From Nereocystis luetkeana (Eukaryota > Sar > Phaeophyceae > Laminariales > Laminariaceae), in NCBI GenBank assembly GCA_031213475.1, contig JARUPZ010000012.1, positions 5,025,530 to 5,089,529 of the forward strand: 64,000 bases of DNA. The letters are read 5' to 3'. Made by a program: the position numbers and the translations under genes. Numbering within the stretch: the stretch's first letter is position 1; every line of letters begins with the position of its first letter. The notes under the pieces were generated by a model. The model worked only from the letters and a program-made list of their open reading frames with translations. It made no database searches and had not been told where the DNA came from. Shown one piece after another: positions 1 through 64,000 of this stretch.

Positions 1-69
1 CTTAAAGCTGGCCACACTTCCACGTTTTGAGTACGTGTTTTTTGTTCTATCTTGCCCCCCCCCCCCCTA

Positions 70-418
70 CACCGGAAATTAAATCAACTCATAGAAGCTA
101 TCATCCATATGCAAGTCCGCCTCACGTGCGATTCTTAGTATTACGGGGGGCCATAGTTAACAGGACCAAATATTTTTGGTAAAAATTGTTAAACAATAGG
201 TTTTTATGTATACCATAGGTCCTGTTAACTATGGCCCCCCGTAATAGTAGGATGCAGCTCACCCTTCATGCGACTCGCCAGACACCTCGCGGCGCTTGGC
301 GCTTGGTGCAAGCAATGTCTGCCCGGTCGGTGAAAACCCGACATGCTCTCCGTCCCGGCATTGTAGGGATGCGAGGGTCTATGGTCACACGACTACGACC
401 ATGCACGAGATCGAGTAC
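70..418 (+). repeat. C-tailed dispersed repeat, copy interrupted by a MITE
   Basis: The family consensus runs from a CATCCATRTGCAAGTCCGCC-like head through AGGATGCAGCTCACCC, GGTCGGTGAAAACCCGAC and GGCATTGTAGGGATGCGAGG to ATCGAGTAC, usually followed by poly(C). This copy is split by a hairpin MITE at 141-244. Its 3' end is partly duplicated at 419-490. Confidence 0.85.
141..244. mobile_element. 104-bp hairpin MITE (TTACGGGGG family) nested in a C-tailed repeat
   Basis: Terminal inverted repeats of 27 bp begin TTACGGGGGGCCATAGTTAA. It interrupts the repeat between TTAGTA and TAGTAGG; the duplicated site is TAGTA, or TA if the host differed. Other members are at 1136-1244, 55430-55530, 55520-55640 and 59790-59905. 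Confidence 0.85.
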
Positions 419-497
419 ATATATCCTATCATCGAGTCTATGGTCACACGACTACGACCAAGCACGAGATCGAGTACATATCTCCTATAATCGAATA

Positions 498-720
498 TCG
501 TCCATATGCAAGTCCGCCTCACAAGCGGTTCTTAGTAGGATGCAGCTCACCCTTCATGCGACTCGCCAGACACCTCACGGCGCTTCGCGCTTGGTGCAAG
601 CAATGTCTGCCTGGTCGGTAAAAACCCGACATGCTCCGTCCCGGCATTGTAGGGATGCGAAGGTCTATGGTCATACGACTACGGCCATGCATGATATCGA
701 GTACATATCTCCTATCGAGT

Positions 721-765
<45 letters not shown>
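498..765 (+). repeat. C-tailed dispersed repeat with ~45-nt poly(C) tail
   Basis: Near full-length copy ending CGAGTACC and an uninterrupted C run at about 721-765. The open frames across it are repeat-derived. Confidence 0.88.
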
Positions 766-766
<1 letters not shown>

Positions 767-810
767 CCCGGCCCTCTGCTTATCCCCTTTGTAAACCCCC
801 CGAGATAGCG

Positions 811-908
811 GGAGCCCAACAATGGTTGGTAACTTGGCGGTATGGCCTGCCTGTCTCACGAACAGCGTGAGTTCAGGCACCACAAGTTACCAACCATTGT
901 TGTGCTCC
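811..908. repeat. 98-bp hairpin element
   Basis: Arms of about 27 bp (GGAGCCCAACAATGGTTGG and its inverse, one mismatch) enclose a second stem, CTCACG/CGTGAG. This is the only copy in the window. Confidence 0.75.
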
Positions 909-1077
909 CGTGCCGTAACTCGGACTTTTAATTTTTCATGTTACATCCTCCCAGTGACAACAGGAGTGGCCCGTCGCTGTAGTCGTCGCGCTTTTATTTT
1001 TGTCAAATTCTTCCGGTCCCGCACGATAGGTCAAGGGTCGTGCGTGCTACATACCTGGCACGGTTTGTATCCCTTTT

Positions 1078-1275
1078 ATGGCAAAAAACTGCAGTCCCGT
1101 TTTGCGGGACACACCCGCTCAAAATTTCAAGTATTACGTGGAACCATAGTAAATAGAACCTTCGATGCGCACAAAAACCTATATGTTTCGCTTTTTTTCC
1201 CAAGAATATTTAGTCCTATTTACTGCTGTATGGTCCCCGGTAATACTTTGTTCCCCAAAACGGGACAAAATGGTT
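1078..1275. mobile_element. AACCGCAGTCCCG hairpin MITE interrupted by a TTACGGGGG MITE
   Basis: Outer halves (CTGCAGTCCCGTTTTGCGGG at 1090 and CCCCAAAACGGGAC at 1253) belong to the first family. The insert at about 1136-1244, with ends TTACGTGGAACC and GGTCCCCGGTAA, belongs to the second. The host site CAAGTA/TACTTTG suggests a TA duplication. Confidence 0.75.
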
Positions 1276-1453
1276 GAGGGAGGGGTCGCAAATATTGATA
1301 CTCCACAATAGTTTTTTTTCCTTTTTTTTTTTTTCTTGTGCACTTTCGGTGTCAACCATTCTCTCGCCGGCGGAGGTCCTGGGGGTGTTGGTAGGAAGGT
1401 GGCGGTGGTGAAGGCGGTATTCGTGTGCGGGGCTAGGGGATGGTGTCGGTTGT

Positions 1454-1712
1454 GATGGTTGCCGTTGGTGGTGTGTTGGTGGTGGTGTTGGTGATGCTGG
1501 TGGTAGGGGGTGATGTTGGCGTAGGCGGTAGTGTGTGGTGTTGGTGTAGGTGTTGGTGTCGGTGTTACCTATCTGTTCGGTTGAGATGGTTGCCGTTGGT
1601 GGTGTGTTGGTGGTGGTGTTGGTGATGCTGGTGGTAGGGGGTGATGTTGGCGTAGGCGGTAGTGTGTGGTGTTGGTGTAGGTGTTGGTCTCGGTGTTACC
1701 TATCTGTTGGCA
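1454..1712 (+). repeat. 130-bp tandem duplication, GT-rich
   Basis: GATGGTTGCCGTTGGTGGTG starts at 1454 and 1584. The two units are nearly identical. Confidence 0.85.
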
Positions 1713-2031
1713 AGGACGAGAGCGATCCCCGCTCCTGGCCGCTTTGGGCTGGGCTTACATAAGTTGATGCCCCAGCACACAGACACATGAACACCGTGCT
1801 GACTGAGTGGTCTAGCAGGTACCAGGTATACTAGTGCTATATAATTTCCAAGGATGGGTCGGGGATTCAAATCTCACCGAATTCGTCATTTTTTTCTTTT
1901 CGAGCGTGCGCGCTGGAGACAACACGAATGATTATGATAGTGTGCCTCTAGACACCAGTTGCGTTTGGCGAGGGAAGGGCCCCGGAGGTCACTGTTACTA
2001 ATCCGACGAGATTCCACGAATTCTAAAACAT

Positions 2032-2128
2032 ATATTTTGTTGATTTTATAGCACTACCTGCTAGACCACTACTGTAAGTCAGCGCTGACTTCGTGGTCTA
2101 GCAGGTAGTGCTATATAATCAACAAAAT
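2032..2128. repeat. Hairpin element (CTACCTGCTAGACCAC family)
   Basis: Inverted arms TTGATTTTATAGCACTACC and GGTAGTGCTATATAATCAA around AGTCAGCGCTGACT. A diverged single arm is at 1800-1850. Confidence 0.75.
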
Positions 2129-2418
2129 GCTCCCTATCCTTCCCTCCCCCCCCCCCGCGCCCCGCCTCGAAAGGGATCCGTGGTCAATGGTCAAGTGACT
2201 AAGGCATGCAAGAAGTGAGCCCCCCCCCCCCCCCCGCGCGCGCGCCCCCCTTTCCCGACTTCTTTTTCTCCTTCCCGTTCGCCTAATTGCCCCAATCCCC
2301 ACCTCCTCCTCCTCCTCCTCCTCCTCGTCCTCCTCCTCCTCGTCCTCCTCGTCCTCCTCCTCCTCCTCCTCGTCCTCCTCCTCCTCCTCCTCCCCTCTCT
2401 CCTTCCTCGTCTTCCCAG

Positions 2419-2895
2419 GCTCAACACCCCCGAGTTTACCCACAAGCGGGATGGCTTCAGCCAGAAGGCTCTGCGTTTGATTGCGGGCAGCAGCGGCAAT
2501 GGCAGCGCCACCGGCGGTGGCGGCAGCAGTAGCCCAGGTGATAGTGGCGGCGGGGGCGGCGGCCGTAATGTTGGGGGTGGTGCTGGTGGCGGCGGTGGCG
2601 GTGGCGGCGGCGGCAACAGCAGCAGCAGCAGAAGCGTCCCGCAAAGCAACGGCCACGCTGGGGGGAGGGGTTTGGAGATTGTGGCTGCGGCGGCGGCTCA
2701 GGTTATCTCCCGCGATTCGGAAGAGGGGGAGTCTTCTCCTCCTCCTCCTGTGGCTGCGCCGGACGCGGCTGCGGCCGACGCGGTCTCGGCGGACGCAGCG
2801 ACGGAGGAAGTGGCAGGGGAAACGGCGAGGTTACCATCGCCGTCGAGGGAATCCCCTTCGACTGCTGCAGCAGAAGAAGCAGCAGCAGCAGCAGA

Positions 2896-2942
<47 letters not shown>

Positions 2943-3022
2943 AGGAGGCAGAGACAGAGACAGAGGACGAGGCAACTGTGGCGGCGGCGGCGGCGGTGGT
3001 GGTGGCTGAAGGCACTCAAACG
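2419..3022 (+). CDS. Candidate internal exon, Gly/Ala/Glu-rich protein, unidentified
   Basis: After a (CCT)n pyrimidine tract and a good acceptor TTCCCAG|G, a frame reads LNTPEFTHKRDGFSQKAL and then LRLIAGSSGNGSA, which looks like genuine protein. It continues through Gly-rich, Pro/Ala-rich, (Glu)Ala-repeat and Ala-rich runs to CAAACG|GTAATT, a possible donor in phase 0. Codon repeats (GGC, GCA, GCG) make up much of it. No domain is recognised and no partner exon was found, so earlier exons may lie left of the window. The opposite strand gives a poly-Ala/Glu frame, which I regard as the shadow. Confidence 0.38.
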
Positions 3023-3315
3023 GTAATTCTCGCGAAATTTGAGGGGGTGGGTCTGGGACCTGCCTGGGGGGGGGGGAAGCGGGGGGGGGGGGGGGGGGGG
3101 GGGGAAGCGTACTCATTTGTTGCCTGCCTTAGTCATTCGACCGTTGGCCACGCATCCCTTTCGAGACGGAGCACGGTTCCTATTCCTGATAAGAGACACC
3201 TCCAACGCAGTTAGGCGCTCACTATGTTCTGTCTTCACATATTTAGGGGGGTGGGGGGGTCGGACATTTGGGTCCCCCCCCCCCCGGTAGGCCAGGCCCC
3301 CTTCCTCCTTATCCT

Positions 3316-3408
3316 TTTTAGAACCGCAGTCTCGCTTTGGGGACAAACCGCTCAAATTTCAAGTAGTTTGTCCCCAAAACGGGACTGCGGTTCTAAAAGG
3401 GGTTATGG
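3316..3408. repeat. AACCGCAGTCCCG hairpin MITE
   Basis: About 90 bp, almost fully self-complementary, with GAACCGCAGTCTCG and CGGGACTGCGGTTC ends. Confidence 0.82.
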
Positions 3409-3484
3409 GTGCCAAAAATGCGCTGTTTTTTTCTTTCGTATGGCGGGCCGAGGATCAGAGAAAAAGGCTGAAGAGTGAAGCGGT

Positions 3485-3790
3485 TTCACACCTCCAAGAG
3501 ATCATCTACAGATCATCTACGAATTATTCCCACTTGATGATCTAGATATTTCAAGGCAGATGTATCCCTGATCCGTATGATTTGTATGATCTGCATGATA
3601 TGTATGATCTATTACTAGCTCATGTTGCCGGGTGGGAGCCGTATAACCTGCGTGATCTAGGGGATCTGTTCCTTCTGGGTTCGGTCTGTGCTGCGCATAC
3701 CCTGTACAACACATCACAACAGCAGGTTAGGCTCTAGACGATATATCTGTAGATGATCTGTCTGTCTGTGGATGATCCATACCTGTCCGA
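3485..3790 (-). repeat. GATC-dense MITE
   Basis: The family has GATCATCTACAG-type ends, often after CACACCTCGGACA, and a middle with TGCCGGGTGGGAGCCGTAT and CCCAACCCAGGA. GATC occurs many times in about 280 bp. Confidence 0.75.
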
Positions 3791-4149
3791 CATGTGAATG
3801 GCGTTACAAATACTACTGTTCAGCTTTTTATTGCGCCCCATGGTAAAAATGGCATTGTCCACCCTGCGCTACTTGTAGGTATTTATTGCGCTCGGCCTGA
3901 CGTAACTGCAAGAGGGTCGTCGAGTTATGCGCATTATTTTTTTCTCCTCGCCCCCCCCCGCCCCCCCTTCTACGCCATTTCGAGACAACTACGGCCATGC
4001 ATGATAATGAGTACACCCCCTCCGTTTTTCGCCCGTTTTTTTGTTCCCTAACGATGGGGTGGGCTTCTGATTGCACAATCCACGCGCTGTGGGTAGGTGT
4101 GTTGTACGCGCGCGCGAAACAGGGTAAGAGCTGGAGACCCACCCACCCT

Positions 4150-4275
4150 GCCGCCCCGACGCAGCGACTTACAGTTTGGTTGTACCCCCTTCCTACCCCC
4201 ACCGTGCTCCGTCTCGGCATTGTAGGGATGCGAGGAGTCTATGGTCATACGAATACGGCCATGCATGACATGAGT
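4150..4275 (+). repeat. C-tailed repeat, 5'-truncated copy
   Basis: Contains CGGCATTGTAGGGATGCGAGG and CATGACATGAGTAC, then a C-rich stretch. A shorter fragment of the same end lies at 3975-4020. Confidence 0.75.
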
Positions 4276-6039
4276 ACACACCCCATCCCCGCCCCTCCAC
4301 CAAGAAACGATTTGCGTAATCAGCTGTGCGTTTTTTTAACATCCCCCCCCCCCCCCCCCCCGCTCTTATCCCTCTTCCTCCTACCTCCCTCCTTCCCTCC
4401 CCCTCCCTCTTGCACTCTACCCCCCGCCCTCCTCCTTCCCTCCCTCCCTCCGCCCCGCCCCCCTTCACCTCCCTTCCCTCTTCGCCCCCTCCCTTCCCCT
4501 CCCCTCCTCCCCTCCCTCCTCGTGTCCCCGGCCCCCTTTCTCCCCCCCCCCCCCCCCGGACTTCATGCTGTACGCGCCTGTACTGATATTCGTTTTTTTG
4601 TCTCATTTTTTCTTGTTTCCTAATTGTACTATACTACTTGGTTGTGATGGTTGGTGTTGACTGCGTACGCATAACTTTTAACTCTCAGGCCGGCGCCCGA
4701 ACCCCAAGCGCACGTAATGGACGCCGCGAACGGGGCGGGGATGGCAGAACCTCTCCCCCCCTTTCGAAACGCCTTCGGCCTGACTCGCGGCGGTAACGAA
4801 CGGTAGTAAACGAAAGGTTATATTTTACCGGTATACCTCTCTCCTCCCTGCTGCTGAACGGGCGTTTTGTATGAGCGAACCGGCGACTGGCGGGGGGGGG
4901 GGGGGGGGGGGGAAGAGAGGAGGGGGGCATTTAAGAGAGCGATTGCGATGGTTGCTTGGTCCGGGGGGGAGGGGAGGGATGGGGGGTGGAGGGTGGATGA
5001 GGGGGTTAGGAAGGATGGGAGATCGAAGGGGAGGTGCAAATAATGTTTTTGATGTTTTTTTACGTCATTCGTATGTGTTGCTGTGTGTTTTCGAAGAAGC
5101 TGGTCTTATAGTTCTTTTCTTATGCTGTTCCCGGGTCTAATATCTTGTAAGGAGGCCGCCCCTGGGGGGGGGTGAGGCAGGGGAGGGTTTTTGTCCGACC
5201 GAACGACTCCCGTTAAAAATTATGGAGTTGTATAGAGTAGAGAGTAGGAAAGGGGGACGGGGGAGGCGTTTTTTTTTTTTAGCGTTTTGAACCTTTTTTA
5301 TTCGCTTCTGCAGACTTGCTAAATACACTTGATACTGGTGTTTTGTTCTGAAGATGGTTGCTTTTTTTTTCTGTTGCAGACACGACATAACTACAGTAGA
5401 CGAAATTAGTTTGTTAGCCGACGGACGGACGTGTTTTCTGCAATTGTTTTTGCACTTGGATGTTTTGAATGAAACCTTCAGGCGAAAACATTATTTAAAG
5501 TTTTTCTACGGTTACGCCCCGTGGAAATGGGCAGAGAGGAGGGAGGGGGGGGGACGGTAGAGCTCTGGGCGTGAAGGGTGAAGGGGGGAGGGGGGGCGTG
5601 AACGGTACGCAACACCCGGTATACCAATACCTGGAACTTTTGAAGAGGGGATTTCTCTCTTTTTTGACGCGATCGGACTTTTGGGTCACGTCTCCTCGAA
5701 GGAGGAGGATTTTTTTTTTCTTCTGTGCCTTTCCGAAACTCCACGACATGGCGAAGGTCGGCAGAAGGATGGGTGTCTTCCCTCTGTCGAAAACAAAACC
5801 TGTCCCCCCTTACGCAGCCTCCCCCCCCGTCCCCCCCTCCGTCTCCTCTCTTACCCCGCTTCACTCTCCCCATTTTTTATGAAACCCCCGGCCCCTCTCT
5901 CGCTCGCGGACGGACGTGCATGAAGTCAAACAACTTTGCCCTTACAGTTTCGTTTCCGTCGTATCAGGTTATTGAGTTTTTTTTTTCTGGATATAATCAG
6001 TCCGCGAGGGGTCCTCCAGCAGTTTTGACGCGACCATTA

Positions 6040-6325
6040 TACACCTCGGACAAACAGATCATCTACAGATAGATCATGATCTAGATCATACTAGATCATA
6101 TAGTTCCTCACCTGCCGTTATGAAAGATTGTGTAGGATCTGCCTGATAGGGAAGATCCAGCCCAGGAAGAGTGTGCTAAAAAGTAGTCGGTCGCGCAGAA
6201 TATACGGCTCCCACCCGGCAAGATGAGCTAGATCACACAGATCGTACATATCATACAGATCATAGATATATCTGCCCTGAAGGATCTAAATCACGATCTG
6301 TAGATGATGTGTCCGAGGTGTGGGA
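6040..6325 (+). repeat. GATC-dense MITE with both ends
   Basis: ACACCTCGGACAAACAGATC at the left and GATGTGTCCGAGGTGTGG at the right are inverted ends. The middle contains CAGCCCAGGAAG and CTCCCACCCGGCAAGATG. Confidence 0.83.
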
Positions 6326-6334
6326 GGGGGTGTG

Positions 6335-6510
6335 TGTGCTCGGTAGGAGATACGTACTCGATCTCATGCATGGCGCCGTAGTCGTATGACCATAGACCCT
6401 CGCATCCCTACAATGCCGGGACGGAGCATGTCGGGTTTTCATCGACCAGGCATTGCTTGAGCACCAAGCGCGAAGCGCTGTGAGATGTCTGGCGAGTCGC
6501 ATGAAGGGTG
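6335..6510 (-). repeat. C-tailed repeat, minus orientation
   Basis: GTACTCGATCTCATGCATGG through TGGCGAGTCGCATGAAGGGTG. The G-rich (complement of C) side lies at 6320-6335. Confidence 0.8.
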
Positions 6511-6924
6511 TGGGAGGGGGAGTGGGGGGGGGGGGGGGGGTTGCGGTAGCGGACTCTGCAGGAGGAAGGGCATGAAGCAGTGCAGGCACTTGGTTACACG
6601 TTTCTACTGTTGTTACTACTGCTGCTGCTTCTGCTGCCTGCCACTGCTGTGGTTGCTACCACTGCTGCTGTTCACTGCTGCTGCCGCCGGCATCGCTGTC
6701 GCTGCTGCGATTGCTGCTGCTGCTGCATTTGCCGCTACTGCTGTTGCTGCGGCCATAATAATGCCACACGCTGATGCAAAAACCTGGCGGAAGAGTTCGG
6801 GAGTGTATTTTTTTCCCGTTCTACGTACTGTAGACCGCGAGAGAGAGTAGGGGAAGAGATTAAATGTACCTGGTATCGCGTTCTTCGTAACGTAGTAAAT
6901 GCCCCCCCCCCCCCCGCCCCCCTT

Positions 6925-7032
6925 ACCCCGGTCGGTGGAAAGCCGACGTGCTCCATTCCGGCATTGCAGGGATGCAAGGGTCTATGGTCATACGAATACG
7001 GCCATGCATGACATGAGAACAACCCCCCCCCC
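6925..7032 (+). repeat. C-tailed repeat, truncated copy
   Basis: GGTCGGTGGAAAGCCGAC to CATGAGAACAACC, then poly(C). Confidence 0.75.
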
Positions 7033-7498
7033 TGGGTAAGATGGCTTGGGACTGGGGGAGGGGGGGGGGTGAAAGGGGGGCTGGGGGGGGGGGGGGGGGG
7101 GACGGGGAGCGAGTATGTTTCGTGTTCAAGGGAAGCCTGGGCATACCCTGCTCCGATATGGATCACAAAACACGACCCCACTTGGGGGTTGATTTATTGA
7201 TTGATTGATTGACGGATGGATGGGTGGGCTGTGACTGTCTCTTCTTGTTTGATTGACTGTACGTGAGTGATTTGCATCATGCATATATATGATAATGATG
7301 TAATTGGCTTGTTAGCTTGAATGTTTTTTTTTTTGTTTTCATCCGGGCTGTGTGGTGTCATTGGCCTGGCCCGTTACATGGTGCCTGGTACTGGTATATC
7401 CATGTTTTTGCACCGTTCTGGTGGCATTGGCCTGGCTTGCTTGTGTCGGGAGTGGGGTTTTTTCTCACTTTTTCGAGAGGGAGGTCGGCATGCACTAT

Positions 7499-7544
<46 letters not shown>

Positions 7545-7846
7545 GCTGCTACTGCTGTGCACTGTGCACGAGACAAAGGGAATTCGTATCGCTAGCCGCT
7601 TCGGGTTGGTTGGATCTGATTGGCTCAAGGTCAAGAGTTTTAGTTTTAATTCATTTCGTTCATAGGGTGTGCCAAAACATTTCATCGAGTGAGTGGTAAA
7701 CTGCCCTCTGTGTCGTTCGTATGTATATACGTAGATACCTGTGTACGCTCGTATATACGTACGTACGTACGCGCGTGGCTTTTTGCAACCATCCGAGAAA
7801 TGGTGTTGTCTTGGATTGATACCACTATCTATGTACGTGCGTTATT

Positions 7847-7941
7847 AACCCTTTTAGAACCGCAGTCCCGTTTTGGGGACAAACCCGTCAAATTCTAAGT
7901 AGTTTGTCCCCAAAACGGGACTGCGGTCCTAAAAGGGTTAA
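7847..7941. repeat. AACCGCAGTCCCG hairpin MITE, best-preserved copy
   Basis: TTAACCCTTTTAGAACCGCA to CTAAAAGGGTTAA. The arms are near-perfect and the flanks are TTAA. Confidence 0.88.
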
Positions 7942-8227
7942 TAGCACTCGCGTGGTCTATTGCCTTGAGTTAGCTTGGCTTGTACTATATATATATATTA
8001 TGCGTGTTTTGTTCAGTCATTCGTATGATGCTGGCTTGGCATGTACGCACGAGCAGTGCAAATAAAGTAGTGCACTCGTACTTTTCGCGCCATATATATG
8101 ACAAGTTTGTACCGGCCATACCTCGTTGTTTCTGGCTTTGGTTTCGCTCTTCCCATGTTACGCGAAATGCGCGTGATCCCACTGCTAATGTTTTACGCCA
8201 CCAGTTCAGTGCGATAGGATTGCCATT

Positions 8228-8640
8228 CAGGGGACGGACAGATCATCTACAGATAGATCATCTATCTAGATCCTATCCTGCCGTTATAAGACATTGTGCA
8301 GGATCTGTTCAGTGCAGATCCGGTCTGTATACGTGGTACAGACCCAACCCAGGAAACATGTGCCACGAATACTAACAGATCGTGCAGACTATACGACTTC
8401 CACTCGGCAAGATGAGCTGTAGATCAGGGACAGATGATATATCTGCCGTGAAATATCTATAGATCATTACGAGTGGGGGTCGGTGATATTTTCTTGTACC
8501 TAAGGTTTTCTTTCATGCGCTGTGGCTCACCCAGGCCTCCACCCGGCAAGATGATCTCTCGACCGTACAGATCAGGAACAGATTATCTATCTGCTGCGAA
8601 AGATCCGTATATCTTTTGTAAGAGTGGGGATCCGTGTTTT
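8228..8640 (+). repeat. GATC-dense MITE plus partial second copy
   Basis: A full copy (8228-8475) is followed by a fragment from CTCCACCCGGCAAGATGATC (8537) onward. Confidence 0.75.
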
Positions 8641-9924
8641 TTTTCCCGATGTGTGTACCTAAATCTTGGTTCACGCGCTGTGGCTTACCAGGTATTCGGT
8701 ACGATATCAGTCGTAGGGGTCGAGGGTGGTGGTGGTGGTGGTGGCAGTAAACCCCAATCAAGTGTGTTGGATGCTTTGTGGGCGGGGGGGGAAGGCGGAA
8801 GACCCGCAGCAGTAATGCTAATAACGAAGTTATGTCTCTCGGTTGTTGTGATATTATTTTATTTCGCCCCCCAACAATGTATGGTACTAAATACACGTTC
8901 CAGGCCGACTTGAGCCGAATGTCCTCCAAAATACCGCAGTATAAGCCTTCTCTCTGCTATCGTTCCGAACCAAGAAACACCCTACGTTGTTGCTTGGTAG
9001 ATTGACGTTTGATTCTATCGGTTGGTGTTTTGATGTGTCTGTCGCCGTGCCTTATCTGCGGGAGGCGGTGTGGGGGGGGGGGGTAGGGGGGGGTAGGGGC
9101 GATAACACTAGTTGATAATGATCTACAATATCCGAAGGTGAAACATTTAATTTATCTGGTTGACCGCCACAGCAACAAGCACAACTCTCGAAAGGACGAA
9201 CAAGCATGGTGACTGAACTACTACTGCTGTAGTCGGCGTGTAAATCAGGGCAAATTGAACACCGTTATTAATAGGGTTTGGTTTCTCTTCCGGCTAAAAC
9301 AGAAACGGTCAAATATTTTCGTGACCGCGTTTTTTTTTTCACCGCGGCCGATAAATCCCAGCTCAAGCAAAAGCCACAGCCACGCGCTCGAGGCGGTGGC
9401 TTCACACATGTCACCCACCGCTGCCTAGGAAGTCTCATGGTTCCGCTGGGTGAGCTCGGGACTCCTGCTGCGAGTCTCGTTTGGTGCTACAGTACGCGTC
9501 CTTGAGATACGAAAAAACTACTTTTTGACACAAACACTCGCGAGAAAAAAAAACAGTCGATGCAGCACTTGGGTTCATATTTCCGAATTGCCCCACACGG
9601 GCTGGACACGTATGTATTGTCTTGGAAGGGAGACTTGAGATTGTCGTTCGAAAAACAGAACACTCAAAAGAGACAAAAGACAAACATAAATAGAAAAGAA
9701 GAGGGTACATGAACAAGGGCTCACAGGAAACTGTGACTGCCTGGCCTATTGGCCTAACCACAACAACAAAACAACAAATACAGCAAATACAGCGAGAGAG
9801 GGCTCAGGAACCACCCCATCAAGCACCACGCCGCTATACCCTCCACTTCCTCCATAGCCCTACCCTCCGCTGTCTCTGGAATTGGCCACAGCAGAAAGCA
9901 AAACATATTAATTGACGCTGTCAT

Positions 9925-10185
9925 CTATATGGAACAAAATACGCCTCAAAAGTGGCTCTTACTAATAGTAGGATGCAGCTCACCCTCCATACGAGTACGA
10001 CTCGCCGAACACCTCACGGCGCTTCGCGCTTGGTGCATGCAATATCTGCCAGGTCGGTGAAAGCCCGATGTGCTCCGTCCCGGCATTGTAGGGATGCGAG
10101 GGTCTATGGTCATACGACGACGGCCATGCACGAGATCGAGTACGCCCCCGAACCCGCTATCCCCCCCCTCGCCCCGTTTCGTCCC
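9925..10185 (+). repeat. C-tailed repeat downstream of TIM23
   Basis: Near full-length with a C-rich tail at 10143-10185 pointing towards the last TIM23 exon (its 3' end is at 10408). The sequence CTTACTAATAGTAGG, where other copies read CTTAGTAGG, could be an old MITE excision footprint. Confidence 0.8.
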
Positions 10186-10407
10186 CTTATACAGCAGACA
10201 TAAAACATGCCTTCCACCTCACTGGAAAAAAAGCGCAGTTCCCCTGCCCGAGAAGACATGGTACACCAGGGGAGAGTACCTGATATAACACTACAGCCAA
10301 CATGCCTTCCCTCTCGCTACAACATAACACTCGGAAAAAAAAAACCCGTTCCCCCGTCCAAGGAGACACCCTGTATGAATACTACAACCAACATGCCTTC
10401 CTCCTCA

Positions 10408-12119
10408 CTAGAAAATAATTCCACGTCCGAAAACGCTCGCCGCCGCAGTGTCTGCAGCGTAGCCAAGCCCAACCACCCCTAGTCCAGCGGCCGATGCGAT
10501 CAACGCCAATCTTGGTCCCGCTATAACAGCCATATCAGTATATCACCACGAACCCAACGAGACAAGTGTGCGTGGTGACGGGGGAGCGGGGAGCGAGGGG
10601 GGGGCGGGGGGGGGGGGAGGGACAGGGCTAAGGAGGGGTCGTAGCTGAGCTACGGTACGATATCGCTATGGCTTATATATCATTAGCGGCGGAGAGAGGC
10701 AAGTATACTGGAGTGTAAGTTTGATGGGGAGTAAGGAACATTATGCTGCTGGCATTCAAAGACAAACATCAGACTGACCCAAACCAACCAACAAACCGAA
10801 CACCAAACAACCAAACCAACCAACCAGCCAGCCAACCAACCAACCGACCAGCCAGCCAACCGACCAATCGGCCAACCAATCGACCAACCCACCAACTACC
10901 CAACCAACCAACAAGGCAGAAAATATACGAAACACCGGGTATGCCGCCCAGGATGCATAGTATACCGCAAAACACGCAAAAATGACACACCTCTTGGGGA
11001 GAATTTCAGAGACGAGTTTCTCCGAAACTTGAGCCTTAAGGAGGCACACAGAACGAATATATACGGCGGTGTTGGGAAGATATCGTCGAGATTATCTTTC
11101 CATAGACACATCCGCTCGCTCGCTCGGCGTTTGCATCGTCCCCATAGTCGAGTGAAACAAATCAGCGTGAAAGCTCGTCCTAGGGTGTGTGCTATCTTGC
11201 CACACATTTTTACGGTCTATCACACGGCTGGCACCGAACCAACCAACCTACCAATCAACCAAACAATCAACCAACCAACCAACCAACCAACCAATCAAAC
11301 AACCAACCAACAACGCAGAAATGTACGGAAATACGCTACCAGGGGTGTTTGTACAGTATGCGGCAGCTACGTACATGCTACAGTCAGGGCGTATTTTACC
11401 TGTTGACTTGTAGAGAAGGCCTGTTGAGGCCCCCGCCAGCAGCGGGTTGATGATGTCCCCCAGACCAGCTTGCTGAACCGGGCCCAGCTGGTCCACCTCG
11501 CAGTAGTCCAACAAAGACTCCGCGCAAGTGTAGTACGTCGCTGCGGAAGCGCACAAAAACATCAAACGGACCAGCGACCAGGGGGTGGGGGGGGGGGAAG
11601 GGGTACTCATGCCATGCATGGCCGTAGTCGTGTGCCCACCATAGACCCTCTCATCCCAACAATGTCGGGACGGAGCACGTCGGGTTTTTACCGACCAGGC
11701 AGACATTGCTTGCTCGCACCAAGCTCGCGAACCGCGTCGAGAGGTGTTCGGCGAGTCGCACAAAGGGCGAGCTGCATCCTGCAAATAATCGCTTGTGAGG
11801 CGGACTCGCGTACATGGCATCGAGTACACCCCCCTCCCCTCTCCACCCCAAGCACTGACAGCCTCCTCACCGAGGACGGCGAAGGTGTTGCCGTACAGTG
11901 ACCCCTTTTTCCCGGCGTGGTTCATGACGCTGTTCAGCAGCACCCTCGATCGACGGTTGGGCGCCTTGGCGAAGCCTTCCCGTACCCCCATTGCCCCTCC
12001 CCCAAAAATACCTGCGCGGAACCGTTCGAGAGAAGACCACAACGACGACGACGGCGGCGAACAAACATCAACACCAAGACTACCAACAACTACGACGACA
12101 TCGACGACAACAGCAACAG

Positions 12120-12150
<31 letters not shown>

Positions 12151-13189
12151 AAACAACACCGACGATCGATGGATCGATCGATGCGCACATTACATGACAC
12201 GTGCGTAGTTGGTAGTGCGGGGACTAGGCGGGATGTGGTGGCGGTTTGGGTCGGCTTTGTTCGGTTTTGGTTTGGTTTGGTTTTGGTTTGGTTTGGTTCG
12301 GTTTGGTTTGGTGTGTTCCAAGTTTGATTTGGTTTGGTCAGGTTTGGCGCAATGCGAAACTGTGAGATGCGGTACGGTACGGTGCGGCACGGCATGGCAC
12401 GGTACGGCACGCTACGGAAAAGTAAAGGACGGCACAGCGGTAGTACCGTACGAGACAGTACCGAGTACATCACCCATGCAAAACAATGAAACTGTCGGAA
12501 AAAACACTGGTTTTCAGTATTTTCGGTCCCTCACCGGCAAGGTAAAACGCCCCGGCGTTGTACGGCGTGCGCTCGAAAAAGCTCCTCCCCTTGATGTTAT
12601 AATCCAAGTAGTCTGGCTCCTTTCCCTTTTAGGACGCGCAGAACGCAATCAAGCAGCCGGGCAGCAAGGAGACATTTGAAGGCGCAGGCAAGCAAGCAAA
12701 GGCAGGCAAGGCACACGTCACCGTCGTCTCCTGACCTCTCCCCCCCTCCCCCTCCCCCTCCCCCTCCCCCGCCGCTATATGCCACCCCCTCGCCCCCCCT
12801 CCACTTCCGTCCCGTCCCCTTCCCCTCTCCACCCGCAGGCATCTAGGAGGCGCAGGAAGCAAGGCAGGCAGGCAGGCAGGCAGGCAAAGGCACATGCTGC
12901 CTCCGCCTCCTGACCTCGTCTCCCTTCCTTCCCTCCTCCTCAACTCCACTTCCCCTCTCGCCATGCTACCCCCCCCCCCCCCCTCTCCATTCCTCCACTC
13001 CCCCCCCCCCTCTTCCCCTCCCCTCCCCACGCCTCACCCCTGCCCCTCTCCCTCTCAACCCTTTCCTCACCTGCGCGGCCCCACCATACATCTTGCCCAG
13101 ATCGACATTTTGTAGCTGCGGCAGCTTAAGCGGTCCGTACTTGGCGCTAGCATCGCTGTAAGGGTCTTGCGGCCCTCCGCTCTCCGTTT
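10408..13189 (-). CDS. TIM23: Mitochondrial inner-membrane translocase subunit Tim23 (5' end missing)
   Basis: Tim23 forms the channel of the TIM23 complex that imports presequence proteins across the mitochondrial inner membrane. Minus-strand exons found are 13189-13071, 12616-12535, 12011-11871, 11540-11400 and 10520-10408, all GT-AG with matching phases, about 198 codons. Landmarks in order are [43 protein letters not shown] joined to [48 protein letters not shown] and [15 protein letters not shown]. These are the four-helix PRAT-family core with the usual final KST-AG motif. The first listed exon begins in phase 1 (AA ACG), so a start exon ending in G lies upstream; 16185-16047 is phase-compatible but unproven. 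Introns carry C-tailed repeats and (CCAA)n, (AAC)n and (GGTTT)n arrays. A 303-residue open frame at 11248-12159 spans two of these exons and an intron and is not a single-exon gene. Confidence 0.92.
10780..10915 (+). repeat. (CCAA)n array, TIM23 last intron
   Basis: Imperfect CCAA tetranucleotide run. A sister array is at 11236-11315 in the same intron. Confidence 0.88.
11582..11850 (-). repeat. C-tailed repeat filling a TIM23 intron
   Basis: It occupies most of the 330-bp intron between exons 12011-11871 and 11540-11400. Both edges carry the family's terminal motif pointing outward: a G run plus GTACTC at 11582-11612 and GAGTACACCCCCC at 11822-11835. Confidence 0.82.
12250..12425 (+). repeat. 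(GGTTT)n and (ACGGC)n arrays, TIM23 intron
   Basis: GGTTTGGTTTGG-type run to about 12345, then GGTACGGCACGG-type run. Confidence 0.85.
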
Positions 13190-13267
13190 CTAACACCGTG
13201 GAACGGGGAAAGGGTAAGGGGGATGGGACGACCGGGTAACCGTAAATTTAACCACCAAACGCCGGTA

Positions 13268-13700
13268 GGGGAGAGGGGGGGATGGAGGAGGGGGGATGGA
13301 GGAGGGGGGGTGTACTCGATAGGAAAATATGTACTCGATTTCGTGCATGTCCGTAGTCATAGGACCATAGACCCTCGCATCCCTACAACGCCGGGACGGA
13401 GCATGTCGGGTTTTCACCGACCAGGCAGACATTGCTTGCGCCAAGCGCGAAACGCCGTGAGGTGTCTGGCGAGTCGCATGAAGGGTGAGCTGCGTCCTAC
13501 TGAGAGCCGCTTGTGAGGCGGACTTGCACATGGATGACAGCTTCAATAAAATAAGTTCATTTCCGGCGTAGCCACTTCCAGAGACAGCAATGGGAGTACT
13601 ATGTAACTTCCTCTTGGATGCCTTACCCTAACCCTATTGATACGACAATCCCCCTAATAATAGTGCGGAGTAAAGGTTGGTCACCTCGCACAGATGATCT
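13268..13700 (-). repeat. C-tailed repeat, long copy 5' of a TIM23 exon
   Basis: From a G-rich edge (13268-13308) and GTACTCGAT to a distal part ending near ATGATCTAACTCGAC (13693-13710). The same distal part is shared with the copy at 61240-61840. It includes a CCCTAACCCTA stretch that is not a telomere. Confidence 0.8.
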
Positions 13701-14077
13701 AACTCGACGGGGGGAGGGGGGGAGAGGTGGAGGTGAAGGGCGGGGGGGGTGGGAGATGGAGGGGGGGGAAGGGGAGAGGGGCGGGGTGGAAGAGGGGGAT
13801 TGAAATATGAAGGGAGACAGAGAAGCACAATACCGTTGCAGGAGTAGGTGATTAGGAAGTTGGGAGGGTGAGGATTTGGCCCGGCAGACAGGAGGGAGAC
13901 TAGGCCTTGCTTTTTCCCACTCGTATACGACGGCGATTCTGCTCCGAACATACCCTGAGGTCGATATACAAAACTGGTACACTTTGTAACCTATATATTG
14001 CGATCGCGCCACAGAGTGCAGAGTGGAGAGTGGAGAAGCCAGGGATGCTGTTCGTTCCGGATCTACCAGCAATGGCG

Positions 14078-14172
14078 GTTAACCTCTTTGAAACTGCAGC
14101 CCCGTTTATAGGGACGAACCAGTCAAATTCTACGCAGTTTGTCCCCAAAACGAGACTGCAAGCCTTAAGGAG
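14078..14172. repeat. AACCGCAGTCCCG hairpin MITE, diverged
   Basis: TTAACCTCTTTGAAACTGCA and TTTGTCCCCAAAACGAGACT arms. Confidence 0.72.
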
Positions 14173-15074
14173 GTCGAGAGCTCGAGGGGAACGTATCGAC
14201 AGTCGCCCTTGGCAGGCGTTCCGGATGCGAAATGGCAAACTGGTCTGCAGTCTGCAGGGGTGAGCGCTACTGCTGTAGGCTAGTTATCAACAGCGCATTT
14301 GATCGCCGATCGGGTTTTTGGGGTGCACGTCCAAGGCCTCGTTTGGGCCTTTATCATACTGGTTCTAGTGTGAGGGAGCGGTCAGCCAACGGGTCAAACC
14401 GCTGCCTTTTCTGTGGTACTGGTACGTACGTATCACTGGGGACGGAAACATACGGAACGTCCGAATATAGTCATGCAGACCAAAATGGTCCTTACATCTG
14501 GTTCGTTCAGAGTGGTGCCCGGTGGTATATTTGCCAGAGAAGGGGCCACCACTTCCGTTCTCCACGTTTCGTCCTCTCAACAGAGCTCACGTTGGCGTGA
14601 GGCACCAGCTAGGCGGTCAAGCCACTCGGACGCGAGGCTTAGGAACATAGCTTCGTATAAATACACAACTGCTGCTGCTGCTGCTGTTTATCTTCCCTTG
14701 TGTGTTGATATACGTACGAGTATGTGCTGCTCTGTAGCGCACTTGTAGCTTAGCTGCTTAGTTTGCCCAAAAGGCGATACGACTTGTTCGTGGATCACGT
14801 GCCACCTATATGCCGGTCAGTACCGTTTTCAAAGCGTTGGCTCAGGCGGGACAACGTGGAGGGACAATCAGGCTTGGTATATAGAAGGGCGCCTGACGCC
14901 CCATGCCTCGTCCATGCCTGGTATACAAGTAGCCATCCCCACCCCCGTGGTACGCCAGCCACACCCACCATACAAGCAGCACCGGCAGTCATGCATACGT
15001 AAGAAACCGAAATACTGGTTCAGGCTACGATTTCTTATTCGCAAGGGTCGCAAGGATCAGGGTTGGACACGTCG

Positions 15075-15325
15075 CACAGATGACCTACGGATAGATCATC
15101 TACAGATAGATCATCTACAGATAGACCATCTAGATAGCTGCTATTAAGAGATCCTGAACTGCAGCTATGATATTTTGTGCAGGAAGTACAGATCCAACCC
15201 AGGAAACCTGTTCTACTGTTGTAGATGATGCAGATCATACGGCTCCCACCCGGCAGCATCAGCTAGATCATATAGATCACGCAGATCACGCATAGATCTA
15301 TCTGTCCTGAAATATCTAGATCATG
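15075..15325 (+). repeat. GATC-dense MITE
   Basis: GATCATCTACAGATAGATC at the left, CCAACCCAGGAAACC and CCACCCGGCAGCATC in the middle. Confidence 0.78.
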
Positions 15326-16046
15326 AACAGCAGTGGGATCTACATTGTGGTAGCAACGAAGTGGGGAACGGTGATTTGTCCCACCACTAACTGTGCGTGT
15401 GAAAAAGGTGAGGGTGGGTTCCATGTTCCATGTTCGTTCGACGCAAAAACATACCAGGTACCTACCAGTATCCGAATGTCGCTCCCGAAATTCATGACTT
15501 TCCCGAAAATCTCAGGCTTTAGTTTCTCTTGTGGAGCTCTTTCTTAGAAGAGGGTTTGGATGAGTAGTACGTTCCATCCACAGGCCACAGCGGTGGGCTA
15601 CAGCAGTCGACCACAGCCCCACAGGCACACCGGCCACAGGTACCTGGTACACCTGGACCACAAGTACCAGCTACTGCTGCATATTCGTACCAGGTACGAA
15701 AGAAGCGGGGTGAACGTGCTACGTACCGTCCAGCGGTCCACCAGGCGCAAAGGTCTGCCAAGGTCTGCCAGGTACTGATGTTCGTATGTAGAGCTCAACA
15801 CTTGAGCCTACTCGATAGTGCTGCCCACCAATATACCGGCATGTAGCAGTCGCCCACCACTCGTGTGCTCCCTGTTCCTACTACAAGCGCTGCAGAGAGC
15901 AGCAGCAGTGCGGTTATCCTACGCCTGCCTACGTTGTTGATGGTATTGCTTTACGTGGACGAGTTGGCTCTGAGTCTCTTGGGTGGCGTGGCTGTGGCCA
16001 TCAGCTCTGAAGTACTTTGAGGGGCTGGCACGGAGACACGGCGTAC

Positions 16047-16185
16047 CTGATGACATGCTGGCTGCAGCTGGATTCTTGCAGAAGAGATAGGTCGCGTACG
16101 TGCCGAGAGCCAAGCCGGAGAGGACTGTGAGATACGACGGCACACACACGAGACCTTTGGTGGCAACGAAGATGTAGATGTTCAT
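16047..16185 (-). CDS. Candidate first exon encoding one membrane segment
   Basis: A minus-strand ATG at 16185 opens a 46-codon exon ending ATGTCATCAG|GTACG, a good donor in phase 1. The peptide begins MNIYIFVATKGL and has one hydrophobic stretch, SYLTVLSGLALGTYATYLF, followed by CKNP. Its phase fits the first known TIM23 exon at 13189, and the intron would be 2.9 kb. An extra N-terminal membrane helix would be unusual for Tim23, so it could equally be the start of a different small membrane protein. The frame stays open upstream to an ATG at 16290. I do not recognise a family. Confidence 0.33.
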
Positions 16186-16539
16186 AAAACCGTCGAAGGT
16201 TTTGTATTTCCAACAAAATTGAGGGGATAGGGGATGTCGAGGAAACCGGATCTGGCTCACTATTTCTGAGTGGTTCGTCCCTGAAAACATGATTTATTTG
16301 TTGTTGTTGGTTGCCGGTTGTAAGTGGTGGTATCAGGTACGTGCTCTTATCACTACATCACTACCACTTGTTCGCTGCTCTACGATCACTCTTACACTCC
16401 ACAGACTCGAAGAGATGGACTACGAATGAATGCCATATGGACCTCTACTTGTGATAGTATCACGTACCAGGTACCAGGTAGCTATGAGGGGGTGCATCAC
16501 GTAATTGAGGAGACCAGTATGATGAGGAGATACTCCTGC

Positions 16540-16939
16540 TTTTTTCTTTTCTTTTTTTTCTCATCCCATTCATTATCTTCGCACATCTTCTGCTTCTCTC
16601 TCTCCTTCCAACTCGTAGCTCAGATCCGGGGTCACATAGCAGGCTCTTCTCCCCCCTTCCCGCTACGGTACGTGCCTTCATTTTTGTCGCGAGAAGATTT
16701 TAGCCTTTTCTTCCCTCGTCGACTCGCATCGAATCGTGCCTACCCACGCTGCAAGGCGCTCTCAACAATTGAATCCTTTTTTATTTTTGCAAATAAAGTC
16801 AAAGTCCGACCCACCTGGGGCTCGAACCCAGGACTCAAACAAGTAGAAAGCTTTATTTTTACCAATCCGTCGGAGGATAAAAAAAAAAAAAAAAAGTAGA
16901 ATTCGAGGTTAACCACTTGAACCACCGGGGCGACCGGCC
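16540..16939 (-). mobile_element. tRNA-derived SINE with a 47-nt poly(A) insert
   Basis: On the minus strand the head GCCCCGGTGGTTCAAGTGG is followed by GGTTCGAGCCCC and a body ending GGGATGAG with an A-rich tail. A 47-nt segment (16847-16893) ending in about 15 A sits in the head between duplicated AAGTAG. Confidence 0.82.
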
Positions 16940-17069
16940 ATATAAATATAAATAGACCAAAATACGTACCAGGTACGACGTACGGGCATACATATATGAG
17001 ATCATCACGTGACGTGCTATTATTAATGATGATAATACTGAAGTGTCGTACCTGGTATAGTAAAATAGT

Positions 17070-17199
17070 AGTACAGCAGTAGCAGTAGTGGTAGTAGTAG
17101 GAGTAGCAGTAGTATAGTAGCAGTAGTAGTAGTAGCAGTAGTAGTAGTAGTAGTAGTAGTATATTAATAGTAGTAGTAGCAGCAGTACCAGTAGTAGTG

Positions 17200-17244
<45 letters not shown>

Positions 17245-17345
17245 TTAATAGTAGTAGTAGTAGTAGTAGTAGTAGTATTTAATAGTAGTAGTAGTAGTGG
17301 TAGAAGTATAGCAGAAGTAGTATTAATAGTAGTAATTTAGTAGTA
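17070..17345 (+). repeat. (AGT)n microsatellite, about 275 bp
   Basis: Long imperfect run of GTA/AGT triplets. Confidence 0.9.
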
Positions 17346-19359
17346 GTACGGAACGGGGGGGGGGGTGCACAGCGGGACCGTGCACGAAAGGGGGGGGGGG
17401 GGGATTGCGCGGCGGGACCACGCGGGACGAGGGAGAATTTGCGCGTTGGGGCCTCGCACGGGAAGGGGAGGAAGTGCCAGTCGGGGTGTGTGATCAGACC
17501 AGGGACGGGAGGTATTTCGTTCGGCGGGGGTTCTGCCTGCACCTTTGAGCAAGCTGCTTTAGAATGGGCAGTAGAATAGGGGGGGGCAAGGGCGTACTCA
17601 TTTATTCGTTGCTTGCTTAGTCATTATTTGACCGTTCATTGATTACGCATGAGCGCGTGGTGAAGGGGTAGTAGGTACGTAAAAGGTGGAAGCTAAAGGG
17701 GTGCTGGGGCTGACGAAGGAATTAATGCAAGACGGGGTAGTGTGGTGGAGATGGTGCCTGTGAGGAAGGGCGGTGGGGGAGGGAGAGAGGTTGGCGGCGC
17801 TGTTCTCAGGTTCGTAGACAGACCCGCAAGAGGACTTGGTTTTCGGACGCTTCGTTCGAAGCGGTTGGCGGGTTGGGCGTGGAGACGGGGGAGTACTGGA
17901 GAAGATGCAGCTTAGTAGAGGAGGACGATTATGAGCAGGAAAAGGGCAGGGATGGGAACCTTCTGTCCAATAATGTTCCTAAGCTAATGAGGACTATCAC
18001 ATCATTCATGGTGCTACATGATATTATTATAGTGGTCACGAAAAACAGCCCACAGCGAAGGGAGAGGGGAGTCGGTGCTGATGAGAGGGAACACAAGTTC
18101 ATTCTCGGTGCGGTAGGTAATTAGCTTACAGTAACTAACTGCATCAGAAGCAGTATGGAAGGGATTATTAAAAGAGCAGGACTGGCAAAACCAGGACGTT
18201 GGAGTGGAGGGAACGGAGAACATGTATACCTGGTATATGTGTTTGGGGGTTTTGCACGCCGTTACCCACTCAACTCCTCGGCGAGTCTTGCGAAGTTGGC
18301 TCGAAGGACGCACTCTGCTCAACGTCGGAGGATGTGGGTAAAGCTTGAGAGTGTTAGGCCAGAGAAGGGGAATTGGTTGGGGATGGCGATAAACGAGTGG
18401 GAGCATGTTGGTGAGCCGACGGGGTTTACGTGGCCTCCTGCGCAGGGAGAAAACATATACCAAGGAGGCGATCATGGCGGGAGAATGTCTTCGTACTCTT
18501 CAATATATGCAGACACAACTATCATCACGTGAAGAAAAGAGCGATCACCAACAATATCCACGAAATTATTGAGCGAGGCACGAAACATTTGGGCTCCATG
18601 GCTCACAGATCGACTGCTGCTACTACTGTTGCTGCTGCTCTTGCAAAATAAGGTGACGAATGAGCGCAACACACCCCCATCCACCCACGCAAAATAAATA
18701 ACCCATGAACGAAAATAATAGAACCATGAACGAAAAACACCTGGTGCCCGATCATTCTTATCTCGCTGATTGATTCTCATGGCGAATCTGATTGTTGCAT
18801 AAAAAATATATATATATTATATTGACCACGTATTACTTTTCATGGCATCCCCGTCGTTGACCATGCTCATCCTCTTCCTCCGGGTTCGCTGTCCTTCCCG
18901 TGACCACCGCACCACCAAGACGAAAGACCAACGAACACACTGCGTGCAAAACGCGCACGACTCTCTTTCCCACTTTATATCTTTCCCCGAGCTTTCCTAC
19001 CGCGTGTCCATCCCGCGCATGCAGCCCCCCCCGCCCCCCCAACCCCCCGATCACTATACACTCGTTGTCACGCTGACTACATCCAAGTTCCACACGCTTT
19101 ATTACTACTACTACTACTCTTCTACCCTCTCCCCTTCTAGCTGGCCTTTATTTTGCCACGCATCATCACCATCATGGCGTTTATATTTGAAAAAAACCCG
19201 GTGAAGTCTGGCGAGAAAAAAACACGAGAAAACGCAACCGCTAGTGAATGTAAAGACGGGGGGAACAATACGTAACATGCGCAGGTCAAGAGACAGAAGA
19301 AAAGAAGGGAAGCCCCCCCCCCCCCCCTCCCGTGTACTCAACGCATTATCGTCGATCAA

Positions 19360-20000
19360 TCAAACAAATCAACGATGTCATCTCGCCAGCACTGTCACAC
19401 ACGTTTATTCGTGTCCAGATCGATAGAAAGAGAACGCCGGCCCTTTCCCTTCTCCATGTACTACCTGGTACTCAAAACGCAATCAATCATCGACCAATCA
19501 AATCAAATCGGTCAACGATTATACATTTCTCGCCAGCTGCGTCCACACCGCATCAACTGCAGTAAGGTAGGTAGGTATGCGTGCGCAGGCAGGTCAAGAG
19601 GGGGACCGAAAAAGCCAGCCCTCCCTCCTCCCCAGTACACGAAAAAAACCTGGTGACCATATCGACCAATCAAAACCATTGATATTCTCGTCATTACCCA
19701 GCGATTTTCTAGAATGCCCCCCCAAAAACAAGCTAACCCTCCCTTCTCCCCAATAAATGCTCGGATAAACATTCAACCTATCGACCATTCAAATCAACGA
19801 CGATTTTCGCCAGCGATTTTTAGAACGCCCCCCGCCCTCCCACAAAAAAACAGGTCCCCCCGCAAGTCACGCAAGAGACCGAAAAAGCCAGCCCTCCCTT
19901 CTCCCCAATACTCGAAAAATACCTGGTACGACCTGACTCATATCGACCAATCAAAATCATCGATATTTTCGTCATTACCCAGCGATCTTCTAGAATGACC
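19360..20000 (+). repeat. Degenerate tandem repeats
   Basis: Segments such as CGACCAATCAAA, TTTTCGTCATTACCCAGCGA and CCCTCCCTTCTCCCCAATA recur two to three times with a spacing of about 230-290 bp. Confidence 0.65.
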
Positions 20001-20204
20001 CCCCCCCTCCGAAAAAAACCCCCAGCTCCCCCACCCCACCAGCCGTGGGGAGCAACAAAATAAATGTAGCAACAGCAGTCCCGGGCAGCTCAATCTACAT
20101 GGCTACTTTACGCAACACACACAAACCATGACTGTTTCTGTACGTACCAGTTTTATACCAGGTATGTGTTGTGCCCGCGGAGCGGAATCGGGGGGGGGAG
20201 GCTA

Positions 20205-20935
20205 ACTATACCCATACCCAACAAAAGTCCAACTCTTGATATCCTAATTACAGACATCTACATGACAAGGAGGCGTGGCTATGTCGGCGACAAAAATTAC
20301 CACACCGCGACCACCGTTCTCTCTGATGTGGAGTGGGGACAGAGCTTTGGCGGGATTAGATATTATATCGTGATACCAAAACCGCTACCATAGATCCGTG
20401 GGACATACATCAACGTCAATCCCCTTGCCGCGTGCCCTTTCCCTACCCTGCCCCTATATCCCAATCTTGCTTCGCAGGCCCCACCGTTTGGTGAGAGCGA
20501 ATAAAGCCCGGTTAGGAAAAAACAAAAAAAAACAGAGAGCTGAAAACGGCCACCTGTGTTAGTTTAGTACCGGTGGGAGATGGGCGGAATGATATCGTGA
20601 CATCAAATCAACATCGATATCTTCGCCTCGCGTTTTTTTATTCGCGCGTGCCCCTGCCCTTACACCCTAGTACACTTTGCGCCCCATCGTTTCTTTAGGA
20701 GAGCGAGCGAAGCCGGGTTGGGGGGGAAAAAAATCAACAAGACAAAAAAATACCATCCGAGCTGGGGAGATGGGCGGGATTTATATCGTGATATCAAATA
20801 AACATCGATCTCCTTGCCTAGCACTTTTTTTCCCGCGCGCGTGCCCCTGCTCTTACACCCTAGTATACGCTTCCTTGCTTGCATTGCACCCTCTCGCCGC
20901 ACGAGAGCGAGTGATCGAAGCCGACCTCTAGGTGA
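20205..20935 (+). repeat. Tandem repeats of about 190 bp, three units
   Basis: Units share GATATCRTGATAYCAAA, ACATCGAT, GCGCGTGCCCCTGC and GAGAGCGAGCGAAGCC. Confidence 0.7.
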
Positions 20936-21039
20936 CAACATACTTCGAAGAAAAAAAAAAAAAAACTACGAAAAGTCGAAAGCCGATCGATCACTCGATC
21001 AACACACTCAAAACCAGATAGACGGATCGTCCCATCAAC

Positions 21040-21490
21040 AGTCGGTACGAGTCGTAGTCATTCATTCAGTCAGTCACAGTTTGTTAAAAGACACCCCAAC
21101 CTGTCCGCACCGGCCAGCATCGTCAGAACAAGTAGTCAAGTAGTTACATTACAGATCGACCAGCCTCGCCAGAACAAGTGTTCAGTCATTACAGACCGAC
21201 GACCCGCATGATAACACGACTGATCAATCATACAGACCTACCAGCCTCTTCAGTGCGAGTAGTCAGTCAATACAGACCGACCAGTCTCAGTACGAGTAGT
21301 CAAGTCAGTCACCCTGTCGTAAGGTGTTCACCAGCGACCATAAAGACCGACCCACCAGTCTCTTCAGTACAGGTAACAAGACCACCAATCCGTATAGACC
21401 GTCCAGTCAGTACGAGTAATCAATCAGCCAGTCAGTCATCGTTCATCAGAGACCACATAATACAGACAGACCAGCCTCGTCAGCTATAAG
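21040..21490 (+). repeat. Minisatellite, about 40-60-bp irregular units
   Basis: Repeats of ACAGACCGACCAGYCTC and ACGAGTAGTCAAGTCAGTC, ending just beside the FYVE-gene stop. Confidence 0.75.
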
Positions 21491-21511
21491 TAGCAGTCCA
21501 GTAGTGGCCGT

Positions 21512-24500
21512 TCACGACTTCCACCGTACGAGCACGGCCACCGCCAGGCCCACGCCGAAAGCCACTGCGCCGTAGCAGGCAAGGGTCTTCATCTTCACCC
21601 TCTTGCCACCACCGCTGCCGCCGTCGTCCTTACCGTTCCCGCCGTCGTCCTCGGCCACATTGTCCATCACCACGTCCGCGGGTGCCGCTGCCGTCTCCCC
21701 TCCCTTGCTCTTGTTGGCCTCCACCGAGACTGTCACCGCAGCCGCCGCTGCCACCGCCATCGACTCGGGGGCAGGCTCGTCGAGCACAGCGGGGAGAAGC
21801 GCCTCGGTCGCCGCCGCCGACACCGCCTCTGCCAACGCCGCCGCGCCGACCGCCGACACCGTAGGCACCACAAACTCGTCGTCCACCACCGAGCCCTCGA
21901 TATCATCTGGCTCGTCCCCCACCACTGACCCTGCCAAGGACGCTGCGACGGACGCAACCGGTGCCAACTCCTCCTTCTCCGTCACATCGGCATCGCCCTC
22001 ACCGTGGATCCCCTCCGCCTCAAGCTTCGTCTCTTCACATACCACCTGCGACATCTCTCCCTTCTCCGCCCCCCGCCCCTGGACTTCTTCTGACGTCCCC
22101 GACTCCGACTCTCCCACGCTCCCATCCGGCGGGAATGAGGTAGCTTCCATACCCATCGCCTTGACCTTGACATCCTCTTCCTTAGATACCACTACCGACG
22201 ACGATGCTGCTGCTGCTGCGGCGGCCTCCGCTTCTGCCGCCAATACTCCCGCAGACACTGCCGCCATCACGCTCTGGTTCTCCGCCTGGTCCGCCACCAA
22301 CAGCGACGCCGCCGCCGCAGTTTCCACCTTCCCTCCACCACAGCTTTCCCGACGACCCCCGAAGAACGTACCCGACTCCTCTTCCTTCAGTATCACCGGC
22401 GACGACAACGCCTCCTCCTCCTGCGGCAACGGCGCAACGGCGGCACCGCCTTCTCCGCCGGCCGGGGTTGGCGGGGGAAGCATCGATGGAGTAGCGAGCG
22501 AAAGGCATGATTCAACTGAGGTGCTCCCGAGGCGGCGGCGGCCGCGGTTCATGTCAGTCGTGTTGGGCCCGAAAAAGGCCGCAGCCGGGGTTCCTGGGGA
22601 TAGGGACGCCGTGTGGGAAGCGTACATTCCGCCCGCCAGTGCTGACGAGGACGGTGCGCTTACGGTCAAGGACGGGCGGGAGTCGCCGCCGGTCTTCCTG
22701 GTGTCGGACGAGCAGTTCTTGGAGTCGGTAGTTGCTGTTGCTGCTGCGTCGGGTTCACGTGCCTTAATCGCCCAGAATGTGCTTATGCACGTGTCACATA
22801 CTCGCTTGGGGGGCGTGTAGCGGCGTAGAACCTGGATTGGTTTATTGAATTCGCGGTTCGGTGGGTGGGCGTTGAAAACGTGTAAGTAAAAAAAAAGGGA
22901 CGTGGCGAGGCCTTGCGGGAAAGAGGGGGTTGTGTGCAGGTGGGGGGCAAGCGAAGCATACCCGACAACGCCACACGAAACAAAGAAGTAATGGATTGCA
23001 TACAAGCCAGTCGCCCCGGTGGTTCAAGTGGTTAACCTCGAATTCTACTTGTGTTTTGAGTCCTGGGTTCGAGCCCCAGGTGGGTCGGACATTTGAAAAA
23101 GGATTCAATTGTTGAGAGCGCCTTGCAGCGTGGGTAGGCACAATTCAATGCGAGTCGACGAGGGAAGAAAAGACTGAAATCTTCTCGCGATAAAAACGAA
23201 GGCACGTACCGCAGCGGGAAGGGGGTAGAAGAGCCTGCTATGTGACCCCGGATCTGATTTACGAGTCGTAAGGAGAGAGAGTAAAATGTGCGACGATAAT
23301 AAATGGGATGAGCAAAAAAATAAAAATAAAAAATACAACTGATTGAACCTACCCGTCGGCATCCAGCACAACCAATTTCAGTGCCCGATTCTTCAATCCT
23401 ACTGCTGTACCAGGTAGCGAGATACAAGCTATGTGGTTATAAAAAGCTACGACACGGTTAATATCAACACATTGTTACCTGGTACGCAGTAAGCAGAGTA
23501 AACGATGCAATGCCATATCATCGTACTGGATACGACAGGCACGACATACAACATTCTATATATATATACATATATTTATTTTTCTCATCCCATTCATTAT
23601 CTTCGCACATCTTTTTCTCCCTCTCCTTCCAACTCGTAACTCAGATCCGGGGTCACATAGCACGCTCTTCTCCCCCCTTCCCGCTACGGTACGTGCCTTC
23701 ATTTTTATCGCGAGAAGATTTCAGCCTTTTCTTCCCTCGTCGACTCGCATCGAATTGTGCCTACCCACGCTGCAAGGCGCTCTCAACAATTGAATCCTTT
23801 TTTATTTTTGTTTTTGCAAATAAAGTCAAAGTCCGACCCACCTGGGGCTCGAACCCAGGACTCAAACAAGTAGAATTCGAGGTTAACCACTTGAACCACC
23901 GGGGCGACCGGCTGTATGCGTCGAAAGAGAAGAAAATCGAAATTAACAAAAAAACAATATATATATATACCATGGTATATCGGAAAAATGAAAAAGTGTA
24001 GTGCTCCCCAGAAGGTAGGAAGGAGATGGCAGACAGGGTAGCAAGGCACCAGGCCGACTAGAAGAATATGGCCATACCACTAGTGCCACCAACTGGTGCA
24101 GCTGGTTCGAACGTGGTCTTGCCTTGTCCTCTCTTTTTGTTTTGTTTTTTTCTTTCTTGCGCTGACTCTTCGTGATTTTCGTTTTATTTATTTCTCTTTC
24201 TTTTCTGATTGATAAGCCGTACTGAAGGAGTCGTGTGGCGTGGTTGGATGACGAACCTGCTCTGCTCGTTTCGTATTGTCTTGACACCAGGGGGCTGGGC
24301 ATAGTTGACGAACGCAGGGCGGAGACGACAGTCTGGGTAGCAAGGTACCAGGCGGGATTAGCAGGGAGAACCTGGCTATACTACTCGTACCACAAACTGC
24401 TGCCGCCACCTGGAGGGTGCTTTGGGTTTTGGTCTGCCGGTTATTTTCCTTTTGTTATTTATTTTTTCCCTCGGTTCTTTGTCTTACTCTGTTTACAAGC

Positions 24501-27500
24501 AATGGTGTTTTTGTTATTTTTTCTTTTTGTTCCAGCTCGTTCTTTTTCAAGTGTTGGCCACCTCGCCTGTGGGGGGGGGGGGGCACGACAGATTGTTTCT
24601 CTTAGTTTTTGCTTTCATTTTTTTTATTCTCCCTTTCCATTTGTCTACTTTGTTTTTGTTTTCTCTTTGCTTGATTGATTGTTTGTTTCCTTTCGTTTCT
24701 CTATTTCATAGAATGCGTCTGTCATGCCTGTCCTATCTAGTATGATGACATGGCATTGCATTGCCCACTGCGGTGTACTGCACACCAGGTACCTGGTACG
24801 TGGCAACGTAGTATCTCTGTGGCGTAGCTTTGTGACCACAGAGCTTTTATCTCGAAGAATCGGCACGGACACTGGTTGTGCTGGATGTCGACGGGTAGAA
24901 AGAACGGTTTTATGTGAACACACACACAGAGAAGGGGATGTGACATGGTCTGCCGCGTTCTTCGTGGCCGTGGATCGCTGGTGGGACGTTATGAACCACG
25001 CACCGAGCTACTTGGTACTACCGGGGGGAAGAGACGACACCTGTGACCACGGCTTGCCAGAGATCGCCGAGGGTAAAACCTCCTACGAGTTAGGCTGGGA
25101 AGTAAAAGTGATGAAGTGAAGTGAAGTGACGTGACATGTTGTAGGCCCGGTGGCGGTATGTATTATTAACAATAGCATTTCAGTGACTACTCGCGAATAA
25201 AAAATTTGCAGTAAACCTAGTGGTGACTGCTGGCTGCTGTCTATAGCATAATTTGCAGTAAACCATGTTTGCTGGCTGCTGCATACGGCATGTATCTGCC
25301 TGCTGCCCCCGTCCTATATTATGCAACACAAACGGGCGCGAGCGATCCTTGCTCCTTTAGAACCGCAGTCCCGTGTTGGGGGCAAAAGACTCAAATAATT
25401 CTAAGTAATTTGTCCCCAAAACGGGGCTGCGGTCCTGAAAAGGGCAAGCGCGAAAACCCGATGTGCTGCTTATGTAGTCCAAACAAAAACGTCCGTTCTA
25501 CTCGCTATATGCTGGACCAGGCTGCATGCAAACATATTCATAGATGGCTAGGTAGGTGGTAGGTGGTAAGATGGCGATGCTCAAAAAATCATATCTCATG
25601 ATACTGGTGGTGCGCTGTTGAAAATAATGTCAAGATATTCGTAGCTACGTACCAGGTACTATTTTTACACCAGCACCCGGCATACCATACAGCGTCAGGC
25701 TGCAAATATATACCAGGTGGATGGCAACGTGGGGGACGTGGCATGCAAAAAAATACTATTGTGGCGGTGTGACGGTATTTCAACGACTTCTGGCAAACGA
25801 AATACACCGATTTGCACGAGTCCTATATCTATATACGCTGAAACACAATGGGGCCGGGAATCATCTCACTCCACGAACGAAGACCCAATGCGTTCGTGCT
25901 TCGTGTCATACGGCATACCATGGATAGTTAAATGTTGGGGGTTCAATTTTTATGTACACGTTCAGCCTGTGCACAATAACATGATGGACGACCTGGGAGA
26001 GAGGCGGATGGATACTCATATCATCCAGATGCAACGCACCTTAGTGGCAACATGCGTGATGCAAGCGAAGTCTCATTTCTTCGTGGGGACTGGCAGCGAA
26101 TCGTCAACGAAACTAATAATAGAAAAAAGTTACTTAAATCGTCAACAAAACTCGAAAGCTGTCGAAATCATCAACGAGACTCAGTAGGTACCGAAATGGT
26201 CAACGAAACTCACAAGATTCAAAGTCGTCAACGAAACTCACAACTTCAAAATCGTCAACGAAACTCAAAAAGTTACCCGCTGCAACGGACCTACCTTTCG
26301 CAAAAACTGATTGATAATATGATATGTCTTTTACTGTAAGTTCTACTCGTGGCTGCACGTTCAGTGCAGGCTTACAAATCAATAAAATAACAGGTACCAG
26401 GTACGAACGAGTACACTATACAACCACTAGTACGCAACTACCAGGGTATCAAAAGTACTGCTGTAGGCGAGAGTCCACGCAATTCAACGCAAGTAGAAGA
26501 TGCATGATGCACGCGCGACTAATGTCGTGGGTGGGAGCCTGGCACCAACATCGTCAACGAAACCAAGAAAGGTTTCCGGGGAAAGTCAAGGCTGATTGAT
26601 GGACGTGACATGGCGTAATCTTCAATTGTCGTACCTGTGGAACCAAAGGCCACAAGCCACAACAACCACACCAAAGTCGTCACCAGCAGCACTGCACTGG
26701 CACACCTCTTCTTCTCGCGAAAGCTGATTGATCTGATGCCATGCTACGAGTTGTGTGCGTACGAATGAATGTTGGCAAGCAACAACAACTGCTGCAACAC
26801 CAACACACCGACAGCAACAAACACCAACCAACACCATACATACTCGTTTCTACGCTCACAAAAATTCACACCCCTTCCCCCCACTGCCCAGCGGAACGAT
26901 CTCAGGTTTACAATCTGCTGATGGATGGAACGAACGATGCTCACCTTTCGGGCTCGTGAACATTGGTGACAGACCGGTTCCTGGCATTTGCGGCAATTGT
27001 GCCTGTGATTGAAGATAGTGAACTTGACCTCTTCGCGTGCGCCACGTCGAGCCACCAAGAGGAAGGAAGAGAGGGGGAGGGAAGGAGACGGGGAGAAAGA
27101 GAGGCAAGAGAAAAGGGGCGTGGTGAGGCAAGGTCGTACAGGGTTTACCTGGTCGTATGACGTCGTTGCACAACGAAGGCAAAGGTTGGATGAAGGAAGT
27201 ACAAAAAAATAGCCGTTCAGGATTTTTACTCACGAAAACACTAAAAAACACCCTTTTCGCGTGCTCTTTGCGGACAATTACTGCTGGGTACATCGACATC
27301 GATCCAGCGGATGATACATCATCGTGTGAAGAACATGGCTGCATTGGACCGTTGACTCCCCCGCTAGGAGGAAGGTTGCCCTGCATGCTGCGTACACTCC
27401 CTTACGTACTGCTGTACCAGAGACCAGTCGTCACTGATTTACAAATACAAACCAAACCAAACTATTCACCACCACAGCAGTGGTGCATCGGGCATCGGCA

Positions 27501-28130
27501 TTTTTTCACAGCAGAGGTGAAGAAAAGAGAAGGGAGCGCGGCACTATATTTTGAGATTGTCGAACAAGACTTCTCTCGGTGGGCGCTTGCGATGTTGTAC
27601 ATACTACGCGCTGCGCATCCGACGAGTTCAACACGCAGACGAAACGGGGCTGGGCGTACCCCACCTCCTCTCGCTCGCGCAAAACCAAGATACTCGGGGG
27701 AACTCCGCGATTCGGAAATATGAATTGCGCGAAATGGATGCCATGAACGAACGAACGTCCTCACAAAATCTGTCTGCCGAAAATCTGCGGTGTGCGCGAG
27801 CTCGTGTGCGCTACTGCGAAACCAAAAAAGCAAAAAGCAAAAAGCTGATCTCGCAGCAAACTCTGGGCGCGCACGGCGCACGAGCTAGATCAATCCCACA
27901 GACGCATCCTCACCGCAGACATGGCACTTGGTCACGTCAGGCATCCACGGGGTTATATTCCCGGAAATGGCCCTGAATCCGCGAGGCGTCATCGTGGAGG
28001 CCTTCAACGATGCAGCTTTCTTGACGGCCTGGCGCGACTTGGAAGCGTCCTGGCTCGTTTGGTTTCCCGTTGGCAAAGACAAAGATAAAGCATCCCGCTC
28101 TGAGGTATTTGTCGTACCACCGGTGGTCAT
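21512..28130 (-). CDS. FYVE zinc-finger protein with C-terminal membrane anchor, 3 exons
   Basis: FYVE domains bind phosphatidylinositol 3-phosphate on endosomes. Minus-strand exons are 28130-27914, 27030-26945 and 22831-21512, with GT-AG introns and matching phases, giving 540 aa. The domain spans about residues 62-116 and is split over all three exons. It shows WMPD, eight zinc-ligand cysteines (69, 72, 85, 88, 93, 96, 113, 116), the basic motif HRHNCR (a variant of RHHCR) and a closing RVCDTC. About 380 residues of acidic, Ala/Glu/Val-rich low-complexity sequence follow. The last 20-odd residues are a hydrophobic helix (about 517-536) between KRVKMK and RWKS, which looks like a tail anchor. 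The start is the first ATG after an in-frame stop. Intron 2 (4.1 kb) contains two SINEs. A long plus-strand open frame over exon 3 is its shadow. The exact PI3P-binding function is inferred. Confidence 0.9.
23007..23334 (+). mobile_element. tRNA-derived SINE, full copy in FYVE-gene intron 2
   Basis: An A-box-like TGGTTCAAGTGG (23020-23031) and a B-box GGTTCGAGCCC (23066-23076), about 35 nt apart, are the internal RNA polymerase III promoter of a tRNA-type SINE. The body ends GGGATGAGC, followed by A-rich tail. ATACAA on both sides is a possible target duplication. Confidence 0.85.
23568..23913 (-). mobile_element. tRNA-derived SINE, second copy in FYVE-gene intron 2
   Basis: Complete, inverted relative to 23007-23334 and only 230 bp away, so the two could form a long RNA hairpin in the intron. 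Confidence 0.85.
25351..25447. repeat. AACCGCAGTCCCG hairpin MITE in FYVE-gene intron 2
   Basis: CCTTTAGAACCGCAGTCCCG and CAAAACGGGGCTGCGGTCC arms. Confidence 0.8.
26095..26275 (+). repeat. Minisatellite with TCGTCAACGAAACTC units
   Basis: The core occurs about six times with irregular spacing, in FYVE-gene intron 2. A stray unit is at 26550. Confidence 0.78.
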
Positions 28131-31100
28131 GGTTACACCCGGGCTCTAAGATATCCTTGATCCAGCTTATCGCCTGCCCTTCTTGGGCACGGTGGCGCTA
28201 GAGAGGCGAGGGCGAGGGTGAGGCCTATGTGCGCCCGTGGGGTGGAGATGGAGTGTGAATGGGGCGGGGGACCCTGCGAACTTCTGTCGGGAAGATAAAA
28301 TATGCGGAGGAATAAAGTTTAAGTTAAAAACATGCAACGCGGTAGAACTCCGTGTATAGGGCGGGTTCCATGTTCAAACTTGATTGGCTGTAAACAACCC
28401 GATAACAAATAAACGGCCAATCGTTTTTTAATCAAGCATGACGAGTGCAAGTACAGAGTATATCACAACATCCTGCATTTGCCACATACATGCTGCAACC
28501 TGCATGCTGCATCGTGCTGCTGCTGCTGCTGCTGCTGTTCGTGCATCTACTAGCAATATCCGTACATGACACAAGACGCACGACACATGCCCATAGCTCG
28601 TTGCAGACCCTGTGATAACAGACGTGCCGAAATATCTTTCAGGCAGACCAGGCGGGCGTGGCGTGCGGCGCTTTCGACCGTTGTGCCTGCCCAGCTGGCG
28701 TACGCGCACACATACATACACCCGCGCGCGCACCCTTTCTACCGTAATTTGTTTTTTTGTGTTTGATGTTTTAGGTACTGCTGTATGTTGCCGTGGGTTG
28801 TGTACAACAGTACTTCGGGGTTGAGCCGCGGATACCACGTGCCAGGTCACCGAAACTATAGCCAGCAATGCAGCAAACAACATGACTACGCCCGCAAACA
28901 ATTATTATTTGGTGTGCCCGAAGACGTTGTATCATACCTGTATGGCAGCTCCATTGGCGGCTGTAATCCATTAAATACCAGGTATGATACACTCGGTCTG
29001 AATGCTGTTTGTTGTTGTTGTATAGTACCCGTCTCGACAGGCGTGTCTCGCGGTAGGACGAGAGATGAGACCCCTCGGTCAACGGTTACCCCATGCCCGC
29101 CTATACCGAAGCCTGATACCAGTAAGTAAGTGGAGTTTTCCCTGGAGCAGCCATGAAGTATCAACTACTCACTGAATGTCCGCTATGATGTTACTTCACC
29201 ATCAACCACATTTATTTCCTCACGCTCCACCTCTCGTCCCGGGAAATTCCCACGCACGAGTTAGATTTGGCGCGCTGACGGCCAGATCACTGCATGAGTG
29301 TCCCGCATACAACATGCATACAGTATCCCAAACGGCAACGCACGGACGACAAGTACGCCCGCACGCGCGACCCGTGAGATATAGGTGGCATTCCGTGAGC
29401 GCGGACGGGCGTTCTCCCTCGAGCCCAGACCAGCCCCCCTCGAACAAACCCGTCTGATAATAATAATAGACGAGGGCAAAGAGTTCTCGGTTTGTTTAGC
29501 TATCATATCGAATTACTGTTGTACATCACAATTACGAAGAGTGGAATATGCAGATTCGTACAAAAGTCACACGAGGATACTCGTACAAGGGGAGAACGAA
29601 AATAGATGGATGCACCTCGGTGCAGAGCACAAGAAACAGGGAGTGGTCGAGATACAATACGTACGGACGAGCGTTCTTTGTGGGGGCTATCCACTATCCG
29701 CAAAGTACGTGCTCGTTTAGGGAGCACGTCAAAACGTGAAAAGTACCTTTATTTTTACGGAGTGCCGCCGAAACCCTGGCTTCTGCAAAAGGACAACCTC
29801 ATTGATGTTTTTCAGACTATCGACAATACCAAGTGTCATTCATTGATGTTATCAGGCTACGAGTACTGTCAAAACGGCGTCGACTACGTATATTGTTGAA
29901 AATGTTGGTCCTCATGCTAAATACTACGAACAAAGCAGCTGAAAAAGCCAAATTAGTTGTTACCCTGGTACCTGGTATACTGCTACGTATCATACAAGAA
30001 GCGCCCTAGCGCCCCTACAGCACAACCACTATACCGTAGGTATTCCCAACGATTTGGTGTTGTGTAGCTCTTTCTCTACCCCCACGTTGTGTAGGTTGTA
30101 TGCGATGGTTTCGTGTATTGATCGATGCTGTAAGAAAACTGCGGCCACCAAATGTCGTTATCTGCCCAACCGTTGTGCGGAATATTTCCGCACCCCCGTT
30201 ACCTATCACACGAGAGGAGACGGCGAACGCGTTCATCCGTGCCCGCCGCAATCAAGCAGACACGCTGGAGTAACCAAAAGGGTCTTGACTCCTGAGCGCA
30301 GCCAACACTTGCCACAGTGGCCGGAAGCCGGCACGATCGAAAGAAGTCGGCACAATCGCTAACAAGCCACATGCCCGCACGAGCGGCACATCTGCCCTAA
30401 TTTTTACTAAACCTTGCGCAGAAAAAGGAAAGAAATAAGGTTCTAAATAAAACGCAACGAACAACAACCCCGCCACCACCTATCCCAAAGTGATCTCCAT
30501 TCGCGTACAAAACGGCCGTCACGGTCGCAGGCTTTCCTTTGCCGCGGCAAAGTTATCCAGGCCCCGAGCCCAGACTTGCCGATTCAGTCCCTAGTAAGAG
30601 CGTCGAACAAAGAATTAAAAAAAAAACAGAAAACGACGGCGGACATAAAGCAGAGGTGCACGCTCAACGGAACGACTAGGCGGCGTGAAGGACGCAAGAA
30701 GGGCACGGACCAAACTATGGACCGTATCAGATTGGGGCATCCGGGGGTGGGGGCATTTTCGTCCCCTCTCCCACGAACGCCTCGCGATTTACGTGGAACC
30801 TGACCCTCCATAGCCTCTTTCAGCCGTTAGAATGCCGAATACCTCACCTCAATTTGTATGTCCGGCCACACGTGCCCCATCACGCACGACTTGTGAATAC
30901 AAGTACCCTGGTATTAGTTTAGACGATTGAATCTCGATCACGTAGCTGAGGAATCTTATAAAGTATGCTAAACGTATCTGGTAAAAAACTCGCTCAGTCA
31001 AATTCCACGGTAGACTACTCTGTTGAATCCTTTACGACGTCTTACATCGGCAGGGAAACGCGCACGTTTTCCTTGCACTGCCGAGCCAGCGCTGGCACGC

Positions 31101-31398
31101 ACGCGCGATGGTTCAAGCACCGTCCGTGGCACAGACCTCCTGCAACTCCGAAATCGGGTGCCATGGGGCGCATCAACCCAAGCCGCGTGCTACGGCAACA
31201 CCGTACATTGCGAGCGTGCTCCACTCCAACAGGTCCGGGCACTATGCGACATAAACACCGCACACGGGAGCGTCGCCCTTTTGAAGCGCGCACGCATGGG
31301 TCAACGCCCTGCAACTGTCGTATTGTCGCTACGTTTTCGTGATAAAACTATTTTGAACTACAGTAGAGCTGGATCGTTCTCGCGAGGTAGAAACAGGG
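28131..31398. other. Intergenic block between the FYVE gene and MDP1
   Basis: Little repeat content compared with the rest. A GC-richer stretch at 31040-31330 gives open frames on both strands, none recognisable; it may be MDP1 3' UTR. Confidence 0.55.
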
Positions 31399-34002
31399 TC
31401 AACTGCCGCATCGTGCAGACCTATGCCGTGTCGTGTGGATAGCAGCAGCACACCGTCCGCATGCTCTTTCGTGTACTCGTCGGCCTTTAATTGGGATGGT
31501 CTGACCATCCCGCGGTCGGATGGGATGACTTATATATCGTTGTACTAGAAACCAAAAGGTGGGATTGAAGAGGGGGAGACGGTGTCGGTAGCCCCAACCT
31601 TCGAGGATGTCTGCGAAGGTGCATGCACTCGGTGAACGCAACCCTACCTGGTATGCATATAATATTCATCGGTGCTGGTACTGCGGATGCAAACGAACAT
31701 CTCCTTCCAAGTATCAGGTTTCAATAAGGTAGTTCATGAATCCTCTTGCGAAAACTGGCTGGAAAACGAGCGAGGACATTTTCTACTCGTTCCGATTCGT
31801 CACCCTCCCCTTCTCACCCGCCGACACTCTACGCAGGTAACCCCGAGGCTTCCCACATCCTTGCAGTTCTGGTCCCAGTCATCGAAGAAAATCATGTCCT
31901 CGTAAGGAACGCCCGAGTTTTTCCTTATCGCTCCGAAGTGGCGGACCTTAGAGCCCGTGTAAATCTCAGAGAAAGAAAAGACGCTGCGCATGAGCAGGCC
32001 AGGCTCAAGCTCGATCAGGCTCATCACCTCCTTTGCCCATCTGTGCAGAAAGAGAGATGTGATGAAAGAAAGGAGCGAAAAAGACAGATGAATAAATAGA
32101 GAGGGAGACATATAGAGAGGGGGGAAGGCATACAGACGGACAGACCGACATGCAGACAGAGAAACACGGGCAGACAGATCGACAGAATGGCAGACAGAGA
32201 AACACGGGCAGACAGACCGACATAATGGCAGACAGACAGATAGAAACAGGCAGAGACAGCGACGAAGACAAAAGTGAAGTAGAAATAGAGTTGACGCAGG
32301 TAGCGAGTAAGAGAGAGCAAGATAATGACAAAAAGCGGCGTCGACGAACGCCCCGAAGACGTTCTGGGGTCAGACGACTGACACGCCGTCCATCCCCTGG
32401 ACTCAAGAAGCATTCGCCTCGCCACGGTTCAGTCTTTGTTTCACAATCCTTCCGTGACCAACCATGTTCTCTCAGCCTACCAACACGGCGTAAGTAACCA
32501 CCAGAACCACCACCACCACCACCACCACTATACCACCACTTATACCTCATCAGGATATCGAAACCCAGCAAGCGAGCCTTTCCCGAACGCCTGCTTCGTC
32601 CTGAGGTGGTCAACACCGACGACACAAACACATTCACCAACGTGACGCTGGCTGGCCCACTTCAGGCATACACGCGTTTTTTGCCCCTTCCAGCCCTAGA
32701 AACATGGCCATGGCGGGAGTCACCCCCGCCACGTACTCGCACGTGCTGACAACAATAGATTCCCAGTGGGTACGGTTGGGGTATCTATTTTGGGAATTGT
32801 TTTGCTGTCCGAAATTTTTCCCGGGAAGAACAAGGGTCAAGGTCCGATCGATTTTTTCCTCTAGAATCAAGGTAAAGTGCCAGATCGATTTTTCCCTAAT
32901 AACACAAGACAAACGTCCGACCGATTCCCCTCGCAGTACGAGCAATCACGCACCATCAATAGTACAAAAGAGCGAGAAAAAAAATGCAGCTGGACGTGTG
33001 GGATACCTCTCGTGTGATGTTCTCGATGCAATTGCTAGCTTTGTCCCCCTGAAGCGATCGTCCTTGTGCACTTCGAGGAGGGCTTCTCGCACGCCCGGGA
33101 AGAGGTCGATCACCGTGCCGGTGCGATCTCTAACCTTACCATCCTTCTTTTTCGTGAAGGGCGAGCCCCGCATCTGATACAGCTCCGGGTGCCTGATCCG
33201 GCCGCGAGAGAGAGAAATCGAGGGACACGTGGGCGATGTTGAAGGTTTTCGATCCTCCACGACTACCGTCGAAAACGATCACGCGTAACTGGTACGACGT
33301 GGTATCGATACGAACCTGTAGTAGATGGAGCGCTTGCAGAGTAGTATCCATCACCACACCATTTCGATTGGGACTTCTGAACAAAAACATCATCCGTCAT
33401 CCATCACCCACCAGTACGTAGTACCCGTATGTTTTACTGACTGCGGGCGAGCGGCTGTATTAATAGAACCTTCAGGCCGTTTGCTTCGGTAGGCACATGC
33501 TAAAAAAATGCAAAATGCGGCCAAACGATGAAGCTAACGCTGGGTTGCGTGTGACGTCCCCATCTGTCCGGGAGCGCGCGACATCAGGTATCGAGTACTA
33601 TAAATACTATTGCGACGGCTGGCACTGGCCAGGTACGGAAAACCAAGCGCAAATAAAGTTTTGTCTACCACCAATTCCAAGAAATCTGAACACACATGTA
33701 CGCACACTTCCTGTTGCTGAACAACCACATTCGAACAGTCCCAACACAACGTGGGGGCGGTATAACAGCTAACCTTCAGCACTGCAGTTCGGTTTGGGGG
33801 ACAAACCATTCGAATTGCAAGTGGTGTGCCCCGAACACGAGGCTGCAGTGCTACAGCAGTATTCATCAAAGTCAAAGCGAGTGAGCCGTGAGCCACCTAC
33901 GCGAGGCAATGAAAAAACATGCCATACGTACATACATACGGCCGACGGTATGCGAGTACTCGCACGTATGTACGTACGTAGGACATACCCGCTGGTACAT
34001 AA

Positions 34003-34036
<34 letters not shown>

Positions 34037-34624
34037 CCATCCCATTTATTATCTTCGCACATCTTCTTCTCTCTCTCCTTCCAACTCGTAACTCAGATCC
34101 GGGGTCACATAGCAGGCTCTTCTCCCCCCTTCCCGCTACGGTACGTGCCTTCATTTTTATCGCGAGAAGATTTCAGCCTTTTCTGGAAACAATCAGCTCG
34201 AGGTTTCAGGACGAGCAGGGGAGCGGTCGGTGAGGGGTGAGGGGGGTACGTAAGCAAGTTTGCATTACATATTATTTGCTCACCACAGCGTGTAATCCAG
34301 GTCCATCACCACCAAACGGGGGACTTCTCCACGCATTTCTCCACCCTGACCCTCTTCGACGCCATTTGCGGGGAAGGACCCAGCCCGACCTCTCTCGCCG
34401 GCGATGTCGAGGGTCTGCTGCTGCTGCTGCTGCCGCTGGTGCTGCTTGTTGTTCTTGTTCCCTTTTACTTGTTTGCGTTTCCCCATCTGCAACAAGATCG
34501 CCTCGCCGCGAACAGCGGTCGCATCTAAATTCCGATTGATCCCGTACCTTGCGGGAACAGCGAGGAATGCGCTGCTCTGTCCGACGAGAAGGGTGACGGC
34601 CAAAACCGCAACCCTGATTAGCAT
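31399..34624 (-). CDS. MDP1-like HAD-family phosphatase with plastid-type leader, 4 exons
   Basis: This is a HAD-superfamily phosphatase of the magnesium-dependent phosphatase 1 (MDP1) type. Family members dephosphorylate phosphotyrosine or sugar-related substrates; the substrate here is unknown. Exons on the minus strand are 34624-34284, 33192-33007, 32040-31818 and 31647-31399, all GT-AG with matching phases, giving 332 aa. Residues 1-20 form a signal peptide ending QSSA-F, with Phe at +1, resembling the heterokont ASAFAP plastid motif. A Gln-rich linker follows at about 60-70. HAD motifs are intact: DLDYTLW (Asp108, Asp110), SRT (Ser170-Thr172), Lys207 in GSKVRHF, and FFDDWDQN (Asp229, Asp230). 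The last exon reads FADILEGWGYRHR and then a long unconserved tail to the stop, so the true C-terminus may be shorter or spliced again. The start codon is only 78 bp from the MULE insertion, which may affect its promoter. Intron 1 holds a truncated SINE. Confidence 0.92.
33770..33855. repeat. AACCGCAGTCCCG hairpin MITE in MDP1 intron 1, diverged
   Basis: CACTGCAGTTCGGTTTGGGG and GAACACGAGGCTGCAGTGC arms. Confidence 0.7.
34007..34184 (-). mobile_element. tRNA-derived SINE, 5'-truncated, in MDP1 intron 1
   Basis: Only the 3' body is present, with an unusually long T run (about 30) on the plus strand, i.e. a poly(A) tail in gene sense. 5' truncation is typical of LINE-driven retroposition. Confidence 0.83.
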
Positions 34625-34693
34625 ATGTGTACCGGATAGTGGACTCTACTCTACGAGTACTCTCCTAGCACGATGTCCGGAAATCATGAAATC
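34625..34693. promoter_or_regulatory. Remaining MDP1-side upstream region
   Basis: Only about 70 bp separate the MDP1 start codon from the MULE duplication. With 48359-48998 it formed a divergent intergenic region of roughly 0.7 kb before the insertion. No core promoter motif is recognised. Confidence 0.5.
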
Positions 34694-34702
34694 ATCATTC
34701 CG
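34694..34702 (+). repeat. 9-bp target-site duplication, left
   Basis: ATCATTCCG immediately precedes GGCGCGCGCTATGTG, the outer TIR of the left MULE arm. Confidence 0.93.
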
Positions 34703-34903
34703 GGCGCGCGCTATGTGCAGGCGCATCCTGCAAAAATATTTGTGCAGGCGCCGAACGCCTCGAGAACCAATCCACTATAAACCCATTTTTAAATACGAAA
34801 CACCGCACACAAAGAAGCCCTCAAAACAGCAGTTAGACCACAACAGTTCACAGCAGCAGTAGACCAGCACCAGGTCTCGACGTAAGGCACAAGGCACGCA
34901 CAG
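34703..34903 (+). repeat. MULE terminal inverted repeat, outer left
   Basis: About 200 bp, matched in inverted orientation at 48149-48349 (outer right) and, with substitutions, at both inner ends. It contains sub-terminal hairpins around GTGCAGGCGC and GCCGAACGCC. Confidence 0.9.
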
Positions 34904-35206
34904 CAGGAGATCCGCCGCAGATACTGGTTAGCGGGTACGGCGGTGCTGAGGTGCCTGGCGCTGATGATACAAACTCTGTTCCATATTTATTTATCTTGTG
35001 CGATTATGATAGGTTGCGAAGAGTACTCGTAGTGCTGCTGTACAGCAGCAGTAGTACTGCTGCTGTCGTAGTGCTGCACGCAAAACAAGTGGGCCATCCG
35101 TTGCGCGAGGCCATCCCGGGGCCATGATGCATTTCGGGCAGGCCGCCAAGCGACATACAAGGGCACAGCAAAAGAGCAAACATGTATATATACAGGTACA
35201 AGACGC

Positions 35207-35355
35207 CTAATAAGAAACAGGCTAATAAGAAAGCCAGGCTGAGATTTTGAGGAAAATGAGAAATTATGGAGTCGTCATCTTGAAATTATAGGGGGGCAAG
35301 CACCCTATCTCGAATAAGAAATCCAGCCTGGACCATAATTCCTGTTTCTTATTAT
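35207..35355 (+). repeat. MITE of the CTAATAAGAAACAG family (left arm, outer)
   Basis: About 150 bp with terminal inverted repeats CTAATAAGAAACAG and CTGTTTCTTATTA and an internal pair CCAGGCTG/CAGCCTGG. A diverged sister lies at 40612-40760, and mirror copies at 42282-42430 and 47697-47845. Confidence 0.8.
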
Positions 35356-38300
35356 TAATTAATAGGTGCCCTGTGCTACTTGTACCGAGGGTGGACCAAA
35401 ACAAAAGGTGAAAAACTTCTTTACTACTACAAGTTTGTCCTCAATGACATTGCTTTTTTTCGGGGGTTATTATGGTTTATGTGTACGAATCTACCAAGCA
35501 AAAAATAAGGCATCGACGATTGCCATGTTATCAAGCGACTAATGATAGGAAGAGCGTGCAGCAGTACGAGCGTACAGCAGTACGAGCGTACAGCAGACGC
35601 TCGTACGAGTATAATGTAATAATGCTGCACGCGGTCGCACAGCTCCTAGTATTGCAGTTCCGACACACCCCTTACCCCAACAGCCCGGACAGTTGGTCGA
35701 TGGTGCTGCAGTAATCAACGTTTTTCGACATTATTTCTTCACTCAGAAGTCCCCCCGGGGCTATTAACAGGGAATACTCTAAAAGCAAATGAAAATTAAC
35801 ATCCCAATATTTTATTTTGTGTTTCGTCCAGTTATCGATGACAACACTTTGTTTTCCATTCTGTCGTGTGTTGTTTCCTCTTCTTGTCGCGTGCCTTCGG
35901 GCATGGACTACAGTACTACCTCGTAAATATCAACTAAACACGAAACCGCCAAAGCAAGTACCAGGTACCGCACACCAAACGCGGTCACGATAAACCTTAC
36001 GACAAAATCGTAGGAATGCACTCATGATCATGTACTCGCCAGCATGAGAGGTCGTCGCATCCCTAGTCGTGCCCTTAGTAGTAAGGTGGGACAGAGTACA
36101 ACGGGTCTCCGGCCACACAAATAAATAAAATGGAGTACTGATACCGAAGGATCTCGCCGGCCGCAACAAAAACCGTAGTACTACAGTAATACTAGCAGGG
36201 GGGGTAGGAGACTACTAGTTGTACGATTGACTGGCCTTCCTGGTCCCGGCAGCTGAATACCGCGCCTCCACGCTCGACTCATGCCTTTTGCTGCCAAGTC
36301 TCTTCCCCGCGGGCAAACGTACAGTGTCCGGGTTGCCCACGACAACTCCCGTCCCCGACCCGATCCTTGCTGCCTGCTCTACTTGGGCCTCAAATGTCGC
36401 GAACATGTGACGCAGTGTTTCAGGGTCCACAGTGTCTACCCCCTTCGCCACGATTGCTGTGCTTTTCTTCAGGAGATCTACGTACAACTTGCGACGGTCT
36501 TGTACCGTAGGCCCGTGCTCCTTCATTCGCACTAGGGTAGAATTAATGGTCTCGCCACTACGCTCCTGTGCATCATACAGGTTTTCCCCGCCACTACGCT
36601 GGGATGCAGCGTTCTGGACTGCCTTAGTGTTGACTCTACGATCGTGCAAGGCTTCCAACACCTTGGCCTGGACGGCTGGTGCAAGTCCCGCATCTGCAAG
36701 AGGGGTGCAATACGAGAATGGTGGTGTTAAGCCGATGGTTGCTTACCACTTATTCGACAGATTTGATAGTTTGCTGCTAGTGGCCGACGCTCGATTCGCT
36801 GTCGCAGACGCTCGATTTCGTCGGCGTGGGATCACGGTGCCAGGTAGCATGGAATCAGGGGGCCAAATGGGAGAGGGGTGCAAACATGCGTGTTTCTGTG
36901 AAAGTGTGTGTGTTTTCGGACCAATGACACACCCCGAAACATCAGTAGTTGACCAATGGCAGGGAATTGTCGAATAACTCGTGATTTCTACTCGTTAGCT
37001 GACGGGATATAGAGCCTCACAACATGAATGATATCTACGAGAAAATACGTAGCTCTTTCTAGTCTACCGGCGTCAGCCGCACCATGAAACTAAGGGCCCA
37101 TCCAAACGAAGAAAAACGAAAGCTAAAAACAAAAGCTGAAGAGACAAACGAAATTTGCTCGTTTTGGGACACAAGAGAATGGAGTACAAACGCAGGACAC
37201 GCGTGAAAAACAAAAGCTAAAATAAAAAACGCAATAGAGACGACGGTCGTGGTGGAGCACCAGCACGGATTCACAATCCAGCTGCGGTAGAGGCGGCGCA
37301 CAGCCCTGAAAAAAATAGGGGAGTGTGCCCACACGGCTAGTCCACGATATATTACTATTTGCTGCTGCAAGGGCGCCGGCATCCTGAAGCGCGAAATCTG
37401 CGCTCGATAAAGTACGGGTGCTGTTCAAACAGCAGCATCACTTGCTAGAACATACGATTTTATTCAGAACAGCAATGACGGCACCAGGGGTATGTTACTT
37501 GTGTATTGTCTGCTCTCTGTCTTCTGGCTGTCTAGTCTAGTCTACGGGGCGTTCGTAGCTGTGGGTGTCGCTACGGCCTCGCTCCTCGCTGTTTGTTACG
37601 AGGTTATACCTGTTGAGCTACACAGTCACTGACTGAGTACCTCAACATGTATAACCTGTGACTGAGTAGTTCGTTTTAGCTTTTGCTTTCTAGATAAAAT
37701 TTTAATTCCAAAATTATTCATTTAATGGAGAAGCTACAATAAAATCCGCCGGTCTCTTGGGCCCTCATTTTTTTTAATTTGGCGAACCAGAACGAGTGCA
37801 TCTTCATATCTCATCGTCGCTTTTTTTTGTGTTTAGCTTTTTGTTTCTACATAGCTTTGATTTTTAGCCTCAAAATGCTCCGTTGGGACGAGCCCTAACA
37901 GCGTCGGCAAGGGCAAAGAAAAGCCAAATGCCAAGCCACTATCGTAAGCTTTGCTACAGCTTGACAAAACTCTCTACACGCCACCTGCCTGTGAGTTTCG
38001 CCGCCTCAGCCTTCATTGGCGATGACAGAGGCGCCCTCATCTGGTCCTGAACGTCCATCGCCGCTTTGTCTACCTCATGCCCGTGCTCCAGCACCATCGT
38101 CGTCAGTCGGGGGTGCTTGTTCACCAGGCATTTAAGAGGCCATCGTCCGGTTATCTGCAGGGGAAATCGGTGGCCATATTGATTTAATGGTGTCTACTAA
38201 TAATATATAGAATGCCGCGTCATCATCGTTTCGCCGGCAATTAATGCGCCTGCATCAATCCAACGTAACCCTCATGCAACCAAGGTGACGAGCAAAATGT

Positions 38301-40247
38301 AGTTCTCGCATGATTCATCAGCGTGTGCAAGCACAACTGATTGAGTTCCAACGCGATAAACCGGGTTTGTGTTTAGCAGCACCAGGTACATTCGTAGACT
38401 ACCAAGCAACAATTGAAAGCATCCCGGTCTTCAGCTAAGAACGAGACACGTGTACAATATGAACGTACTACTGTACATACGAAGCTGCACCCTACCTTAA
38501 AGCCGCAGCCAGTCCTCTGGCTCGAGGCTTGCCGTGGCACCCTGTGACAACCTGGTGCAGACGCAAGGCAGGGCATGTAAGCCGATAGATTATTCACCGC
38601 TGTTAGACGCCATGCCCATGATGCTCCCTACGGTAAACACGAGTGCCTAGGGCAAACACGACTGCCTAGGGCAAACACGACTGCCACTATTATACTACGA
38701 GCAAAAGCGAGTTTGTGATTAGCACCGCGCCAAATATGAAGGAGCCCTTTTGTCTCCCTTCGAGTACGAACGGTATCCGTACGAAGAACCTGGTACTGGT
38801 ATGATACAAGAAAACAGTCTATGGACCCTGGACATAAAAAAAAGAGGTCAAAACAGCACGGCCCCGGTCGGGGCTAGCATGCTAAAAGCTGGAAGCCGAT
38901 AAGTGTAGACAGCAGTACCAACACAAAATACGTAGCAACGCAAACAAGTTGACGACAGTTAATAAAGATCCTGCTGAGCAAGTTTCTAGCGACAGCATAT
39001 TCTACTGTATCTTTATTAGAAACCGCAGGTTCATATCCTACCCTTCTATCCAGTCCTTCTACTCATTCCTCATCGAAGACTCACCAGGGGCACTCCTCCT
39101 GCGTTCGGCCTGCAGGTCGGTCTGCCGGTTCCGCATGCCATGCACGCATTTCCATGCGACCATGACAAGGCGGCTTCCACTTCCTTTCTCCCTTCTTGAA
39201 GACTCACGTGCAAGCTTCACACCATGTTTCGCGCAAGTCTGCTTCACCACCGATTCCAGGTCCTCCAAGTTTGTTCCCTCCATACGAATGCTCCATACGA
39301 ATGTTGTTCAGCGCAACACGCAACGCTTCCGCGGAGTACGAGAACTGCGGACGCCGAACGCAAAGAGCGGTGATTATACAGCGTTGTGAATGGTGTCAAC
39401 GTTGGCAGGTGCGTGTTATCCACCACCACTACGAGTACTGCTGAAACAGAGGATGAAGCTGGTTTACCGTTGGCTACCTTGGACATTTTCACCGTTAAGT
39501 ATACGTATCATACTATCCATCATATGTACCATATTCAAGAGACAATCGTGTTGGCGGAGAAGGGCCGTAGAAAAGGAGGACAACACAATTGCACCTGCTG
39601 GGAATGTACTACTTTTTGTGTTGTATATCGTACACGGTCGAAAACAACGGTGTTTCTCTGTACCCATGCTGCTGCTACTATGATACAGTATGCTGCTGCA
39701 ATACTGCTGCTGTGCAATTTGTTAGGCTGGGGGAGGGGGGAACTGCTGCTGTTCAGCAAAAGCCCGTATTTACTACGTATGTCACCAGGATCAGCGTGCT
39801 TTTCTGCGCGCGGTTACAGCAAGAGTATACAATACTTCGTATGAGTGCTGCTCCCTGCTTGTGCCACCACCGCAGCCCGCCCCTCTATTTCCAAGTAATG
39901 CGTGATCTCGCCGCATCCGGCCCCCTGACCTTGCCCCCCCGCACCACGACGAGCGCGGGCCGGCGCGGCGCGAGACGGCCGGTTTCCCCTTGTCTGCACC
40001 CTTCCCCCCTACCCACGGCGAAATCCGCGGCCGAAATGCCCCAGGGTGGCGCGCCCGTTTGCGACATACAACACCAACAACAACACCAACAACCTGCAAC
40101 ATCGGCCTACAACCTACCAGGTACAACGTGGTACAACGTGGACCTATGGCCTACGGCTTACATTGTGTCTCACTATTACAGCTACTGTAGTACCCGTACA
40201 CAAGGGCACTGCTGTCAATATCGTATCATACGAAGAACAGTTTTACA

Positions 40248-40585
40248 CAGCTCGCGGCAGATCATCGACTCCCGTTGGATGGTCTAGATTTTTCAAGCCA
40301 GATGCATTTCCGATCTTATGCCATCTAGCTCACGTTGCCCGATCGGAGCGGTATAATCTGCATGATCTCCCAGAGGTCTGGGTTGGATCTGTACTACAGC
40401 AGCATGCAGATCCTGCACAACCTCTCGCAACCGCAGGTATGGAACTACTAGTTGTACTAATGGGTGATCTAGATCATTATATTATGTTATTAATAGTAGA
40501 TTATCTAGATCATCTACAGCAGTACCAGTAGATCATTATCAGATTATCCACAGCAGTAGTAGATCATGATCTGTCCGAGGTGTGC
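40248..40585 (-). repeat. GATC-dense MITE inside MULE, left arm
   Basis: Ends with GATCTGTCCGAGGTGTGC. The middle has GAGGTCTGGGTTGGATCTG. Mirror copy at 42457-42794. It lies in intron 1 of the FAR1-type gene. Confidence 0.8.
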
Positions 40586-40611
40586 AAGTATTATACAGTC
40601 AGTACAGGACA

Positions 40612-40760
40612 GCTAATAAGAAACAGGCTAATACGAAAGCCAGGCTGATATTTAAAGGAAAATATTAAATTCATGAGGCGTTATCTTGAAATTAGTCTAG
40701 AAAGCACCCTCTCTCAAATAAGAAATCCAGCCTGGACCATAGTTTCTGTTTCTTATTAGG
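40612..40760 (+). repeat. MITE of the CTAATAAGAAACAG family (left arm, inner)
   Basis: Same ends and internal inverted pair as 35207-35355, but clearly diverged in the middle, so the two were separate insertions into the MULE before it became a palindrome. Confidence 0.8.
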
Positions 40761-41464
40761 TGTCCGGTACTCTGTACCAACAACACTGTTCGCGTCACAA
40801 AACAAACTCCGACCAACTCACCGTATTTGTGTCGCTCTCGGCATCCACGTTCTGCGCCGGGTCACCGTCACTCCTCGGAGTCGCCGGCGCATCGCCGCCG
40901 TCTGTAGCGCCGCTGCCTGCAGCCGCTGCACTGCTGTCGACACCGATGCCACGCGCTCTCGGAGTCGGCGACGCAGGGTCTGCTCTTGCGCAAAAAAACG
41001 AAAAGGCACCCTCCTCGCTGGTGTCATCCACTTCGATTACCGGTACGCCCCCGTCACACGTCGGGCCACTCGCCCTCGCAGGAGTCGACGCCGCGCCGTC
41101 GTCGTCATCGCCTGCAGCTCCTGCAGCTCTCGCGCAGAAAAAGGAAAACGCACCGTCCTCGCTGGTAGCGTCCACTTCGATCATACCTCCTCCGTCACTA
41201 CCTGCGCTACCCGCGTCTTCCGCATCGTCGCCTGCGGAAGAGTTCCCTACTATATCGAACAGAGAGGTCATCGCAGTCACTGTGCGTGCCCTGTGCCTTA
41301 CGTCGAGACCTGGTGCTGGTCTACTGCTGCTGTGAATTGTTGTGAACTGCTGTTTTGAGGCCGGTGTTTCGTATTTGGAAATGGGTTTGTAGTGGATTGG
41401 TTCTCGAGGCGTTCGGCGCCTGCACAAATATTTTTGCAGGATGCGCCTGCACATAGCACGCGCC

Positions 41465-41473
41465 CGGAATGAT
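41465..41473 (-). repeat. Central 9-bp spacer, inverted copy of the target-site duplication
   Basis: CGGAATGAT is all that lies between the two MULE copies. It is the exact reverse complement of the outer duplication. Confidence 0.95.
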
Positions 41474-41606
41474 GGCGCGTGCTATGTGCAGGCGCATCCT
41501 GCAAAAATATTTGTGCAGGCGCCGAACGCCTCGAGAACCAATCCACTACAAACCCATTTCCCAATACGAAACACCGGCCTCAAAACAGCAGTTCACAACA
41601 ATTCAC

Positions 41607-41738
41607 AGCAGCAGTAGACCAGCACCAGGCACAGCAGCAGTAGACCAGCACCAGGCACAGCAGCAGTAGACCAGCACCAGGCACAGCAGCAGTAGACCAG
41701 CACCAGGCACAGCAGCAGTAGACCAGCACCAGGTCTCG
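41607..41738 (+). repeat. 26-bp minisatellite in inner TIR, 5 units
   Basis: The unit CAGTAGACCAGCACCAGG plus 8 bp recurs five times with a period of exactly 26 bp. The left arm has one unit at the matching place, so the four extra units (104 bp) explain most of the length difference between arms. Confidence 0.9.
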
Positions 41739-42281
41739 ACGTAAGGCACAGGGCACGCACAGTGACTGCGATGACCTCTCTGTTCGATATAGTAGGGAAC
41801 TCTTCCGCAGGCGACGATGCGGAAGACGCGGGTAGCGCAGGTAGTGACGGAGGAGGTATGATCGAAGTGGACGCTACCAGCGAGGACGGTGCGTTTTCCT
41901 TTTTCTGCGCGAGAGCTGCAGGAGCTGCAGGCGATGACGACGACGGCGCGGCGTCGACTCCTGCGAGGGCGAGTGGCCCGACGTGTGACGGGGGCGTACC
42001 GGTAATCGAAGTGGATGACACCAGCGAGGAGGGTGCCTTTTCGTTTTTTTGCTCAAGAGCAGACCCTGCGTCGCCGACTCCGAGAGCGCGTGGCATCGGT
42101 GTCGACAGCAGTGCAGCGGCTGCAGGCAGCGGCGCTACAGACGGCGGCGATGCGCCGGCGACTCCGAGGAGTGACGGTGACCCGGCGCAGAACGTGGATG
42201 CCGAGAGCGACACAAATACGGTGAGTTGGTCGGAGTTTGTTTTGTGACGCGAACAGTGTTGTTGGTACAGAGTACCGGACA

Positions 42282-42430
42282 CCTAATAAGAAACAGAAAC
42301 TATGGTCCAGGCTGGATTTCTTATTTGAGAGAGGGTGCTTTCTAGACTAATTTCAAGATAACGCCTCATGAATTTAATATTTTCCTTTAAATATCAGCCT
42401 GGTTTTCGTATTAGCCTGTTTCTTATTAGC
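42282..42430 (-). repeat. MITE of the CTAATAAGAAACAG family (right arm, inner)
   Basis: Mirror copy of 40612-40760. Confidence 0.8.
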
Positions 42431-42456
42431 TGTCCTGTACTGACTGTATAATACTT

Positions 42457-42794
42457 GCACACCTCGGACAGATCATGATCTACTACTGCTGTGGATAATC
42501 TGATAATGATCTACTGGTACTGCTGTAGATGATCTAGATAATCTACTATTAATAACATAATATAATGATCTAGATCACCCATTAGTACAACTAGTAGTTC
42601 CATACCTGCGGTTGCGAGAGGTTGTGCAGGATCTGCATGCTGCTGTAGTACAGATCCAACCCAGACCTCTGGGAGATCATGCAGATTATACCGCTCCGAT
42701 CGGGCAACGTGAGCTAGATGGCATAAGATCGGAAATGCATCTGGCTTGAAAAATCTAGACCATCCAACGGGAGTCGATGATCTGCCGCGAGCTG
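42457..42794 (+). repeat. GATC-dense MITE inside MULE, right arm
   Basis: Mirror of 40248-40585, starting GCACACCTCGGACAGATC. Confidence 0.8.
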
Positions 42795-45700
42795 TGTAAA
42801 ACTGTTCTTCGTATGATACGATATTGACAGCAGTGCCCTTGTGTACGGGTACTACAGTAGCTGTAATAGTGAGACACAATGTAAGCCGTAGGCCATAGGT
42901 CCACGTTGTACCACGTTGTACCTGGTAGGTTGTAGGCCGATGTTGCAGGTTGTTGGTGTTGTTGTTGGTGTTGTATGTCGCAAACGGGCGCGCCACCCTG
43001 GGGCATTTCGGCCGCGGATTTCGCCGTGGGTAGGGGGGAAGGGTGCAGACAAGGGGAAACCGGCCGTCTCGCGCCGCGCCGGCCCGCGCTCGTCGTGGTG
43101 CGGGGGGGCAAGGTCAGGGGGCCGGATGCGGCGAGATCACGCATTACTTGGAAATAGAGGGGCGGGCTGCGGTGGTGGCACAAGCAGGGAGCAGCACTCA
43201 TACGAAGTATTGTATACTCTTGCTGTAACCGCGCGCAGAAAAGCACGCTGATCCTGGTGACATACGTAGTAAATACGGGCTTTTGCTGAACAGCAGCAGT
43301 TCCCCCCTCCCCCAGCCTAACAAATTGCACAGCAGCAGTATTGCAGCAGCATACTGTATCATAGTAGCAGCAGCATGGGTACAGAGAAACACCGTTGTTT
43401 TCGACCGTGTACGATATACAACACAAAAAGTAGTACATTCCCAGCAGGTGCAATTGTGTTGTCCTCCTTTTCTACGGCCCTTCTCCGCCAACACGATTGT
43501 CTGTTGAATATGGTACATATGATGGATAGTATGATACGTATACTTAACGGTGAAAATGTCCAAGGTAGCCAACGGTAAACCAGCTTCATCCTCTGTTTCA
43601 GCAGTACTCGTAGTGGTGGTGGATAACACGCACCTGCCAACGTTGACACCATTCATAACGCTGTATAATCACCGCTCTTTGCGTTCGGCGTCCGCAGTTC
43701 TCGTACTCCGCGGAAGCGTTGCGTGTTGCGCTGAACAACATTCGTATGGAGCATTCGTATGGAGGGAACAAACTTGGAGGACCTGGAATCGGTGGTGAAG
43801 CAGACTTGCGCGAAACATGGTGTGAAGCTTGCACGTGAGTCTTCAAGAAGGGAGAAAGGAAGTGGAAGCCGCCTTGTCATGGTCGCATGGAAATGCGTGC
43901 ATGGCATGCGGAACCGGCAGACCGACCTGCAGGCCGAACGCAGGAGGAGTGCCCCTGGTGAGTCTTCGATGAGGAATGAGTAGAAGGACTGGATAGAAGG
44001 GTAGGATATGAACCTGCGGTTTCTAATAAAGATACAGTAGAATATGCTGTCGCTAGAAACTTGCTCAGCAGGATCTTTATTAACTGTCGTCAACTTGTTT
44101 GCGTTGCTACGTATTTTGTGTTGGTACTGCTGTCTACACTTATCGGCTTCCAGCTTCTAGCATGCTAGCCCCGACCGGGGCCGTGCTGTTTTGACCTCTT
44201 TTTTTTATGTCCAGGGTCCATAGACTGTTTTCTTGTATCATACCAGTACCAGGTTCTTCGTACGGTTACCGTTCGTACTCGAAGGGAGACAAAAGGGCTC
44301 CTTCATATTTGGCGCGGTGCTAATCACAAACTCGCTTTTGCTCGTAGTATAATAGTGGCAGTCGTGTTTGCCCTAGGCAGTCGTGTTTGCCCTAGGCACT
44401 CGTGTTTACCGTAGGGAGCATCATGGGCATGGCGTCTAACAGCGGTGAATAATCTATCGGCTTACATGCCCTGCCTTGCGTCTGCACCAGGTTGTCACAG
44501 GGTGCCACGGCAAGCCTCGAGCCAGAGGACTGGCTGCGGCTTTAAGGTAGGGTGCAGCTTCGTATGTACAGTAGTACGTTCATATTGTACACGTGTCTCG
44601 TTCTTAGCTGAAGACCGGGATACTTTCAATTGTTGCTTGGTAGTCTACGAATGTACCTGGTGCTGCTAAACACAAACCCGGTTTATCGCGTTGGAACTCA
44701 ATCAGTTGTGCTTGCACACGCTGATGAATCATGCGAGAACTACATTTTGCTCGTCACCTTGGTTGCATGAGGGTTACGTTGGATTGATGCAGGCGCATTA
44801 ATTGCCGGCGAAACGATGATGACGCGGCATTCTATATATTATTAGTAGACACCATTAAATCAATATGGCCACCGATTTCCCCTGCAGATAACCGGACGAT
44901 GGCCTCTTAAATGCCTGGTGAACAAGCACCCCCGACTGACGACGATGGTGCTGGAGCACGGGCATGAGGTAGACAAAGCGGCGATGGACGTTCAGGACCA
45001 GATGAGGGCGCCTCTGTCATCGCCAATGAAGGCTGAGGCGGCGAAACTCACAGGCAGGTGGCGTGTAGAGAGTTTTGTCAAGCTGTAGCAAAGCTTACGA
45101 TAGTGGCTTGGCATTTGGCTTTTCTTTGCCCTTGCCGACGCTGTTAGGGCTCGTCCCAACGGAGCATTTTGAGGCTAAAAATCAAAGCTATGTAGAAACA
45201 AAAAGCTAAACACAAAAAAAAGCGACGATGAGATATGAAGATGCACTCGTTCTGGTTCGCCAAATTAAAAAAAATGAGGGCCCAAGAGACCGGCGGATTT
45301 TATTGTAGCTTCTCCATTAAATTAATAATTTTGGAATTAAAATTTTATCTAGAAAGCAAAAGCTAAAACGAACTACTCAGTCACAGGTTATACATGTTGA
45401 GGTACTCAGTCAGTGACTGTGTAGCTCAACAGGTATAACCTCGTAACAAACAGCGAGGAGCGAGGCCGTAGCGACACCCACAGCTACGAACGCCCCGTAG
45501 ACTAGACTAGACAGCCAGAAGACAGAGAGCAGACAATACACAAGTAACATACCCCTGGTGCCGTCATTGCTGTTCTGAATAAAATCGTATGTTCTAGCAA
45601 GTGATGCTGCTGTTTGAACAGCACCCGTACTTTATCGAGCGCAGATCTCGCGCTTCAGGATGCCGGCGCCCTTGCAGCAGCAAATAGTAATATATCGTGG

Positions 45701-47696
45701 ACTAGCCGTGTGGGCACACTCCCCTATTTTTTTCAGGGCTGTGCGCCGCCTCTACCGCAGCTGGATTGTGAATCCGTGCTGGTGCTCCACCACGACCGTC
45801 GTCTCTATTGCGTTTTTTATTTTAGCTTTTGTTTTTCACGCGTGTCCTGCGTTTGTACTCCATTCTCTTGTGTCCCAAAACGAGCAAATTTCGTTTGTCT
45901 CTTCAGCTTTTGTTTTTAGCTTTCGTTTTTCTTCGTTTGGATGGGCCCTTAGTTTCATGGTGCGGCTGACGCCGGTAGACTAGAAAGAGCTACGTATTTT
46001 CTCGTAGATATCATTCATGTTGTGAGGCTCTATATCCCGTCAGCTAACGAGTAGAAATCACGAGTTATTCGACAATTCCCTGCCATTGGTCAACTACTGA
46101 TGTTTCGGGGTGTGTCATTGGTCCGAAAACACACACACTTTCACAGAAACACGCATGTTTGCACCCCTCTCCCGTTTGGCCCCCTGATTCCATGCTACCT
46201 GGCACCGTGATCCCACGCCGACGAAATCGAGCGTCTGCGACAGCGAATCGAGCGTCGGCCACTAGCAGCAAACAACCAAATCTGTCGAATAAGTGGTAAG
46301 CAACCATCGGCTTAACACCACCATTCTCGTATTGCACCCCTCTTGCAGATGCGGGACTTGCACCAGCCGTCCAGGCCAAGGTGTTGGAAGCCTTGCACGA
46401 TCGTAGAGTCAACACTAAGGCAGTCCAGAACGCTGCATCCCAGCGTAGTGGCGGGGAAAACCTGTATGATGCACAGGAGCGTAGTGGCGAAACCATTAAT
46501 TCTACCCTAGTGCGAATGAAGGAGCACGGGCCTACGGTACAAGACCGTCGCAAGTTGTACGTAGATCTCCTGAAGAAAAGCACAGCAATCGTGGCGAAGG
46601 GGGTAGACACTGTGGACCGTGAAACACTGCGTCACATGTTCGCGACATTTGAGGCCCAAGTAGAGCAGGCAGCAAGGATCGGGTCGGGGACGGGAGTTGT
46701 CGTGGGCAACCCGGACACTGTACGTTTGCCCGCGGGGAAGAGACTTGGCAGCAAAAGGCGTAAGTCGGGCGTGGAGGCGCGGTATTCAGCTGCCGGGACC
46801 AGGAAGGCCAGTCAATCGTACAACTAGTAGTCTCCTACCCCCCCTGCTAGTATTACTGTAGTACTACGGTTTTTGTTGCGGCCGGCGAGATCCTTCGGTA
46901 TCAGTACTCCATTTTATTTATTTGTGTGGCCGGAGACCCGTTGTACTCTGTCCCACCTTACTACTAAGGGCACGACTAGGGATGCGACGACCTCTCATGC
47001 TGGCGAGTACATGATCATGAGTGCATTCCTACGATTTTGTCGTAAGGTTTATCGTGACCGCGTTTGGTGTGCGGTACCTGGTACCAGGTACTTGCTTTGG
47101 CGGTTTCGTGTTTAGTTGATATTTACGAGGTAGTACTGTAGTCCATGCCCGAAGGCACGCGACAAGAAGAGGAAACAACACACGACAGAATGGAAAACAA
47201 AGTGTTGTCATCGATAACTGGACGAAACACAAAATAAAATATTGGGATGTTAATTTTCATTTGCTTTTAGAGTATTCCCTGTTAATAGCCCCGGGGGGAC
47301 TTCTGAGTGAAGAAATAATGTCGAAAAACGTTGATTATTGCAGCAGCATCGACCAACTGTCCGGGCTGTTGGGGTAAGGGGTGTGTCGGAACTGCAATAC
47401 TAGGAGCTGTGCGACCGCGTGCAGATTTATTATTACATTATACTAGTACGAGCGTCTGCTGTACGCTCGTACTGCTGTACGCTCGTACTGCTGCACGCTC
47501 TTCCTATCATTAGTCGCTTGATAACATGGCAATCGTCGATGCCTTATTTTTTGCTTGGTAGATTCGTACACATAAACCATAATAACCCCCGAAAAAAAGC
47601 AATGTCATTGAGGACAAACTTGTAGTAGTAAAAAAGTTTTTCACCTTTTGTTTTGGTCCACCCTCGGTACAAGTAGCACAGGGCACCTATTAATTA

Positions 47697-47845
47697 ATAA
47701 TAAGAAACAGGAATTATGGTCCAGGCTGGATTTCTTATTCGAGATAGGGTGCTTGCCCCCCTATAATTTCAAGATGACGACTCCATAATTTCTCATTTTC
47801 CTCAAAATCTCAGCCTGGCTTTCTTATTAGCCTGTTTCTTATTAG
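47697..47845 (-). repeat. MITE of the CTAATAAGAAACAG family (right arm, outer)
   Basis: Mirror copy of 35207-35355. Confidence 0.8.
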
Positions 47846-48148
47846 GCGTCTTGTACCTGTATATATACATGTTTGCTCTTTTGCTGTGCCCTTGTATGTC
47901 GCTTGGCGGCCTGCCCGAAATGCATCATGGCCCCGGGATGGCCTCGCACAACGGATGGCCCACTTGTTTTGCGTGCAGCACTACGACAGCAGCAGTACTA
48001 CTGCTGCTGTACAGCAGCACTACGAGTACTCTTCGCAACCTATCATAATCGCACAAGATAAATAAATATGGAACAGAGTTTGTATCATCAGCGCCAGGCA
48101 CCTCAGCACCGCCGTACCCGCTAACCAGTATCTGCGGCGGATCTCCTG

Positions 48149-48349
48149 CTGTGCGTGCCTTGTGCCTTACGTCGAGACCTGGTGCTGGTCTACTGCTGCT
48201 GTGAACTGTTGTGGTCTAACTGCTGTTTTGAGGGCTTCTTTGTGTGCGGTGTTTCGTATTTAAAAATGGGTTTATAGTGGATTGGTTCTCGAGGCGTTCG
48301 GCGCCTGCACAAATATTTTTGCAGGATGCGCCTGCACATAGCGCGCGCC
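48149..48349 (-). repeat. MULE terminal inverted repeat, outer right
   Basis: Inverse match of 34703-34903, running from CTGTGCGTGCC to ATAGCGCGCGCC. Confidence 0.9.
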
Positions 48350-48358
48350 ATCATTCCG
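48350..48358 (+). repeat. 9-bp target-site duplication, right
   Basis: ATCATTCCG immediately follows ATAGCGCGCGCC, the outer TIR of the right MULE arm, in the same orientation as the left copy. Confidence 0.93.
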
Positions 48359-48998
48359 TGGAGTTCCATACACAACAGGGGGCGTTACGATACTTGTCTC
48401 TTCCCCTGTCTCTTTCCTTGCGACGCCGATCGAAGCCAGACACTTCATTTTGCTGTCAACTCCGCTGGAAGGCACCGTATCGAGGTGAGAGCTGTCTCTC
48501 ATTGTGTGATGATTCCTACAGTGCGTGTACCGCTGGTCAGCACGGGTTTGCAACCCGGGAGCGGTTCTTTGCGAGCCTAATTCCTGCTACAGAAGTCGCG
48601 AGATCACTTCCTTCTGCCTCCCCTCGTTCTCCCGGTATCCCGGAGTTGAATTACCCCCCGCTTATTATGCCCATTGCAGCTAGAGGGAAAGACGGTGCCA
48701 AACCGAGATCCCGACACGCTGCATGCTGATTCCGTTTGCACGGAGTTTGACGGGCATGAGCGCGATGCATTGCTTCCTGTTTCAGCGCACAGCACGAGCA
48801 CGGTCGTTGTTTCTACTCGCACTGAGCTGTACTTTTTCCAAGTTTAGAGTTTTTCCCCTGACCACGAGTACAGCACTACCAGGTATGTGTACCTGGTACA
48901 CGGCAGCAGAAGTTCGATGTCGTTTGACCACCCCTGTCTCTTTCTCCCTCCCCTGTTCAGGCTCTGAGAGGTGCTCGTACCTCTGAAGGACAGGCAGT
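48359..48998. promoter_or_regulatory. RPN3 upstream region
   Basis: About 640 bp of single-copy-looking sequence between the MULE and the RPN3 ATG, probably promoter and 5' UTR. It contains two close TACCWGGTA words near 48888-48906. No gene is seen in it; short open frames on both strands look random. Confidence 0.5.
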
Positions 48999-51900
48999 AT
49001 GGCGGACGTGGACATGAAGGACGCTTCGGCTGCAGCAACAGCAGTAACAGCAGCCGCGAAGGCAACCGGAGAGGACGAAAAAGCGGCGCCTCCCAAGGTG
49101 ATCCGTCTGGAGGATATCTTGCGGAACGTGGAGTTGATCGTCAAAGCCGTGGAGAGAAACCAGACACGGCTCACGACGAGGGCAATCAGCAGGTGCGGTT
49201 AGTAGACAGCAGTAGACCCTACACTCAAGACTAGAACTACACTGCTGTAGATAGTAGAATGCAGCAGTGGATAGTGCAGTGTACACTTTATGCAACACCA
49301 GGTACCGGACATAGATAAGAGGCAGCTGTAGTAGACTACCAGGTACCTGGTATTAATGAACAGCAAAACGCATGGTGTGGTGTTGGACAACGACCAATAC
49401 CTGAAGTACCTACCTATTAATAGGTAAAGTACGAGAGTACGTGATGGACAAAAGAAGTGTTACAGCAGTACGTACAGACAGTATTAATAGTAGTGCGTAC
49501 GAGGTACAGCTGTAGAAGTAGAGCAAGCTCTCCGGGTCGAAACCTCTCGGCGACATCGCCAGAGTCTTCTGCCGATGTTCGGCGACCTTTCGATCATACG
49601 TGTGATACTGCTGTACGTTCTCAGCACACCATGTATGAACTATAGCGCCGCCACCGGAGTTTGGGAACCAGTTGAAGTTTTCCTATACTTCGTGGAGCAG
49701 ACTACCCATCGTAACCATCCAGGTTGGCAACGTTCGGTCGGTCGCAAACCCGGTTCTCCCGTCACATCTGGTCTTTCTGAACATTTGCCCAACATACCTA
49801 CTGCTGTAACCACCCAGTAAGTGGTCGTCCAACTTGGTGCACCACTAACAACTAACCCAGCACACCACCTACCCAACCAGTGGTGAAGCACTACACAGCA
49901 GAGTGGTCGTCGAACCTATTGTATCACCGATTGATCTACAGTAAGCACCACCAGCCAGTAGGTTGTCGTCGTCGAACCTATTGCACCGCCCGCCCACCCA
50001 CCCACCCACCAAGGGACGAAGCACCGCCCACCTGTGAACAACCCCTCAGTAGGTTGTTTTCGAACCTATTGCGCCGCCTGCCCACCCACCCACCCACCCA
50101 CGCACCCACGCACCCACTCAGGGATGAAGTACCACGTAGCAGTGTACAAGGTGGTCGCTGGATCTTTTGCACCGTCCATCTACAACAGTAGCAGTAGTCA
50201 CGGAGCACCAACACCCAGTAGGTGGTCGTTAAACCTATAGTACACCCGCATACTGTAGTGTCCCACGCACCTACTGCTGTGCGTAGTGATGAGGCACCAC
50301 CACGCAGTAGGTGGTCAGTGAGCCTGTTGCGTCACCGATCGATTGAAGTGCCACCACCCAGCACTTGGCCGCCGAACCTGTTGTATGCTCGAGGTTGACA
50401 TCACGACATGGCTTCAGCATTGCTCACAGTAGGCGTTTCATATTGACGTGTCCGTAGTGCTGCTCTACCAGGCACGTCCCAAGACTGCAATCGTAGTATG
50501 TGGGGCTGCCCCACCTCCCTTACCACGATGCTATTTTGGGTTCTCTTCTTGGGTTGATGAGAAGAAAGGCAGGTTTTCAAGAGGAGGGGGGGGGGGAGAG
50601 CGTCAAACTCTATCCTACCCTAGGTGTTCTTGCAGGGCTACGATCGTACATATGATAAAAGCTACCGTGTACAGGAGTGATTTCTATAGTGCGGGTATAC
50701 CGTATCACACTGGGTGATAAGATAACACACCCCTGGGACGAATTTCAGACCCGGTTTCCTCCAAAACATGGGGGGCACACAACGAAAACGGTGGGTTTGG
50801 AAATATTTCTACGAGAAGGTTGCATAGACGCATCGCTCGTCGTATTCAGTACGCCCTCACCATCGCCGAGAAACCCAGCTTCCGAAATCGTCCGAGGGGG
50901 TGTGTTATCTTATCACCCTAGTGTGATACGGTATGCCAGGCAAAAACACCGGCATTATAGCGGGCACCGGCATTATTCCGCTCTCTGCCTGCCAAACTGG
51001 GTAATCCCGTGTGTGCCGATCGCTTTCACCGGCATTATAGAGGGTCCCCTACTGCAATGACCACCACTCTGGCCGGAAATATAGTGAACGCTTGTACATT
51101 GATGAGAGCACCCAACAGTCCTTACAATTCCGTCTGGAGTGGTCTCTGGTATAACTACTTCTGTGTACGTACGTATACGTTTGTCGTGGTTGCGTAAAGC
51201 GTCTAAATATGGTTGCAATTTCCCGAGCGGTTTGTCACCGAAACGTATAATAGGTGCCTGTATGCAGTTCCTATGTGCCTATGCTTATCATACATGCGTA
51301 TGATACAGCTGTCTGCACCAAAACCGCTGGTATATACTCGTACATGAATATATATGTATACATCCCCGGCACCCGACACGTTGTACGTGAAATATCTTAC
51401 CCTCCAGCTGTGATATCGAAGAATCCCTCGAAACTCATCTGTGCAAGCTGTATGTGATACTTGGATCGTGCGTGCTGCCTAGAGGGTTGTGTAGTGTTTT
51501 AGTACGGTCTAACGATTCTTGACAGTTTTCGTACACAACGAACTCGCTATATGCTGTAGTGGTTTCTCTTTACGTAGATAGTGCCGGTATGCGCCGACCA
51601 ACAATACCGGCATTATAGCGGTAACAGGCACTACTACGCGCTCACCGCGTTGTTGCATCCTGTGCCGAGTGATTCCATAGGCACTTATGTGCGGGCTACC
51701 GGCGCTATGGACCACTTCTACTGTGTGCCTATGAATCTATGTCTTGAGCAAAGGCTTTCGCTATAGTTCCGATACCCCTGTACTAGGTATCTATCGGTGT
51801 ATTGCTTTTGTCGCGGAGAGTTGTCCTGCTGGGTGGTTCCTTCTTCTGAGACGCTTTTAAGCAACGACATGCAGTTACGACCCCCCCCCTGCTCCCATGC

Positions 51901-54900
51901 CGCTCACTACGTGAGCTGGACAACAAGGGTGCCGTTTGTTTGTTTTTGTCTCCTTGGCGGTAGGTCACAGCTGGCGATCGAGTTATAGATAATTTAATCT
52001 GAGGTGGAGAACATTGACTCCGCACGAAGGGAATAATCGCATCATGTATTCATAGTGTTTATGATAGACCTCCGCGATGCAGTTACATAGTACCCCGATT
52101 GCTGTCTCTGGAAGTGGCGACACGAGGAATTAAATTATCTCATTGAAGCTGCCATCCATGTGCAAGGCCGCCCCGCAAGTGGTTCTTAGTACACAGGATG
52201 CAGCTCACCCTTCATGCGACTCGCCGAACTCCTCACGGCGGTTCGCGCTTGGCGCAAGCAATGTCTACCTGGTCGGTGAAAATCCGACGTGCTCCGTCCC
52301 GGCATTGTCGGGATGCGAAGGTCTATGGTCGTACGATTTCCTTGTTGCTCTAATACCCTTACTCCGATTTGCGCCGCCTCCTTCCATATTTCAACATTTT
52401 GGACCCCCCCCTTTTGGTGCAAGCAATGCCTACCCGGTCGGTGAAAACCCGACGTGCTCCGTCCCGACATCGTCGGGATGCGAGGGTCTACGGCCATATG
52501 ACTACGGCCATGCATGATATCGAGTACCCCCCCCCCCCCCTCCGTAGTGTGTATATGGTGAGACCCACGAGGCAGTTACATAGTATCCCCATTGCTGTCT
52601 CTGGAAGTGTCCACACCAGAAATTGAATCAATGAATTGATGATGTCATCCAAATGCGAGAAAATCCGCCTCTAAATCGGTTCTTAGTAGGATGCAGCTCA
52701 CCCTTCATGCGACTCGCCCAACACCTCACAGCGCTTCGCGCTGGGTGCAAGCAATGTCTGCCTGGTCGGTGAAAACCCGACGTGCCCCGTCCCGGGATTG
52801 TAGGGATGCAAGGGTCTATGATCATACGACTACGGCCATGCACGACAATGAGTACCCCCCCACCCCCCCCCGACTTGTTCACGCGCGACGATGGTCTCGG
52901 CGGAGCGTAGGAACACCCCCATCCGACGCAGGGTGCAGGCGGACGTGCTGCGCGAAGCTTTGGAGAAGCTGCTGCCGGAAGACTGCCCGAACAAGGCGGA
53001 GCTGCTGCTGCTGCTGGCTAAGCTTCCCAGCGAAGGTACGTCGGAGAGGGGAGGCTGTAGAGCGTTTGACTGACTGTCTGGAGGATGGGCGAGGGGGGGG
53101 GGGTACTACATAGTGTCATGCATGGCCTTACTGTAGTCTTATGCCCACAGACCCTCGCATCCTTATGTACGACGCCGGGACGGACCGGGTCGGGTTTTCA
53201 CCGACCAGGCAGGCACGATGTGCACCGAGCGGGGGGGGGGGGGGGGGGGGGGGGTACTCGATATCATGCATGGGAGGAGTCTAAAGACATACACGTGCCT
53301 CGCTGGTTTGTGGGTGGATGGGTGGGTGGGTGCGCCGCGTATTCAAACGCCTCGAGCGCTCGTCGTCAAGCCACCGTTGAAAGTGGAAGAACGAACCTCA
53401 ATCGTCGGTCGGTGATGCGGAACCCCGCGAGCGAGAAAAACAAGAGGGGGGCGGTTTCGTACACTGTTTAGGAGCTGGACTTCTGCTCGCTCTACGTACA
53501 CGGACGGTTTCGCTTTGCGTCACCGGCTATTGTTCCCGTTATCTTGTCCACACTGTCCATTTGTCCTTGAACTTGTGAACAGAGAGTGAAACCGCTCGGT
53601 GCTTTGTTTCGCCGACATATCACACATCGCTTCAAACCACCGCTCCCCCGGCGCCCGCCCCCGCCCCCCTGACCCCCATCCCCGCCCCCTCTCCCGCCTT
53701 CACCCCCACGTTTGCCCCCACCCCCACTCCTGCCCCCGCCCCGGCCCCGCCTCCCGACCAACAGCCGTAGAAAAACCAGCGACAGACTCGATGGAGGTCG
53801 ATTCCTCCTCCGTGGATGCTGGGAAAGATGCTGCCGCCGTTGCGGCCAAGGCGGCTACAGCGGCGGCTGCGGCGGCTGCGGCTACCGCGGCGGCGGTGGC
53901 GGCGGTGGCGGAAGCCGCCCTGCCCGAGGTGGAGGTGTACTTGTCGACCCTGGCGCTGACGACGCTGCTGAGGCACAAGGCCGATGGGGATGCGGTCGAC
54001 GTGGCGCCCAGGTTGATGGAACGCACCGTCAGCTTCAATAGGAGGTGGGTGGTGGGTGGTGGGTGGCGGGGGAGGAGGAGAAGGAGGAGAAAGAGGAGGG
54101 AGGTGGGAGGGGGGGACGAACTGGTGGTGGTTTATTTGTTGTCTTTCTTGTGACGGAAGGGGGGGCCGCATCGGTGTCATCTGGTATTTTCACCGTGGCA
54201 TATCCTATCGAAGCTGACAGTGCGTTTGAGCAGCCTAGGTGAGCTAGTGGTGGGTGGCGGGGGAGATGGAGGAGGAGAAGGAGGAGGGGGGGAGGGGTTT
54301 GTAGTGTTTCTTTTTGCTCCTGATTGCGACGCGGGGGCTGAGGCTGAGGACGGCAATTGGTTGTGCCACGGGGGTGCATCGATATCATGTGATATTTTTT
54401 ATCGTATCATGTCGGATCGGGTAGGATCGGATCGAATCGGATCATTTTTTTATCACCACATCATACGTAGCATAGCATATCACATCATATCATATGATAT
54501 CATACCTGGTGCCTGGTACGATGCATCGCATATATCATGTCGTGTCATTATCTTATCCTATTTTTCCATCTCTTCCAATATCATATCCTATCATTCCATC
54601 TCATCTCATCTCATATCATATCATATCAAACCATCTCATATCGCAACATATAACGCTGTATCTTGTACCAGATATACGATATCACATGATATCATATCAC
54701 ACCTTACCTGGTATATACAACCATAGCACACCACACGCGCCATATCGTCGCATCGCATCCCATCGCATCCCATGCCACATCATGTCACACTGCGCGTTGT
54801 TTCTTCTCTTGCTTTGTTTTGCCGGGGGGGGGGGGGGGGTCTCTCGTCTCCTCTCTCCTCCTTGCACGTGCGCTATGTACTGCTAAATCCGTCACAGGAC

Positions 54901-57900
54901 CGTGGATTCCCTGGCGGCGAAGATGGTTTTCTATTATTCGTTGGCGTTCGAGGCTTCGGGGCGCCTCCCGGAGGCTCGACCGCGCCTGCTGGGCCTCCAC
55001 CGCACCTGCTGCCTACGGTAAGCCTCTCCACCGTGTTGAATTGTCTTGTTGGTTTGTACGCGGAGGGGGGGCAACTTGATCTTTTTCTGTGTACCTCTTC
55101 CGATCGTTTCGCTGCTGCGACGGCAGTATCGTTTAGCTGCTGTACTTTTTCCCTACTCCATTTGTAAGTCATTGGCGACCCGTGCTCTGGAAACGTGGGT
55201 GGAGTTTTGCTGTTGAAGAAAGGGGATAGTGTAGGGGCGGTGTCTCCTTGCAGGCGCTCTCTCTCGATTGTGTGTGGTTTTTGGTGTGGAGGACAGACCG
55301 AGGTGGGTTGATGCCTCGGGTCTACTCGCCAAAACGGAGTGACAAGACTCTTATCTATATTAGGGGTATGACCTTCAAATCGTTCACCAGTTACTAGGTA
55401 TATACGATGAAGCGTTAGTACCTGTTACGGGGGGGCATAGTAAATGGGACCTATGGTACACACACAAAAACCTATGTATATACCTATTTTTACCAACAAT
55501 ATTTGGTTCTATTTACTATTACGGGGGACCATAATTAACAGGACCTATGGTATACATAAAAACCTATATGTTTAGCCATTTTTACTAACAACATTTGGTC
55601 CTGTTAACTATGGTCCCTCGCAATATAATCCCCCGTAATAGGGGGAAGGGGGCTTGGTGTCCGCGCTATCGAGTTTTTTTTTACCGCTAAAAAAGCATTT
55701 CTACTCTACAGTAGTTCCAATCACTTCGTCCCCCAAAATGTTTTTCCTTGGGACTCGGCTCGGGGTAGTGGGTGTGTGTATGTGGGTGGGTTGGTAGGTA
55801 GATTGATGAGCGCGTGGGTGGGAGTACAAAGGAAGAAACATGGGGACCACTTGTGATATGTTTCGGGCCGGAAGTCCCTACAGCGTGGGTGCGCTCTACT
55901 GCGACGCTTAGAGTGCATACGTCCGAGCACTTTCGCTCCAGCCACGACGATCTCTGTTGCCTCGGCCCTTCACCTCTCAACAAATCGCGTCGCCTTGCCT
56001 CTCCCCTTTTCGCCGAACCTTTTTTTTTTTTTTTTTTTGGCTTGCTGCTGCTTGGTTTCCCGAAAACGAAACGGAACGGAAAAAAATCGAACGGGGACAC
56101 GAACGAAACTGAACGGAACCGAACGGAACAAAACCAAACGAAACGAAACGAAACCGAACAAAACCGAACACGGAACGGAACCGAACACGGAACGGAACGG
56201 AACAACACGGAATGGAACCGAACAACACGGAATGGACCGAACAACACGGAATGGAACCGAACGGAACCGAACGGAACCGAACGAAACCGAACGGATCGGA
56301 ACAACGGAAACGGACGAAACGTAACTGCCCGGACGGGAGCAGGCACGACGAGATCGGGCAAGCGACGACCCTGAACCTCCTCCTGCGGAACCTGCTGGCG
56401 CAGAACTTGCTGGACCAGGCGTACAAGCTGGCGTCCAAGACCAATTTCCCGGAGGGTTGCAGCAACAACCAGTTTTGCCGATACCTGTGAGTCTTTCAGT
56501 AGTATATACATTTAGACGTTTAGAACTTGGATGTGCATTGGTGAATGTTTACCGGGGGTGTTAAGACCCCAGTACACGAAAGAGAGAAGAGAAATAACGA
56601 CAGCACGTCGGCTTGTGACGGGGTTTGGTTTGACTTGTTGGTGTTTCGTGGTTGCTTCTTCTTGGGTTTCGTTCTCGGTTTTTTTTTCTCGGTTCCTTTC
56701 TCGGTTCCTTTCTCGGTTCCTTTCTCGGTTCCGTTCTCGGTTCCTTTCTCGGTTCCTTCCTCGGTTCCCATCGGTTCTATTTTTGTTTTTAGTTACTATT
56801 TACACTGTGTTTTCGTTTCCATGTTTCGGGTCCATCGGGGGGGGCGGGAACAGGTACTACATGGGGCGCATCCACGCTCTCCAGCTGGACTACACGGACG
56901 CCTACACCAAGCTGATGCAGTCCAGCCGCAAAGCTCCGCAGAACACGGCTATGGCCTTCCAGAGGGCGGCGCAGAAGCTCATCATCATCGTACAGGTAAA
57001 GGGCGCGGTGGGGTGGGAATAGGGGTGGAGGTGTGTGTGTGGGGGAGGGGGCTCATAGAATGAGGCGCGTAAGCGTACAACGTGTAGATTTTTTTGGTTA
57101 AGTGGCAAGAGTCGTGGTACTCTTTGGTGGTCGTGCATGCGAGGGTGTTGGGAAACCCCATCCGCGTCTCGTTGTTATTGTTGTTATTGTTGTTGTTGTT
57201 GTTGTTGTTGCTGTTGTGGTGTTGCTGCTGTTGCGGTTGTTGTTATTGTTGATTGTCTAGTGGTTTGATTTTTTTTTTCTTGTTTCTAGCGGTTGCACCG
57301 CGTCAACGTCGGAAGGCAAACTATTTTCACGTTTTTCTGTTGGTGGTGGTGGTGGTGTTGGTGTTGGTGGTGTTGGTGTTGGTGGTGTTGGTGGTGTTGG
57401 TGTTGGTGGTGGTGGTGGTGGTGGTGGTGGTGGTGGTGGTGGTGGTGGTGGTGGTGGTGGTGGTGGTGGTGGTGGTGGTGACGGTGGTGGTGGTGGTGGT
57501 TGTGGTGGTGGTGGTGGTAGTGGTAGTGGTAGTGGTAATGGTGGTAGTAGTGTTGATATTGGTGTAGTGGTGGTGTTGTTGTTTGCTGTTGTCGTCTCTA
57601 TTGTCGCTGTGTCTGCTGGGTGTTTCTGCTCCTACCCTGTCGCCGCTGTCGCTCCGCCCTATTTGACCCCCCCCCCCCCCTTCACAATGTCATTGCCCCA
57701 CCCTGTTTAGTCGAGCCCGCCCTTGTCAATCCCATCCCCGCCTATCGTGTTTTCTTTTCCCTATTTTGTGTATTTGTGCCGCAGCTTCTTCTTGGAGAGG
57801 TGCCTGAGCGGTCGGTCTTCAACCAGAAGGGGTTCATCGTGGCTCTCAAGCCTTACCTGGCCCTCACGCAGGCCGTGCGACAGGGAGACCTCGTGGAGTT

Positions 57901-60900
57901 CAACAGCGTCGTTAAGGGGGTACGCTCACGGGAGGGGAGGGGAGAGGGGATGGTTGTGACTTTTTATTTGTTCATTTGCAAGTGTGATGGTTTTTTGTTT
58001 TTTTCTTCCTTTTTTTTATACCGCCGCGTGTTTTTGTCATATGATGTTACGTTGTGTGGTAATTACGTGATGTACAGCGTTCGCGCTCGTCGACAATATT
58101 TTTTGGCCGCGTCCCCTCCCCCTGGCATTACTCAGCCCTGTTGTGTCATCGATATTTGTTAGTTTTGTTTGTTTTTGTTGTTTTATTGTATACAAATGTT
58201 TACCGTCATTATCTCTCCCTGCTTCCCTCCCTCCTCCCTGCCACCCACCCCCCCGCCCGCCCGCTGGTCGTCTTTCAATATATTTTCTTCTGGCCGCTCC
58301 CGTTTCTTCAACACTTGCGTCCGCAACTTAGCACGAGGGCATCTTTCGGGCGGACAAGACGTACACGCTCATACAGAGGCTGGCGCACAACGTCATCAAG
58401 ACCGGCCTGCGCAAGATCAACTCCTCCTACTCCCGTGTTTCCCTCCAAGACCTTTGCGAAAAGGTGAAACTGCGAAGACTGTCGCCATTGTTTTTGTTTT
58501 GTTTCGCTTCGTTCCGTTCGTTTTTTATTTTTTATTTTCTTTGTCGGTAGATTTTCGTTTTTGTCTTTAGCGTCTGTCCGTCCTTTGGTCGGTCGGTCGT
58601 TGTTGTTTTTTTTTATTTCTGTCGGTTTATTTGCGTTGGGCCCCAACGGTTGTAACCCTTGGCGGATCCTGAAATTGCGATCGAAAAAAGGATATAAGTG
58701 CAGCTTTATCAACCGTCCACGAGCACAGCCCGAGCTGCCGACAGTAGGAGAGGATGAGAGTCATGCTGCCCACGCCCATGTCATAGGGACACCCTTCTTG
58801 CTTTGTAAAACCGGGAACCAACTCGTGCAAATCCCTCAAATCATGCACTGGCCGACGCATTATCCATCGCTTTTTGTCCTCTCTTAACCCTTTTAGTACC
58901 GCGGTCCCGTTTCGGGGACAAACCACTTAGAATTTGACTGGATTGTCCCCAAATCGGGACTGCAGTCCTAACGGGGTTACACCATCTCATAGAAGGGTTG
59001 ATATTAGTATTTTTTTCAGTCCACGAACGAATGAACGACCGACCTATATCTCTGGACAAGCCGTGGTCACAGACAGGTGTTTTGTGTGTGTGTTTTCCCC
59101 TTTTCTTGTGGGCAGTCGATATTTGATGTTTGCGTGGTGTGGTTTGATTTGTTCTTGCTTCGGTAGCTTTTTTTTTTCTTAGTGGCGCTGGCCGTATGCT
59201 CCAAGGCCATCGGGGTCGGCCTCACATATCGAAGCCTGAATGGAAAACCAACCCAATCCAGACTACCTGCAGATCAGAACAAACCAAATCAAGACAAACC
59301 AAGATAAGCCAAGCCAAGCCAAGCCAAAACAAACCAAACCGAACCAAACCCAACCAACCCGAGCCAAGGCAAACTAAACTAAACTAAACCAGGTCATACA
59401 AAACCGAACCAAACCGAGCCAAACCAAAGCAAAACCAATCAACCATATGTTCGCCCCCTGATAAACCGATCAAAAGCAAACGAACGTATGTATATACACA
59501 CAGCACAGCAGCAGGCATTCGTATTGCTACTACAGTAGATAATAGTAGCCGAGGGTCTGAAAACAAAGGTGAAGCTGGAGACCGTCCAAAGCGCCGAGTT
59601 CGCGTGCTCCAAGTCAAACCAAACAAACCAATTCACCTTTGGTACAGTGTACAGTAGCAGTAAACATCGTTGCGAAAAACTCGATAAACGTCGATATTAT
59701 TTGAGTTTCGTTTTTTGTTTCGTTTCGTTTCGTTTTCTTTTCTTTCTTACGGGGGACCATAGGTAATGTCTTCGCCTGCATTTCTCGCTCCCTCCCTCCT
59801 ATTATGGGGGACCATAGTCAATAGGACCAAATGTTTCTAGTAAAAATGGCGAAATATATAGGTTTTTGTCTGCACCGTAGGTCCTATTTAATATGGCCCC
59901 CCGTGATAGGTATTAAATACAGCAGTAGGTAGCACCCCCTCTGGGCCACGTTGTCACGGAAAACAGTTTTATGAGGGACCTCCATTTTCTGTCCACTGTT
60001 ACGATACTGCCTTGCCTTGATTAAGGCTGAAATCCCGCTAATTACCTGGGTTCAAGTATTGGGGTCGTATTTTGTAGTACTTGAGAAGCCAGGGGTTTTC
60101 CCGGCGAGGCACGAGCTGGCTTTGCCATCAGTCTCCGCGTGCACGACAGGACTAGAGCTGCTCTTCTTTTCCTCCCTAAGCAACCAACACACGCGAGTAC
60201 CAACGAGCACCAGCTTAACAGGCAAACAATTGTTTTTTCAGGGATACAAAGTGTCCCCACCTTGATCACAACACCACCACTTTTCCCCCACTACTCACTG
60301 CTGTGAGAGGCGGTACCTACCACAGTTGGTGCCGTGGCATAGGAGCAGGCTCTATGCTTCTTTCCCCCCCTCCTCCCCGCTCGTGTGCGTTACGTATGTA
60401 TGCGCCTTGTTTTTTTGTTTGTTTGTTTTTTTTTCATCGCGAAAAGGGGTCAATTCAACCCTTGCTTTTTCCCTCGTCGACTCGCGTCTTATTGGCAGGA
60501 ACGAACATGTCGTCGAGTTGAGCGGGTTTGGATGTGTCCAACGCCTACGATTATACTGTCGTACCACTGCTCTGGCTGGAAAAGTAATCCCCGTTTGGAG
60601 CCTGGTTTCGATATCAAGCGGTGGTTATATTTCCGGCCGGAGTGGTGGGCACGTGGTGTAGTTTTTTACACACCGCGCACAGATCATCTACAGAGAATAC
60701 AGAACATGATTTATGCATCTATCTATTTATCTATCTGCTGTAGATGATCTAGTTCCTCCCATACCGTTGTGAGCGGTTGTGCAGGATCTGCTTACGTAGT
60801 ACAGGTCCAACCTAGGACATTTGTGCTAATGTAGATCATGAGGGTTATACGGGTCCCACCCGGCGACATGAGCTAGATTATACAGATCATACAGATCAGG

Positions 60901-62631
60901 GATATGTATATATGTCTGATACAGTATATCTTCCTGTCAATATCTAGATCATTTAAAAGTAGGAATCGATTATCTACGTTTAATCTCGAGCTGTGAATTT
61001 GCCTTTTATCAAATGTTCTCGGGGTTTTTTTTTTCCCCCTCCGAACGAAGGTGAAGCTTGAGTCTGTGCAGAGCGCGGAGTTCGTGTGCTCGAAGGCCAT
61101 CCGGGATGGCGTCATCGATGCCGTCATCGACCACGACAAGGGATGGATGCAGAGCCAGGAGGTCGTCGACGTATACGCGACTGACGAGCCTCAACAGGTG
61201 GGTGGGTGCGTGGGTGGGGCGGTGGAGCGGTGAGGGAGTGTGTGTGTGTGGGGGGTATTTGCTATCATGCATGGCCGTAGTCGTATGACCATCACGGACC
61301 TTTGCATCCGTACAATGCCCGGACGGAGCACGTCGGGTTTTCACCGACCAGGTAGACATTGCTTGCACCAAGAGCGAAGCGCCATGAGGTGCCCGGCGCG
61401 TCGCATAGAGGGTGAGCTGCGTCCCACTAAGAACCGCTTGCGCGGCGGATTTGCATGTGGATGACAGCTTCAATGAAGTATGTTTAATTTCCAATGTGGC
61501 CCTTTCCAGAGGCAGCTATGGGAGTACTCAGTAACTGCCTCTTGGGTGCCTTACCTTGAACACTACGTGATACGACCATTCCCCTTGTGCGGAGTAAAGG
61601 TGCTCCACCCCGCCCAAATGATCTAACTCGACCACCAGCTAGCTGTGACTGACCGCCGAAAAAAAAACAAAAACAAGAAACAAATAACAAATAACGGTAC
61701 CCCGGTTGTCTACGACAGTAGCTCAAGTAGCGAGCGGCATGGTTTGCAGTGTCGTTGCCAACCAACGTCAACCCAACGTGGGGTTTGGTGGGTCCATACC
61801 ACCTTGGACGGGAATATAAAGCCTCCTTCGTGTTCGTTTTGACGGTCTGAACGGTCTTTATATTTTCGTCCAGAGTGCTAGGTGGGTAGGTGATAGATAG
61901 GTAGGTAAGTAGGTAGGTAGGCAGGTAGGTAGGCAGGTGGGTAGGTGGGGAGGTAGGTAGGTAGGTAGGTAGGTGGGTTGGCAGGTAGTTAGGTAGGTAG
62001 GTAGGTAGGTAGGTGGATAGGTAGGTAGGTAGGTAGGTAGGTAGGTGGATAGGTAGGTAGGTAGGTAGGTAGGTAGGTGGATAGGTAGGTAGGTAGGTAG
62101 GTAGGTAGGTAGGTGGATAGGTAGGTAGGTAGGTAGGTGGATAGGTAGGTAGGTAGGTAGGTAGGTAGGTGGGTAGGTGGGTAGGTGGGTAGGTGGGTAG
62201 GTGGGTAGGTGGGTAGGTGGGTAGGTGGGTGGTGGGTCGGTGAGTGGGTGGACTGGTGAGTTATTCAGGTTCTAGTGCCTGCAACCGATATCATATTTTT
62301 TTATTGCTACGAATTGTCGTCACTCTTATACAACGAAAGATCATTTATTTTTTTACCTGGTTGTACCTTGTGCACTTGTGTGTGTGTGTGTGTGTGTTTT
62401 TTTTTTTTTTTTCGTGCCGCGTTTTTTGTTTTTGTTCTTGTTTTGTGTCAGGCGTTCCACAAGCGCATCACGTTCTGTCTCGACGTGCACAACGAGGCGG
62501 TGAGGGCGATGCGCTACCCCCCCAACGCCTATAAGAAGGAGCTGGAGTCGGCCCGATCAGGGCTAGATGACAAGACGGAAGAGGAGCTGGCCAAAGAAAT
62601 CGAGGACGAGATGGACGAGGACGGCCTTTGA
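48999..62631 (+). CDS. RPN3: 26S proteasome regulatory subunit Rpn3 (PSMD3), 10 exons
   Basis: This encodes the PCI-domain lid subunit Rpn3 of the 19S regulatory particle, which scaffolds degradation of ubiquitinated proteins. Exons I assign are 48999-49192, 52911-53035, 53765-54044, 54898-55017, 56343-56486, 56854-56995, 57785-57919, 58332-58463, 61051-61197 and 62452-62631. All introns are GT-AG and every phase matches, giving 1599 nt (532 aa plus stop), close to the 534 aa of human PSMD3. Recognisable blocks include an N-terminal [74 protein letters not shown] and [13 protein letters not shown]. The PCI region falls at about residues 285-465, and the C-terminus is acidic as in the family. 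The exon 2 acceptor was chosen because only GCGTAG|GAAC keeps the frame; its polypyrimidine tract is weak. Intron 1 (3.7 kb) and intron 8 (2.6 kb) are filled with repeats. The gene starts 641 bp from the MULE palindrome. Confidence 0.97.
49830..50390 (+). repeat. Tandem repeats of about 100 bp in RPN3 intron 1
   Basis: Units carry CAGTAGGTKGTCGTYGAACC and CCACCCACCCACCC. About five degenerate units. Confidence 0.75.
50695..50937. repeat. 240-bp MITE with 38-bp terminal inverted repeats, RPN3 intron 1
   Basis: TACCGTATCACACTGGGTGA and its inverse TCACCCTAGTGTGATACGG mark the ends; flanking TA suggests the target. The interior is unrelated to the other families. Confidence 0.8.
52070..52345 (+). 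repeat. C-tailed repeat in RPN3 intron 1 (copy 1, tail lost)
   Basis: GCAGTTACATAGTACC head through GGCATTGTCGGGATGCGAAGG, truncated before the tail. Confidence 0.8.
52410..52540 (+). repeat. C-tailed repeat in RPN3 intron 1 (copy 2, head lost)
   Basis: GGTGCAAGCAATGCCTACC to ATATCGAGTAC, followed by poly(C). Confidence 0.8.
52560..52872 (+). repeat. C-tailed repeat in RPN3 intron 1 (copy 3, abuts exon 2)
   Basis: Near full-length. Its C-rich tail (52852-52872) ends 39 nt before exon 2 and may act as that acceptor's pyrimidine tract. Confidence 0.85.
53088..53280 (-). repeat. C-tailed repeat fragments after RPN3 exon 2
   Basis: Two minus-orientation fragments, each starting with a G run and GTACT (53088-53105 and 53231-53260). 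The first begins about 55 nt after the exon 2 donor. Confidence 0.78.
54375..54790 (+). repeat. (ATCAT)n-type low-complexity block, RPN3 intron 3
   Basis: Imperfect ATCATATC/CATCTC runs, with GGATCGGATCG near the start. Confidence 0.85.
55425..55640. repeat. Two adjacent TTACGGGGG hairpin MITEs in RPN3 intron 4
   Basis: Two members in tandem sharing GTTACGGGGGGCATAG, TATTACGGGGGACCATAA and GTTAACTATGGTCC ends, with the usual ATAAAAACCTATA-like middle. Confidence 0.8.
56050..56335 (+). repeat. (GGAACCGAAC)n array before RPN3 exon 5
   Basis: Dense imperfect repeats of GGAACCGAAC/GGAACAACAC up to the exon 5 acceptor region. Confidence 0.9.
56675..56785 (+). repeat. (TCGGTTCCTTTC)n array after RPN3 exon 5
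   Basis: About eight 12-bp units. Its core TCGGTTCC is the reverse complement of GGAACCGA in the array on the other side of exon 5. Confidence 0.9.
57335..57560 (+). repeat. (GGT)n array, RPN3 intron 6
   Basis: About 220 bp, mostly perfect GGT. Poly-Val and poly-Trp open frames here are artefacts. Confidence 0.93.
58886..58980. repeat. AACCGCAGTCCCG hairpin MITE in RPN3 intron 8
   Basis: TTAACCCTTTTAGTACCGCG and CGGGACTGCAGTCCTAAC arms. Confidence 0.8.
59265..59440 (+). repeat. (CCAAA/CCAAG)n array, RPN3 intron 8
   Basis: Imperfect AACCAAACC runs. Related sequence resumes right after the exon 9 fragment at 59613. Confidence 0.85.
59569..59613 (+). pseudogene. Partial duplicate of RPN3 exon 9 inside intron 8
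   Basis: 45 nt match the first 45 nt of exon 9 (61051-61095) after an AG in AACAAAG|GTG. Eight bases differ, but the encoded peptides are almost the same: [15 protein letters not shown] against [15 protein letters not shown]. Similarity stops abruptly in CCAAA-type simple repeat. No usable donor follows in frame, so it is probably not spliced in. Confidence 0.8.
59745..59912. repeat. TTACGGGGG hairpin MITE plus fragment, RPN3 intron 8
   Basis: A fragment TTACGGGGGACCATAGG at 59749 is followed by a full member ending TATGGCCCCCCGTGATAGG. Confidence 0.78.
60665..60960 (+). repeat. GATC-dense MITE in RPN3 intron 8
   Basis: CGCACAGATCATCTACAGAG at the left, GGTCCAACCTAGGACATTTG and CCCACCCGGCGACATGAGC in the middle. 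Confidence 0.77.
61245..61840 (-). repeat. C-tailed repeat, longest copy, after RPN3 exon 9
   Basis: Begins with GGGGGGTATTTGCTATCATG about 50 nt after the exon 9 donor. It runs through the usual core into a distal half shared with 13560-13700 and in part with 51820-52010. Confidence 0.8.
61880..62245 (+). repeat. (GGTA)n array, about 365 bp, RPN3 intron 9
   Basis: GTAGGTAGGTAGG with GTGGATAG interruptions at regular distances, which suggests higher-order duplication. Confidence 0.93.
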
Positions 62632-63533
62632 TTCGTTGATGCCTCTGTCTGATGAGAATTCCCCGTTCTTCGTTTTTCGTTTTGTTCTTCTTTCTTTTCG
62701 CGCCCGCGCCCTTCTGCTGCTAGTACTGCTGCTGCTGCTGCCGCCGCCGCTGTTATTGTAACGGTTTCGCTAGCTAGCGTGGGGGATGGGGTGCTATCAC
62801 AGCTGCTGCTGCTGCTGCTGTAGTGGTTCTTTGGTAGCTCAGCGAAGCTTTTTCAGCGAAGCGGGGAGGAGGGGCTTATGACCGTAGAGGGGTGGTGGCC
62901 GGTTCGGTTCATTGCGGCCTCAACAAAATAAGCCGGAAAATGGAAGAGCAGTTAGTTCGAGCCTCTGGTCCGAGTGAAAGCACGGGCGCTCTTGATACTC
63001 GGGATTGGGGCATGGGAGGGTCGGGGAGAGGAGAGGTAAACGCCCCCCTCCCCCCCCCCCCCCCACCCCCCCTCACTGTTTTTACTGCGAAGGCTCTCGC
63101 GAGATGGTGCGAAGGTACCATCGGCCGGTGTGATCGGCGTGCCACCTTCAACAAACAGACGAGAGGCTTTTACCACCGACGTTCTTTTTCTCCTGTCGAA
63201 AAGCTACGGTAGCGCTGCTATTAATGGTGATTTTTCTTCTGGAGTTTTCAAAAGGCGGACGAAAGGAAGATGGGGGCGAATGGGGGAGAAAGGCGGGGGG
63301 GGCGGGGGGGGGGGTTGTTATGTGAGGATGATGGAAGGCGTTTTTTGTTGCGTGAATTGATTTTTGATGAGGGAGAGGGTTGGGGGTTTGGGATGGATAA
63401 GATTGAGGAGCGCGGGGGGGGGGATCGTTTTGATGCCCTTATAGGACGAGAACCATCGCGTGTAGTCGTTTGTGAGCACCGCGTCACTGCAGGTGTACCG
63501 GCCAACAGCGGCGGCGGTGGTGGCGGCGGCGGC

Positions 63534-63571
<38 letters not shown>

Positions 63572-64000
63572 GGCGTCTCGTGCGTGAACAGTTATTAATA
63601 GTTGTCCGAACAGTTGGGAAACTTGAGAGGATGAAATGAACACATGCTAAAAACCGCCGTCGGGAAACCGAAGAAGGCTATGGAAAATTCCACACACACC
63701 CACGCACACTTTGGTTCGCTTTCCAGCTCGGCTCCTCATGGCATGAGAGCGGGAACGCGTCCCTTTTCATGAGCTAGATATTTCGAGGCAGACACAAAAA
63801 TGTAGTCCTGGTTTGCACTTGGTCTGTACGATCTACCACGAGTATACGTGATCTGTGTCGGGTTTGTACGTGATCTGTATGGCGTTGATCTCGCGCACCC
63901 GCACCCTTTTCCCGGGTGGGAACGGTATAATAGGGCGCTTGTGCACAACATCTCATACAGTGGTGGGGTATCCATATTTGAAGACCACCTCGTGGAATGC
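62632..64000. other. Region downstream of RPN3
   Basis: (CTG)n near 62717-62820, C and G homopolymers, a (GGC)n run (63510-63572) and a partial GATC-dense MITE. No gene seen. Confidence 0.6.
63765..63975 (-). repeat. GATC-dense MITE, partial
   Basis: TGAGCTAGATATTTCGAGGC, several GTACGATC/GTGATC words and CCCGGGTGGGAACGG. It lacks one end. Confidence 0.65.

Follow-up and report, generated by a model that had tools for sequence, protein, structure and literature searches.

A palindrome of two probably MULE-like elements in Nereocystis luetkeana: probable reuse of an occupied, motif-marked target site followed by inversion of a 9-nt hairpin loop

In a window of 64,000 nucleotides of Nereocystis luetkeana DNA (i.e. 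the whole stretch that was analysed), two full-length transposable elements were found tail to tail, with the reverse complement of their flanking 9-mer as the only DNA between them. This arrangement raises the question of how two elements came to occupy a single target and how the 9-mer that separates them came to be inverted. The left element measures 6,762 bp and the right, inverted element 6,876 bp, the entire palindrome spanning 13.65 kb around an asymmetric centre of 9 bp; 'tail' is used here, purely as a naming convention, for the element end that faces this centre. Coordinates and repeat comparison confirmed the anatomy given in a preliminary description of the locus, with ATCATTCCG present on both outer sides in direct orientation and, as assembled, CGGAATGAT alone between the elements (Table 1). 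The latter 9-mer was observed at one other site in the window (20585), and the probability that a random 9-mer matches the flanking one in either orientation is 2/4^9, or 7.6e-6. The terminal inverted repeats of ~116 bp display 91–92% identity, or 92–93% over 125–126 bp when the flanking 9-mers are included. Searches of the window with ARAGORN and with Rfam at gathering thresholds returned no match. A scattered repeat family with units of ~100–200 bp in both orientations was also observed in the window (245-708, 9949-10143, 13327-13643, 52046-52855 and 61226-61489).

Table 1. Features of the palindrome and its immediate flank (window coordinates)
Feature	Position	Strand	Remarks
Left outer target duplication	34694..34702	+	9 bp, ATCATTCCG
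Left arm	34703..41464	+	Full-length element, head outwards (left), tail to centre; 13 private substitutions
Head terminal inverted repeat, left arm	34703..34818	+	First bases GGCGCGCGC
Element position 304, left arm	35006..35006	+	A; base private to the two arms
Gene remnant, last ORF	36218..36742	-	P0028 residues 279-324, followed immediately by the C-terminal part known from P0012
Gene remnant, block 3	37990..38190	-	P0028 residues 212-280
Gene remnant, block 2	39098..39359	-	P0028 residues 127-209
Gene remnant, block 1, left arm	40869..41271	-	MTSLFDIVG...; P0028 residues 1-130, two frames
Tail terminal inverted repeat, left arm	41349..41464	+	Last bases GCACGCGCC
Central spacer	41465..41473	-	CGGAATGAT, inverted target 9-mer; 9-nt loop, stem 156 bp, 99% complementary
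Right arm	41474..48349	-	Full-length element, inverse orientation, head outwards (right); clade of C22 and C32
26-bp tandem repeat, right arm	41604..41733	+	5 copies; left arm 104 bp (4 units) shorter
Element position 304, right arm	48046..48046	-	A on the minus strand
Right outer target duplication	48350..48358	+	9 bp, ATCATTCCG
Target motif	48359..48367	+	TGGAGTTCC, adjoining the right duplication; family motif nGGn(G/T)TTC

The elements had been labelled MULEs, an assignment for which the 9-bp target duplications (8–11 bp in MULEs), the ~116-bp terminal inverted repeats (~100 bp or more in MULEs) and a related gene remnant speak, although no catalytic domain was observed. Read from tail to head, the remnant consists of four blocks matching the gene model P0028, which from its label 'Undpi' we take to be from Undaria, followed by the C-terminal part of other relatives; among the relatives, one that is named comes from Ascophyllum. 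In the relatives the two parts are separated by a stretch with a SWIM-like finger, which the element lacks. SWIM fingers and 9-bp duplications are marks of MULEs. All ten relatives scanned gave a SWIM match at E <= 1 (P0016 above the Pfam cut-off and P0021 at it); in the Pfam scan of P0006 no SWIM match was obtained. A Pfam scan of the 12 ORFs of the element revealed neither a transposase match nor a catalytic core. Judging from these comparisons, the elements are probably MULE-like, and, since the SWIM stretch is missing and no catalytic domain was found, they are taken to be non-autonomous. In common with non-autonomous MULEs, the family exhibits 9-bp duplications, long inverted ends and internal-deletion derivatives; it differs from them in that no catalytic core was found in the element and in that two targets were used twice (see below).

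The neighbouring gene starts on the minus strand at 34280-34624 of the window and displays a weak Acid_PPase match (E 0.023). The palindrome is located ~70 bp upstream of its ATG (34624, minus strand), and insertion at this distance before a probable start codon is a further likeness to MULEs. The N-terminus of the encoded protein resembles a plastid-targeting leader. Together with the homologues of the gene remnant, this protein points to a brown-algal host.

The preliminary description had proposed searching the genome for solo and other paired copies, and this search yielded both. A head probe produced 43 matches in the 465-Mb assembly, 28 of which were heads, at no fewer than 26 loci: the palindrome with its two arms, a further pair with two heads (C32) and 24 single copies. 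These copy numbers are lower bounds, because 19 of the 59 first-look candidates in this search and 16 of the 56 in another received no score. A perfect 9-bp duplication in register was present at 20 of the 24 single copies; those of C9a and C38 match after shifts of 5 and 1 bp, respectively, while C23 matches at 8/9 and C1b at 7/9 positions. At C9a and C38 (L053, L048), 5 and 1 additional bases are present between tail and duplication. Divergence among the seven full copies, arms included, ranges from 0.03 to 0.55%, and this low value points to a young element family. One copy spans 13.5 kb (C24:1427264-1440795; L031, L005), including several kb, near element position 3430, that do not match the arms. 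Copies with internal deletions that retain both ends were found at C22:1161151-1164850 (L007, L037; 3.7 kb) and C1:5121917 (L034; ~1.06 kb).

The two arms differ by 24 substitutions and three indels (3, 7 and 104 bp), the longest of which corresponds to four units of the 26-bp tandem repeat. Eight other copies share the alleles of the right arm at element positions 905 and 922-925, and a 7-bp insertion and four substitutions are common to the right arm and C22 alone, some of these letters also being shown by the badly aligned rows L022 and L026. The left arm exhibits the majority state at these lineage markers. Divergence of the right arm amounts to 0.348% from the left arm, 0.227% from C32 and 0.334% from C2b (23, 15 and 22 differences, respectively, among the full copies). 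The nearest of the six other full copies to the left arm is the right arm, with 23 differences, followed by C32 with 24 and C2b with 25. In a maximum-likelihood tree of 26 rows, 16 of which have under half of their columns filled, the right arm groups with C22 (99/95) within a nine-copy clade (95/92), and the left arm falls outside it. A clade of left and right arm was rejected by the AU test (p 0.009). On this sequence evidence the arms are separately descended copies rather than sisters, so that two copies of different descent came into one target.

The near-identity of the arms had been read as a sign of recent origin or continuing gene conversion. This reading was not supported, as solo copies are about as alike: across the first 1,859 element positions, 265 of 325 copy pairs are closer than the two arms (the 1.06-kb deletion copy, C1b, was omitted from these pairs and from the tree). 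Since the likeness is family-wide, it provides no date for the palindrome.

Alignment of 25 reconstructed empty sites revealed a motif, nGGn(G/T)TTC, which directly follows the 9-bp duplication on one side only and which is new relative to the preliminary description. These sites comprise the 24 single copies and the window, each in its best-fitting orientation, with C9a and C38 set into register by hand and C32 omitted as too eroded. The log-likelihood of the motif was 171 for the 25 sites, compared with a mean of 74 (SD 5.7, maximum 90) for 100 shuffles; 40 EM restarts for the real sites and five per shuffle somewhat favour the former. Directly after the duplication,.GG.[GT]TT, an expression picked after the sites had been seen, was present at 17 of 25 sites versus 0.65% of random positions, and.GG at 22 of 25 versus 14%; the three sites lacking even.GG in register are C1a, C21a and C1b. 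Relative to the element, the motif is located on one side in ten cases and on the other in ten, on both sides in two and on neither in three. At the palindrome it still stands as a flank, after the right outer duplication.

As a first insertion leaves one of the resulting duplications adjoining the motif, these 9 bp remain open to a second cut, and reuse of the target is probably due to the target itself. A motif of ~6 bits and 27 insertions would yield ~2e-5 coincident pairs, and two of the 26 loci are double. The motif alone therefore does not explain the reuse, which leaves either a small number of usable targets or attraction by resident ends. It is conceivable, and offered tentatively, that resident ends together with the flanking motif constitute a privileged landing site to which the transposition machinery is drawn, such that copies accumulate within a single 9-bp target and form long inverted pairs.

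The second doubly used target, C32:1514087-1521550, consists of a full element that has lost its first 9 bases, CTTGAAGGAG, GGCGC and an inverted head fragment (positions 619-5), and is a decayed tail-to-tail pair, most of whose second member has been deleted. Erosion has affected the outer ends and the motif of this locus, and its outer duplication is unreadable. The 10-bp spacer CTTGAAGGAG is in direct orientation, which is the orientation that double insertion predicts before any flip; an inverted spacer is thus found in one of the two pairs only. The site is located within a repeat with 12 genome matches, 11 of them at >= 98%, of which C32, C23 and seven further copies were read and two good C24 matches were left out. 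Six of the seven are empty and read TTGAAGGAG there; the seventh carries TTGATTGAAGGAG, a 4-bp scar (C23:9233886; L057) that looks like an excision footprint. C23 is the paralogous site of C32 (right flank 97% identical over 1.5 kb, left flank 98.7% over 75 bp) and harbours a single element, with TTGAAGGAG on its left and an altered duplication with ~4 extra bases on its right. This right duplication, TTGAAGGCGGGAG (C23:9334666; L006, L056), could be the repair scar of another lost insertion. One target is hence represented in empty, scarred, singly and doubly occupied states. In C23 and the empty copies, the motif occupies the side on which C32 carries its added element. If the C32 remnant corresponds to the C23 insertion, the added C32 element would, like the right arm, belong to the nine-copy clade, with C23, like the left arm, outside it. 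A search of the genome with the right flank of the window for an empty paralogue returned the window site itself only.

With arms of different lineages in the window and stepwise occupation at a second locus, the earlier proposal that a second copy had entered the same 9-bp target was upheld. We consider it likely that this copy reused an occupied, motif-marked target and that a 9-nt hairpin loop subsequently flipped. The left copy would have inserted first, into ATCATTCCG followed by TGGAGTTCC, i.e. beside the one-sided motif, which would have remained next to one duplication and kept the site recognisable. A second copy, from the other lineage, would then have entered the same 9 bp in opposite orientation, generating the order T-L-T-R'-T beside the motif. 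The middle 9-mer would thereby have become the loop of a very long hairpin and may have been inverted, most simply by strand switching or exchange in the part of the stem that adjoins the loop and otherwise by crossover between the arms. Afterwards, the arms would have exchanged at least one short stretch.

Private substitutions, counted only where at least four other copies were comparable, number 3 of 6,876 in the right arm, all in the part that is absent from C22, and 13 of 6,632 in the left arm (p 0.021), where some may predate insertion. A newcomer adjoining the motif would be expected to carry fewer such changes, as the right arm does, and this hints that the right arm is the younger of the two.

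When folded, the spacer forms a clean 9-nt loop above a stem that is perfect for at least 46 bp, and inversion of this loop would be the simplest cause of its orientation. As such an inversion suffices, the flip can be explained without any crossover between the arms. At element position 304, both arms carry A, while all 25 other copies carry G, and C22, the nearest kin of the right arm, lacks the A; this single shared private base suggests a short exchange from arm to arm.

The preliminary description had attributed the flipped spacer to recombination between the inverted copies, i.e. to a homologous crossover between the 6.8-kb arms after the same double insertion. Long inverted repeats recombine, and the A at position 304, common to both arms and present in none of the 25 other copies, suggests exchange as such; no trace of a crossover itself is visible. 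The right arm carries alleles otherwise seen only in C22 close to its head (1,255-1,859) as well as towards its tail (6674G), so that no chimera is visible with the arm markers between ~905 and 6674, unless C22 is itself a daughter of the right arm, as it may be; markers in the tail are poor. Had a crossover fallen within the outer 905 bp, entire arms would have changed places, and the left arm, with its larger number of private substitutions, would have been the newcomer. Inversion by crossover therefore appears unlikely. An incorrect join during assembly of a pair with another order or orientation is a still weaker candidate, and we regard it as quite improbable: the arms exceed many reads in length and assembly easily loses the orientation of a 9-bp centre, but 24 bases and three indels distinguish the arms, and their flanks are different, the right one occurring once in the assembly. 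Furthermore, identical arms and mirrored flanks would be expected from a molecular palindrome artefact. The risk of artefact thus falls mainly on the orientation of the spacer.

Both remaining origins that had been put forward are disfavoured. Aberrant or replication-linked transposition would deliver two full elements and direct outer duplications as an inverted dimer in one event, yet it predicts sister arms, which the lineage markers and the AU test contradict, and C23 and C32 show a target being occupied stepwise; such an event is highly improbable. Movement of the entire palindrome as a macro-element would account for outer ends that are intact heads with a direct 9-bp duplication. However, a spacer brought from a donor site would match the new target by pure chance only (7.6e-6), which renders this origin extremely improbable. 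Reuse of the occupied target followed by loop inversion is accordingly retained as the preferred reading.

Several known systems resemble parts of this arrangement. The target choice observed here is marked and one-sided, unlike that of maize Mu, for which a weak, symmetric consensus is reported (PMC2774946), and that of mosquito Muta1, for which little or no consensus is reported (PMC5225508). MULEs with multiple TIRs likewise contain additional sets of MULE ends at a single location; their internal TIRs are reported to be without a recognisable duplication and the authors conclude against nested insertion, while allowing that such insertion might have been followed by loss of the duplication (PMC3310237). 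Unlike in those elements, as they are described there, the centre of the present palindrome is the exact target 9-mer. Small inversions in plastid DNA, where short hairpin loops are reported in both orientations among relatives (PMC6824564, PMC2903610), are similar in having a short loop between inverted repeats. Their stems, of 9 and 18 bp in these accounts, compare with 156 bp within 6.8-kb arms here, and, in contrast to the plastid cases so described, the present sequence is taken as nuclear and its loop is a target duplication. Among the literature titles and abstract openings surveyed, none evidently described an inverted spacer together with insertion of a second copy into the same duplication.

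Target choice by eukaryotic cut-and-paste elements and the origin of long palindromes are both hard to observe. Here, one young family combines a marked one-sided motif with double use of two targets in 26 loci, and the natural series formed by empty, scarred, single and double states at one target makes target reuse directly testable. Reuse of an occupied target would explain simply how a long palindrome can arise with no large duplication event. If resident ends do attract further copies, this family would keep building hairpin palindromes with 9-bp centres that flip back and forth.
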